46,652 nt of DNA, taken from assembly GCF_002198655.1 (NCBI RefSeq), contig NZ_MWLN01000175.1:10801-57452 (forward strand). The letters run 5' to 3'. A program made the position numbers and the translations under genes. Positions 1 through 46,652 of the stretch are shown piece by piece. The number at the start of each line of letters is the position of its first letter. Within the stretch, counting starts at the first letter, position 1. The notes under the pieces are model-generated. The model did no database searches and had not been told where the DNA came from. It saw only the letters and a list, made by a program, of their open reading frames with translations. Source of the DNA: Kineosporia sp. A_224 (GTDB lineage: Bacteria > Actinomycetota > Actinomycetes > Actinomycetales > Kineosporiaceae).

Positions 1-251
1 GCCGGCGCGCCCTCGACCCCGGGATCCGCTCCGGCGCGGGCCCGGTTGAGGGCGGCCTTCACGGCGTCCGGACCGGAGTCGTCGTCCGCGTCGTCGGTGC
101 CACCGGCGGTCCCGGTGCCTGCGGGTGCGGGCAGGCGGACGTCGTCCGGTGCGTCGTCCGCGGCCTGCTCGCGCGCCGACGGCTCGAGCGGCAGCCGGCC
201 CGACGGCGTCCCGTCGTCCTGCTCGTCGGGGCGGCGGCCGTCAGCGGACAC
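1..251 (-). CDS. dciA: DciA/DUF721 family replication protein, N-terminal part only
   Basis: A GTG at 249-251 opens a frame that runs off the left edge of the window. Its first 11 bases overlap the end of recF, which suggests translational coupling. The visible 83 residues are a hydrophilic, Asp/Pro-rich leader followed by [14 protein letters not shown] near the edge. That is the kind of Ala/Arg-rich helix found at the start of the DUF721 domain. In actinobacteria the gene after recF and before gyrB is normally this family, related to DciA, which helps load the replicative helicase. The diagnostic core lies outside the window, so the assignment rests on gene order plus this short motif. Confidence 0.7.
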
Positions 252-1389
252 GGCGCACCTCGCCCGCCATGACGTCGACCCGCGCCCCCTCGAGCGCCTC
301 GGGGACGTCCTGCGGCACGGCCGCGGTGACGAGCACCTGCTCGGCGCCCGCGACGAGCTCGGCGAGCCGGTCGCGGCGGCCCACGTCGAGCTCGGCGAAC
401 ACGTCGTCGAGGATGAGCACCGGCTCGCCGTCGCCGTCCGACCCGATGTCGGCGCGGAGCAGCTCGTACGACGCCAGCCGCAGCGCGAGCGCCAGCGACC
501 ACGACTCGCCGTGCGAGGCGAACCCCTTCGCCGGGAACGGCCCGAGCGAGATGACGAGGTCGTCGCGGTGCGGGCCGACGAGGCTCACCCCGCGCTCCAG
601 CTCCTGGTTGCGCACCTTGGCCAGTGCCTCGAGCAGCCGGGCCTGGAGGAGCTCGCGGCCGGGGGCGTCCTCGGGGACGATGTCGTCGCCGAGCGACGAC
701 TTGTACGCCAGACCCGCCGCCCCCTGCCCCGCCGAGACCTGCTCGTACGCGGTCGCCATGAACGGGGCGATCGAGTGCACGAGCTTGAGCCGGCCGGCGA
801 GGATGTCGGCCCCGACGGTGGCGAGGTGGGTGTCCCAGACGTCGAGGGTGCGGACGTCGCCGTGGCCGGCCTTGATCGTGCGGCCGGCCGACTTGAGCAG
901 GGCGTTGCGCTGCCGGAGCACCCGGTCGAAGTCGGAGCGGACGCCGGCGTACCGCGGGGCGCGCGCGACGAGCAGGTCGTCGAGGAAGCGCCTACGGGTG
1001 TCGGGGTCGCCCTTGACGAGGGCGAGGTCCTCGGGGGCGAAGAGCACCGTCCGCAGCAGGCCGAGCACCTCGCGCGCCCGCGGCACGGGGGAGCGGTTGA
1101 TCCGGGCCCGGTTCGCCGCCCCCGGGACGATCTCGATCTCGACGAGGTTCGACCGGCCGCCGCGCTCGACCGCGGCCCGGACGACGGCCCGCTGGGCGCC
1201 GAGGCGCACGAGCGGGGCGTCGTTCGTCACCCGGTGGCTGCCGAGCGTCGCGACGTAGCCGACCGCCTCGACGAGGTTCGTCTTGCCCTGGCCGTTCGGA
1301 CCCACGAGTGCCGTCACGCCCCGCTCGAGCGGGAGCTCGGCGGTCGCGTAGGAGCGGAAGTCCCCGAGGGACAGGTGGGTCAGGTGCAC
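241..1389 (-). CDS. recF: RecF, DNA replication/repair gap-binding ATPase
   Basis: An SMC-like ABC ATPase that binds single-strand gaps and helps load RecA at stalled forks. The 382-residue product has family length. Walker A is GPNGQGKTN at residues 30-38. The signature region is [14 protein letters not shown] and the Walker B region is [14 protein letters not shown] near the C-terminus. The start is a GTG at 1387-1389 giving [14 protein letters not shown], the usual RecF N-terminus; no strong Shine-Dalgarno sequence is visible. It follows gnd after about 140 bases that contain an inverted repeat, and overlaps dciA by 11 bases. Confidence 0.96.
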
Positions 1390-1457
1390 GTCAGGATGCC
1401 GTCCGGGCGCAGGCGGGATGGTCCTCGCATCCTGTCACGCACGCCTTCCGCGGGCTC

Positions 1458-1518
1458 GTCCTCTGGCGGGTTCTCGACGTCGAAACACGCTTTTGGGGTG
1501 CGTGACCCACCAGAGGAC
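1458..1518. repeat. Nested inverted repeat between gnd and recF
   Basis: An outer arm at 1458-1471 (GTCCTCTGGCGGGT) pairs with 1505-1518 (ACCCACCAGAGGAC) with one mismatch in 14. Inside it, CACGC at 1486-1490 pairs with GCGTG at 1500-1504. The element begins just downstream of the gnd stop codon and about 70 bases ahead of recF. It could be a transcription terminator or attenuator, or an operator for recF. It has no clear U-tract. Confidence 0.5.
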
Positions 1519-1529
1519 GGCGGGGAGCG

Positions 1530-2441
1530 TCAGGAGGTCGAACCCGCGCCCGAGGTCGGGCCGGCGGAGGTGACCGCGTGGCCGCCGAACTGGTTGCGCA
1601 GGGCGGCGACGGCCTTCATCGCGGGGGAGTCGTCCTGGCGCGAGGAGAACCGGGCGAACAGCGCCGCGGTGATGACCGGCATCGGGACCGAGTTGGCGAT
1701 CGCCTCCTCGACGGTCCAGCGGCCCTCGCCCGAGTCGTTGACGTAGCCGCGGATCTGGGCCAGGTCGGGGTCGTCCTCGAGGGCCTTGACGAGCAGGTCG
1801 AGGAGCCAGGAGCGGACGACGGTGCCCCGGGTCCACGCCTTGAAGCACCCGTGGACGTCGGTGACGATGTCCTTCGCCGCGAGCAGCTCGTAGCCCTCGG
1901 CGTACGCCTGCATGAGGCCGTACTCGATGCCGTTGTGGACCATCTTCGCGTAGTGGCCCGCGCCGACCGGGCCGGCGTGGACGAAGCCCTCCTCGCGGGG
2001 GCCCTCCGGGCGCAGCGCGTCGAAGACCGGCATCGCGCGCTCGACGTCCGCGGCGTCGCCGCCGACCATGAGGCCGTAGCCGTTCTCGAGGCCCCAGACC
2101 CCGCCGCTCACGCCGCAGTCGAGGTACTTGACGCCCTTCTCGGCGAGCAGCGTGGCGTTCACGGTGTCGTCGGTGAAGCGGGAGTTGCCGCCCTCGATGA
2201 CCATGTCGCCCTCGGAGAGCACCTCGGACAGGGCCTTGACGGTCGCCGTCGTCGGGTCACCCGACGGGACCATGATCCAGACGATCCGCGGCGCCGGCAG
2301 GGTCGCCACCATCGCCGCGAGCGACTCCGCGTCGCTGACGTCGGGGTTGCGGTCGTAGCCGGTGACCTCGATGCCGCCGTTGCGCAGGCGGCTGCGCATG
2401 TTGCCGCCCATCTTGCCGAGGCCGACGAGTCCGATGTGCAC
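1530..2441 (-). CDS. gnd: 6-phosphogluconate dehydrogenase, decarboxylating (short GndA type)
   Basis: Oxidises 6-phosphogluconate to ribulose 5-phosphate and CO2 with NAD(P)+ in the pentose phosphate pathway. The 303-residue protein is the short 6PGDH form. The Rossmann motif IGLVGLGKMGGNM lies at residues 3-15, then the substrate-site segment GVSGGVWGLENGYG and the catalytic-region sequence KMVHNGIEYG. I chose the GTG at 2439-2441 because GGGAG lies six bases upstream and the next residues match the family N-terminus; the longer frame adds a His-rich non-family leader. A metabolic gene between dnaN and recF is common in this group of actinobacteria. Confidence 0.94.
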   Translation of the reverse strand: MHIGLVGLGKMGGNMRSRLRNGGIEVTGYDRNPDVSDAESLAAMVATLPAPRIVWIMVPSGDPTTATVKALSEVLSEGDMVIEGGNSRFTDDTVNATLLAEKGVKYLDCGVSGGVWGLENGYGLMVGGDAADVERAMPVFDALRPEGPREEGFVHAGPVGAGHYAKMVHNGIEYGLMQAYAEGYELLAAKDIVTDVHGCFKAWTRGTVVRSWLLDLLVKALEDDPDLAQIRGYVNDSGEGRWTVEEAIANSVPMPVITAALFARFSSRQDDSPAMKAVAALRNQFGGHAVTSAGPTSGAGSTS

Positions 2442-2603
2442 GCTGTCTCCCGAGGTCCCGAGATGCCACTGGTGGGGGTGGTGGAGGTGATCGTTGGGCG
2501 CGACCACCTTGCCACTGCGGCCCGTGCCCGGCAGGTCGGCACGCCCGAGCGGGGAGTGCGTCGTCCGGCGGGCCGCCCCCGGCGGCGGTGGCGGGGAGAG
2601 CTG

Positions 2604-2631
2604 GAACAGGTGTTCCGCGAACGGTCGTTCG
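2604..2631. promoter_or_regulatory. Two tandem GAAC-N4-GTTC sites (candidate LexA/SOS boxes)
   Basis: GAACAGGTGTTC at 2604-2615 and GAACGGTCGTTC at 2619-2630 lie 15 bases apart in the dnaN-gnd spacer, about 160 bases ahead of the gnd start. Gram-positive and actinobacterial LexA boxes have a GAAC-N4-GTTC core. The first site fits the purine/pyrimidine preference of the spacer; the second fits it partly. If functional they would control gnd-recF transcription. No promoter was recognised with confidence. Confidence 0.45.
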
Positions 2632-2664
2632 CTCGCGGTGGTGCTCGTGCGGTGACTCGGCCGG

Positions 2665-3795
2665 TCAGCCGGCGAGGCGGACCGGCATGATCAGGTACCG
2701 GTAGGTCTCGTCGTCGTCGCCCTCGGCCTCGGCCTGGCCGGAGATGACGGCCGGCTTCTGCGCCTGGGTGAACGACAGCCGGGCGAACGGCGTGGTGAGC
2801 GCGCCGAGCCCGTCGAGCAGGAACTGCGGGTTGAAGGCGATCGAGATCTCCTCGCCGGTGAGCGTGCACTCGACGGCCTCGGAGGCCTGCGCGTCCTCGC
2901 CCTGGCCGGCCTCGAGCGTCACGACGCCGTCGGTGAAGCCGAGCCGGACCGGGGTGTTCCGCTCGGCGACGAGCGCGACGCGGCGGACGGCCTCGATGAG
3001 CGCGTGGGTGTCGACGACCGCGTGCGTCGGGGACTCGGCGGGGAACAGCGAACGGACCTTCGGGTACTCGCCGTCCACGAGCAGCGACGTCGTCCGCCGG
3101 CCCGCGGCCTCGAAACCGATGAGCTCGGTGCTGCCGCCGGTCGAGAGCGCGAGGTTGACGTCGCCCGCGGCGCCGAGCGCCTTGGAGACCTCGGAGAGGG
3201 TGCGGGCCCGGACCAGCGCGACGGTGCTGACGCCCGGGGTGGACGGCCGCCACGGCAGCGTGCGCATCGCGAGCCGGTACCGGTCGGTCGCGAGCAGCGT
3301 GACGACGTCGCCCTCGATCTCCATCCGGACGCCGGTGAGGATCGGGAGCGTCTCGTCGCGGCTCGCGGCGATCGTCACCTGGGCGACGGCGTGGGTGAAG
3401 ACGTCCCCCGCGATGGCGCCGGTGCCCTCGGGCATCGCCGGCAGCGTCGGGTACTCGTCCACCGGCATCGTCAGGAGCGTGAACCGGCTCGCGCCGCACG
3501 TGAGCGAGACCCGGGAGCCGTCGGTCGAGACGTCGACCGGCTTGCCGGGCAGCGAGCGGGAGATGTCGGCGAGGAGCTTGCCGCTCACGAGCACGGTGCC
3601 GCCGTCGGAGACCTCGGCCGGGACCTCGACCCGGGCGGAGACCTCGTAGTCGAAGCTCGAGAGCCGCAGCACGCCCTCGGGGTCGGCCTCGAGGAGCAGG
3701 CCGGCGAGCACGGGGACCGGCGGCCGGCTCGGCAGCGCACGCGCCGCCCAGGTCACCGCGTCCGCCAGGACGTCTCGTTCCACCCGGAACTTCAC
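2665..3795 (-). CDS. dnaN: DNA polymerase III sliding clamp, beta subunit
   Basis: The processivity clamp that tethers DNA polymerase III to DNA. The 376-residue product has family length. It starts VKFRVERDVLADAVTWAARAL and has the three-domain clamp pattern with GGTVLVSGKLLADISRSLP early on and YLIMPVRL at the C-terminal end, the usual clamp terminus. The start is the GTG at 3793-3795; upstream sequence in the same frame is Arg/Pro-rich and not clamp-like. It is the first gene on the left side of oriC, transcribed in the same direction as dnaA. Confidence 0.97.
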   Translation of the reverse strand: MKFRVERDVLADAVTWAARALPSRPPVPVLAGLLLEADPEGVLRLSSFDYEVSARVEVPAEVSDGGTVLVSGKLLADISRSLPGKPVDVSTDGSRVSLTCGASRFTLLTMPVDEYPTLPAMPEGTGAIAGDVFTHAVAQVTIAASRDETLPILTGVRMEIEGDVVTLLATDRYRLAMRTLPWRPSTPGVSTVALVRARTLSEVSKALGAAGDVNLALSTGGSTELIGFEAAGRRTTSLLVDGEYPKVRSLFPAESPTHAVVDTHALIEAVRRVALVAERNTPVRLGFTDGVVTLEAGQGEDAQASEAVECTLTGEEISIAFNPQFLLDGLGALTTPFARLSFTQAQKPAVISGQAEAEGDDDETYRYLIMPVRLAG

Positions 3796-4085
3796 GCCGA
3801 ACCCGCCTCTCGTCCGTACCCGGTCACTGCTGCCGCCGCGTCTGTGCCGACGGAGGTCCCACGTGCGGTGGGGCCTCGTGGTTCCCGATGACGGACCGCG
3901 GGGAAGGACCGGGGTGGTCCGGGTGCGACCTCGCCGGCACCTGGGGGCACCGGCAGTCGGCGGTCGGGGTCGAACGGTGTGCATCGACGCGGATGCAGGG
4001 CACGACAGTACGCGAGTCCGGGGGTGGGCGTGAACCGGACGACGGACCTGGTCCGCGGGGTGCCCGGGGGTCGTGACCGGGAGGT

Positions 4086-4097
4086 GAACGAGGGTTC
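4086..4097. promoter_or_regulatory. GAAC-N4-GTTC site (candidate SOS box) upstream of dnaN
   Basis: GAACGAGGGTTC lies about 290 bases ahead of the dnaN start, on the dnaN side of oriC. It matches the GAAC-N4-GTTC core of actinobacterial LexA boxes, but the spacer does not fit the fuller consensus. It belongs to a group of four such sites in this part of the window. Confidence 0.3.
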
Positions 4098-4192
4098 GCT
4101 CCGGGCCCGGTCCGGGCCTGCTCGGGAGGGATCGGGGAACTGTGGGTGGATGTCGAGAGAGGAATTGACTCTTCAGGGTTTGTCATAGCGCC

Positions 4193-4219
4193 TGTGGATC
4201 CTGTGGAGAACGGTCGTTC
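4193..4219. promoter_or_regulatory. DnaA-like boxes adjoining a GAAC-N4-GTTC site
   Basis: TGTGGATCC (4193-4201) and TGTGGAGAA (4202-4210) are back-to-back reverse-strand DnaA boxes with two and one mismatches. The second overlaps GAACGGTCGTTC (4208-4219), the same 12-mer that occurs at 2619-2630. The overlap would let a LexA-type repressor compete with DnaA, if both bind. Confidence 0.4.
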
Positions 4220-4379
4220 GCGCAGGTCGCGTCGTGAGTGGCCTGTCGACGGACTGAGGACGACGAGGGGTCGAACGGGGGACGTCCCGTGGACGACGCC
4301 GGCCCGTTCACAGACCCCGGTTCTTGTCATGCACTTTGACCATGGCGCCGGTCCACAGGTGGGACGTGGATGTCCACCG

Positions 4380-4399
4380 ATATCCACAGGTTGTCCACC
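4380..4399 (+). promoter_or_regulatory. Two DnaA boxes
   Basis: ATATCCACA (4380-4388) and TTGTCCACC (4391-4399) each differ by one base from the actinobacterial consensus TTRTCCACA and lie in the same orientation two bases apart. Confidence 0.65.
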
Positions 4400-4469
4400 G
4401 GCCTGTGGGTTGTGCGGCTGCAACGATTACCGTCCGGCAGTTATCCGTCGGTGATGTGGGCATCGCGCT

Positions 4470-4490
4470 GTGTCCACAGAGTTGTCCCCA
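4470..4490 (+). promoter_or_regulatory. Two DnaA boxes
   Basis: GTGTCCACA (4470-4478) and TTGTCCCCA (4482-4490) each have one mismatch to TTGTCCACA and share orientation. Confidence 0.55.
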
Positions 4491-4534
4491 CGCTGTGTAC
4501 GAAACCGGGCACTTGACGTGCGACGTGTACTGAA

Positions 4535-4590
4535 AGTGGTTTGCAGACCACTCAGAGATATGTTCTTGTGCACAAATATCCGAGATGTCC
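4535..4590. other. Candidate DNA unwinding element with small inverted repeat
   Basis: This is among the most AT-rich runs in the origin. It holds the inverted repeat AGTGGT-TTGCAG-ACCACT (4535-4552) and a palindromic DnaA-like box TTGTGCACA (4566-4574). Unwinding elements are usually AT-rich and flanked by DnaA boxes, as here. The assignment is by composition only. Confidence 0.4.
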
Positions 4591-4629
4591 GTATGCACTC
4601 GTGACTGTCATCGTGGGCCGTGTGCACCC

Positions 4630-4645
4630 TGTGGACTGTGGACAA
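4630..4645 (-). promoter_or_regulatory. DnaA boxes, one perfect
   Basis: TGTGGACAA at 4637-4645 is a perfect reverse-strand TTGTCCACA. It overlaps a weaker TGTGGACTG at 4630-4638. Confidence 0.75.
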
Positions 4646-4731
4646 ACCCTGGGGACAGTCGCCGTCCGTCGTCCTGGCCTGCACTTCGTCCGATTTCGCC
4701 GACTCGCGTCGTCTCTCCGGATGACGTCGAG

Positions 4732-4767
4732 TTACCCACACGCCCTGTGGACAAAGCCTGTGGACGA
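4732..4767. promoter_or_regulatory. Cluster of three DnaA boxes near the dnaA end
   Basis: TTACCCACA (4732-4740, one mismatch), TGTGGACAA (4746-4754, perfect, reverse strand) and TGTGGACGA (4759-4767, one mismatch, reverse strand) lie at near-helical spacing. Confidence 0.75.
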
Positions 4768-4919
4768 CGTGACTGGAGTGCTCAGGAGGGGCGGTCGGTG
4801 CACACGTGGGACGGCCCGTGCAGCGCGCAGCACCGTCCCGGCGGCCCGGGAGAGGGCGCCGGCGGGTGCTGGCGGGGTGCTGGCGGGTGCGGGCGGACGA
4901 ACCGGGGAGCGACGAGGGC

Positions 4920-6563
4920 TCAGCCGCGCGACGTCTGCTTGATGCGGTTCGTGAGCTCGGTGACCTGGTTGTAGATCGAGCGCCGCTCGGCCATCAGGTG
5001 CCGGATCTTGCGGTCGGCGTGGATCACCGTGGTGTGGTCGCGGCCGCCGAACTGCTGACCGATCTTCGGCAGCGACAGGTCGGTCAGCTCCCGGCACAGG
5101 TACATGGCGATCTGACGGGCGTTGACGAGGACCCTGGACCGGGAGGACCCGCAGAGGTCCTCCATCGTCAGCCCGAAGTAGGCCGACGTCTGGGCCATGA
5201 TCGTCGCGGCCGTGATCTCCGGGGTGTCGTCCGCCGGGATGAGGTCCTTGAGGACGATCTCGGCGAGCGACAGGTCGACCTGCTGCCGGTTGAGGCTGGC
5301 GAACGCCGTGACGCGGATGAGCGCGCCCTCGAGCTCGCGGATGTTCGTGGAGATCTTCGAGCCGATGTACTCGAGGACGTCGTCGCGCACCTGGAGCCGC
5401 TCGCCGATGGCCTTCTTGCGGAGGATGGCGATCCGGGTCTCGAGGTCGGGCGGCTGGACGTCGGTGATGAGACCCCACTCGAACCGGCTGCGCATCCGCT
5501 CCTCGAAGCCGGACAGCAGCTTGGGCGGCAGGTCGGACGTGATGACGACCTGCTTGTTCGCGTTGTGGAGCGTGTTGAAGGTGTGGAAGAACTCCTCCTG
5601 GGTCTGGACCTTGCCCTGGAGGAACTGGATGTCGTCGATGAGGAGCACGTCGACGTCGCGGTACCGGCGCTGGAACGAGCTCGCCTTGTCGTCGCGGATG
5701 CTGTTGATGAAGTCGTTGGTGAACTCCTCGGAGTTCACGTACCGCACCCGGACCCCCGGGTAGAGGCTGTGCGCGTAGTGGCCGATCGCGTGGAGCAGGT
5801 GGGTCTTGCCCAGCCCTGACTCGCCGTAGACGAAGAGCGGGTTGTACGCCTTGGCCGGGGCCTCGGCGACCGCGACAGCCGCGGCGTGCGCGAAGCGGTT
5901 GCTCGCACCGGGGACGAAGTTCTCGAACGTGTACTTCGGGTTCAGCCGCGCCGGCTCGGAGGCCTGCCGCGGGTTCGAGGAGCGACCGGTGCCGGGCCGG
6001 GCGAGCTCGCCCGGCTCCAGCTCGGGGTGGGCGAGCTCGGGGTAGGCGAACGTCGGCTCGTCGCGGTGGACCGGGGCGACCCCGGCCGGCGCCGTATAGC
6101 CGTTCGACGTGCTCGTCCCGTTCGTGCCCTCGTAGGAGCGGACGTCGATGACGCCGTCGATGCCGTAGCTGCGGCTCGGGCCGAGCCGGCCGGTGTCGTC
6201 GAGGTCGTCGGTGCCGCGGGCGGTGGCCAGACCGCCGGTCGAGGGGCCGCCGTCCGGCCCGCTCGTCGCCGGGTTCGAGGTCTCCGCGGGGCCTGCGGCC
6301 AGGCTCGGGTCGACGGTGACCGCGAGCCGGACGGGCCGGCCGAGCTCGGCGGAGAGCGCGTCGGTGATCGTCTCGCGCATGCGCTGCTCGAGCAGGCCCT
6401 TGGTCAGCTCGTTCGGGGCGGCCAGGAGCGCCGTGCCGTCGAGGAGGCCGACCGGGCGGGTGAGGCGGACGAACGCCCGCTGCTGCGGCGTCACCCCGGC
6501 GGCGTCGAGGGCCTCGAGCGCACGGAGCCAGATCACCGGGAAGTCTTCCGGGGACGTCGTCAC
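4920..6563 (-). CDS. dnaA: Chromosomal replication initiator DnaA
   Basis: AAA+ ATPase that binds DnaA boxes and opens oriC. The 547 residues follow the family plan. Domain I covers about 1-90. A low-complexity Gly/Pro/acidic domain II linker runs to about 205. Domain III has Walker [10 protein letters not shown] near residue 250 and the Walker B sequence [10 protein letters not shown]. The C-terminal domain IV carries the DNA-binding signature [15 protein letters not shown]. The start is the GTG at 6561-6563, giving [17 protein letters not shown] perfect DnaA box 50 bases upstream suggests autoregulation. It is divergent from rpmH. Confidence 0.98.
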
Positions 6564-6614
6564 CGCTGAACACCTGCCTCTTGCGTCACGAACGGGTCCT
6601 CTCGGTCCACACAG

Positions 6615-6623
6615 TTGTCCACA
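6615..6623 (+). promoter_or_regulatory. DnaA box upstream of dnaA
   Basis: A perfect TTGTCCACA lies 52 bases ahead of the dnaA start codon, outside the main oriC spacer. This position suits autorepression of dnaA, a common arrangement. Confidence 0.7.
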
Positions 6624-6914
6624 TCCTGTGTACGAGAGCCGTCGTGCCAGGCCTCAAGGGCGGTCCGGCGACGCTCTCCGACGGGAAATACCGTGTGGAT
6701 CGGTCGCCAGTCCCCGTGTGTGCGGCCTTCGTGCACCTCACCGATGATGTCTATCGGCGTGTCGCACGCTCCCGAGACCAGCACCACAGGACCATAGCCT
6801 GTTGGCCTTGCTTCCGTGACCCGGACAGGGATCCTACTCTGCGTGGTGTAGAGGCTACGCACAGTTCACAACGTTGCTCGTGCATTGCCCGCGCACGGCC
6901 CGTCGGCGCTCAGT

Positions 6915-6944
6915 TTGACCCTGTGCTGCGCCGCGCCGTACCGT
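6915..6944 (+). promoter_or_regulatory. Putative housekeeping promoter for rpmH-rnpA
   Basis: TTGACC (6915-6920) and TACCGT (6939-6944) are separated by 18 bases and match actinobacterial housekeeping -35/-10 patterns. They imply a long leader of about 140 bases before rpmH. The rest of the 527-base dnaA-rpmH spacer shows only the DnaA box noted separately. Confidence 0.5.
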
Positions 6945-7090
6945 GTTGAGGCTTGACAGCGACAGGTGACCGCTGCCCGGAGACGGGTCCGCGATCCTGT
7001 CTTCCCCCGATGTTCCCGAGGCAGCTGTTCTGCCCTTCCGGCAGACGATCCGGCGCCCGGGCCCGTACGCAACGACTGTGGAGTACTCAG

Positions 7091-7228
7091 GTGAGCAAGC
7101 GGACGTTCCAGCCGAACAACCGGCGTCGGGCGAAGACCCACGGCTTCCGGCTGCGCATGCGCACCCGTGCGGGTCGCGCCATCCTGGCCGCGCGTCGGCG
7201 CAAGGGCCGCGACGAGCTCTCCGCCTGA
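7091..7228 (+). CDS. rpmH: 50S ribosomal protein L34
   Basis: The 45-residue very basic protein [18 protein letters not shown] with [18 protein letters not shown] is a textbook L34, a component of the large ribosomal subunit. The GTG at 7091 is chosen because the family starts with this SKRTFQPN segment; an in-frame start farther upstream would add a leader absent from L34. It is followed 23 bases later by rnpA, the near-universal rpmH-rnpA pair. Confidence 0.98.
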
Positions 7229-7251
7229 CGCGGACGGGCCGGCAGACGCCC

Positions 7252-7629
7252 GTGCTGCCCGCGCCGCACCGGATGCGAGCCGGCACCGAGTTCGAGGCCG
7301 CCGTCCGTCGCGGGCGGCGGGCCGGGAGCCCGCGCGTCGTCGTCCACACCACGACCTCGGCCGTCCCTGACGGTCCGCGGGTCGGCTTCGTCGTGTCCAA
7401 GGCCGTCGGCGGCTCCGTCGTCCGGCACCGGGTGGCCCGTCGTCTGCGCGAGACGGTCCGCCCGCACCTCTCGTCGATCCCTGCGGACCGGCTCGTGGTG
7501 CTGCGGGCCCAACCGGCCTCGGCCACGGCGTCGTTCGCCGAGCTCGAGGCCGACGTCGCACGGCTCCTGGGCCGACTGGGCGTCGTCCGGGCCGCTGCAC
7601 CGGACCGGGCAGCGGGTGGTGCGTCGTGA
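7252..7629 (+). CDS. rnpA: Ribonuclease P protein component
   Basis: Protein subunit that assists the RNase P ribozyme in maturing tRNA 5-prime ends. The 125-residue product begins [21 protein letters not shown], the usual actinobacterial start, and contains the RNA-binding segment [12 protein letters not shown], the lineage form of the RNR motif. The GTG at 7252 is chosen by homology of this start; the upstream in-frame sequence overlaps rpmH in another frame. The stop overlaps the yidD start by four bases (GTGA), indicating coupling. Confidence 0.95.
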
Positions 7630-8012
7630 GCGGCACGGCCGAGCGCCCGTCTGATGGCAAGGCTCAGGCCTTGCGGCGTGTCCTCCGGCTCGCCTGCCGC
7701 TTCGTCGTCGGGCTGCCCGCCCTGCTGCTGCGCGGGCTCTTCCGGTTGTGGCAGCTGCTCGTCTCCCCGACGTACGGCGACGTCTGCCGCTTCTACCCGT
7801 CGTGCTCCGCGTACGGCGTCGAGGCGGTCCGCACCCACGGGGCCCTCAAGGGTGGTTGGCTGGCGCTGCGCCGCATCGGCCGCTGCCACCCGTGGAACCC
7901 CGGCGGCGTCGACCCCGTTCCTCCTGCCGGCGGCCGTCGCGGCGCTGCGCACCTGTGCGCGTCGTCCGACGGCGCCCCCGACATCGGACTGTCGTCCCGA
8001 CAGGCCACGTGA
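7626..8012 (+). CDS. yidD: YidD-type membrane protein insertion efficiency factor
   Basis: Small membrane-associated protein that aids YidC-dependent insertion. The DUF37 signature is clear: [20 protein letters not shown], then [20 protein letters not shown] and DPVP. It is 128 residues with a basic N-terminus and an Ala/Gly-rich tail of about 30 residues beyond the usual end. It starts at a GTG overlapping the rnpA stop and lies 12 bases ahead of yidC. Confidence 0.95.
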
Positions 8013-8024
8013 CCCGAGGACACC

Positions 8025-9215
8025 ATGATCGACTTCTTCACGTCCCTGCTGCGACCGCTCGAGCTCGCGGTCGCGTACATCATGGTCGGGTTCCACTCGG
8101 CGCTCACCACCATCGGCATGGACCCGGCGTCCGGGTGGACCTGGGCCCTGTCGATCGTCGGCCTCGTGGTCGTCATCCGGATCCTGCTCATCCCGCTCTT
8201 CGTCAAGCAGATCAAGGCGTCGCGCGGGCTGCAGCTCATCCAGCCCGAGATGAAGAAGATCCAGGAGAAGTACAAGGGCAAGACCGACCAGGCGTCCCGG
8301 CAGGCCATGAGCCAGGAGACGATGGCGCTATACCGCGACACGGGGACGAACCCGCTCGCGTCCTGCCTGCCGATCCTGCTGCAGTCCCCGATCTTCTTCG
8401 CCCTGTTCCGGGTGCTCAACGGGATCGGCAAGGGCACGGCGATCGGCCCGCTGGACGCCGGCCTCGTCAAGCAGGCGGACGACGCCACGCTCTTCGGTGC
8501 CCAGATCTCGGACACCTTCATGAAGGCCGGCGGCAACCTCAACGTCCAGATCCTCACCGTCGTCCTCATCATCCTCATGTCGGCGTCGACGTTCACGACC
8601 CAGCGCCAGCTGATGATGAAGAACATGCCGGCGTCCGCGCTGGACAACCCCTTCGCGCAGCAGCAGAAGATCCTGCTCTACGTCTTTCCGGTGATCTTCG
8701 CCGTGTCGGGCGTCAACTTCCCGATCGGTGTCCTCATCTACTGGCTCACGACGAACGTCTGGTCGATGGGGCAGCAGTTCTACGTCATCCGCCGGATGCC
8801 CGCCCCCGGCTCGCCCGCCGCGAAGGCGCTCGAGGAGCGCCGCCGGCGCAAGGGCAAGGGCGAGCCGGACGCCGCACCCGGCACCGAGGACGAGACGTCC
8901 TCGACCGGTGGTCCGACCGGTGGCCAGCGTCAGCAGCCGAAGCGGCAGCCGAAGCGCAAGCGCACCCCGCCGCCCGCGTACGGGACCCCGCCGGCCAAGC
9001 CCGCCGAGGGCACGGGCGCGGACGAGACCGAGGCCGGGGCCGGTGACGCGCCGCAGGGCGAGGAGCCGAGCAGCGAGCCCCCGACGCCGAGCGGACCGAC
9101 GACCGGTGGCCCCCGGGCGAACGGTGCAGCGCCGTCCGCCGGTGCTGCCGGCGGGGCGAGCAAGCGACCCGGCACCAAGCCGCGCCGCGGGAAGCCCAGT
9201 CAGCCCAAGCGCTGA
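8025..9215 (+). CDS. yidC: Membrane protein insertase YidC/Oxa1
   Basis: Inserts and folds membrane proteins alone or with SecYEG. The 396-residue protein has the actinobacterial five-helix Oxa1 layout. The first helix is followed by IRILLIPLFVKQIKASRGLQ, containing the buried Arg expected in the insertase groove, then the coiled loop PEMKKIQEKYKGK. Later helices include ILLQSPIFFALFRVLN and PIGVLIYWLTTNVWSMGQQ. After about residue 270 comes a long soluble tail rich in Pro, Gly, Lys and Arg, ending KPRRGKPSQPKR, a ribosome-binding type of tail. It has an ATG start with GAGG five bases upstream. Confidence 0.96.
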   Translation: MIDFFTSLLRPLELAVAYIMVGFHSALTTIGMDPASGWTWALSIVGLVVVIRILLIPLFVKQIKASRGLQLIQPEMKKIQEKYKGKTDQASRQAMSQETMALYRDTGTNPLASCLPILLQSPIFFALFRVLNGIGKGTAIGPLDAGLVKQADDATLFGAQISDTFMKAGGNLNVQILTVVLIILMSASTFTTQRQLMMKNMPASALDNPFAQQQKILLYVFPVIFAVSGVNFPIGVLIYWLTTNVWSMGQQFYVIRRMPAPGSPAAKALEERRRRKGKGEPDAAPGTEDETSSTGGPTGGQRQQPKRQPKRKRTPPPAYGTPPAKPAEGTGADETEAGAGDAPQGEEPSSEPPTPSGPTTGGPRANGAAPSAGAAGGASKRPGTKPRRGKPSQPKR

Positions 9216-9310
9216 CGGCAGCGGCCGCGCGCCGCGAACGACCCGGGACGACCGGGTCCACCAACCTGACGGGCATCGCCCGTGAAGACCGACACGTGGG
9301 AGGAAGCATC

Positions 9311-10066
9311 GTGAGCGACACGCACGCGGTGGAGGACACGCGGGTGACCGACGAGGACGCGCTCGTCGACGTGCCGGCCGGCACCGAGGTCGCCGGGGGC
9401 GCCTCCGGTGAACCGTCCGCAGTCGTCGAGGAGGTCGTCGAGGACGTCGTGGAGGACGTCGACGACGAGTCCGACGAGGACTCGGACGACGAGTCGGACG
9501 AGGACGACGAGGACGACGACACCGAGGACGGCGCCGAGGGGACGTCGTCCGGTACGCGCAGCCGGCGGAGCAGCCGCGGCGGCGAGTCGCTGCGTCGTCT
9601 TGAGGAGGAGGGCGAGGTCGCGGCCGACTACCTCGAGGAGCTCCTCGACATCGTCGACCTCGACGGCGACATCGACATCGACGTCGAGAACGGCCGGGCC
9701 TCGGTCGCGATCGTCGCCGAAGGCGGGTCGGACCGTGAGCTCCGCAAGCTCGTCGGCCCGGGCGGCGAGGTGCTCGAGGCGCTGCAGGACCTGTCCCGGC
9801 TCGCCGTCCAGGCGAAGACGGGGGAGCGAAGCCGGCTCATGCTCGACGTCGCCGGATTCCGCGCGGCCCGCCGCAAGGCTCTCGAGGAGCAGGCGGCGCG
9901 GGCGTGCGAGGAGGTCCAGCGGACGAGCCAGCCGCTGCGCCTGGAGCCGATGTCGGCGTTCGAGCGCAAGGTGGTCCACGACGTCGTCGCGGACGCCGGG
10001 CTCGTGAGCGAGTCCGAGGGCGAGGACCCGGCTCGCCGGGTCGTCATCTTCCCGGCCTCGGCCTGA
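9311..10066 (+). CDS. jag: Jag/KhpB family RNA-binding protein (KH and R3H domains)
   Basis: RNA-binding protein encoded next to yidC in most Gram-positives and linked to cell division and envelope control. The first 85 residues or so are disordered and extremely acidic (runs such as DEDSDDESDEDDEDDD). Then come a KH domain (LIVGPGGEVLEALQDLSRL-type core) and a C-terminal R3H domain with ERKVVHDVVADAG. The GTG at 9311 is chosen because GGGAGGA ends six bases upstream; the alternative GTG at 9296 overlaps this ribosome-binding site. The product is 251 residues. It lies 12 bases ahead of rsmG. Confidence 0.93.
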   Translation: MSDTHAVEDTRVTDEDALVDVPAGTEVAGGASGEPSAVVEEVVEDVVEDVDDESDEDSDDESDEDDEDDDTEDGAEGTSSGTRSRRSSRGGESLRRLEEEGEVAADYLEELLDIVDLDGDIDIDVENGRASVAIVAEGGSDRELRKLVGPGGEVLEALQDLSRLAVQAKTGERSRLMLDVAGFRAARRKALEEQAARACEEVQRTSQPLRLEPMSAFERKVVHDVVADAGLVSESEGEDPARRVVIFPASA

Positions 10067-10077
10067 GCGGCAGGCAC

Positions 10078-10824
10078 GTGACCGGCGACGGCCGGACGAC
10101 GACGGCGCCACCCGCACCGAGCGGGGGCGCCGTCGTCGCGTTGTTCGGCGACCGGGCCGCGCTGGCGGAGCGGTTCGCGGCCCACCTCGCGACGACCGGG
10201 GTGGAGCGCGGGCTCATCGGGCCGCGTGAGGTCCCGCGGCTTTGGGAGCGGCACGTCCTCAACTGCGCGGCGGTGGCCGAGCTGCTGCTGCCCGGCGAGC
10301 GGTGCGTCGACGTCGGATCCGGTGCCGGGCTGCCGGGGATAGCCCTGGCGATCGCGCGCCCCGACGTCACGGTGACCCTCGTCGAGCCGCTGCAGCGTCG
10401 CGTCGTCTGGCTCGAGGAGGTCGTCGCGGACCTCGGGCTCGGGACGGTCGAGGTGGTCCGCGCACGGGCGGAGGAGCTGCACGCAGCGGGACCCCGGTTC
10501 GACGTCGCGACCGCGCGGGCGGTCGCTGCGCTCGACAAGCTCGCCGCGTGGTGCCTGCCGCTCGTCGTCCCCGGCGGCCGGCTGCTCGCCCTCAAGGGAC
10601 GTTCCGCGGCCGTGGAGCTGGAGGCCGCCGACGGTGCACTGACCCGGCTCGGTGCCCGGTCCCGCTCGATCGTCGAGTGCGGCGCGGGGGTCGTCGAGGA
10701 GCCGACGACGGTCGTCGTCGTCGAGGCGGGGGAGCCGGTGTCCCGGCCCGGCCGTACGGGGCGGAAGACTCGGACCGGCGGGACGGCGGCCCGCGGATCG
10801 GGTCGGACGCGTCCCCGTTCGTAG
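10078..10824 (+). CDS. rsmG: 16S rRNA (guanine-527-N7) methyltransferase RsmG
   Basis: SAM-dependent methyltransferase modifying G527 of 16S rRNA, also called GidB. The 248-residue product contains LWERHVLNCAAVAELL, the SAM-binding segment VDVGSGAGLPGIALAI and the later DVATARAVAALDKLA and GGRLLALKG motifs. The GTG at 10078 gives a family-length protein; the longer frame overlaps jag. The C-terminal 35 residues are a basic Arg/Gly/Thr tail not typical of the fold. It is the last gene before the parS-rich spacer. Confidence 0.96.
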   Translation: MTGDGRTTTAPPAPSGGAVVALFGDRAALAERFAAHLATTGVERGLIGPREVPRLWERHVLNCAAVAELLLPGERCVDVGSGAGLPGIALAIARPDVTVTLVEPLQRRVVWLEEVVADLGLGTVEVVRARAEELHAAGPRFDVATARAVAALDKLAAWCLPLVVPGGRLLALKGRSAAVELEAADGALTRLGARSRSIVECGAGVVEEPTTVVVVEAGEPVSRPGRTGRKTRTGGTAARGSGRTRPRS

Positions 10825-11212
10825 GGCGCCCGGCCGCGGTCGACTGCCCGCGCGGCACCGTCGGGCTCGTGCGGACCGGGGCATCTCGCCGGGCATCTCG
10901 CCGGGCGTCCGGCGCGCTCTGCGGGGGGCCCGACCCAGGTGCTCCGTCGGTCGGTGCGCGGCCGCGTCTCTGGCTCTGGACCGCCAGGTTCGACGAGGTG
11001 TCTCCGATGGAGTCACCGGCCATCGCGCGGAGTGCCACGGTCTACTGCGTCAGGTCAGGAAGCCGGAGAGTTCGACGGTCTCTGCCCGGGGAAGCTCGTG
11101 TCGGGGCAGGAGCCCGAGCTGGTCGACCGCCGATGGGCACGGCGACCGTAGGGTCGCCGCGGCGCTGTCCCGGTCGATGTCGATGGGCCGGCCGGTGATG
11201 TCGACGTGACGC

Positions 11213-11228
11213 TGTTTCACGGGAAACA
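11213..11228 (+). promoter_or_regulatory. parS: parS site A
   Basis: TGTTTCACGGGAAACA matches the ParB-binding consensus TGTTTCACGTGAAACA at 15 of 16 positions. The one change breaks the central CACGTG to CACGGG, a variant shared by most sites here. Confidence 0.85.
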
Positions 11229-11286
11229 CGGGAGCGCGGGGCGGACGCAGCGCAGGTACCGCGCGCCGAGGGCGGCCTCACAGAAC

Positions 11287-11322
11287 CGCTAGAAGCACGG
11301 CGGTCGCTAGAAGCACAGCGGT
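11287..11322 (+). repeat. Tandem duplication of an 18-base unit
   Basis: CGCTAGAAGCACGGCGGT (11287-11304) is followed directly by CGCTAGAAGCACAGCGGT (11305-11322), one mismatch. It lies 60 bases beyond parS site A in the non-coding spacer. Confidence 0.8.
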
Positions 11323-11611
11323 CGCAGGGACGAGCCGGACGACAAGACCCTCGACCGACAGTGCGGTGCGCGGTGGACCAGGACCCGCCCGATCGTCCAC
11401 GGCCGTGGCCGCTCGCCGGTGACGACGGTCTCCCTCTGCCGGGCCGGTCGTGCACCTGCTCTGCTGCCGATACTCGCCGAGCTGCGCGTCGCGATCCGCG
11501 ACCCCGGACCTGCAGCGGTGCCGTCCTCCTGGCGGCCGTCCCCTCTGGCTGCGATGACGCGAGACGAGGGCTCGCGTGCCGTTACGGGGTGGTGCTGCGC
11601 ATGCTGACGCC

Positions 11612-11869
11612 ATGACCGAGTGGGAACCGGATACCGGCAGCATGGCTCCGCGGTGGCTGGTCGCCGGCGCCCGCGTTGGGCACCGTGGCTTCCGCTTCGG
11701 GATGGTCGCCCACGTGGGCGCCAAGGGCGCTCCCGGTGTCTGGATCGACGTCGACTTCGGACAGACCAAGGCACTGGCGCCGGGGGGCGACTTGCCGTTC
11801 CTCTCGTGCCTGTCGCTGCCTTCGTCAGCGGAACGGAGGCAGGCGCGGCGGACTGTTGTGGCGTTCTAG
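11612..11869 (+). CDS. Small unassigned protein with a possible small beta-barrel (Tudor/KOW-like) domain
   Basis: An 85-residue frame from the ATG at 11612. Residues about 14-62 read ARVGHRGFRFGMVAHV, then GAPGVWIDVDFGQTKAL and DLPFLS. The pattern of a Gly-Val-His turn, a Phe-Gly step, alternating Val residues and a VDFG strand resembles small SH3-like barrels such as the UvrD/PcrA C-terminal domain. The tail is basic. It has no good Shine-Dalgarno sequence and sits in a parS-rich spacer, so it may be a relic or a chance frame. I do not recognise an orthologue. Confidence 0.4.
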   Translation: MTEWEPDTGSMAPRWLVAGARVGHRGFRFGMVAHVGAKGAPGVWIDVDFGQTKALAPGGDLPFLSCLSLPSSAERRQARRTVVAF

Positions 11870-12070
11870 ACGGTGACAGGGGCACCGTGGGTGCCATCCA
11901 TGCCTGCCGAGCAAGATGGCCACGTGTCGACGGATCTGGGTACCGCCGCCAGATTGAGTACAGATGGGGGACCAGGCCCTTGCTCGAGAGGGAGACCCGC
12001 CGGAGGTGGCAGGTGCTGCGATCGGGCGCGTGGTCCCGCGGGCGGTTGTCCGGCGCGCGATGGCGGCTGT

Positions 12071-12086
12071 TGTTTCACGGGAAACG
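12071..12086 (+). promoter_or_regulatory. parS: parS site B
   Basis: TGTTTCACGGGAAACG has the same central variant as site A and 14 matches in 16 to the consensus. Confidence 0.85.
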
Positions 12087-12331
12087 CGACGCACCTTGGT
12101 CTCCCGCCCGCTCGATGGCAGGGGTCGGAGCCCGACCGTTCGTCACCGCTGAGACTCGTGGTCGGGTCCACAAGCAACGGGATGATCGGCCCCGCCTCTG
12201 GTGATGGCTCGGGGCTTGCGGCGGTCATTGCGTGACGATGACCAACCAACGCCCGGCAGGGCTGGGGCCCGCCCTCTCATGCGTCCTTCGGCCGTGGGTC
12301 CTCCGGGAAGCCGGCGAGTACCGGACTCGGT

Positions 12332-12347
12332 CGTTTCACGGGAAACA
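12332..12347 (+). promoter_or_regulatory. parS: parS site C
   Basis: CGTTTCACGGGAAACA keeps the 14-base core GTTTCACGGGAAAC, identical to the cores of sites A and B. It lies about 300 bases ahead of the preferred parA start. Confidence 0.85.
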
Positions 12348-12650
12348 ACGCGTCGCGCGGGTCGACCCAGTCGAGTCCGGACGACAGGTCGGCGAGGGAC
12401 GACCAGGATCCGACGTTGCGCGACTGAGGCAATTGCGACCGCTCGCCGCGTCTCCGAACGGGCAGCCGGAACGACCTCCGAGGCGCACGTGGTCGAGGCT
12501 GTTGATGCCGATGCCCCATCCCTGGGCGCGTTCGTTGCGTCTCGGAGCCGAACCCTGCTTGGCTGGCGGAGGAACATCCGTTGTCGGCACATAGGGTGCA
12601 GTTGCCGCAGGGCGGAGCCACAGCGGGGAGTGGACACGGGAGGATGGCGC

Positions 12651-15368
12651 GTGAGTGGGATCGGCTGGCCGACACAGGGGACCGTCACCGAGGACGGAGG
12701 GCTGGGATGGCCGGTGGTCGCGGATGACGCGGACCTCGAGACTGACGCGCCGGCCATGACGCCGAGCGGCGCCGACCCCGCCGCCGACCCCGCCGCCGAC
12801 CGGTCGGCCGCGTCCGAGGGTGCGGTGTGGTGGGAGGCCCTGCACGCTGACGATGCCATGGCGGCGGTCGAGACGGAGGTCGTCGTCGAGACGGCGTCGA
12901 CGTCGTTCGTTCCGGTGGCGGCGTTGCCGACCAGGGTTGAGACCGCCGTGCCGGGACCGGTGGCCGCGCTGCCTGCGCCGACCCGGGAGGTCGACGTGCG
13001 GGCCCAGGAATGGGGTGGTCCGGCAGCGCCGACCCCGGCTCTCGTCGGTGAGCTCCGCCGGCAGGGTCACGACGGGTCGCCTCAGCAGATCAGCGGGCCG
13101 CCGTCCGCGTTTCACGTGGAACCGCTTAATGAGGTCTCCCCGACAGAGCCGGGCCGATGGGGACGGTGGCGGGACTCGGTCGACGAGGCGCCACGGGCGC
13201 TGTTCGAGGGAGACCTGCCCGCGTCCGAGGAGACGGACCGGACCGAGCCCGTACCTACCTCGGGGCCGGAGGGCCGGGTCGTCGGGACGACAGCGAAGCC
13301 GGAGTGGGTGCCCGACGGGTCGTCGGCGGGGGCCCGGTCCTGGCGGGAGCAGGAAGCGAATGCTCCTTCGGTTCCCGGCGCCGGCGCTCCCGCGGACGAC
13401 GAGCGAGCGTTCTCTCCCGGTAGCAGCGGGCACCGCTCGGCCGACGCTCTGACCGACTCACAGGGTCTGACCCCTGACCCTGACGGGGCGACCCGCCCTC
13501 GTCTGGTGGACCTGCTCAGTGGCGGCACTCCGGAGGGGGAGGCTGCTGCTCCTGGTGAGCTCTCGGACGCGGACGCCACGGTGGCCACCGAGGGCGAAGG
13601 GCCGCACCTGTCGGAGGCACCTACAGGCGAGGTTTCCCGTGAAACGGTCGCACCGGTGGACGGTCCACGCGACGTGGGTAGGGCGCCGGCGGGGGCGGTC
13701 CTGGTGCCGCCCGGCCGGGACGAGAGTGGACTGACCGAGGAGTCCGTGGCCGTCGGTCGTCCGGCGATGGATGCTCCAGCAGTTGACGCCCCCGCGGAGG
13801 ACGCCCCTGTGGAGGACGCCCCCGTGGTGGACGTCCCACCGGGTGGGCTCGACCGGTCGGCCTCGGTTTCCCGTGAAACGACGCGTCTGGATGACGAGCA
13901 GGAGGAGGTCGACGGGGACGCGGGCGTGACGCCGTCCGACGAGCTGCCGCCCCTGGAAGACCTGGGGGAGATGTCGGAGGCCCGCCGGCTCCCCACGATC
14001 GACGACTCGCCGGCCGAGGCCCCGAGCCGGTCGATCGACCAGGGTGCAGCCGCCGAGGCTGTTTCCCGTGAAACCGACACGCCCGGCCCTGGTGCGGCAG
14101 CCGGTGACATGAACGGAACCGTCACCCCTGCGTGGGAAGATCGGGCCGCGGGAGACGGTGCTCAGACCGAACCCGTGGATATGTCGCACGACCCACGCGG
14201 TGACGTACCCGCAGGGCAGACTGCACCCGCGGAGCTTTCGCACTCGGAGGCTCCGGGACCGATGGATGGGAGCGCCGGCATGGACGAGCGCGCAGGCGAC
14301 GGGGGAGTCCTCGTCGCAGGTGCCGCGCCGTCGGGGCCGCAGGAGCAGATGAGCGAGTACGGACACATGACGACCACCGGGTCGACACCGGCACGGGTGG
14401 GCTACGAGGAGCACGAGCGCGTGGACCTGGTCCGCTCGCTGCCGTCGGTGGACGACTCCACGCCACTCGCGGTCGAGGTCGCCGAGGACGCGCGCCGCCG
14501 GATCACCCTCTCCGGCCGGCCGTTCCCCAAGCCGCCGCACACCCGGATCATGACGGTGGCCAACCAGAAGGGCGGCGTCGGCAAGACGACGACGACCGTG
14601 AACATGGCGGCCGCGCTCGCCCAGGCGGGGCTCAACGTCCTGGTCCTCGACATCGACCCGCAGGGCAACGCGTCGACCGCTCTGGGGATCGACCACCACA
14701 GCGACATCCCCAGCCTGTACGACGTGGTCGTCGAGGGGATGCCGCTCGCGGACGTCGTGCAGCCGTGCCCCGACGTGCCGAACCTCTGGTGCGCCCCGGC
14801 GACGATCGACCTCGCCGGCGCCGAGATCGAGCTCGTGTCGTTGGTTGCACGTGAAACACGACTGCAGCGGGCGCTCGCCACGTACCTCGACGAGCGCATC
14901 AACGCCGGGCTGCCGAACATCGACTACGTCTTCGTCGACTGCCCGCCGAGCCTCAGCCTCCTCACGGTCAACGCCTTCGTGGCGGCCCGTGAGGTGCTCA
15001 TCCCGATCCAGTGCGAGTACTACGCGCTCGAGGGGCTCTCGCAGCTCCTCAAGCACGTCGAGCTCATCCGGGGGCATCTCAACCCGGAGCTCCACGTCTC
15101 GACGATCCTCCTGACGATGTACGACGGCCGGACCCGGCTGTCGTCGCAGGTGGCCGACGAGGTGCGCGAGCACTTCCCCGAGCAGGTGGTGAAGACCTCG
15201 GTGCCGCGCAGCGTGCGCATCTCGGAGGCGCCGAGCCACGGCCAGACCGTCATGACCTACGACCCGGCCTCGAGCGGGGCGCTGTCGTACCTCGAGGCGG
15301 CCCGCGAGCTCGCCGAGCAAGTGCTCACGTGGAACGACCGGCCGACGACGACTGAGGAGCGAGTGTGA
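12651..15368 (+). CDS. parA: ParA chromosome-partitioning ATPase with a very long disordered N-terminal extension
   Basis: A deviant-Walker ATPase that moves ParB-parS complexes over the nucleoid. The core is unmistakable: [19 protein letters not shown] with the signature Lys at about residues 638-656, [33 protein letters not shown] and [16 protein letters not shown]. The preferred start is the GTG at 12651, preceded by GGGAGGA with six bases spacing. It gives 905 residues, about 570 of them an Asp/Glu/Pro/Ala-rich disordered leader. An internal ATG at 14349 (AGGAG three bases upstream) would give a normal 339-residue ParA, so the start is open. Three parS sites read VSRET at residues 328, 406 and 471, and one reads VARET at 732. 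The stop overlaps parB by four bases. Confidence 0.9.
13108..13123 (+). promoter_or_regulatory. parS: parS-like site D inside parA
   Basis: CGTTTCACGTGGAACC keeps the central CACGTG palindrome and has one change within the 14-base core (GTTTCACGTGGAAC). It is read in a different codon phase from the other internal sites, as Phe-His-Val-Glu-Pro. Confidence 0.65.
13631..13646 (-). promoter_or_regulatory. parS: parS site E inside parA
   Basis: GGTTTCCCGTGAAACG is the reverse complement of the GTTTCACGGGAAAC core found at sites A-C. In the parA frame GTT-TCC-CGT-GAA-ACG encodes Val-Ser-Arg-Glu-Thr. Confidence 0.85.
13865..13880 (-). promoter_or_regulatory. parS: parS site F inside parA
   Basis: GGTTTCCCGTGAAACG has the same 16 bases as site E and also encodes VSRET in frame. 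Confidence 0.85.
14060..14075 (-). promoter_or_regulatory. parS: parS site G inside parA
   Basis: TGTTTCCCGTGAAACC contains the reverse-complement core of sites A-C and encodes VSRET in frame. Confidence 0.85.
14843..14858 (+). promoter_or_regulatory. parS: parS-like site H inside the ParA ATPase domain
   Basis: GGTTGCACGTGAAACA retains CACGTG and differs at one position of the GTTTCACGTGAAAC core. It encodes Val-Ala-Arg-Glu-Thr within a conserved part of the ATPase domain, so it must satisfy both protein and DNA constraints. Confidence 0.6.
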
Positions 15369-16534
15369 GCGAGAAGCGACGGGGACTGGGCCGCGGACTC
15401 GGTGCACTGATCCCGAACACCACCGGGACGAAGACCGCGGGGGACCGTCCTGTCGACGTGTTCTTCCCGGGGAAGACGGAGAGCGCGCCCGCCGTCGTCC
15501 CCGAGGCCCGTGCCACCCCGAACGGCGAGACGCCGGGGACCGGCACCGCCGCACCGACGGGCGCACCGGACGCGGGCACCGGCACCGCATCGACGAACGG
15601 CGTGGCGACCGACGGTGCCACCTCCGCGGTCGTCGACCTCGACGCCGCAGCCGGCTCGGCGTCCTCTTCGGCCGGTACCGGTGACCTGCTGCCGGTCCCG
15701 GGGGCCCGGTTCGCCGAGCTGCCGGTCATGTCGATCCGGCCGAACCCGCGCCAGCCGCGGCAGGTCTTCGACGAGGAGGCCCTCGCCGAGCTCGTCCACT
15801 CCGTCAAGGAGATCGGCGTCCTGCAGCCGGTCGTCGTCCGCGAGGCGGCGAGCGAGGACGGCGAGGCCCGCTACGAGCTCATCATGGGTGAGCGCCGCTG
15901 GCGGGCCACCCAGGAGGCCGGCCTCGAGACGATCCCCGCGATCATCCGCGAGACGGCGGACGACGTCCTCCTGCGCGACGCGCTCCTCGAGAACCTCCAC
16001 CGCAGCCAGCTCAACCCGCTCGAGGAGGCGGCCGCCTACCAGCAGCTGCTCGACGACTTCGGCTGCACCCACGAAGAGCTCGCGACCCGGATCGGCCGTT
16101 CGCGGCCGCAGATCAGCAACACGATCCGGCTCCTCCGGCTGCCTCCGCTCGTCCAGCGCCGGGTCGCCGCGGGAGTCCTGTCCGCCGGTCACGCCCGGGC
16201 GCTGCTCGGCCTCGACGACGCGGCGGCGATGGAGCGGCTCGCGCAGCGCATCGTCGCCGAGGGGCTCTCGGTCCGGATGGTCGAGGAGATCGTCGCCCTC
16301 GGGGACGGGCCCGTCGCCAAGCCCGCGAAGAAGAGGCCGCGGGCCGGCGGTCACACCTCCGAGCTCAACGACCTCGCGTCGCGGCTCGGGGACCGCCTCG
16401 ACACGAAGGTCAGCGTCGCGCTCGGGCGGAGCAAGGGTCGGCTGAGCATCGACTTCGCCAGCGTCGAGGACCTGAACCGGATCATCGGCCTCATGTCTCC
16501 CGAGGTGAAGGGCGTCTTCCAGGAGGTGCGCTGA
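15365..16534 (+). CDS. parB: ParB chromosome-partitioning protein (parS-binding CTPase)
   Basis: Binds parS, loads as a CTP-dependent clamp and stimulates ParA. The 389-residue product begins with the ParA-contacting basic peptide [16 protein letters not shown], then a variable Ala/Thr-rich linker to about residue 110. The ParB/Srx nucleotide-binding fold follows, with [17 protein letters not shown] and GERRWRA near residue 176. The helix-turn-helix domain contains [19 protein letters not shown], and the C-terminal dimerisation region ends [16 protein letters not shown]. The GTG start overlaps the parA stop by four bases. A strong hairpin follows the gene. Confidence 0.97.
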
Positions 16535-16564
16535 CCGCGCGCCGACGAGGTCCCGAACGACGAG

Positions 16565-16596
16565 AGCGGCCCCGCACCGTGAGGTGCGGGGCCGCT
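16565..16596. terminator. Hairpin between convergent parB and ddl
   Basis: A perfect 14-bp stem (AGCGGCCCCGCACC) with a GTGA loop lies between the ends of the two convergent genes. It lacks a clear U-run on either side but is well placed as a bidirectional terminator. Confidence 0.75.
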
Positions 16597-16641
16597 CCCG
16601 TGTCTGTCGTACCGCGCCCGTGCCGGGCCTCTGCGGGGGGC

Positions 16642-17637
16642 TCAGACCCCCGAGGGGGCCGCCGGCTCCGTCGGGGCCTGCTCGGCCCCGGACGCGCCTG
16701 TGGCGGCCTCCACGAGCCGCCGGTAGAGCGCACCGGCGTCCTCGCCGGCGGCCTCGACGGACTGCGGCAGCAGCGACGTCTCGGTCATCCCGGGGGCGAC
16801 GTTCACCTCGAGGAACCACGGGGTGCCGTCCCGGTCGACGATGAGGTCGGTGCGGGACAGGTGCCGCAGGCCGAACGCCTGGTGCGCCCGGACCGCGACG
16901 TCGGCGGCCGCCCGGGCCGACGCGTCGGTGAGGCGGGCGGGGCAGAAGAACTCGGTGGCGCCTGCGGTGTAGCGGGCGTCGTAGTCGTAGACCCCGCCGT
17001 CCGCGACGATCTCCACGGCCGGCAGGGCACGCAGCCCGTCACCCGCGTCGACGACGCTCACGGCGACCTCGACGCCCTCGACGAACCGCTCGACGAGCGC
17101 GACGTCGCCGTACGCGAAGCAGTCGACCATGGCGCGGGGGAGGGCACCCGCCTCCCGGACGACGCTCACCCCGAGGGCCGAGCCGCCCCGCGCCGGCTTG
17201 ACGACGAGCGGCAGCCCGAGCCGCTCGACGAGGGCCGCGAGCACCCCTTGCGCACCCAGCTCCCGGAAGGTGCCGTGCGGCAGGGCCACCGAGTCCGGCA
17301 CCCGGAGGCCGGCCGCTCGGGCGACCGACTTGGCGACCGGCTTGTCCCAGGCCATCCGGCAGGCGGCCGGTGTCGCACCGACGTACGGCAGCCCGAGCAG
17401 GTCGAGGACGTCGCGGACCGCGCCGTCCTCACCGGTCGCCCCGTGGAGCAGCGGCCAGACGACGTCCGGCTGCTCGGCCTGCAGCGCGGGCACGAGCTGG
17501 GCGTCGACGTCGCGGACCTCCACGAGGCAGCCGGCGTCCCGCAGCGCCTCGGCCACACGCCGTCCGGAGCGCAGCGAGACCTCGCGCTCGTGGGAGAGGC
17601 CGCCGGCGAGGACGACGACCCGGGGTGGGTGTTCCAC
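16642..17637 (-). CDS. ddl: D-alanine--D-alanine ligase family protein (ATP-grasp)
   Basis: Joins two D-alanines for peptidoglycan precursors, or a related dipeptide. The 331-residue protein has VLAGGLSHEREVSLRSGRRV at the N-terminus, the ATP-grasp segment PLVVKPARGGSALGVSVV, and the metal-binding C-terminal motif FLEVNVAPGMTETSLLPQS. The GTG at 17635-17637 is chosen because GGAGGA lies five bases upstream; the frame stays open upstream but there it is out of phase with the aminotransferase. The start codon lies within a parS-like sequence. It follows the aminotransferase gene on the same strand. Whether this is the main Ddl or a paralogue cannot be told from this window. Confidence 0.9.
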   Translation of the reverse strand: MEHPPRVVVLAGGLSHEREVSLRSGRRVAEALRDAGCLVEVRDVDAQLVPALQAEQPDVVWPLLHGATGEDGAVRDVLDLLGLPYVGATPAACRMAWDKPVAKSVARAAGLRVPDSVALPHGTFRELGAQGVLAALVERLGLPLVVKPARGGSALGVSVVREAGALPRAMVDCFAYGDVALVERFVEGVEVAVSVVDAGDGLRALPAVEIVADGGVYDYDARYTAGATEFFCPARLTDASARAAADVAVRAHQAFGLRHLSRTDLIVDRDGTPWFLEVNVAPGMTETSLLPQSVEAAGEDAGALYRRLVEAATGASGAEQAPTEPAAPSGV

Positions 17638-17645
17638 GTGAATCC
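17630..17645. promoter_or_regulatory. parS-like site I over the ddl start codon
   Basis: TGTTCCACGTGAATCC retains the CACGTG centre and matches the GTTTCACGTGAAAC core at 12 of 14 positions. It covers the ddl start codon and the spacer to its ribosome-binding site. Binding is uncertain. Confidence 0.4.
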
Positions 17646-17691
17646 TCCGTGCTGGCTGGGCGGGCTGATCGCCGGCTGGGCCGGCCGACCG

Positions 17692-17715
17692 GCCCGACCT
17701 CAGGTGAGGTCGGGC
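17692..17715 (-). terminator. Hairpin over the aminotransferase stop codon
   Basis: GCCCGACCTCA (17692-17702) and TGAGGTCGGGC (17705-17715) form a perfect 11-bp inverted repeat with a two-base spacer. The stop codon lies in one arm. It may partly separate this gene from ddl. Confidence 0.55.
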
Positions 17716-19034
17716 GAGGGGGACTGCACCTGCCGGCGGCCGGCCGCGCCGTGCGCGAGACCGGTCGGGGCGGTGGGACCGCCGAAGGTCTCGAGCAGCT
17801 CGAGCTCGGCCTCGACGACCCCGGCGAGCCGGCGCACCCCTTCGCGGATGCGCTCGGACGTCGGGTAGCAGTACGACAGGCGCAGGTTCTGCCGGCCCTG
17901 GCCGTCGGCGTAGAACGCGGTCCCGGGCACGTACGCGACGCGCTCGGTCACCGCGCGCGGCAGCATCGCCGTCGCGTCGAGACCGTCGGGCAGCGTGACC
18001 CAGACGTAGAAGCCGCCCTTGGGCGTCGTCCAGCGGGCGGCCGGGAGCATGTCCGCGAGGGCGTCGAGGGTGGCGACCGACCGCTCCCGGTACAGCTCGC
18101 GGAACACCCCGACCTGGTGCTTCCAGTCGTGGGTCTCCAGGTAGGTCGCGACGGCGAGCTGGCTGAACGAGCTCGGGCACAGGATCGCCGACTCGCTCGC
18201 GAGGACGAGCTTCTCCCGGACGGCGTGCGGCGCGACCGCCCAGCCGACCCGGAAGCCGGGGGCGAAGGTCTTCGAGAACGAGCCGAGGTAGATGACGCCC
18301 TCGGGGTTGAGCGAGTGCATCGAGGGGAGCGGGTCGCCCTCGAAGCCGAGCAGGCCGTACGGGTCGTCCTCGAGGACGAGCACGCCGTACCGCTTCGCGA
18401 TCTCGACGATCTGCGGACGGCGCTCGGCGGACAGCGTCACGCCGGCGGGGTTGTGGTGGTTGGGCACCGTGTAGAGCAGCTTGACCCGGCGGCCCTCGCG
18501 GGCGAGCCGGGCGAGCGTCTCCTCGAGCGCGGCGGGGATGAGCCCGTCGTCGTCGAGCGGCACGTGGACGACGTCCGCCTGGTACGAGCGGAAGACGCCG
18601 AGCGCCCCGACGTACGAGGGCGCCTCCGCGACGACGACGTCGCCCGGGTCGACGAAGATCCGGGTCACGAGGTCGAGCGCCTGCTGGGAGCCGGTGGTCA
18701 CGACGATGTCGTCGGGGTGGGCGTCGACCTGCTGCGGTGCCATGACGTCGAGGATCTTCTCGCGCAGGCCCGGGTCGCCCTGGCCGGAGCCGTACTGCAG
18801 GGCGACCGTGCCGCGCTCGGCGACGAGCTTGGCGAGGGCGTTGCCGACGACGTCGAGGGGGAGCGCGGAGAGGAACGGCATGCCCCCGGCCAGGGAGACG
18901 ACCTCCGGGCGGCTGGCGACGGCGAACAGGGCGCGGATCTCGGAGGCGGTCATGCCCCGGGTCCTGGCGGCGTACGTGTCGACCCAGCGGTCGAGCCTCG
19001 AGCCGGCGGCGGCCTGGTGTCCCTCCGGTGGCAT
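17700..19034 (-). CDS. PLP-dependent class I/II aminotransferase (Aro8/2-aminoadipate type)
   Basis: Transfers amino groups using pyridoxal phosphate; the exact substrate cannot be read from sequence. The 444-residue protein shows SLAGGMPFLSALPLD, the cofactor-site segments TTGSQQALDLVTRIF and YTVPNHHNPAGVTLS, LVLEDDPYGLLGFEG, and the PLP-lysine motif YLGSFSKTFAPGFRVGW. This set is typical of the Aro8/LysN branch. The ATG at 19032-19034 is preceded by TTGGAGG. An aminotransferase of this kind next to parB is a recurrent actinobacterial arrangement. It is divergent from the small membrane protein at 19269; the spacer shows no convincing operator. Confidence 0.92.
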   Translation of the reverse strand: MPPEGHQAAAGSRLDRWVDTYAARTRGMTASEIRALFAVASRPEVVSLAGGMPFLSALPLDVVGNALAKLVAERGTVALQYGSGQGDPGLREKILDVMAPQQVDAHPDDIVVTTGSQQALDLVTRIFVDPGDVVVAEAPSYVGALGVFRSYQADVVHVPLDDDGLIPAALEETLARLAREGRRVKLLYTVPNHHNPAGVTLSAERRPQIVEIAKRYGVLVLEDDPYGLLGFEGDPLPSMHSLNPEGVIYLGSFSKTFAPGFRVGWAVAPHAVREKLVLASESAILCPSSFSQLAVATYLETHDWKHQVGVFRELYRERSVATLDALADMLPAARWTTPKGGFYVWVTLPDGLDATAMLPRAVTERVAYVPGTAFYADGQGRQNLRLSYCYPTSERIREGVRRLAGVVEAELELLETFGGPTAPTGLAHGAAGRRQVQSPSPDLT

Positions 19035-19268
19035 GTGCGTGCGCCTCCAATCCCTGTGTTCATCGACGGGTCGCTGCTGAGGTCGCCCGGCAGGTGCCCG
19101 GGCGTCGTCCGATCCTTCCGGCTGCCGGCGCCCGCCGTCATCCGGAATACGCAGGGGAGTCAATCGATCACCCAGTGTGTCCTTCACTGGAACGAGACCC
19201 GCTGCGTACGATGTCCACAGGGTTCCCGGTGTGTCCGATGCCGGCCCCTCCACTGCAGGGAGTGTCGC

Positions 19269-19517
19269 ATGCGACTCGGACGGCTCGTCGCAGCGGGCCT
19301 CGTCGCCGGTGCCGTCGCCGGCTTCGTCGGAGCACTGCTCCGCCCGCGCACCGTCCCGGCCTACGGCTCCGGCCCCGGTCCCGGCGCCCCGGGCGTCGCG
19401 ACCGAGGTCGCGACGACCGCTGCCCCCCACCGCCGGCTCGACGTCGACGCCGCCCACGAGGGGCCGCCCGACCACGTCGTCGCCGCCGCCGCTCGCGCGC
19501 GCGGGGCGGCGGGCTGA
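19269..19517 (+). CDS. Small single-span membrane protein, unassigned
   Basis: An 82-residue product. After MRLGR a hydrophobic stretch LVAAGLVAGAVAGFVGALL forms one transmembrane helix or signal anchor; the remaining 60 residues are Pro/Gly/Ala-rich and hydrophilic. The ATG has GGGAG six bases upstream. The stop codon shares one base with the start of the next acetyltransferase gene (TGATG), which supports a real, coupled gene. I do not recognise the family. Confidence 0.7.
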   Translation: MRLGRLVAAGLVAGAVAGFVGALLRPRTVPAYGSGPGPGAPGVATEVATTAAPHRRLDVDAAHEGPPDHVVAAAARARGAAG

Positions 19518-20173
19518 TGGGGCGCCGGCTCTCGCCCCTCACCCTCGACACGCTGCAGGACATCCCGGACCCGTGCCGGTCCTGCGTCACGTGGGAGCTC
19601 GACCCGGTCGCCGCGCGCCGGGCCGGCGAGGCCGGGGACACCGCCTTCGAGAAGGAGGCCTGGGTCTCCGCGACGCTCCTCGAGTGGGGCTCGTGCGGCC
19701 GTATCGCGTACGTCGACGAGATGCCCGCCGGGTTCGTGCTCTACGCCCCGCCCGCGTTCGTGCCGCGCTCGATGGCGTTCCCGACGTCACCGGTGAGCGC
19801 CGACGCGGTGCTGCTCATGACCGCCCGCGTCCTGCCGCTGTGGTCCGGGGGCGGGCTGGCCCGGATGCTGATCCAGGCCGCGGCGAAGGACCTCACGCGC
19901 CGCGGCGTCCGGGCGGTCGAGGCGTTCGGCCTCGCCGTCGAGAGCGACGGCCCGGACGGCGACGGGCCGGGCTCGCAGTGCCTGGTCCCGGCCGACCTGC
20001 TGCTCGCCGTCGGCTTCAAGACCGTGCGCCAGCACCGCCGGTACCCGCGGTTGCGGCTCGAGCTCAAGACCGCGCTGTCGTGGCGGGAGGACGTCGAGCA
20101 GGCCCTCGAGCGGATCCTCGGCACCGTCCGGACGCCGGCGCTCACGAGCCAGAGCTCGCACCCCGGCGTCTGA
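19517..20173 (+). CDS. GNAT family N-acetyltransferase
   Basis: A 218-residue protein with an N-terminal Cys pair (CRSCVTWEL), a feature of a GNAT subfamily found near parB in actinobacteria. The acetyl-CoA-binding region is around LLMTARVLPLWSGGGLARMLIQAAAKDL. The sequence YVDEMPAGFVLYAPP matches the preceding strand of the fold. The substrate is unknown. Its start overlaps the preceding stop by one base. Confidence 0.88.
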   Translation: MGRRLSPLTLDTLQDIPDPCRSCVTWELDPVAARRAGEAGDTAFEKEAWVSATLLEWGSCGRIAYVDEMPAGFVLYAPPAFVPRSMAFPTSPVSADAVLLMTARVLPLWSGGGLARMLIQAAAKDLTRRGVRAVEAFGLAVESDGPDGDGPGSQCLVPADLLLAVGFKTVRQHRRYPRLRLELKTALSWREDVEQALERILGTVRTPALTSQSSHPGV

Positions 20174-20179
20174 CGACGC

Positions 20180-20620
20180 GTGGAGACCGGCCCGGCCTGG
20201 GGGACGCCCGACTCCGTCCCCGAGCGCGCGCCCGACCGGGTGGACGTCGCGACCCGGGTCGCCGGTGTCCTGCCGCTGGTCGGGCTCGTTCTCGCCCTGG
20301 TGCGTCGACCACTGCTGACGCCCGCGCCCGGGCGCTACACGTGGTCGTTCACCGCCCGGGGGATCATCATCTGGAGCGCGGGCGGTACCCCGGCGCCGTC
20401 GCGTGGTGACGGGTCCGCCGGCTCGTCGACGAGGATGCTGCGCCCGTGGAGCCATGTCGCCCGGCTCGAGGTCGACGACCTCCGGTTGCACGTGCTCACG
20501 AAAGACCGTCGGCGAGGAACGCTGCCGACGTCCGGCACGGACGTCGACGACCTGCGTCACGTCGTGCGCTGGGCCCGTGCGGCCGGCGTCGAGGTCAGCG
20601 GCGAGCCGACCCGCGTCTGA
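20180..20620 (+). CDS. Hypothetical protein with one membrane segment and a PH-like C-terminal half
   Basis: A 146-residue frame opening at a GTG seven bases after the GNAT stop. A hydrophobic stretch VAGVLPLVGLVLALVRRPLL may span the membrane. The later segment TWSFTARGIIIW, WSHVARLEVDDLRLHVLTK and DDLRHVVRWARAAGVEV has the strand-then-helix rhythm of bacterial PH-like domains. No clear Shine-Dalgarno sequence is seen, and a GTG at 20240 is an alternative. It is convergent with the pseudo-amidase gene. Confidence 0.6.
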   Translation: METGPAWGTPDSVPERAPDRVDVATRVAGVLPLVGLVLALVRRPLLTPAPGRYTWSFTARGIIIWSAGGTPAPSRGDGSAGSSTRMLRPWSHVARLEVDDLRLHVLTKDRRRGTLPTSGTDVDDLRHVVRWARAAGVEVSGEPTRV

Positions 20621-20653
20621 GGTGACCACGCCGGCGCACGGACGGCGAGCGGG

Positions 20654-21853
20654 TCAGGTCAGGCCGGCGTGCGCGAGGACGTCGGCGAGGCGGAGCGAGC
20701 CGGTCACGGCGTCGTCCTCGGCGAGGTAGAGCCGCTGGACGGCGACGACGATCGCCTCGGCGACGGTGTCGCGGAACCCTGGGTCGGCCAGGCGTGCGGC
20801 GTCACCGGGGTTCGACAGGTACCCGAGCTCGACGAGGACGGCGGGCATCCGGGTCACGCGGACGATCTCGATCGCGCAGGCGTGGGTCCGCAGGTCGGTC
20901 ATGCCGGTGCGGGCGACGACCTCGCGCTGGATCCGGTTCGCGAGGGCCTCGCCGGTCGCCGAGCGGGCGCCGACCCGGACGTCGCCCCAGAAGAACGTCG
21001 CGACCCCGGACGCCTCCGGGTTCGGGTGCCAGTCGCACGCGAGCGAGACGAACAGGTCCGCGTGGACGCCCCGCGCGAGCGAGGCCCGCGCCTGGTCGTC
21101 GGGGCAGGTCGTCGCACCACGGGTGAGCACCGGGGTGGCGCCGGTCGCGGCGAGCCGGCCCTCGATGCGGTACGCGAGGTCGAGGGTGACGTCCGCCTCG
21201 GTGAGGTCGCCGGCGCGCGGCCCGGTGCGGCCGAGGCCGCCCGCGGCGTCGAGGACGACGACCTTGCCGGCGAGGCTCTTGCCCGCGACGGCGACGTTCG
21301 CCTGCTGCCGCAGCGCCCACGGGTCGCCGCCGCCGACGGCCCGGGAGAGCGAGCCGAGCGCGCGGAGGGTGCCGGGACCGCACAGGCCGTCCGGCTCGAG
21401 GCCGAGGCCGCGCTGCAGCTCGCGCAGCGCCTGCTCGGTCGCGACGCCGAAGACGCCGTCGACCGGGCCGCCGTGGAACCCGAGGGTGACGAGCCGCTCC
21501 TGGAGCGCGGACACGTCGTCCCCGCGCATGAGGTGCCCGGGGGTGAAGAGCAGGATCCGGTCGCCGAGACGCCAGCGCGCCCCGTCGAGGACCCGCGCCG
21601 TCTGGGCCCCGACGACGCCGTCCGAGACGAGGCCGCGGCGCTGCTGGAAGGCGCGGACGGCGTCCTCGAGGGTCGAGTCGAAGACGTCCTGGTCCGTGAC
21701 GGGCGCGGGCGTCGGGTCGGCCACGCCGCCGTCGGCCCCGCCCGCCCGGTCGAGCATCGAGCGCAGGGCGACGACGAGCGGGCCCCGGTCCCCACGGCGC
21801 AGAGGTGCGGCCGTGGCCGCCTCCGCCTGTCCGAGCGTGCGTCCGGAAGTCAC
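20654..21853 (-). CDS. cwlM: CwlM-like pseudo-amidase (two peptidoglycan-binding domains plus degenerate Amidase_3)
   Basis: The 399-residue protein has no signal peptide. Two PG_binding_1-like repeats lie at about 55-92 and 112-168. An Amidase_3 fold follows from about 195. The zinc site is degraded: the usual D-x-GHGG stretch is DAAGG at 202-206, and the expected Ser-Ile-His-Ala-Asn is replaced by SLACD at 270-274, so both ligand histidines are gone. The late VELGYLSNP motif keeps its Glu at 342. Mycobacterial CwlM, encoded at the same place, is a cytoplasmic regulator of MurA rather than an enzyme, and the same role is inferred here. The GTG start is eight bases after the trxA stop codon. 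Confidence 0.85.
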   Translation of the reverse strand: MTSGRTLGQAEAATAAPLRRGDRGPLVVALRSMLDRAGGADGGVADPTPAPVTDQDVFDSTLEDAVRAFQQRRGLVSDGVVGAQTARVLDGARWRLGDRILLFTPGHLMRGDDVSALQERLVTLGFHGGPVDGVFGVATEQALRELQRGLGLEPDGLCGPGTLRALGSLSRAVGGGDPWALRQQANVAVAGKSLAGKVVVLDAAGGLGRTGPRAGDLTEADVTLDLAYRIEGRLAATGATPVLTRGATTCPDDQARASLARGVHADLFVSLACDWHPNPEASGVATFFWGDVRVGARSATGEALANRIQREVVARTGMTDLRTHACAIEIVRVTRMPAVLVELGYLSNPGDAARLADPGFRDTVAEAIVVAVQRLYLAEDDAVTGSLRLADVLAHAGLT

Positions 21854-21861
21854 GCGGCCGC

Positions 21862-22185
21862 TCAGCCGATCCAGTCCGCGAGCTCGCGCAGCAGGATGAC
21901 CTTCGGCTTGGCGCCGATGATCGACTTCACCATCTCGCCGTTCTGGTAGACGGCGATCGTCGGCAGCGCGGTGACGCCGTACTGCGCGGCGACCTTCGGG
22001 TTCTCGTCCGTGTTGATCTTCACGATGTCGATCTTCTCGGCGTACTCGCCGGCGATCTCGTCGAGGATCGGGGAGACCTGGCGGCACGGGCCGCACCACG
22101 GAGCCCAGAAGTCGACCACGACCGGCTTGGACGACTGGAGGACGTCGTTCGCGAACGTGTCGTCGGTGACGGTCTTGCTGCTCAT
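21862..22185 (-). CDS. trxA: Thioredoxin
   Basis: Small dithiol reductant recycled by TrxB. The 107-residue product carries FWAPWCGPC with the redox Cys pair at residues 31 and 34, and the cis-proline loop VTALPTIAV. The ATG at 22183-22185 has GAGGGAG six bases upstream. It lies between trxB and the cwlM-like gene on one strand, with two small hairpins separating it from trxB. Confidence 0.97.
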   Translation of the reverse strand: MSSKTVTDDTFANDVLQSSKPVVVDFWAPWCGPCRQVSPILDEIAGEYAEKIDIVKINTDENPKVAAQYGVTALPTIAVYQNGEMVKSIIGAKPKVILLRELADWIG

Positions 22186-22265
22186 GGGTGCTCCCTCTCC
22201 TCGTGGCGGCCGGGGCGTCGTACCCCGGTGCCGGTGGTGCGCCGTGACTGTCGGTGGAGCCGTGC

Positions 22266-22311
22266 GACCTGGGGTCACCAGGTCTCGGCCGTCCGGGTGA
22301 GTGCCCGGACG
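22266..22311 (-). terminator. Two adjacent hairpins between trxB and trxA
   Basis: GACCTGG/CCAGGTC (22266-22284) and CGTCCGGG/CCCGGACG (22290-22311) are perfect short stems in the 203-base trxB-trxA spacer. They may attenuate transcription into trxA or mark RNA processing. No U-tract is present. Confidence 0.45.
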
Positions 22312-22388
22312 ATGCTGCCAGATCCCGGGCGCGCTGCGGCCCAGGCGGACCGGCCGGGTCGTGAACTCTCGGTGCGGATCAAGCCGTC

Positions 22389-23417
22389 TCAGGCGCTGAC
22401 GGCGGCCGCGGTGACGGCCGCGGAGTGCGCGGCGCCCTCACGGTCGGCGTCGCTCTCGTCGGCCAGCGCCGCGAGGTACCGCTCGGCGTCGAGTGCGGCC
22501 GCGCACCCCGAACCGGCCGCGGTGATGGCCTGCCGGTACTCGTGGTCGACGACGTCGCCGCAGGCGAAGACGCCGGGCACCGACGTCCGCGAGGTGCGGC
22601 CCTGGACGGCGACGTAGCCGGCCTCGTCGAGGGACACCTGGTCGGAGAACAGCTCGACCCGCGGGTCGTGGCCGATCGCGACGAACAGGCCCGTGACGTC
22701 GAGCGTCGAGACCTCGCCGGTCTTGAGGTTGCGCAGCGACAGGCCCGTGAGCTTCGCGTCGCCGAGGACGTCGACGACCTCGCTGTCCCACGAGAACTTC
22801 AGCTTGGGGTCGTTGAAGGCGCGCTCCTGCATGATCTTCGAGGCACGCAGGCTGTCGCGGCGGTGCACGAGCGTCACCGACCGGGCGAACCGGGTGAGGA
22901 ACGTCGCCTCCTCGATCGCGGAGTCGCCGCCGCCGACGACGGCGATGTCCTGGTCGCGGAAGAAGAAGCCGTCGCACGTCGCGCACCACGAGACGCCGTG
23001 CCCGGAGAGCCGCTTCTCGTTCTCGAGGCCGAGCTCGCGGTAGGCCGAGCCGGTCGCGAGGATCACGGCGCGGGCGCGGTGGGTGGTGATCCCGCCGTAC
23101 TGCTCGTCGCCGGTGTCGACCTCCTTGACCTCGCCGTCGAGCCGGACGGCCACGACGTCCTCGGGCCGCAGGTCGGCGCCGAAGCGCTCGGCCTGGCCGC
23201 GGAGGTTCTCCATGAGCTCCGGGCCCTGGATGCCGGCCGGGAAGCCGGGGAAGTTCTCGACCTCGGTCGTGTTCATGAGCGCGCCGCCGGCGGTGACCGA
23301 GCCCTCGAAGACGAGCGGCTTGAGGTCGGCCCGCGCGGCGTAGATCGCCGCGGTGTACCCGGCGGGGCCGGACCCGATGATGATGACGTCCCGGATCGTG
23401 CCGGCGTCGGTGCTCAC
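22389..23417 (-). CDS. trxB: Thioredoxin-disulfide reductase
   Basis: NADPH- and FAD-dependent reductase of thioredoxin. The 342-residue protein has the FAD motif [19 protein letters not shown] at about 12-30, the redox pair CATC at 145-148, the NADPH motif [12 protein letters not shown] at 160-171 and the C-terminal FACGDV segment. The GTG at 23415-23417 has GGGAG seven bases upstream. A SigR/SigH-like promoter lies about 80 bases ahead of it. Confidence 0.97.
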
Positions 23418-23495
23418 GTCGTCTCCCTGCGGTGCTCGGCAGGCCCGGTCACCCGGGCGTACGGGCCGCCGCGTCCGCGGCACCCGGTCATCGTC

Positions 23496-23522
23496 AACCG
23501 ATCGTACGGGGCCGGTGTTCCC
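23496..23522 (-). promoter_or_regulatory. Putative SigR/SigH-type promoter for trxB-trxA
   Basis: On the minus strand GGGAAC (-35) is followed, after 18 bases counted from GGAAC, by GTT (-10). This matches the GGAAT-N18-GTT class used by thiol-stress ECF sigma factors of actinobacteria, whose classical target is trxBA. Confidence 0.55.
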
Positions 23523-23594
23523 CCGGGCGCCGTGATCCCGGAGTGCGACCGGACACCCTGCGGCATACCCCCGGTCGTACTCCCGGTCGTACCG

Positions 23595-24968
23595 TCATGC
23601 CTTCGGGACGACGACGAAGTGCAGCGGGGCCTCGTCGCCGGAGCCGCAGTCGCGGGAGACCGCCCACACCTCGTAGCCGCCGTCCTCGCCCCGCAGGACG
23701 ATGATCGCCGCCTCCCGGTTCTGGTACTGGGCGATGTCCACGGCGAGCGGGGTCTGGTCGCCCGCGTTGAGGGCGTCCAGGCAGCGGGCGAGCACGGCCG
23801 GCTGCGACAACTGGGTCCCGTTCGCCGCCATCGAGGCCCCGACGCTCGGCCTGCTGCTCGAGGCCTCCTTGGCGAGCTTGTCGGCGTCGCCTCCGAGGCT
23901 CTTCTCCGTGTAGTTGCGGCCGCTCGCGAGCACGGGTGCGGACACCGGGGGCAGGGTCGGGGGGGCGGCCTGGCCGCCGTCGCCCGCGTCCGAGCCGCCG
24001 CCGAGCGCCGTCCAGACGATGCCGCCGAGGCCGACCGCGACGACGACACCGGCCGCGGCCGCGAGCAGCGGGGCGCGCTTGCCGAGGTCGACCTTGCGCA
24101 GCCGGGTCACGACGCCGTTCTCGGCGCGGCTGCTGTCGCGGACGTCGCGCCGGCTCGGGCCGCCGGCCCGGCCGGGGCGCCGCAGGCCGGAGACCCGGCT
24201 GCTGCCGAGGGCCGGCAACGTGCTCGTCGTCTCCGCCGAGCGCTCGCCGCCGGGCGCCGACGGGTTGAGCCCGGACGGGTTGAGGTCGCCGACGGGGCGG
24301 ATGACGCGGGTGTACCCGGTGGTCTCGTCGCCGTCGGCGGCGCCACCGCCCGCGGGTGCGGCCGCCGGGGCCGCGACCGGGGCGTCGTCCGGCGCCGCCC
24401 GCCGGGCGGTGGAGCCGGCCCGCAGGTCGAAGCTGTCCCACATCTGCGTGGCGTCCCAGGTCGGGTCGTGCGCGGGGACCTGCGGCTGGACGGCGTGCTG
24501 GTCCCGGACCGTGCCGTCAGGGGCGGCCGCCGCGGCGGCGGCACCGCCCGGGTCGAGCGGGCTGCGGTCCCAGCCGTTCTCCTGGCCGGTCCACGGCGCG
24601 GCCGCCTCGCCCCACTCGGGGGCCTGCGTGACCTGCCAGTGCTGGTCCCACGGCGCGGCCTCGGGGGCGGGCACCGGGGACATCGGGACCGGGGGGCCGA
24701 CCAGCGCCGACCGGGCGGCGGCCTCCTCCGCGACGGCACCGGACAGTCGCGCCCAGACGTCGTCCGGCATGGGGCCGACGTCGTCGGAGAGGAGGAGGGG
24801 TCGCACGCGCTCCGCGTCGGCGAGGAGGTCGGCGCAGTCGGGGCACGCGATGACGTGCGCCTCGACCGCGCGGGCCTCCTCGACGGGGAGGACGTCGGCC
24901 GCGAGGTCCGCGAGCGCGTTGACGTCGGGGTGCATCGCACCCGATCCGTCGCTCGTCACGTGATTCAC
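23595..24968 (-). CDS. Anti-sigma factor with cytoplasmic zinc finger and one membrane span
   Basis: Probably holds the ECF sigma factor encoded just upstream. The 457-residue protein has a ZAS-type zinc-finger motif His38-x3-Cys42-x2-Cys45 (AHVIACPDC), then about 240 residues of Ala/Pro/Gly-rich linker. A single transmembrane helix lies at about 298-318 (LLAAAAGVVVAVGLGGIVW), and an extracytoplasmic domain ends FVVVPKA. The GTG start overlaps the sigma stop by four bases, the usual coupling of a sigma/anti-sigma pair. It corresponds in position to the SigM anti-sigma of mycobacteria. Confidence 0.88.
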   Translation of the reverse strand: MNHVTSDGSGAMHPDVNALADLAADVLPVEEARAVEAHVIACPDCADLLADAERVRPLLLSDDVGPMPDDVWARLSGAVAEEAAARSALVGPPVPMSPVPAPEAAPWDQHWQVTQAPEWGEAAAPWTGQENGWDRSPLDPGGAAAAAAAPDGTVRDQHAVQPQVPAHDPTWDATQMWDSFDLRAGSTARRAAPDDAPVAAPAAAPAGGGAADGDETTGYTRVIRPVGDLNPSGLNPSAPGGERSAETTSTLPALGSSRVSGLRRPGRAGGPSRRDVRDSSRAENGVVTRLRKVDLGKRAPLLAAAAGVVVAVGLGGIVWTALGGGSDAGDGGQAAPPTLPPVSAPVLASGRNYTEKSLGGDADKLAKEASSSRPSVGASMAANGTQLSQPAVLARCLDALNAGDQTPLAVDIAQYQNREAAIIVLRGEDGGYEVWAVSRDCGSGDEAPLHFVVVPKA

Positions 24969-25618
24969 CAGCCCTTGCCGTCGGTCACCGAGGTCGGAGG
25001 CACCGTGTCGCCAGGGGGCGCCTCCGGGTGTGCGACGTGCGGGGCCGGTCCGCGGTTCCCACCGTTCTGGCCGGTCGCGACGGCCCGCTGCGGGCGCAGG
25101 ATCAGGGCGAGGGCGGCCCGGCCGCGCGAGCAGCGCGACTTCACCGTGCCCTCGGCGACGCCGAGCACCTGGGCGGCCTCGGCGACGGACATGTCCTCCA
25201 TGTCGACGAGGACGATCGCGGCCCGCTGGGCGGGCGGCAGGGTCGCGAGCGCCGCCCGGACGTCGAGCCGCACCTCGGTCGAGTGGTGGTCGTCACGGCG
25301 GTGCGCGACCTCGGTGTCCCCGAGCGGGACGGTGGGGCGGGCCTGCCGGCGGCGCACCCGGTCCAGGCAGGCGTTGACGACGACGCGGTGCAGCCACGTC
25401 GTCACGGCCGCCTCGCCGCGGTAGCTGGCCGCGTTGCGGAAGGCCGAGATGAGGGCGTCCTGGAGCGCGTCGGCCGCCTCCTCGCGGTCGCCGAGCGTGC
25501 GCATGGCCACGGCCCAGAGCCGGTCCCGGTGCCGGGCGACGAGGACGGCGAACGCCCCTGCGTCGCCGGCCACGTGGTCGGCCATCAGGGCGCGGTCGTC
25601 CCGCGGGTCGGTGGTCAC
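24965..25618 (-). CDS. sigM: ECF RNA polymerase sigma factor, SigM-like
   Basis: Group 4 sigma factor of 217 residues. Region 2 contains LGDREEAADALQDALISAFRNAASYRGEAAVTTW (helices recognising the -10), and region 4 contains LPPAQRAAIVLVDMEDMSVAEAA followed by VAEGTVKSRCSRGRAAL (the -35 helix-turn-helix). A poorly conserved 35-residue tail follows. The name rests on synteny: in actinobacteria the sigma gene between murJ and trxB is sigM. It sits 16 bases after the pseudokinase gene, so it may be co-transcribed with the cell-wall genes. Confidence 0.92.
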   Translation of the reverse strand: MTTDPRDDRALMADHVAGDAGAFAVLVARHRDRLWAVAMRTLGDREEAADALQDALISAFRNAASYRGEAAVTTWLHRVVVNACLDRVRRRQARPTVPLGDTEVAHRRDDHHSTEVRLDVRAALATLPPAQRAAIVLVDMEDMSVAEAAQVLGVAEGTVKSRCSRGRAALALILRPQRAVATGQNGGNRGPAPHVAHPEAPPGDTVPPTSVTDGKGW

Positions 25619-25634
25619 GGCCGGGCTCCTCGGG

Positions 25635-27734
25635 TCACCGCAGCTGGATGTCGGAGACGAACAGCTGCCCCTGGCCGTCGACCTCGGGCAGCCGCGTCAC
25701 CCACAGGATGAGCCACTGGGAGGCGATCGGGGTGGTCGGCCGGAGCACGGCCCTGCCGTCCGAGATCGGGGCGCTCGCGATGACCGTCGACCCCTCGAAG
25801 TCCGGTCCGTCGGCGAGCCTCAGCTCGAGGACGCCGTCGCTGCCCCGGGTGTCGATGTCGACCTCGGTGACGGTCGCGCGCTCCTCGAGCTTGAGCGCGA
25901 GCCCGAGGCCGTCCTTGAGGCCGCCGAAGGACTGCGTCTTGTACTGCGAGCTGCGCCAGGCGGTGTCCGGGTCGCCGTCGACGGCGCGGGAGACGAGCGC
26001 GTCGTTCTCCTCGTCGTCGCCCAGCGGGTCGAGGGCGCGGACGCCGTCGATGACGGGCGGTGCCGACGACGCCGTCGGGGACGTGGACGGCGAGGGGCTC
26101 ACCGACGAGGACGGCCCGGAGGACGGCGTGGGCACCGACGGGCCGGACGTCGACGGCACCGGCGTGACGCCGCCGGCCTCGTCGCCGCCGCTGCCGAAGT
26201 CGCGCAGCGACCACAGGGCCACGGCGAGCAGCACGACGACGACCCCGGCGACGATCCCGAGGACGAGCCGGGACTGGTCACGGGTCGGCCGGGTCAGCGG
26301 TGCGGGCGGCAGGAACGGCCCGAGGTACTCCTCGCCCTCGTCCGCCTTGCCGAAGCCCGTCCACGGACCGCCGCCGCCCGCCGTCCCGACGACCCCGAAG
26401 GGCGCGTCGGAGTACGGGTCGGTGCCGTTCGTGGCGTAGCCGTAGCCGGCACCGTTGTCGGCCGCGGGCTGGAAGAGGTCGGCGGCCCGGCGCTGGACCC
26501 GCTCGGGGGCGGGCTGCTGCTGGGCGTGCTGGGGCTGCTGCTGGGGCTGCGGCAGCGCCGACGGCCGGGACGCGGCCGGCGCGCTCGGGGCCGCCGAGAC
26601 CGGCGCCGGCGTCTGCGGCAGCCGGATCTCGGCCGGCGGCGTCTGGACGGCGGCCGGTGCCGAAGGCTGGTGCGCGGCGGGCCGGGCGTGGTGCGGTGCC
26701 GGGCGGGAGCGGTCGGGCGACGGCTCCGGGAACGGCGGCACCACGGGACGGCCGCCGGCGGGACGGCGCACCGGCGGCGGTGGCGCCACCGGAGCGGCGG
26801 GCCTGGCCGCGGGCCGGACCGGCGGGTGCTGCACCGGCTTGGGGGCCGGGCGCGGCGCGGGCCGGTCCGGGCTGTTCAGCGCGAGGCCGCGCGGGTCGGT
26901 GAGCTGGGCGCTGCGGGCCCACGGGGCCAGCTGGTCGGCGAGCTCGGCCGGGGTGCGCGGGCCGTCGTCGTGCGGGCCGAGCGTCACCGAGCACAGCGTG
27001 TCGAGGTCGTTGGGGATCCCGGCGACGAGGTCGCCCGGGGCGACCGGCCGGCCGTTGACCCGCGGGGCGGCCCCGAGCGCCGTCGTCTGGTCCCCGGGCC
27101 AGCGGCCGGTGATCGCCGCGTAGAGGACGCTGACGAGCCCGACGGTGTCCGCCCGCTCGGCGGCCTGGGACGTCTCGAGCTCGATCCCGGCGACCGAGGC
27201 GTCGATCGCCGTCCCGGAGACCTTGACCGACCCGTCGCTCGTGATCCACACCGATCCGGGGTCGAGGCGCATGTGGTGCAGGCCGCGGCTGCCGGCGCGG
27301 GCGAGCGCCTGGGACGCCTCGCCGATGATCCGGCGGGCCGTCTCGGCGCGCAGCGGTGCAGCGGCGACGGCGTCGGCGAGGCTGCGGCCGTTGACGTGCT
27401 CACTGACGATGTACGTCGCGTGCCCGCGCGGGACGGCCTGCGAGCCGACGTCGAGGATGCGGACCAGGCGGGGGTCCTCGGCGAGGGCCGCGCGCCGCGC
27501 GGCGTCGACGATGTCCTCGGACTGGGGGTGGGCCGCGTCGAGCACCCGGACGACGACCGGCCGATCGAGGGTCTGGTCGACGGCACGCCACAGCGACCCG
27601 CCGGAGCCGGCCTGGAGCCGCTCCTCGAGTCGGTACCGTCCTGCGAGGACGTATCCCTGGCCGACGCCGTCCAGCCCCGTACTCCCCTCCGAAGACGCCG
27701 TCAGCCCCATCCGAAGGCATCCGGCGGCCCCCAT
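25635..27734 (-). CDS. Membrane pseudokinase with extracytoplasmic discoidin-like domain, MurJ partner
   Basis: A 699-residue protein. Residues about 34-290 have a Ser/Thr kinase fold that is catalytically dead: the ATP-anchoring Lys is Arg63, the HRD/Asn loop reads HMRLDPGSV at 154-162 without the catalytic Asp or Asn, and the DFG position reads VSGTAID at 172-178. A long Pro/Ala linker follows, then one transmembrane helix at about 488-508. The C-terminal domain (about 570-699) has DGDPDTAWRSSQY and ends DIQLR, like F5/8-type C domains. In M. tuberculosis the same parts are fused to MurJ (MviN), phosphorylated by PknB and bound by FhaA. The ATG at 27734 is used; 27710 is an alternative. Confidence 0.88.
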   Translation of the reverse strand: MGAAGCLRMGLTASSEGSTGLDGVGQGYVLAGRYRLEERLQAGSGGSLWRAVDQTLDRPVVVRVLDAAHPQSEDIVDAARRAALAEDPRLVRILDVGSQAVPRGHATYIVSEHVNGRSLADAVAAAPLRAETARRIIGEASQALARAGSRGLHHMRLDPGSVWITSDGSVKVSGTAIDASVAGIELETSQAAERADTVGLVSVLYAAITGRWPGDQTTALGAAPRVNGRPVAPGDLVAGIPNDLDTLCSVTLGPHDDGPRTPAELADQLAPWARSAQLTDPRGLALNSPDRPAPRPAPKPVQHPPVRPAARPAAPVAPPPPVRRPAGGRPVVPPFPEPSPDRSRPAPHHARPAAHQPSAPAAVQTPPAEIRLPQTPAPVSAAPSAPAASRPSALPQPQQQPQHAQQQPAPERVQRRAADLFQPAADNGAGYGYATNGTDPYSDAPFGVVGTAGGGGPWTGFGKADEGEEYLGPFLPPAPLTRPTRDQSRLVLGIVAGVVVVLLAVALWSLRDFGSGGDEAGGVTPVPSTSGPSVPTPSSGPSSSVSPSPSTSPTASSAPPVIDGVRALDPLGDDEENDALVSRAVDGDPDTAWRSSQYKTQSFGGLKDGLGLALKLEERATVTEVDIDTRGSDGVLELRLADGPDFEGSTVIASAPISDGRAVLRPTTPIASQWLILWVTRLPEVDGQGQLFVSDIQLR

Positions 27735-27920
27735 GCTAGGCCGACCGGCGCCGTACTGGCACCGTCGAGAGTCCCCGGACGTCGCCGCACGGTGCGCCGG
27801 AGACGCTCGGTGGTCGGCGCCTACGCTGCGCGGCCAGCGAATCCGCGGGACGCGTGACGTGGGGTAACGATTGCGGAACGGATCGTGGTGGTCCGGATCC
27901 CTGGCTCCCGTGCGCCCGGG

Positions 27921-28292
27921 TCAGGGCGCCGGGGGTGTGCTCCCGTCGACCTCGACGACCGCGCGGTCCCGCAGCGCGGGCACCCGGGCGAGCAGGTGGG
28001 TGCGGGCCGTCCGCCGGACGACGAGGTGCACGCCGCCGTCCGCGTCGACCCGGAAGCTCTCCCGCGGCACGGTCGCCGTCGGGTCGCTCTCGTGCACCCG
28101 CACCACGCCGTCCGCGTAGGCGCGCTCGACCGAGCCGGTCCGCGCGAGCGTGCCGCTCGCCCGGGACGCGGCCGCGGCGGCGAGGTCCGCGCCGGAGAGC
28201 CGGGTCGCCCCGACCGAGACGGCGTCGAAGCCGACGAGGGACACCGCGGCGAGGGCGACCCCCGCCGTGAGCCAGCCCGTCAGCCCGGTCAT
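27921..28292 (-). CDS. Small protein with N-terminal membrane anchor, unassigned
   Basis: A 123-residue product. After a short leader it has a hydrophobic helix WLTAGVALAAVSLVGFDAV, then an Ala-rich helix and a hydrophilic C-terminal half with VVRVHESDPTATVPRESFRV. The arrangement recalls small TadE-like pseudopilin or exported proteins but I cannot assign it. The ATG at 28292 has no visible Shine-Dalgarno sequence. It sits 55 bases after murJ in the same direction. The 186 bases between it and the pseudokinase start contain nothing I recognise. Confidence 0.65.
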   Translation of the reverse strand: MTGLTGWLTAGVALAAVSLVGFDAVSVGATRLSGADLAAAAASRASGTLARTGSVERAYADGVVRVHESDPTATVPRESFRVDADGGVHLVVRRTARTHLLARVPALRDRAVVEVDGSTPPAP

Positions 28293-28347
28293 GGACGACT
28301 GTGTCGGCGCGACACACCTCGGGGTTGAACGGAACCACCCGTGCGGG

Positions 28348-30453
28348 TCAGCGGCGCCGCAGCCGCCCGACGAACGGCTCGACGAGGTCGTCGAGCTCGC
28401 GGACCTGGAGCACCTTGAGCACCGCGACGTACACGACGACCATGACGAGCCCCGCGACGACGAGCCCGAGGGCGACGGCCCCGGCACCCTGGCCGAGCCA
28501 CGCGAGGACGAACACCTTGACCGACCAGCCGGCGACTGCCGCGAGGGCGGCACCGACGACGAGCCGCACGTGGGTCCGGACGATCTGCGCGACGCCGACC
28601 CCGCCGAGATGGACCCGCACCTGGGCCAGCGACATGGTGGCGCCGACGACGAGCGAGAGCGCGAGCGCGGCACCCGCGCCGACGACGATCTGGGCGCCGT
28701 CCAGCTGCCAGCGGACGAGCAGCACCCCGCCCACCCACACGAGGGTCTGCACGAGCTGGACGCCGAACGGGGTCTTCGCGTCCTCGTAGGCGTAGAACAC
28801 CCGCTGCGCCAGGTACTGCGCGGAGTAGGCGACGAGCCCGATGCCCATCGCCGTCGCGGTCCAGCCGATGACGTCGGTCTGCTCCCGGCTGCTCGCGCCG
28901 AACATGACGAAGGCGAGGTCCCGGGCGAGCACGAGGAACCCGGCCGCGGCGAGCACGGTCGCGATCCCGACCGTGCGCAGGCCGAGCGACAGGTCGGCGC
29001 GGACGTCGTCCCGCCGGCCGTCGGCCGCCGCCCGGGACATCCGGGTGAAGATCGCGGTGACGAGCGAGACGGCGACGAGCGAGTGCGGCAGCACGAAGAT
29101 CAGGTAGGCGCTGTCGTAGATGATCCGGCCGGCGCCCTTCCCGCCGTTCGTGGCCGCGGCGACACCACCGGCGTTCACCGTCTTCGACGCGACGATGTAC
29201 CCGAGCTGGGCGACCAGGACGGCGGCGAAGGTCCAGCCGGCGACCGTGCTCGCGGTCCCGAGACCGACGCCGCGCAGGCCCCAGCGGAACCGGAACGTGA
29301 AGCCGCTGCGCCGCAGCACCGGCACGAGGACGAGCGCCTGCGAGGCGACGCCGAGGGTCGCCGTCCCCGCGAAGAGCGCGATGAGCCCGGGCGACCACGC
29401 CGACATCGGCTGGTCGCCCTTCGGGTCGGCGCCCGCGACGGCGACGAAGCAGAGCACGCCGAGGATCGCCACGACGTTGTTGACGACCGGGGCCCACATG
29501 TACGGCCCGAACGAGCCGCGCGCGTTGAGCACCTGCCCGAGCAGCGTGTACAGCCCGTAGAAGAAGACCTGCGGGAGGCACCAGAACGCGAACGCGACGC
29601 CGAGCGCGAGCTGCTCGGGCCCCCACTTGTCGGAGTACAGGAGGACGAGCAGGGGTGCCGCCGCGGTGATGAGCAGCGTCGCGACCGCGAGGATGACGAC
29701 CGACATCGACAGCAGCCGGTCGACGTACTCCCGGCCCGGCTCGCCGCGCTTCATCGCCCGGCTGATCTGGGGCACGAGGACGGCGTTGAGCGCGCCGCCC
29801 GCGATGAGGATGTAGAGGTTGTTCGGGATCGTGTTCGCGGTCGTGAACGTGTCACCGACGAGCTCGAGGCCGATCGCCCATGCGACGACGATCGCCCGGG
29901 CCATCCCGAGGATCCGCGAGACGAGGGTGCCCGCGGCCATGAGGGCGCTGCTGCGCATGACCGCGGCGGTGGACCCGGCCCCCGCCGCGTCCTGCTGCCC
30001 GTCCCGCGCTCCCGGCACTGTCGGTGCTCCGGACGCCTCCGCGTCGCCCGCAACCCCGCCCGGTGCCGGACCGCCTGGTCCGCCCGGTCCGCCTGGTGGT
30101 CTCGGCAGCTCGTCGACGCTGGTCGCGGCGCCGGCGGCCCGCAGCGACCGGCGGCTCGGGTACGGCCGGCTGCCGGGGGTGCCGACCGGGCCGGCGGCCG
30201 CGACGTGCTCGGCGTAGGCGGTCCGGGCCAGGTCCGACAGGTCGATCCCGGTCGGGATCGTCTCCGGCGGCTGCATGACCGGCGTCGCTCCGGGGGCCGC
30301 CGGCGGGAGCGAGACCTCCCAGTCCCATTCCGAGGTCCGCTTGTCGGCGACGTGCCGGCCGCGGCCGCGGGCCCTCGGCGCGCTGCGCTGCACGGGCCCG
30401 GTCCACTCGTCCTGGCCCGGGCCGGGTCGCCGGTCGGGTCGTTGGTCGCTCAT
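28348..30453 (-). CDS. murJ: Lipid II flippase MurJ (MviN family)
   Basis: Flips lipid II across the cytoplasmic membrane for peptidoglycan assembly. Of 701 residues, about 165 form a disordered Pro/Gly-rich cytoplasmic leader. The MOP-superfamily core of some 14 helices starts at SALMAAGTLVSRILGMARAI. Other markers are NTIPNNLYILIAGGALNAVLVP, FWCLPQVFFYGLYTLLGQVLNARG, and YAYEDAKTPFGVQ. It ends shortly after the last helix; the pseudokinase fused to MurJ in mycobacteria is a separate gene here. The start overlaps the DUF6049-like gene by four bases. Confidence 0.95.
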   Translation of the reverse strand: MSDQRPDRRPGPGQDEWTGPVQRSAPRARGRGRHVADKRTSEWDWEVSLPPAAPGATPVMQPPETIPTGIDLSDLARTAYAEHVAAAGPVGTPGSRPYPSRRSLRAAGAATSVDELPRPPGGPGGPGGPAPGGVAGDAEASGAPTVPGARDGQQDAAGAGSTAAVMRSSALMAAGTLVSRILGMARAIVVAWAIGLELVGDTFTTANTIPNNLYILIAGGALNAVLVPQISRAMKRGEPGREYVDRLLSMSVVILAVATLLITAAAPLLVLLYSDKWGPEQLALGVAFAFWCLPQVFFYGLYTLLGQVLNARGSFGPYMWAPVVNNVVAILGVLCFVAVAGADPKGDQPMSAWSPGLIALFAGTATLGVASQALVLVPVLRRSGFTFRFRWGLRGVGLGTASTVAGWTFAAVLVAQLGYIVASKTVNAGGVAAATNGGKGAGRIIYDSAYLIFVLPHSLVAVSLVTAIFTRMSRAAADGRRDDVRADLSLGLRTVGIATVLAAAGFLVLARDLAFVMFGASSREQTDVIGWTATAMGIGLVAYSAQYLAQRVFYAYEDAKTPFGVQLVQTLVWVGGVLLVRWQLDGAQIVVGAGAALALSLVVGATMSLAQVRVHLGGVGVAQIVRTHVRLVVGAALAAVAGWSVKVFVLAWLGQGAGAVALGLVVAGLVMVVVYVAVLKVLQVRELDDLVEPFVGRLRRR

Positions 30454-32960
30454 CGGGCACCGTCCCGGGGGACGACGTCGAGCGGCCGGGCAGCGGGCGG
30501 TGCATCGTCCGCCGGGGTGTCGTCCGCCGGGGTGTCGTCCGCCGGGGCGCCGTCCGCCTCGGCGAGCACCCGGCCGGTGTCGTCGACGAGGACGCGCCCG
30601 ACGTCGTCCGGGTCGGGCACGGTGTCCAGCGGCACCGAGGGCCGGCGGCCGCGACGGACGCCGCGGACCAGGCCGACGACGAGCAGCAGCACGAGGCCGC
30701 CGCCGACGACGGCGATGCCGCGGTTCTCCCAGTCGCTGCGCACCCGGACCGGGATCGTCACGGGCTCGGTGACCTGCCGCAGGTCCGGCGTGAGGAGCGT
30801 GACGTCGACGTCGACGTCGCCGTCAGCGATGGCCCGCACCGGCACGAGGGCCTGCCGCTGGGCCTTGGCCCCGACGGTCACCGGCACCGCCTCGTCGACG
30901 ACGAGCCGGCCGGACCGCGGCCGCAGCGCGACGACGACCCGGACGTCGACGTCGAGGTCGTTCTGCACGGTGACAGGCAGGTTGCCGGTCTGCGCCAGCA
31001 GGTTCTTCGAGCTCCCGACGGCGACCCGGACCCCGCCGTAGAGCCGGTCGACGGCCCGCCCGAGGTTGCGGGTGCGGGCGTCGAGGCGCTGCGGGTCGCT
31101 GCGCCACGCGGTGCCGGCCAGGGAGAGCGACTCGCGCTCGAGCGGCCGGACGACGGGGTCCGGGTCGACGAGCGCGGGGGCGAAGCGGGCCAGCCGGCGG
31201 CGGGACGACGCGACGAGCCGCAGCGCGTCGGCGGCGAGCTCGGCCTTGCGCGCGGCGGCGGGGTAGCTCAGGGTGCGGGCGCTCGTCCGGCCCGCGGCCT
31301 CGGTCCGCAGGCTGCCGGCCGTGGTGAGCGCGACCCAGGACGTCGACCGCAGCGTCGCGAGCACCTGGGACAGGCTCGAGCCGTCGACCCGCCAGTCCCG
31401 GGGGGCGACGACGAGCACGCTGCGCCCGGTGCCGCCGGCCGCCGCGGGGGCGTCGAGCGACTCCCGGGCGGTCGCCGCGAGGTCGGCGACGAGCCGCTGC
31501 TGGGCCAGGGCGTCGCCGCCGCGGCCCGCGGCGGCGAACGCCGAGGACATCACGTCGTCCGCGACGAGCCCGCCGACCGTGCCGTCGGTGACCGTGACGC
31601 TGCTGCGGGGCAGCGGCGTGACGTCCGGCCCCCCGGTCGAGGGCTGCGCGGCGCCGGCGAGGACGAGGTCGGTGAGCCCGGTGCGGGCGACCAGGTCCGC
31701 CGTCGCGCGGTCGGCGAACCCGTCGACGGGCCAGGCGAGGCCGGACGGCAGCGCCGCGCCGAGCGCCGTCCGGGCCGCGCTGTCCCCGGCGGTGAGCGCG
31801 GCGGTGAGCAGGTCGGGCTGCTTGGCGCGGGCCAGCGCGGCCAGGTCGGGGTCGCCGAACGGCAGGGCGCGGACGTCCTGCCGGCCGATCGACTCCTTGA
31901 CCGTCGAGAGCCACTCCTGCGCGCCGGGCACCTGGGCCGAGACGTCCCCGGACGTCGTCCCCGCACCGTCGCCGCCCGTGCCGCCGGCCCCGGCGGACGT
32001 CGTGGGCGCGCCGTCCGCGGGGGCCGAGGCCGTGCCGGACGGCGTCGCCGTGGCGGTCCCGGTGCCGGTGCCGTCGTCGTCGGCCCGGCCCGCGCGGTAG
32101 GCCGCGAGCAGCAGCGCGGGGTCGACGGCCCAGGTCAGCCCCGGGGTCGTCGCGGCGACCCGGGTCAGCCGGCCGATCCGGCCGGTGGGGGAGAGGTCCT
32201 CGAGGGTCTGCGCGTCGGGGGCCGAGACGTCCGGGACCGGGCGGGTGGAGACGAGCGGCACGAGGACGCCGAGCCGCAGCGTCGGCGGGGCCGCCTCGGG
32301 GCTCCACACGGTGAAGGTCCGCTGCGCGCCGACCACGCTGCGGCGCCCGGCGGCGTCCGCGCTCGCGGGCGTGCCGGCCCGCACCGCCGCACCGACGAGC
32401 TCCACGGTGACGCCGCGCGGCCCGAAGGACGCCGACCCGTCGGGCAGGCCGAACGAGGTGTCGACCTCCTTGCGGGCGGTGAAGGTCGCGGTCGCGCCCG
32501 GGGCGAGCCGCCCGGCGATCTTCGTCGTGACGACGATCTTGCCGGGGAACTCGTCGCCCTCGCCCGCGGCCCACGCCTCGATCGCGGCCCGGCTGCGGAT
32601 CCGCTCGGGCCGGATGTGGACGTCGACGCTCAGCGCCCCGAGCGTCGACCGGGTCGTGTTGCGCACCGTGCCGGTCACCGTGAGCACGGCCCCGGGCACA
32701 AGGGTGCCCGGGGTGAGACCGGTGACCGTGACGGCGCCGTCGCCCGTGGACGTCGCGGACCGCTGCGGCGCCGCGTCGGCGATCGCGGCGGCGGCCGGCG
32801 GCGGTTCGGTGAACGGGGTCGCCAGGGCGGCGCCGGGGGAGGCCGCGGCCAGCACCGTCGCGACGGCGCCCGCCGCGGCGGCCAGCACCCGGACCAGACC
32901 CGGCAGACCCGGCGGCCCCGGGGTCCGGACGGCGGCGCCGGTCACCGCGGGGGCGTTCAC
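30450..32960 (-). CDS. DUF6049-like exported membrane protein
   Basis: An 836-residue protein with a signal-like hydrophobic segment at about 20-46 ([25 protein letters not shown]) and a C-terminal membrane helix ([17 protein letters not shown]) followed by a basic, acidic-ended tail. The large outer part begins with a beta-sandwich-like region ([23 protein letters not shown]). Its late part has paired beta strands ([22 protein letters not shown]). The family has no known activity but is encoded beside murJ across actinobacteria. It overlaps both the Nudix gene upstream and murJ downstream by four bases, so the three are coupled. Confidence 0.82.
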
Positions 32961-33451
32961 GCGGTGTCCGCGAGGCGCGCGGTCGCGGCCCGCGCGATCT
33001 TGCGTTCGTTGGGGAACTCGAGCACGCGCCCGAGGTCGTCGAGCGCCACCCAGGCGACGTCGACCGCCTCCCGGTCCGGGTCGCCCTCGACCGTCAGCTC
33101 ACCGCCGGTGGCCTCGAGGAGGTAGTGGTGGACCCGCTTGTGGATCCGCCGGCCCTCGGCGGAGAACCAGAAGTCGATCGTCCCGAGCGCGCAGATCAGC
33201 CGGCCGTGGATGCCGGTCTCCTCGGCGATCTCCCGGACGGCGGCCTGCTCGGGCGTCTCGCCGTCCTCCAGGTGGCCCTTGGGCAGGCACCACTCGACCC
33301 GGCCGGCCCGGTTGACCCGGGCGATCACGGCCGCGCACGGCCGGGCGCGCGCGAGGTCCACGACGAGGCCGCCCGCGGAGAGCTCCTCGACCGTCGGCAT
33401 CGACCGTCGCTGGTCGCGCGAGGGCCGGGACGGTCGGGACATGCCCTTCAC
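32957..33451 (-). CDS. Nudix hydrolase (MutT family)
   Basis: Hydrolyses a nucleoside diphosphate linked to another moiety; the substrate is unknown. The 164-residue protein has a complete Nudix box at residues 59-81: G-x5-E-x7-REIAEETG-I, preceded by VEWCLPK. The ATG at 33451 is used; a second ATG ([11 protein letters not shown]) would shorten the basic leader. It is divergent from pcnA with about 120 bases between, and starts the murJ operon on this strand. Confidence 0.93.
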
Positions 33452-33569
33452 TGTAATGGGGCACCCCCTTCACCCGGCCGCCCCCGAAGGTCTGCCGCGA
33501 CCGATCCTGCGACCGGTCCGCAGGAATCCGGTCAGGGACGGGCGCCGGGATCTGGCAGGCTTGACGGTC

Positions 33570-35045
33570 GTGCCGCCGTCCCCGTCCCTGCTGCTCGTGC
33601 CGTCGTCCGTCGACGAGGCACGGCGCCGGCTCGCGGCCGCCCTCCTCGTGCTCGACCCGGTCGTCGGCGAGCTCGGCGTGCTCTTCGAGCGGGCGGGCCA
33701 CCGGCTGGCCCTCGTCGGCGGCCCGGTGCGGGACGCCGTCCTCGCCCGCAGCTCGCCCGACCTCGACTTCACGACCGACGCCCGCCCGGACGACACGATC
33801 GCCGTCCTCAAGCGGTGGGGCGACGCCCACTGGGACATCGGCAAGGAGTTCGGCACGATCGGCGCCCGCAAGGGCGACGTCATCGTCGAGGTGACGACGT
33901 ACCGGTCCGAGGAGTACGACCCGACGTCCCGCAAGCCCCAGGTCGTGTTCGGCGACTCCCTCGAGGGCGACCTGCGCCGCCGCGACTTCACCGTCAACGC
34001 GATGGCCGTCGAGCTGCCGTCGATGACGTTCGTCGACCCGCACGACGGCCTCGCCGACCTCGTCGCCCGCCGGCTGCGCACCCCCGGGACCCCGCAGGAG
34101 TCGTTCGGCGACGACCCGCTGCGGATGATGCGGGCCGCCCGGTTCGCCGCCCAGCTCGGCTTCGCCGTCGACCCGGACGCCGTCCGCGCGATGCACGACA
34201 TGGCCGACCGCCTGACGATCGTCGCCGTCGAGCGCTCGCGGGTGGAGCTGGAGAAGCTGCTGCTGGCGCCCGACCCGCGCCCGGGCATCGAGCTGCTCGT
34301 CGACACCGGGCTGGCCGCGCACGTCGTCCCCGAGGTGGGGGCGCTCAAGCTCGTCGTCGACGAGCACCACCGGCACAAGGACGTCTACGAGCACTCGCTC
34401 ACCGTGCTCGCCCAGGCGATCGCCCTCGAGGACGGCCCGGACGGCGCCGTGCCCGGCCCGGACCTCGTGCTGCGGCTCGCGGCGCTGCTCCACGACATCG
34501 GCAAGCCGGCGACGCGGCGGTTCGAGGAGGGCGGCGGGGTCTCCTTCCACCACCACGAGATCGTCGGCGCCAAGCTCACCGCGAAGCGGCTCAAGGCGCT
34601 GCGGTTCGACAAGGAGACGGTCAAGGACGTCGCGCGCCTCGTCGAGCTGCACCTGCGGTTCCACGGCTACGGCGAGGGCGCCTGGACCGACTCCGCCGTC
34701 CGCCGCTACGTCACGGACGCAGGCCCGCTCCTCGACCGGCTCCACAGGCTGACCCGTTCGGACTGCACGACGCGCAACCGGCGCAAGGCCGCCCGCCTCG
34801 CCGGCGCCTACGACGACCTCGAGGCCCGGATCGCCGCCCTGCGCGAGCAGGAGGAGCTCGACTCGGTCCGCCCCGACCTCGACGGCAACGCGATCATGGA
34901 GGTCCTCGGGATCGGCCCGGGCCGCGACGTCGGCCGGGCCTGGACCTTCCTCAAGGAGCTGCGGCTCGACCGCGGGCCGCTCGACCCCGACGAGGCGCGC
35001 ACGCTCCTCGTCGAGTGGTGGAAGACCCAGCAGCCGACCGGCTGA
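33570..35045 (+). CDS. pcnA: CCA tRNA nucleotidyltransferase (poly(A) polymerase family)
   Basis: Adds or repairs the tRNA 3-prime CCA end. The 491-residue protein has the class II nucleotidyltransferase head with LVGGPVRDAVLARSSPDLDFTTD (residues 48-70), the RRRDFTVNAMAV segment and RRLRTPGTPQESFGDDPLRMMRAARFAAQLGF. The C-terminal HD-type domain has LAALLHDIGKPATRRFEEGG and HHEIVGAKL. The GTG at 33570 gives family length, but no clear ribosome-binding site is seen, so GTG 33600 is possible. It is convergent with the acetyltransferase pair. Confidence 0.94.
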   Translation: MPPSPSLLLVPSSVDEARRRLAAALLVLDPVVGELGVLFERAGHRLALVGGPVRDAVLARSSPDLDFTTDARPDDTIAVLKRWGDAHWDIGKEFGTIGARKGDVIVEVTTYRSEEYDPTSRKPQVVFGDSLEGDLRRRDFTVNAMAVELPSMTFVDPHDGLADLVARRLRTPGTPQESFGDDPLRMMRAARFAAQLGFAVDPDAVRAMHDMADRLTIVAVERSRVELEKLLLAPDPRPGIELLVDTGLAAHVVPEVGALKLVVDEHHRHKDVYEHSLTVLAQAIALEDGPDGAVPGPDLVLRLAALLHDIGKPATRRFEEGGGVSFHHHEIVGAKLTAKRLKALRFDKETVKDVARLVELHLRFHGYGEGAWTDSAVRRYVTDAGPLLDRLHRLTRSDCTTRNRRKAARLAGAYDDLEARIAALREQEELDSVRPDLDGNAIMEVLGIGPGRDVGRAWTFLKELRLDRGPLDPDEARTLLVEWWKTQQPTG

Positions 35046-35069
35046 CCGCCGGCCGGCCGCCCGCCGGCC

Positions 35070-36125
35070 TCAGCCGAGCGTCTTCTCCCAGCACGTCTCC
35101 CGGGCCACGGGCCGGAACCCCATCGCGAGGTTCACCCGGAGCATCGGGGCGTTGGACGCCGCGTTGTACGTCGTGATCCGCCGGACCTGCGGGAACCGCT
35201 CGACGGCCGCGCGCAGGTTGGCGGCCTTGATCGCCATCCCGAGCCGGTGGCCGCGGTGCTCCCGGAGCACGAGGGTGTTCCACTGGTAGGCGTGCTCCTG
35301 GGCGGCCGACGGCACCCCGATCTGGGTGAACGCCACGAGCCGGCCGGACGGCACGTGGAGCACGGCCGTGTCGACGACCGCCCGGCCCTGGGCGGTGGCG
35401 GTGCCCTCCCAGGCCCGGACCCGCTCGGCGTCCCAGCGCTGCTCCTCGGACGTCATGTCGCCGGTCGGGGCGTCCGTGCTCATCCGGCGCTGGAGGTGGG
35501 CGCGCTCCTCGAGCCAGGCGTGCGGCTCGCGGTCCCACCACCACGTGACGAGCCGGTAGTCGGGGTCGAGGTGGTCACCGGCCTCCGCGTCGAGCGGTGC
35601 GAGCGCCCGGTCGAGGGCGGTGGCGTCGTCCGGGTCGAGGTCGAGGTCGCTGCGCAGGCTCGGCAGCGTCGACCGGTAGCCGTGCCGGGTCGCGAACGCG
35701 GTCGTCGGGTCCTCGTCGCCCTCGCCGGCGGGCAGCAGCTCCCAGGCCTGGACGACGCCCCGTCCGGTCTCGCGGACGATCGCCTCGGCGTGCTCCAGGA
35801 GCCGGGTGCCGACACCCTGCCGGCGGTGCCCCGGCGCGACGCTCAGCCCGACGTCGGCGACGTCGAGGTTGTCGTGCCGGGAGAAGGTCAGCCCCCACGT
35901 CGCGACCGGCTCGCCGTCGACGAGCCCGACGCCGATCCGCTTGTCGTGCGCGGCGTCGGTGCGGACCCACGCGAGGACCTCGTCGGCCGTCCGGGCGCCG
36001 TGCCGGTCGCCGAGGAGCAGTCGCGCCGACGCGACGTCGGCGGCGTCGTGGGCCCGGCGGTAGAGCGCCGCGTCCTCCTCGCGGTCGACGTCGAGCTCGG
36101 CGATCGTCAGGTCACTCGTGAGCAT
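35070..36125 (-). CDS. Tandem-domain GNAT acetyltransferase, second copy
   Basis: A 351-residue protein with two GNAT folds. The first has VGLSVAPGHRRQGVGTRLLEHAEAI near residues 91-115, the acetyl-CoA loop R-x-x-G-x-G. The second has NTLVLREHRGHRLGMAIKAANLRA and TYNAASNAPMLRVNLAMGFRPV near the C-terminus. It overlaps the end of the preceding paralogue by 14 bases and shares long stretches with it, so the two arose by duplication. Two-domain GNATs of this type include mycothiol-synthase-like enzymes, but the substrate here is unknown. Confidence 0.87.
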   Translation of the reverse strand: MLTSDLTIAELDVDREEDAALYRRAHDAADVASARLLLGDRHGARTADEVLAWVRTDAAHDKRIGVGLVDGEPVATWGLTFSRHDNLDVADVGLSVAPGHRRQGVGTRLLEHAEAIVRETGRGVVQAWELLPAGEGDEDPTTAFATRHGYRSTLPSLRSDLDLDPDDATALDRALAPLDAEAGDHLDPDYRLVTWWWDREPHAWLEERAHLQRRMSTDAPTGDMTSEEQRWDAERVRAWEGTATAQGRAVVDTAVLHVPSGRLVAFTQIGVPSAAQEHAYQWNTLVLREHRGHRLGMAIKAANLRAAVERFPQVRRITTYNAASNAPMLRVNLAMGFRPVARETCWEKTLG

Positions 36126-37221
36126 GGGTGCCCGTCCTCTTCTCCCAGCACGTCGTCCGCAGCACCGGGCGGAACCCCATCGCGCGGTTGACGCGCAGCA
36201 TCGGTGCGTTCGACTCGGCGTTGTACGTGGTCACCCGGCGCAGCCCGGACGTCCGTGCGGCGAGCGCCCGCAGGTTCGCGGCCTTGATCGCCATCCCGAG
36301 CCGCTGCCCGCGGTGCTCGCGGAGCACCAGGGTGTCCCACTGGAACGCGTGGTCCGGCAGGTGCTTGGGGACGGCGAGCACGGTGAACGCGACGAGCCGC
36401 CCGGAGGGCACGTGCACGGCGGCGGTCTCGACGACGGTCTTGCCCTGCGCCTGGCTGATCGCCTCGTTCTCCCGGACCCGGGCGCCGTCCCAGCGCTCCT
36501 CCTCGATCGTCATGTCGCCGGCCGGGGCGTCGGTGCTCATCCGCTGGATCAGGTAGGCGCGGTCGTCGAGGTACTCGTCCGGTACGGCGTTCCACCACGT
36601 GACGAGCCGGTACTGCCCGTCGGCGCTCACCAGGCGGTCTGTCGCGGCGTCGAAGCGGCCGGCGGTCTCGGCGTCGAGCGGGGCGAGCGCCCGGGCGAGG
36701 CCGTCCGGCCCCGGGTCGAGGTCGAGGTCGTTGCGCAGGCTCGGCAGGGTCGAGGTGTACCCGTGCCGGGTGGCGAACGGGGTCGTCGGGTCCTCGACGG
36801 CCGGGTCGACGGCGGTGCCCTGCCAGGTCTGGACGACGGACCGGCCCGCGGCGCGGACGAGCGCCTCGGTGTGCTGCACCAGGATGCTGCCGATGCCCCT
36901 GCGACGGTGCTCCGGGTGCACGGTGACGTCGACGAAACCGATGTCGAGGTTGTCGTGGACCGTGAGCTCGACGAGCCAGGTGCCTACCGGTGAGCCGCCG
37001 TCGTCGAGGGCGACGCCGCGGGTCGTGCGGTAGCTCGTGGTCTCGCGCTCGGAGACGAGGGTGTCCTCGGCGGAGCGCGGTGCGGACCGGTCGCCGAGCA
37101 GGTGCCGGTCGGCGACGAGGTCGACCTCCCCGTACGCCCGGTGGAAGAGGACGACGTCCGCCGGGTCGTCGAGGTCGAGCGTGCGGAGGGTCACGGCACC
37201 GCGCCGGGTCGTCGTGGACAT
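36112..37221 (-). CDS. Tandem-domain GNAT acetyltransferase, first copy
   Basis: A 369-residue paralogue of the next gene. The first GNAT domain has VDVTVHPEHRRRGIGSILVQHTEAL and the second LVLREHRGQRLGMAIKAANLRA with NAESNAPMLRVNRAMGFRPV. The two proteins align over their whole length, including the RMSTDAP-GDMT segment between domains. The ATG at 37219-37221 directly follows a run of six Gs, too close to act as a normal Shine-Dalgarno sequence, so initiation is uncertain. Substrate unknown. Confidence 0.86.
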   Translation of the reverse strand: MSTTTRRGAVTLRTLDLDDPADVVLFHRAYGEVDLVADRHLLGDRSAPRSAEDTLVSERETTSYRTTRGVALDDGGSPVGTWLVELTVHDNLDIGFVDVTVHPEHRRRGIGSILVQHTEALVRAAGRSVVQTWQGTAVDPAVEDPTTPFATRHGYTSTLPSLRNDLDLDPGPDGLARALAPLDAETAGRFDAATDRLVSADGQYRLVTWWNAVPDEYLDDRAYLIQRMSTDAPAGDMTIEEERWDGARVRENEAISQAQGKTVVETAAVHVPSGRLVAFTVLAVPKHLPDHAFQWDTLVLREHRGQRLGMAIKAANLRALAARTSGLRRVTTYNAESNAPMLRVNRAMGFRPVLRTTCWEKRTGTHAHE

Positions 37222-37288
37222 CCCCCCAGTCCAGCACCGGGCATATCGGACCCGCCACGGGTTTTCCGCCCGGCGGCCCGGGCGCCGC

Positions 37289-38581
37289 TCACCGGCGCCG
37301 GTGGAACCGGCCGTAGAGCACGGCGGTGAGCGCATAGAGCAGCGTGATCCCGACGTAGACCCCCGGCGAGTACCCGTCGGCCGGCAGCACGGTGGCGCAG
37401 ACCGCGGCGGAGACGACCGACGCGACGTTGAACACGACGTCGTAGAACGACATGACCCGGCCGCGGAAGGCGTCCTCGACGCTGCCCTGGACGATCGCGT
37501 CGACGCAGATCTTCGCGCCCTGCGCCGCGGTGCCGAGGACGAAGGCGCCGACGAGGGCGGTCGTCACGTCGAGGAAGACGACGAACGTCGCCTCGACGAG
37601 GGCTGCGGCGACGAGGCAGACGACGATCCACGTCTCCATCCGCATCCGCCGGGTCGCGACCGGCGTCACGAGGGCCGCGACGAAGAACCCGACCCCGGAC
37701 GCGACGAAGATCGACGCGAGCAGCGCCGCGCCGGCGTCGGTGTCCGCCGGGTCGGTGAAGTAGTTGCGGCACAGCAGGATGATGACGACGGTCGTCGCGC
37801 CGTAGGCCAGCCGGTGGCCGCCGATCGCGGCCAGCGCCAGCGTCGGGCGGCGCTTGTGCCGCAGGTAGTGCAGGGCCTCGACGAACCCGCGCGCGACCCC
37901 GGCCGCCGCCTCGGCGACGTCGTGCCACGGCAGCCGGCGCGCGCCGTCCGGCCCGAGCAGGTCCTTGTCCATGAGCCGCGCGACCTGGGACGCCGCAGCG
38001 AACCCCGCCGCCGCGAGGAGGAGGATCACCGCGTCGGTGCCGTTGCCGGGGGAGAGCGCGAGCCGGACGCCGACCCCCACCCCGCCGCCGAGCAGCGCGG
38101 CGAGCGTGCCGCTCGTCGGGGAGACCGCGTTCGCCATGACGAGCTCGTCCTCGGGGACGACGTGCGGCAGGCTCGCGCCGAGCCCGGCGAGGATGAACCG
38201 GTTGACGGACAGGCACACGAGGACGGCCACGTAGAGCGGCACCCCGACGACGCCGGCACCGACGAGCGCGGCGACCCCGACGACGAGCGCGGCCCGCACG
38301 AGGTTCGCCACGACGAGCACCTGCCGGCGGCGCCAGCGGTCGAGGAGCACCCCGGCGAACGGGCCGACGAGGGTGTACGGCAGGACGGCCACCGCGAACG
38401 CGGTCGCCACCGCACCGGCTGTCGCGGCCCGCTCGGGGGAGAAGAAGAACAGGCTCGCGAGCCCGGCCTGGAACGCGCCGTCCGCGGCCTGGGAGACGAG
38501 GCGGGTCGCGAACAAGCGGCGGAAGTCCCTGCCCCGCAGGACGATCCGGAGGTCGCCCAGGTAGGTCCCGCCGGTCGTCAC
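37289..38581 (-). CDS. MFS family transporter
   Basis: A 430-residue major facilitator with about 12 helices. It opens with DFRRLFATRLVSQAADGAFQAGLASLFFF and has the loop 2-3 motif GPFAGVLLDRWRRRQVLVVANLVRA, characteristic of drug-efflux-type MFS proteins. Later helices include GAFVLGTAAQGAKICVDAIVQGSVEDAFRGRVMS. The cargo is unknown. The ATG or GTG at 38581 is not backed by a strong ribosome-binding site. It is divergent from the small gene at 38926; the 344-base spacer contains a large interrupted palindrome. Confidence 0.88.
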   Translation of the reverse strand: MTTGGTYLGDLRIVLRGRDFRRLFATRLVSQAADGAFQAGLASLFFFSPERAATAGAVATAFAVAVLPYTLVGPFAGVLLDRWRRRQVLVVANLVRAALVVGVAALVGAGVVGVPLYVAVLVCLSVNRFILAGLGASLPHVVPEDELVMANAVSPTSGTLAALLGGGVGVGVRLALSPGNGTDAVILLLAAAGFAAASQVARLMDKDLLGPDGARRLPWHDVAEAAAGVARGFVEALHYLRHKRRPTLALAAIGGHRLAYGATTVVIILLCRNYFTDPADTDAGAALLASIFVASGVGFFVAALVTPVATRRMRMETWIVVCLVAAALVEATFVVFLDVTTALVGAFVLGTAAQGAKICVDAIVQGSVEDAFRGRVMSFYDVVFNVASVVSAAVCATVLPADGYSPGVYVGITLLYALTAVLYGRFHRRR

Positions 38582-38636
38582 GGGGGCAAGGCTAGATCCC
38601 TGCGCACCGTGACGACGACGGCAGGGCGCCCAGATC

Positions 38637-38692
38637 GGCCCCTCAGAGGTAGATCACCGTGCATATCGAGAGCGATCTCCCTCTGAGGGGCC
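38637..38692. repeat. 56-base interrupted palindrome in a divergent promoter region
   Basis: GGCCCCTCAGAGG (38637-38649) is perfectly complementary to CCTCTGAGGGGCC (38680-38692). The stem continues, after one mismatch, with AGATC (38651-38655) and GATCT (38674-38678), leaving an 18-base loop. It lies between divergently transcribed genes, so it is not at the end of either. It may be a regulator site, a small-RNA terminator or a mobile-repeat relic. Confidence 0.7.
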
Positions 38693-38925
38693 GGAAAGGG
38701 GGTGTCAGGCGGGCTGGAGCCCGGCCTCCGCACCGGTCCGCGTCCACCTGGTCCTGCGTGAACGTCGATGTCCGGGAAGTGACCTCTCCAGCTACGTCTG
38801 CATGTCGTGGCTCACCGTCAGCGTGCTCGCTCTGCGGAGCCGTCGGTGTCCAGGTGCCCATCGGCGCTCAAGACGGCCACCGTCGCACCCGACCTCCCCG
38901 GTAGACCGGGAGGAGAGGAGCACCG

Positions 38926-39309
38926 ATGGCGGCGACCTGTGAGTGGCGCGAGCACGACGGTGTCCGCTACCTGTTCCTGTGCCCCGCCGGGTCCGGCCGG
39001 GAGCAGCTCGCCGAGCTGGTCCGCGACCTGAGCGTCCTCCTGCGCGAGGAGCCGCCCGGCCTGGTCCGGCTGCTCATCGACCTGCGGCCCCTCGGCCGGT
39101 ACGTCCCCGCCCCGGGCGAGCTCGCGGAGTACAAGCGGATCCAGCACGGGCTGCTGCAGACCCACACGTTGCGGGCCGGTCTCGTCGGCGTGACCGGTCT
39201 CAACGCCGCCGTGATGCGGGGCATGAGCGCGATGAGCGGGCGGATCACGCTGCTGGGCGTACCGACCCTCGAGCGCGGGATCGAGTTCGTCGCCCGCGAC
39301 GCGCACTGA
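38926..39309 (+). CDS. Unassigned small soluble protein, possibly SpoIIAA/STAS-like
   Basis: A 127-residue protein of alternating strands and helices: YLFLCPAGSG, a helix REQLAELVRDLSVLLRE, the strand LVRLLIDLRPL, then a helix AEYKRIQHGLLQTH, the strand GLVGVTGLNAAVMRGM and the end TLERGIEFVARD. This resembles SpoIIAA-like or STAS folds seen in small regulatory proteins, but no diagnostic motif is present. The ATG has AGAGGAG five bases upstream and another GGGAGG just before, the latter in a small hairpin. It is followed by a good hairpin. Confidence 0.7.
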   Translation: MAATCEWREHDGVRYLFLCPAGSGREQLAELVRDLSVLLREEPPGLVRLLIDLRPLGRYVPAPGELAEYKRIQHGLLQTHTLRAGLVGVTGLNAAVMRGMSAMSGRITLLGVPTLERGIEFVARDAH

Positions 39310-39396
39310 GCGCCGCGCCCTCCGCCCGGTGTGAACCGGCACCGGCGGCCCGCGGTGCCTCGGCATGACGACCCGGCTCGGGCACCTGCCGCCGCC

Positions 39397-39424
39397 GGCG
39401 CGGCACCCGGGTGGGTGCCGCGCC
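39397..39424. terminator. Hairpin between convergent genes
   Basis: GGCGCGGCACCC and GGGTGCCGCGCC form a perfect 12-bp stem with a GGGT loop, between the plus-strand gene ending at 39309 and ino1. It is a likely bidirectional terminator. Confidence 0.75.
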
Positions 39425-39446
39425 GCCGGCGGTGGTGCGTCGGGGC

Positions 39447-40520
39447 TCAGCCCTCGTTGCGGATGAACGCCTCGAGCTTCTCGCGGCCCTCACGGTCCTC
39501 GATCTGCACCGGCGGCGACTTCATGAGGTACGCCGACGCGGAGATGACCGGACCGCCGACGCCGCGGTCCTTGGCGATCTTCGCGGCGCGCAGCGCGTCG
39601 ATGATGACGCCGGCCGAGTTCGGGGAGTCCCACACCTCGAGCTTGTACTCGAGGTTGAGCGGGACGTCGCCGAACGCGCGGCCCTCGAGGCGGACGTACG
39701 CCCACTTGCGGTCGTCGAGCCACTGCACGTAGTCCGACGGGCCGATGTGCACGTTCTTCGCGCCGAGGTCGTGGTCGAGGTTGCTCGTCACGGCCTGCGT
39801 CTTGGAGATCTTCTTCGACTCGAGACGGTCGCGCTCGAGCATGTTCTTGAAGTCCATGTTGCCGCCGACGTTCAGCTGGTACGTCCGGTCGAGGACGACG
39901 CCGCGGTCCTCGAACAGACGCGCCATGACGCGGTGCGTGATCGTCGCGCCGACCTGGCTCTTGATGTCGTCACCGACGATCGGGACGCCGGCGTCCTCGA
40001 ACTTCTTGGCCCACACCGGGTCCGACGCGATGAAGACGGGCAGCGCGTTGACGAACGCCACCTTCGCCTCGATGGCGCACGTCGCGTAGAACTTCGCCGC
40101 GGCCTCGGAACCGACGGGCAGGTAGCAGATGAGGACGTCGACCCGCTGGTCGCGCAGCACCTGCACGACGTCCACCGGCTCCTCGTCGGACTCGGTGATC
40201 GTCTCGCGGTAGTACTTGCCGAGGCCGTCGAGGGTGTGGCCGCGCTGCACCGGCACGCCGAGCGGCGGCACCTCGCAGATCTTGATCGTGTTGTTCTCGC
40301 TGGCGCCGATGGCCTCGGACAGGTCCAGGCCGACCTTCTTGCCGTCGACGTCGAACGCGGCGACGAACTCGATGTCGCTCACGTGGTACTCGCCGAACGT
40401 CACGTGCATGAGGCCGGGCACGGAGCCCGCCGGGTCGGCGTCCCGGTAGTAGTGCACGCCCTGGACGAGCGACGCGGCGCAGTTGCCGACGCCGACGATG
40501 GCGACGCGGACGGATCCCAT
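39447..40520 (-). CDS. ino1: Inositol-3-phosphate synthase
   Basis: Converts glucose 6-phosphate to 1L-myo-inositol 3-phosphate using NAD, feeding phosphatidylinositol and mycothiol. The 357-residue protein has the Rossmann start [18 protein letters not shown], then [35 protein letters not shown] and the catalytic-region segments [13 protein letters not shown] and SKTQAV. The ATG at 40518-40520 has GAGGAG six bases upstream. It lies downstream of padR on the same strand, as in mycobacteria (Rv0046c-Rv0047c). Confidence 0.97.
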
Positions 40521-40613
40521 GTGGTGCTCCTCTTCTGGTGCGGGTCCCCACTCGGTGGGTGAGTGGGCGGGGGCGCAGGCCCGTGCGCCTGGTGGGCGCC
40601 CGGGCACGAACGG

Positions 40614-41228
40614 TCAGGTGGGCGGTACCGCCCTGGGGTCGGACGGATCCGGCTTGTCGGGGTCGTCGAGGTGCGTCATGTTGCTCGCGCGCTCGGAGTC
40701 GATGAGCTCGCTGAGCCAGCGCACCTCGTGCTCGACCGCCTCCTCGCCGAGGGACTTCAGCGCGAGGGTGTACTCGTCGAGGCGCTCGCGGTTGCGCAGC
40801 CTGGCCTGCCGCGCGGTCTCCATCCGCTCGGTGAGCCGCAGCCGGCGGTTCTCCAGGATGCGAAGCCGGGTCGCGGCGTCCGTGCGGGCGAAGAACGCGA
40901 AGTGGACGTCGAACGTGCCGTCCTCCCACGCGTCCGGGCCGGGGGAGGAGACGAGGGCCTGGAAGTGCTCCTTGCCCTCGGCGGTGATCTCGTAGACGAT
41001 CCGCGCCCTTCGGCCGAGGGTCGGGCCGTCGACCTCGGTCGCCGCGCTCTCCCGGATCCAGCCCCGCGTCAGCAGGGTGCGCAGCGCGGGGTAGAGCGTC
41101 CCGAAGGACAGCGCCGCGAAGACGCCGAGCCGGTCGTTGAGCCGCTTGCGCAGCGCGTAGCCGTGCAGCGGGGACTCCTGGAGCAGCCCGAGGACGGCGA
41201 GCTCGAGGACGTCGGACCTGCGGGCCAC
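40614..41228 (-). CDS. PadR family transcriptional regulator
   Basis: A 204-residue winged-helix regulator. The DNA-binding domain has VLELAVLGLLQESPLHGYALRKRLN, then FGTLYPALRTLLTRGWIRE and YEITAEGKEHF. The C-terminal half is helical (LENRRLRLTERMETARQARLRNRERL), as in Vir-type PadR proteins. The GTG at 41226-41228 has GGAGGAGG a few bases upstream. It probably controls itself and the ino1 gene that follows after about 95 bases; the effector is unknown. Confidence 0.93.
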   Translation of the reverse strand: MARRSDVLELAVLGLLQESPLHGYALRKRLNDRLGVFAALSFGTLYPALRTLLTRGWIRESAATEVDGPTLGRRARIVYEITAEGKEHFQALVSSPGPDAWEDGTFDVHFAFFARTDAATRLRILENRRLRLTERMETARQARLRNRERLDEYTLALKSLGEEAVEHEVRWLSELIDSERASNMTHLDDPDKPDPSDPRAVPPT

Positions 41229-41382
41229 CGTTCCTCCTCCGCTCGTCGCCGGACCAGTCGTCAGGTCTGTCGTCGTGCACGTCACGTGGCGACCGTCTGG
41301 TGATCCGGCGCACGTGATGTTTCACTGCTGGTCACACGCTCGGACCTGACAAGCGTGCATCCATGTCTGCATCGCCATGATG

Positions 41383-41395
41383 TATCGGCTCGATA
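41383..41395. promoter_or_regulatory. Small inverted repeat upstream of padR, possible operator
   Basis: TATCG-GCT-CGATA lies in an AT-rich patch about 155 bases ahead of padR, in a 291-base spacer otherwise empty apart from the adjacent terminator hairpin. PadR proteins often bind such dyads, so autoregulation is possible. Confidence 0.3.
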
Positions 41396-41438
41396 TATCT
41401 GTCCAGTCGACCGGGCTGTGAACCGCGCCATGACGCGA

Positions 41439-41470
41439 CGAGGCCCGGACGGCGGACCGTCCGGGCCTCG
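41439..41470. terminator. Hairpin after the flotillin gene
   Basis: A perfect 14-bp stem (CGAGGCCCGGACGG) with a CGGA loop lies 50 bases beyond the flotillin stop codon, in the direction of transcription. Confidence 0.75.
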
Positions 41471-41519
41471 TGGGTGTGTGCGGCGCTGCGGGTGCTGCGG
41501 GGTGCTGCGGGCTCGCGCG

Positions 41520-43094
41520 TCAGTCGGTCGGCGGCTTCTCGGCCCCCAGCGCCTGGCCGGCCACCGAGCCGTTCGTGCCCGTCGTCCCGGGAGCGACGCC
41601 GGACGCGGCACCCGCCGCGGCCCCGGCGAACTTCTGGACGATCTGCCCGAGGTCCAGGCCCGTCGTCGTCTTGAGCATCGCGAGGGTCTGGGTCAGGTTG
41701 TCGGCGACCTGTCGGGGGAGCGCGGCGGCGCCGTCCGTCGAGAGCACCGTGAGCGAGTCGATCGCGGCCATCGGGGACGCCACCTCCTTGGCGACCTTCG
41801 GCAGCACCTCGACGAGCATCTGGAGGACGGCGGCCTCGTTGTACCGCCCGTACGCCGTCGCCTTCTTCTCCATGGCCTCGGCCTCGGCGTTCCCGCGCGC
41901 GAGGATCGCTGCGCCCTCCGCCTCGCCCTCGGCCCGCAGGGCGTCGGCCTCGGCGACCCGGCGGGCCTTCTCGGCGTCACCGCGCCGCGCACCCTCGATC
42001 GCCTCGGCGTCGGCGAGCGCCGTCCGGCGGGCCTTCTCGGCCTCACCGGTGATGCGCGCCTTCTCGGCGTCCGCCTGCGCGGCCGCGATGGCCGCGGTCT
42101 TGCGGGCGTCGGCGTCCGCGATCGCCGAGCTGCGGCGCGCCTCGGCCTCCTGCTCGACCTTGTACCGCTGGGCGTCGGCAGGCTTGCGCACCTGGGTGTC
42201 GAGCTCGCGCTCGGTGAGGGCGGCCTGCCGGACGGCGACCTTCTCCTGCTCGGCGAGGATCGCCTGGTCGCGCTCGGCGCGCGAGAGCGGGCCGGCCGCT
42301 GCGGCCTGGGCCTGGGCGGCGTCCGTCTCGGCCTTGATCTCGGCCTGCTTGAGGGCGAGCGCGCGCTGCGCGACGGCGATCTCCTGCTCGGCGATGATCC
42401 GGGCCTGCTCGGCAGCCCGACGGGCCCCCGCCTCGGCGACGGCTGCCTCCTGCTGGATCCGGGCCGCCTCGGGCCGCCCGAGGTCCATGAGGTAGGAGCC
42501 GTCGTCCGTGATGTCCTGGATCTGGAAGGTGTCGAGCACGAGGCCCTGCCCGGTGAGGGACGCCTCCGACTCGTCCGCGACGCGCTGGGCGAAGGCGCCC
42601 CGGTCCCGGATGATCTGCTCGACGGTGAGGCCGCCGACGATCGAGCGCAGCGCACCGGCGAGCACCTCGGTCGTGAAGGACTCGATGTCGGCCTGCTGCG
42701 TGAGGAACCGTTGCGCGGCGGCACGGATCGAGTCGACGTTGCCACCGACCTTGACGATCGCGACGCCCTCGAGGTTGAGCTTGACGCCCTGGCCGGAGAC
42801 GGCGCCGCGGATCTGCACCGGGATCCGCCGGCTCGACAGGTCGAGGGTGTAGCGGCGCTGCACGAAGGGCAGCACGAAGACCCCGCCGCCCATGACGACC
42901 TTCTGGCCGGACAGGTCGGTGGAGACCGCTCCCGTGTCGGCGTTGCGCACCTCCTTGCCGCGCCGACCGGTGATGATGAACGCCTCGTTCGGGCCGGCCA
43001 CCTTGTACCGCTGGGTGACGAGCGCGACGACGAGGATGAGCAGGACGGCGATGCCGAGGACCGACATCACGGCCGACGACCCGAACAGGTCCAC
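41520..43094 (-). CDS. Flotillin/SPFH-domain membrane protein
   Basis: Membrane scaffold protein of fluid microdomains. The 524-residue product has an N-terminal membrane helix (VMSVLGIAVLLILVVALV, residues 9-26) and an SPFH domain to about 200 with NEAFIITGRRGKEV and VFVLPFVQRRYTLDL. A long Ala/Glu/Gln coiled-coil region (EAGARRAAEQARIIAEQEI and similar) reaches to about 410. The C-terminal oligomerisation segment contains LQMLVEVLPKVAKEVA. The GTG start has AGAGG about six bases upstream. It follows an NfeD-like gene on the same strand, the usual partner. Confidence 0.95.
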   Translation of the reverse strand: MDLFGSSAVMSVLGIAVLLILVVALVTQRYKVAGPNEAFIITGRRGKEVRNADTGAVSTDLSGQKVVMGGGVFVLPFVQRRYTLDLSSRRIPVQIRGAVSGQGVKLNLEGVAIVKVGGNVDSIRAAAQRFLTQQADIESFTTEVLAGALRSIVGGLTVEQIIRDRGAFAQRVADESEASLTGQGLVLDTFQIQDITDDGSYLMDLGRPEAARIQQEAAVAEAGARRAAEQARIIAEQEIAVAQRALALKQAEIKAETDAAQAQAAAAGPLSRAERDQAILAEQEKVAVRQAALTERELDTQVRKPADAQRYKVEQEAEARRSSAIADADARKTAAIAAAQADAEKARITGEAEKARRTALADAEAIEGARRGDAEKARRVAEADALRAEGEAEGAAILARGNAEAEAMEKKATAYGRYNEAAVLQMLVEVLPKVAKEVASPMAAIDSLTVLSTDGAAALPRQVADNLTQTLAMLKTTTGLDLGQIVQKFAGAAAGAASGVAPGTTGTNGSVAGQALGAEKPPTD

Positions 43095-43213
43095 CCGAGC
43101 CTCTTCCTTGGGCCGCGTTCCTGCGGCCCGTCACGCGCCGGAGGACCTCCCCCCGGCGGTTCCTTGCTGTGTCTCGCTTCCTGCGCGGCCGCCCGGCGGC
43201 GACCGCTGCCCGG

Positions 43214-43702
43214 CTACGCCCGGCGGACGACCATGACGGACGTCGGCGACAGGGTCGCGGTGACGCGCACCGGCGTCCCGACGAGGAGCACCTCGTCGGC
43301 GCGGGCGTTGAGCTTGGTGAGGTGCCCCGCCACGGTCACGCTGACCTCGCCGTACCCCTGCGACGGCACCTGTGTGACAACGGTTCCGGGCAGGCCCAGG
43401 AGATCGGTGCCGGTCGGCGTCGCGTCCGTGCGCGAGCGGGTCAGGCCGCGTGTCAGCCAGCCCGCGACACCCCCGACGAGCGCGCCGGCGACGACGCCCA
43501 CGCCGGTCGCGCCGGCCGTGCCGAGGCTGCCTACCGCGACGGAGCCCGCGAACCCGAAGGCAGCGAGGAAACCGGCGACGACGGCGGTCGAGAGGACGTC
43601 ACCGGGCAGGGCGTCGAAGAGGCCGTCGAAGATCTCGCCGACGACGACCGACGCCACGAGCAGCACCAGGCCCACGGCGCCGACGACGATGAACAGGGTC
43701 AT
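43214..43702 (-). CDS. NfeD-like membrane protein, flotillin partner
   Basis: A 162-residue protein with hydrophobic helices (LFIVVGAVGLVLLVASVVV, STAVVAGFLAAFGFAGSVAV and TGVGVVAGALVGGVAGWL) and a C-terminal OB-fold-like domain (LPGTVVTQVPSQGYGEVSVTV and the later EVLLVGTPVRVTA). NfeD proteins pair with flotillins and may modify them. The ATG at 43702 has no Shine-Dalgarno sequence; a -10-like TACGAT ends eight bases before it, so the message may be leaderless. Confidence 0.85.
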   Translation of the reverse strand: MTLFIVVGAVGLVLLVASVVVGEIFDGLFDALPGDVLSTAVVAGFLAAFGFAGSVAVGSLGTAGATGVGVVAGALVGGVAGWLTRGLTRSRTDATPTGTDLLGLPGTVVTQVPSQGYGEVSVTVAGHLTKLNARADEVLLVGTPVRVTATLSPTSVMVVRRA

Positions 43703-43710
43703 GCGCTGTG

Positions 43711-43716
43711 ATCGTA
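43711..43716 (-). promoter_or_regulatory. Possible -10 box for a leaderless nfeD-flotillin transcript
   Basis: TACGAT on the minus strand ends eight bases before the nfeD ATG, placing a predicted start site at or next to the A of the start codon. No -35 element was identified. Confidence 0.35.
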
Positions 43717-44014
43717 CGCAGGGCCCGCGTGGTTCCACGGTGATCCGCGGAACCTGCCGGTGCCGCGCCCCGGAAGGGGCCGACGAGCACGCCCCGTGAT
43801 CGTTCGATGACACTCGGCGGTGCAACCTCGGAGGCCCGCGGGGCGTCCTCCGTGGGCAGGGCATGCTCTGACGTGCACGTTTCGATGCCGCCGGGGGAGT
43901 GTGCCCATACTGGGCGGGCACGTGACCGGCCCGGCAACGGTGCCCCACGACGGGCCCCACGGGGGGAGACCGGCGGCGAGGACCGACAGACGGACGACAG
44001 AAGGATCAGACATC

Positions 44015-46393
44015 GTGGCACGGCCCTCCGGCCGACGAGGCGTCTCCCGGGACTTCCCGGGCGGCACCCCCACCCGGGGCAACGCCGGGTATGGCGCCCC
44101 CCAGTACGTCGACCCGCGCGGCCGTCAGGGCCTCGGTGGTCCCCCCGGCCGGTCGCCGCAGGGCGGCCGGACGCCGACCGGCAGGACCGGCCGGCCGGGC
44201 GGGAAGCCGCCGCGCAGGCGGTTCGTCGACTACCCGCGGCAGGCCCGCCGCGGCTTCACGCGATGGATCCCGTCGTGGAAGCTCGTCGGCTCGCTGCTCC
44301 TCGCCGGGACGGCGCTCGTGCTGGGCATGTTCTTCGTCGCCTACGCCTCGACGCCGATCCCTGACGGCAAGCAGAGCGCGACCTTCCAGACGTCGACGGT
44401 CTACTTCCGGGACGGCTCGGTGCTCGGCCGCTTCCAGGAGGAGAACCGCACCCTCGTCACGATCAAGCAGGTCCCCGACTCGCTGAAGTACGCCGTCTAC
44501 GCCTCCGAGGACCGGACCTTCGAGAGCAACAGCGGCATCTCGGTCCCGGGCATGGTCCGGGCGCTGCTCAACAACGCGCAGGGCGGCTCGCTGCAGGGCG
44601 GCTCGACGATCACCCAGCAGTACGTGAAGAACTACTACCTGAGCTCGGACCGCACCTACACCCGCAAGGTGAAGGAGCTGTTCATCTCGCTCAAGGTCGG
44701 CCGCAAGTTCACCAAGGACCAGATCCTCGAGGGCTACCTCAACACGATCTACTTCGGCCGCGGCGCGAACGGCGTGCAGGCCGCCTCGAAGGCCTACTTC
44801 GGCAAGAACGTCGACAAGCTCACGGTCAGCGAGTCGGCCTACCTCGCGGGCATCATCAACGGCCCGGAGCTCTACGACCCGCTGGACGGCGGCGACTCCA
44901 AGCCGCGGGCCAAGGAGCGCTGGCAGTTCGTCGTCGACGGTCTCGTGTCCGAGGGCCGGATCAGCGCCGACGAGGCCGCGAAGCTCAAGTTCCCCAAGAT
45001 CATCAAGTACAAGCCGTCGACGACCCCCGCCGGCTACCGCGGCTACCTGCTCGCCATGGTGCGCAAGGAGGCCGCGGCGGTCCGCACGAGCGAGTACCCG
45101 AACGGCATCGACGGCAAGACCCTCGACACCGGCGGCTTCGACATCTACACGACGTTCGACAAGAAGCTCATGGACGACGCCGTCAAGGCCGTCGACGAGA
45201 CGCTCCCGGCGAAGAAGTCGTGGCCGAAGGGCACCCGGATCTCGATGGCGACGATCGACGTCGCGACCGGTGAGGTCCGCTCGATCTACGGCGGCGAGGA
45301 CTTCCTCGAGCGGCAGCAGAACGGCGCGACGCAGGACATCATGCAGGCCGGCTCGACGGCCAAGCCGTTCGCCCTCCTCGCCGCGCTGCGCGGCAAGCAG
45401 ACGATCGGGGCCTGCAAGCCCCGGATCGACGAGGAGACCGCGATCAACCTCGACAGCCGGTTCGACGGTCGCAGCCCGCAGGACTTCAAGGGCTACGAGC
45501 GGCCGGTGCGCAACTTCGGCAACAGCCAGTACGGCTTCATCGACCTGCGCAAGGCGACGGCGAGCTCGGTGAACACCGTCTACGTCGCCCTCAACAAGGA
45601 GGTCGGCCCGGCGCAGACCCAGGACGCCGCGGTGTGCGCCGGCCTCCCGAGGACGACGAACGGGCTCGAGCCCAACCTCGCCAACGTCCTCGGCACCTTC
45701 TCGCCGCACCCGATCGACATGGCGCACGCCTACTCGACGATCGCGAACAACGGCCGGCGGACGACGCAGCACTCGCTCGTGAAGATCGTCGCGCACCAGA
45801 CGAAGAAGCAGGTCTACAGCTTCAAGGGCAAGCCGCAGCCGGTCTTCGACCCGAACGTCACGGCGAACGCGATCGAGGCGATGGAGCAGGTCGTCAAGCG
45901 CGGCTCGGGCACCTACGCCCTGCAGCTCGGCCGCCCGGTCGCCGGCAAGACCGGTACCTCGTCGAGCAACATGTCGGCCTGGTTCACCGGCTTCACCCCG
46001 CAGCTCGCCACGTCGGTCGCGATGTACCGAGAGTCCGAGGAGGGCACCCCGGTCGAGCTCGACGGCTTCGGCGGCTTCGGCGAGATCACCGGCGGGTCGT
46101 TCCCGGTTCGGGTCTGGACCGACTTCATGTCCCAGGCGCTCGACGGCCAGCCGGTCAAGCAGTTCCCGGACGCCAAGCCGATCGGGCAGAAGATCAACCC
46201 GGCGCCGCCCTCGACGCCGACGGCGACGGATCCGGGCACGCAGTCGCCGACGGCGACGCCCACCCAGACCCAGACCCCGACGCCGACGCTCACCGAGAGC
46301 CCGACGACCGAGCCGACCCCGACCCGGCCCACCCGGACGAGGCCGACCAGGACGGGCACGCCCACGGTCGCGGTGGGCACCCAGAGCCCGTGA
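44015..46393 (+). CDS. ponA: Class A penicillin-binding protein (transglycosylase/transpeptidase)
   Basis: Polymerises and cross-links peptidoglycan. The 792-residue protein has a disordered cytoplasmic leader to about 85, a membrane helix (LVGSLLLAGTALVLGMFFVAY), and a GT51 domain with ASEDRTFESNSG near residue 165 and GGSTITQQYVKNYYL near 195. The transpeptidase domain has the catalytic STAKPF near 446, the SSVN motif and KTGTS near 646. The C-terminal tail is Pro/Thr-rich. The GTG at 44015 follows AAGGA at ten bases; upstream in-frame sequence is Arg/Pro-rich and unlike the family. It corresponds in place to mycobacterial ponA1. Confidence 0.95.
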   Translation: MARPSGRRGVSRDFPGGTPTRGNAGYGAPQYVDPRGRQGLGGPPGRSPQGGRTPTGRTGRPGGKPPRRRFVDYPRQARRGFTRWIPSWKLVGSLLLAGTALVLGMFFVAYASTPIPDGKQSATFQTSTVYFRDGSVLGRFQEENRTLVTIKQVPDSLKYAVYASEDRTFESNSGISVPGMVRALLNNAQGGSLQGGSTITQQYVKNYYLSSDRTYTRKVKELFISLKVGRKFTKDQILEGYLNTIYFGRGANGVQAASKAYFGKNVDKLTVSESAYLAGIINGPELYDPLDGGDSKPRAKERWQFVVDGLVSEGRISADEAAKLKFPKIIKYKPSTTPAGYRGYLLAMVRKEAAAVRTSEYPNGIDGKTLDTGGFDIYTTFDKKLMDDAVKAVDETLPAKKSWPKGTRISMATIDVATGEVRSIYGGEDFLERQQNGATQDIMQAGSTAKPFALLAALRGKQTIGACKPRIDEETAINLDSRFDGRSPQDFKGYERPVRNFGNSQYGFIDLRKATASSVNTVYVALNKEVGPAQTQDAAVCAGLPRTTNGLEPNLANVLGTFSPHPIDMAHAYSTIANNGRRTTQHSLVKIVAHQTKKQVYSFKGKPQPVFDPNVTANAIEAMEQVVKRGSGTYALQLGRPVAGKTGTSSSNMSAWFTGFTPQLATSVAMYRESEEGTPVELDGFGGFGEITGGSFPVRVWTDFMSQALDGQPVKQFPDAKPIGQKINPAPPSTPTATDPGTQSPTATPTQTQTPTPTLTESPTTEPTPTRPTRTRPTRTGTPTVAVGTQSP

Positions 46394-46466
46394 CCGGACC
46401 GGTGGCCGGGGCACAGCCCTGCCCGAGGCGCGCCCCGGGGGAGGCCCGGCCGGGCATGATGGCCCG

Positions 46467-46652
46467 GTGACCGCACCCGACGCGCCCGCGGACGGGCCGC
46501 ACGCCGACCGGCCGGGCGGCGCCGCGCCGTCCGCCGAGGAGCTGTTCAGCACCCTCGGCACGGCGGCGATCGACCTCCCGGACGCCGGCCGGCACGCGCC
46601 CGCGCACACCCGCGGGACGACGGCCCTCGCCGGCCCGGCGCCGGTGCCCCCG
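46467..46652 (+). CDS. Start of an unassigned gene, cut by the window edge
   Basis: A frame opens at the GTG at 46467 and runs to the end of the window (62 codons). The visible part is a hydrophilic Pro/Ala-rich leader (TAPDAPADGPHADRPGG, then AEELFSTLGTAAIDLPDAG). No domain is visible and no ribosome-binding site is obvious. In related genomes a polytopic membrane protein often follows ponA, but nothing here proves that. Confidence 0.45.
   Translation, partial: MTAPDAPADGPHADRPGGAAPSAEELFSTLGTAAIDLPDAGRHAPAHTRGTTALAGPAPVPP

Follow-up and report, generated by a model that had tools for sequence, protein, structure and literature searches.

Predicted operators of a TetR-family repressor around dnaN and at the edge of oriC in an actinobacterial genome

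Three palindromic dyads that stand on either side of dnaN in a 7.2-Mb actinobacterial genome (G000, of a family that includes Kineosporia) appear to be operators of a TetR-family repressor. The assignment of these dyads as TetR operators is well supported by sequence. The fuller reading, to which we give a somewhat better than even chance, is that the dyads at 2619, 4208 and 4086 serve a repressor of the TetR family, most probably the product of a gene on contig C162, and that the dnaN-gnd-recF run is thereby under ligand-controlled repression. If this is true, the supply of sliding clamp or the firing of the origin would be tied to a small-molecule signal via TetR operators that flank dnaN and lie at the edge of oriC. 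Among titles and abstract openings in the literature, we found no report of such a link, nor of LexA or TetR sites at an actinobacterial oriC or dnaN.

Dyads around dnaN and the edge of oriC

The window, the whole stretch of 46,652 bases that was analyzed, comes from contig C85 of G000. On its minus strand the gene order is dnaA, oriC with its DnaA boxes, dnaN, gnd and recF. The features discussed here are listed below; operator matches refer to the 15-mer AGCGAACGNNCGTTC, the predicted operator of the C162 TetR gene, and G001 and G002 are the genomes of two congeners.

4920-6563, minus strand: dnaA (NCBIfam TIGR00362, 512 bits)
4202-4767, limits approximate, no strand assigned: DnaA-box cluster of oriC, in the dnaA-dnaN interval
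4208-4219, minus strand: dyad GAACGGTCGTTC, predicted second operator copy, dnaN-side edge of oriC; one mismatch to the 15-mer, also in G001 and G002
4202-4210, minus strand: DnaA-like box TGTGGAGAA (reverse strand TTCTCCACA); one mismatch to TTRTCCACA
4086-4097, minus strand: dyad GAACGAGGGTTC, predicted third operator, between oriC and the start of dnaN; one mismatch to the 15-mer, also in G001 and G002
3047-3061, plus strand: weaker operator-like site AGCGAACGGACCTTC, within dnaN; one mismatch, also in G001 and G002
2665-3795, minus strand: dnaN (NCBIfam TIGR00663, 278 bits)
2619-2630, minus strand: dyad in the dnaN-gnd gap, AGCGAACGACCGTTCGC on the minus strand, the best match to a predicted TetR-type operator; exact AGCGAACGNNCGTTC, also in G001 and G002
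2604-2615, plus strand: dyad GAACAGGTGTTC, without a match to the TetR operator
1530-2441, minus strand: gnd, 6-phosphogluconate dehydrogenase (NCBIfam TIGR00872, 344 bits); likely start a GTG at 2441, picked from the translation
241-1389, minus strand: recF (NCBIfam TIGR00611, 278 bits)

The exact dyad GAACNNNNGTTC occurs four times in the window, at 2604, 2619, 4086 and 4208, with all four copies within 1.6 kb around dnaN. In 100 shuffles of the window it appeared 0.40 times on average and twice at most, none of the 100 reaching four copies, and across the genome 54 copies were counted against 12 for the reversed control. An earlier note on this DNA had described the dyads at 4086 and 4208 as SOS-box-like sites inside oriC. 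The GAAC-N4-GTTC core of a LexA box is indeed present in both, the 12-mer at 4208 is identical to that at 2619-2630, and it does overlap the DnaA-like box at 4202-4210, with 3 bp in common (4208-4210). As a description, "inside oriC" suits 4208, which sits at the edge of the DnaA-box cluster that faces dnaN, and is loose for 4086, which lies about 105 bp further out. The dyads at 2604 and 2619 are spaced 15 bp apart.

Among the records compared, the closest dnaN loci are those of a groundwater MAG (L006) and of Kineosporia sp. R_H_3 (L007), with DnaN 99-100% identical; from the spacing of their dyads, these loci probably belong to G001 and G002, respectively, and these two congeners and G000 make up the three species of the genus compared in all. 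All four window dyads are found in both congeners. The 4086 dyad is kept while the bases immediately adjacent to it vary, and its left flank, GGAGCGAAC, is also the flank of TetR operator A. Since the three species of this one genus are so close (84-88% identity at dnaN fourfold sites, 92-94% over the dnaA-dnaN region), the fact that they share the locus sites is, taken alone, weak evidence. Such closeness, with the whole region conserved, would fit chance GC-rich palindromes kept through the general conservation of oriC, an explanation that the clustering of the dyads and the flanks in common with the TetR promoter render scarcely credible. The dyads are operator-like; they cluster more than chance predicts and occur in 3/3 species of the genus compared. 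For the 3047 site, coding constraint alone could be sufficient to keep it.

Scores of the dyads against LexA boxes of the same genome

Genome G000 has one LexA gene. The stretches around all 54 GAACNNNNGTTC dyads were inspected, and a LexA matrix was built from 15 boxes of this genome, that is, 15 of the 18 dyads scoring at least 22 bits (omitted: L120:1501, L159:1501 and L156:64). The matrix boxes stand before recA, lexA, dinB, genes of the UvrD-type helicase, radical-SAM, Fic and epimerase classes, and eight DUF222-type genes. Pfam backs the first seven labels, recA through epimerase, and 7/8 of the DUF222 genes; L156 has no Pfam or NCBIfam match, and its label of DUF222 paralogue reflects likeness to the other copies. 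In leave-one-out scoring, the 15 training boxes reached 22.1-31.4 bits. The 54 dyads form two groups, of which one (18 dyads) scores at least 22.3 bits and the other (36 dyads) no more than 16.2, and the window dyads all fall in the low group (11.4 bits for 2604, 7.9 for 2619, 6.5 for 4086 and 2.6 for 4208). None of the four has the outer TC/GA flanks. By the organism's own standard, the window dyads are not LexA boxes.

The proposal that LexA binds these dyads, coupling oriC firing or dnaN expression to DNA damage, does have points in its favor: the LexA boxes of G000 are built around GAACNNNNGTTC, the 2604/2619 tandem resembles the lexA operator of Kineosporia (15 versus 16 bp), and strong LexA boxes adjoin oriC in that sister genus. 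Against a matrix made from the genome's own boxes, however, scores of 2.6-11.4 bits and the missing TC/GA flanks led us to reject LexA as the binder here, and we consider this proposal highly unlikely. The link from DNA damage through LexA, which the note had suggested, is likewise unsupported in this genome, the LexA scores being too low; the core GAAC-N4-GTTC is by itself not enough to identify an SOS box. As a separate observation, the members of the multi-copy DUF222-type family (L003, L134, L137, L143, L146, L153, L154 and L156; 7/8 by Pfam) each have a strong LexA box about 33 bp before the predicted start, and the family is likely SOS-induced.

A TetR gene with the same predicted operator

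A TetR-family gene on C162 also has the 12-mer of 2619 and 4208 in its promoter, which contains two dyads, 58 bp apart. The encoded protein has a TetR_N domain above the cut-off and a BetI-like C-terminal domain just below it. No close second TetR was found in the genome, where a search at 1e-5 gave 8 matches, the next best at 4.2e-10 with 32% identity. At 1e-20, the protein was found in 6/12 genomes searched, G000, G001, G002, G003 (42%), G004 and G008 (both 46%), with no match in the family genomes G005, G006 and G007. Relatives with 41-46% identity, in Kineosporia (G004, G008, G009, G010) and in G003, have kept AGCGAACGNNCGTTC just upstream; in G003, G004 and G008, AGC followed by GAACGNNCGTTC stands directly upstream of the TetR gene. 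The TetR genes of these relatives are transcribed away from a neighboring ABC-2-type membrane gene (Pfam scores of 30.2 and 36.4 bits against a cut-off of 31.6), and the TetR neighborhood in G000 includes a flotillin-like gene (243 bits, below the model cut-off of 700).

We searched 13 family genomes for exact AGCGAACGNNCGTTC, whose AGC prefix was fixed when the 2619 flank was already known. The search returned 18 rows, corresponding to 17 dyads, against 0 for the reversed control. Promoters of C162-type TetR genes account for 11 dyads (8 genomes, G009 and G010 added), the dnaN-gnd site (2619 in the window) and its equivalents in G001 and G002 for 3, and the other 3 lie elsewhere (G006, G009, G012), with no TetR match within the 2.7-3 kb around them. 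There was no exact copy in G005, G007 or G011. Exact GCGAACGNNCGTTCGC, searched in G000 and G002, has only two copies in each, the TetR promoter and 2619. With one mismatch to AGCGAACGNNCGTTC allowed, the 7.2 Mb of G000 yielded 18 rows, or 16 dyads (reversed control, 1), and 4 of the 16 are in the dnaN locus, at 2619, 3047, 4086 and 4208; the window has no further place within one mismatch. Each of these four sites is found again in G001 (control, 3) and in G002 (control, 2). A Markov model of the window predicts 0.17 hits, against 5 seen (4 dyads), and 1.6 kb would be expected to hold 0.002 at the background density of the 10 other dyads in 7.2 Mb. Taken together, the dyads at the dnaN locus match the TetR operator, exactly at 2619 and with one mismatch each at 4086 and 4208, the match is specific genome-wide, and it is present in three species.

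The weak points of the TetR reading are the single mismatches at 4208 and 4086, the coding position of 3047, and the 2604 dyad, which falls outside the operator set. An alternative is that 2604 and 2619 act in RNA, as two hairpins past the dnaN stop that form a terminator or an mRNA-decay stop, separately from 4086 and 4208. The pair lies 35-61 nt past the stop, both stems are formed in a 130-nt fold, and the sole base change in the 2604 dyad across the three species is in the spacer, i.e. in the loop. Yet the fold is only mildly better than shuffles (z -2.18; 7/200 as good), a 75-nt fold retains only one of the two stems, no T run follows them, and 2619 matches the TetR operator over 16 bp including flanks that a hairpin would not need. 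This RNA explanation is unlikely for the two dyads; that at 2604 could be part of a hairpin pair beyond the dnaN stop.

The dyads could also be operators of another TetR-class protein, or of another regulator of the genus, rather than of the C162 protein. Indeed, GAACGNNCGTTC also precedes an aminotransferase-like gene, in a palindrome of the CTGAACGNNCGTTCAG type, in all three species. Within the genus, however, going by the places that carry the exact 15-mer, the dnaN site has it in common only with the C162 TetR promoters, and the TetR paralogues are distant; we consider this alternative unlikely. The CTGAACGNNCGTTCAG-type palindrome, located at L001:1501, L182:1501 and L225:1501 before the aminotransferase-like gene (a label given by eye), is probably another TetR operator.

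Two further dyads were considered. For the C47 dyad, which precedes a gene presumably of the DUF397 type, neither core nor flank pointed to a counterpart in the 10 GAACGNNCGTTC dyads of G001, a genome 88% complete, or in the 7 of G002. The C242 dyad recurs in each of the three species and was set aside as it lies within coding sequence (a WYL-type regulator, by eye). C242 of G000 also contains a short DnaN-like match with 33% identity (L161, 1041-1481), and similar matches occur in both congeners.

If the C162 TetR is the binder, we infer the following course of binding, repression, looping, ligand release and competition with DnaA at the window sites. A TetR dimer would recognize AGCGAACGNNCGTTC and repress its own gene, and the same protein would also occupy the gap between dnaN and gnd and, on the dnaN side, the edge of oriC. 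Bound in the gap as one or two dimers, it would affect transcription that runs into gnd-recF. Dimers at 4086 and 4208, upstream of dnaN, may control a leader promoter or form a loop with 2619, 1.47-1.59 kb away, and the dimer at 4208, overlapping TTCTCCACA, could weaken DnaA binding at the origin edge. A small ligand would free TetR and thereby raise dnaN-gnd-recF transcription. The -10 of the dnaN promoter, guessed by eye, is about 85 bp from 4086, so 4086 and 4208 are not obvious blockers of that promoter.

The TetR gene and the dnaN site co-occur in G000, G001 and G002. The exact 15-mer was found at dnaN in 0/10 other family genomes, although Kineosporia and G003 have the TetR; G003, G004 and G008 have the gene without an exact dnaN site, and the link between TetR and dnaN is therefore at best genus-specific. 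The dnaN-gnd gap itself (window 2442-2664) is about 220 bp long, against about 20 bp in the Kineosporia loci folded, so that Kineosporia does not share the operator-bearing gap. Because the locus sites are known only from three close species, the TetR-dnaN link rests more on the clustering, and on the match to an operator that precedes TetR relatives in other genera, than on the locus sites being conserved.

LexA boxes beside oriC in Kineosporia and known systems

We scanned for LexA boxes the stretches before dnaN of 110 loci plus the window, some loci being from the same genome; for the 13/111 stretches in which dnaA was not located, the scan covered up to 1.6 kb before dnaN. Six genomes represent Kineosporia: G004 (K. 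mesophila), G008, G009 (K. babensis), G010, G011 and G012 (K. rhizophila). Boxes of at least 19.8 bits stand at the dnaN side of oriC in 5/6 (G004, G008, G010, G011, G012), and the sixth, G009, has a degenerate box of 16.7 bits. Outside Kineosporia, only Myceligenerans (20.6) reaches this score among the 110 loci and the window. Two strong boxes, with a spacing of 15 bp, are seen in each of G004, G008 and G010; G011 combines a strong box with a weaker one, and G012 has a single one. The Kineosporia lexA promoter has two LexA boxes 16 bp apart. The positions are as follows:

L012:4058-4084, also L014, L091, L092, L094, L095 and L097: strong LexA boxes near oriC in Kineosporia; degenerate in L096
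L025, L031-L036, L039, L040, L064 and L049, about 119-128 bp before dnaN: LexA-like TTCGAACAYTAGTAC in Promicromonospora and Myceligenerans

The Kineosporia boxes are about 0.9-1.2 kb from dnaN and, by eye, adjoin the last DnaA-like box, with poor alignment further towards dnaN; one alignment, read by eye, contained no conserved stretch suggesting a gene between them and dnaN. The Kineosporia counterpart of the 4202-4210 box is, by eye, TTATGCACA, TTACCCACA or TTATCAACA. In K. mesophila (L012) the first LexA box is 119 bp past the element ATCCACA, and in the window the 4086 dyad is 96 bp past what is presumed, by eye, to be the same element. With strong LexA boxes near oriC in Kineosporia, the earlier LexA idea may hold in this sister genus, and the boxes would allow a test, in an actinobacterium, of whether the SOS response controls initiation directly. 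A weaker site, TTCGAACAYTAGTAC, stands about 119 bp before dnaN in 10/10 Promicromonospora loci and scores 14.2-18.7 bits; it could be a promoter -10 or a weak SOS box.

A more speculative reading, with a low chance of being right, is that the dnaN-side edge of oriC is a repressor docking place in Kineosporiaceae at which the repressor has been swapped between genera, LexA in Kineosporia and a ligand-sensing TetR here, either of which would gate DnaA assembly or the dnaN run. In that case the origin would respond to DNA damage in one of the two genera, and in the other to a small molecule.

The C162 TetR resembles the autoregulated BetI/AcrR-type repressors in its TetR_N domain, its BetI-like C-terminal domain (below cut-off) and the palindrome in its own promoter, and differs from them in that its predicted operators also flank dnaN and touch oriC. 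AdpA differs in both protein and motif from those described here. This transcription factor binds within the Streptomyces oriC (PMC3411110), whereas here a predicted operator is at the origin edge only. The SOS box motif reported for Streptomyces venezuelae LexA is tCGAAC-N4-GNNCGa (PMC9380542), of which the window dyads have the GAAC-N4-GNNC core without the outer TC/GA; gnd, recF and oriC are absent from the main text of that study, and a count for dnaN likewise gave 0. Against the models for RefZ and SlmA, the C162 TetR scores 23.9 bits (cut-off 180) and 21.0 bits (cut-off 120), respectively, below both. RefZ of Bacillus is described as a TetR-family protein with few near-palindromic chromosomal sites positioned relative to oriC and is proposed to act on FtsZ; of its five sites, each chromosome arm has two and the fifth is near oriC (PMC6657595). 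By contrast with these RefZ sites, the window dyads are clustered within 1.6 kb.
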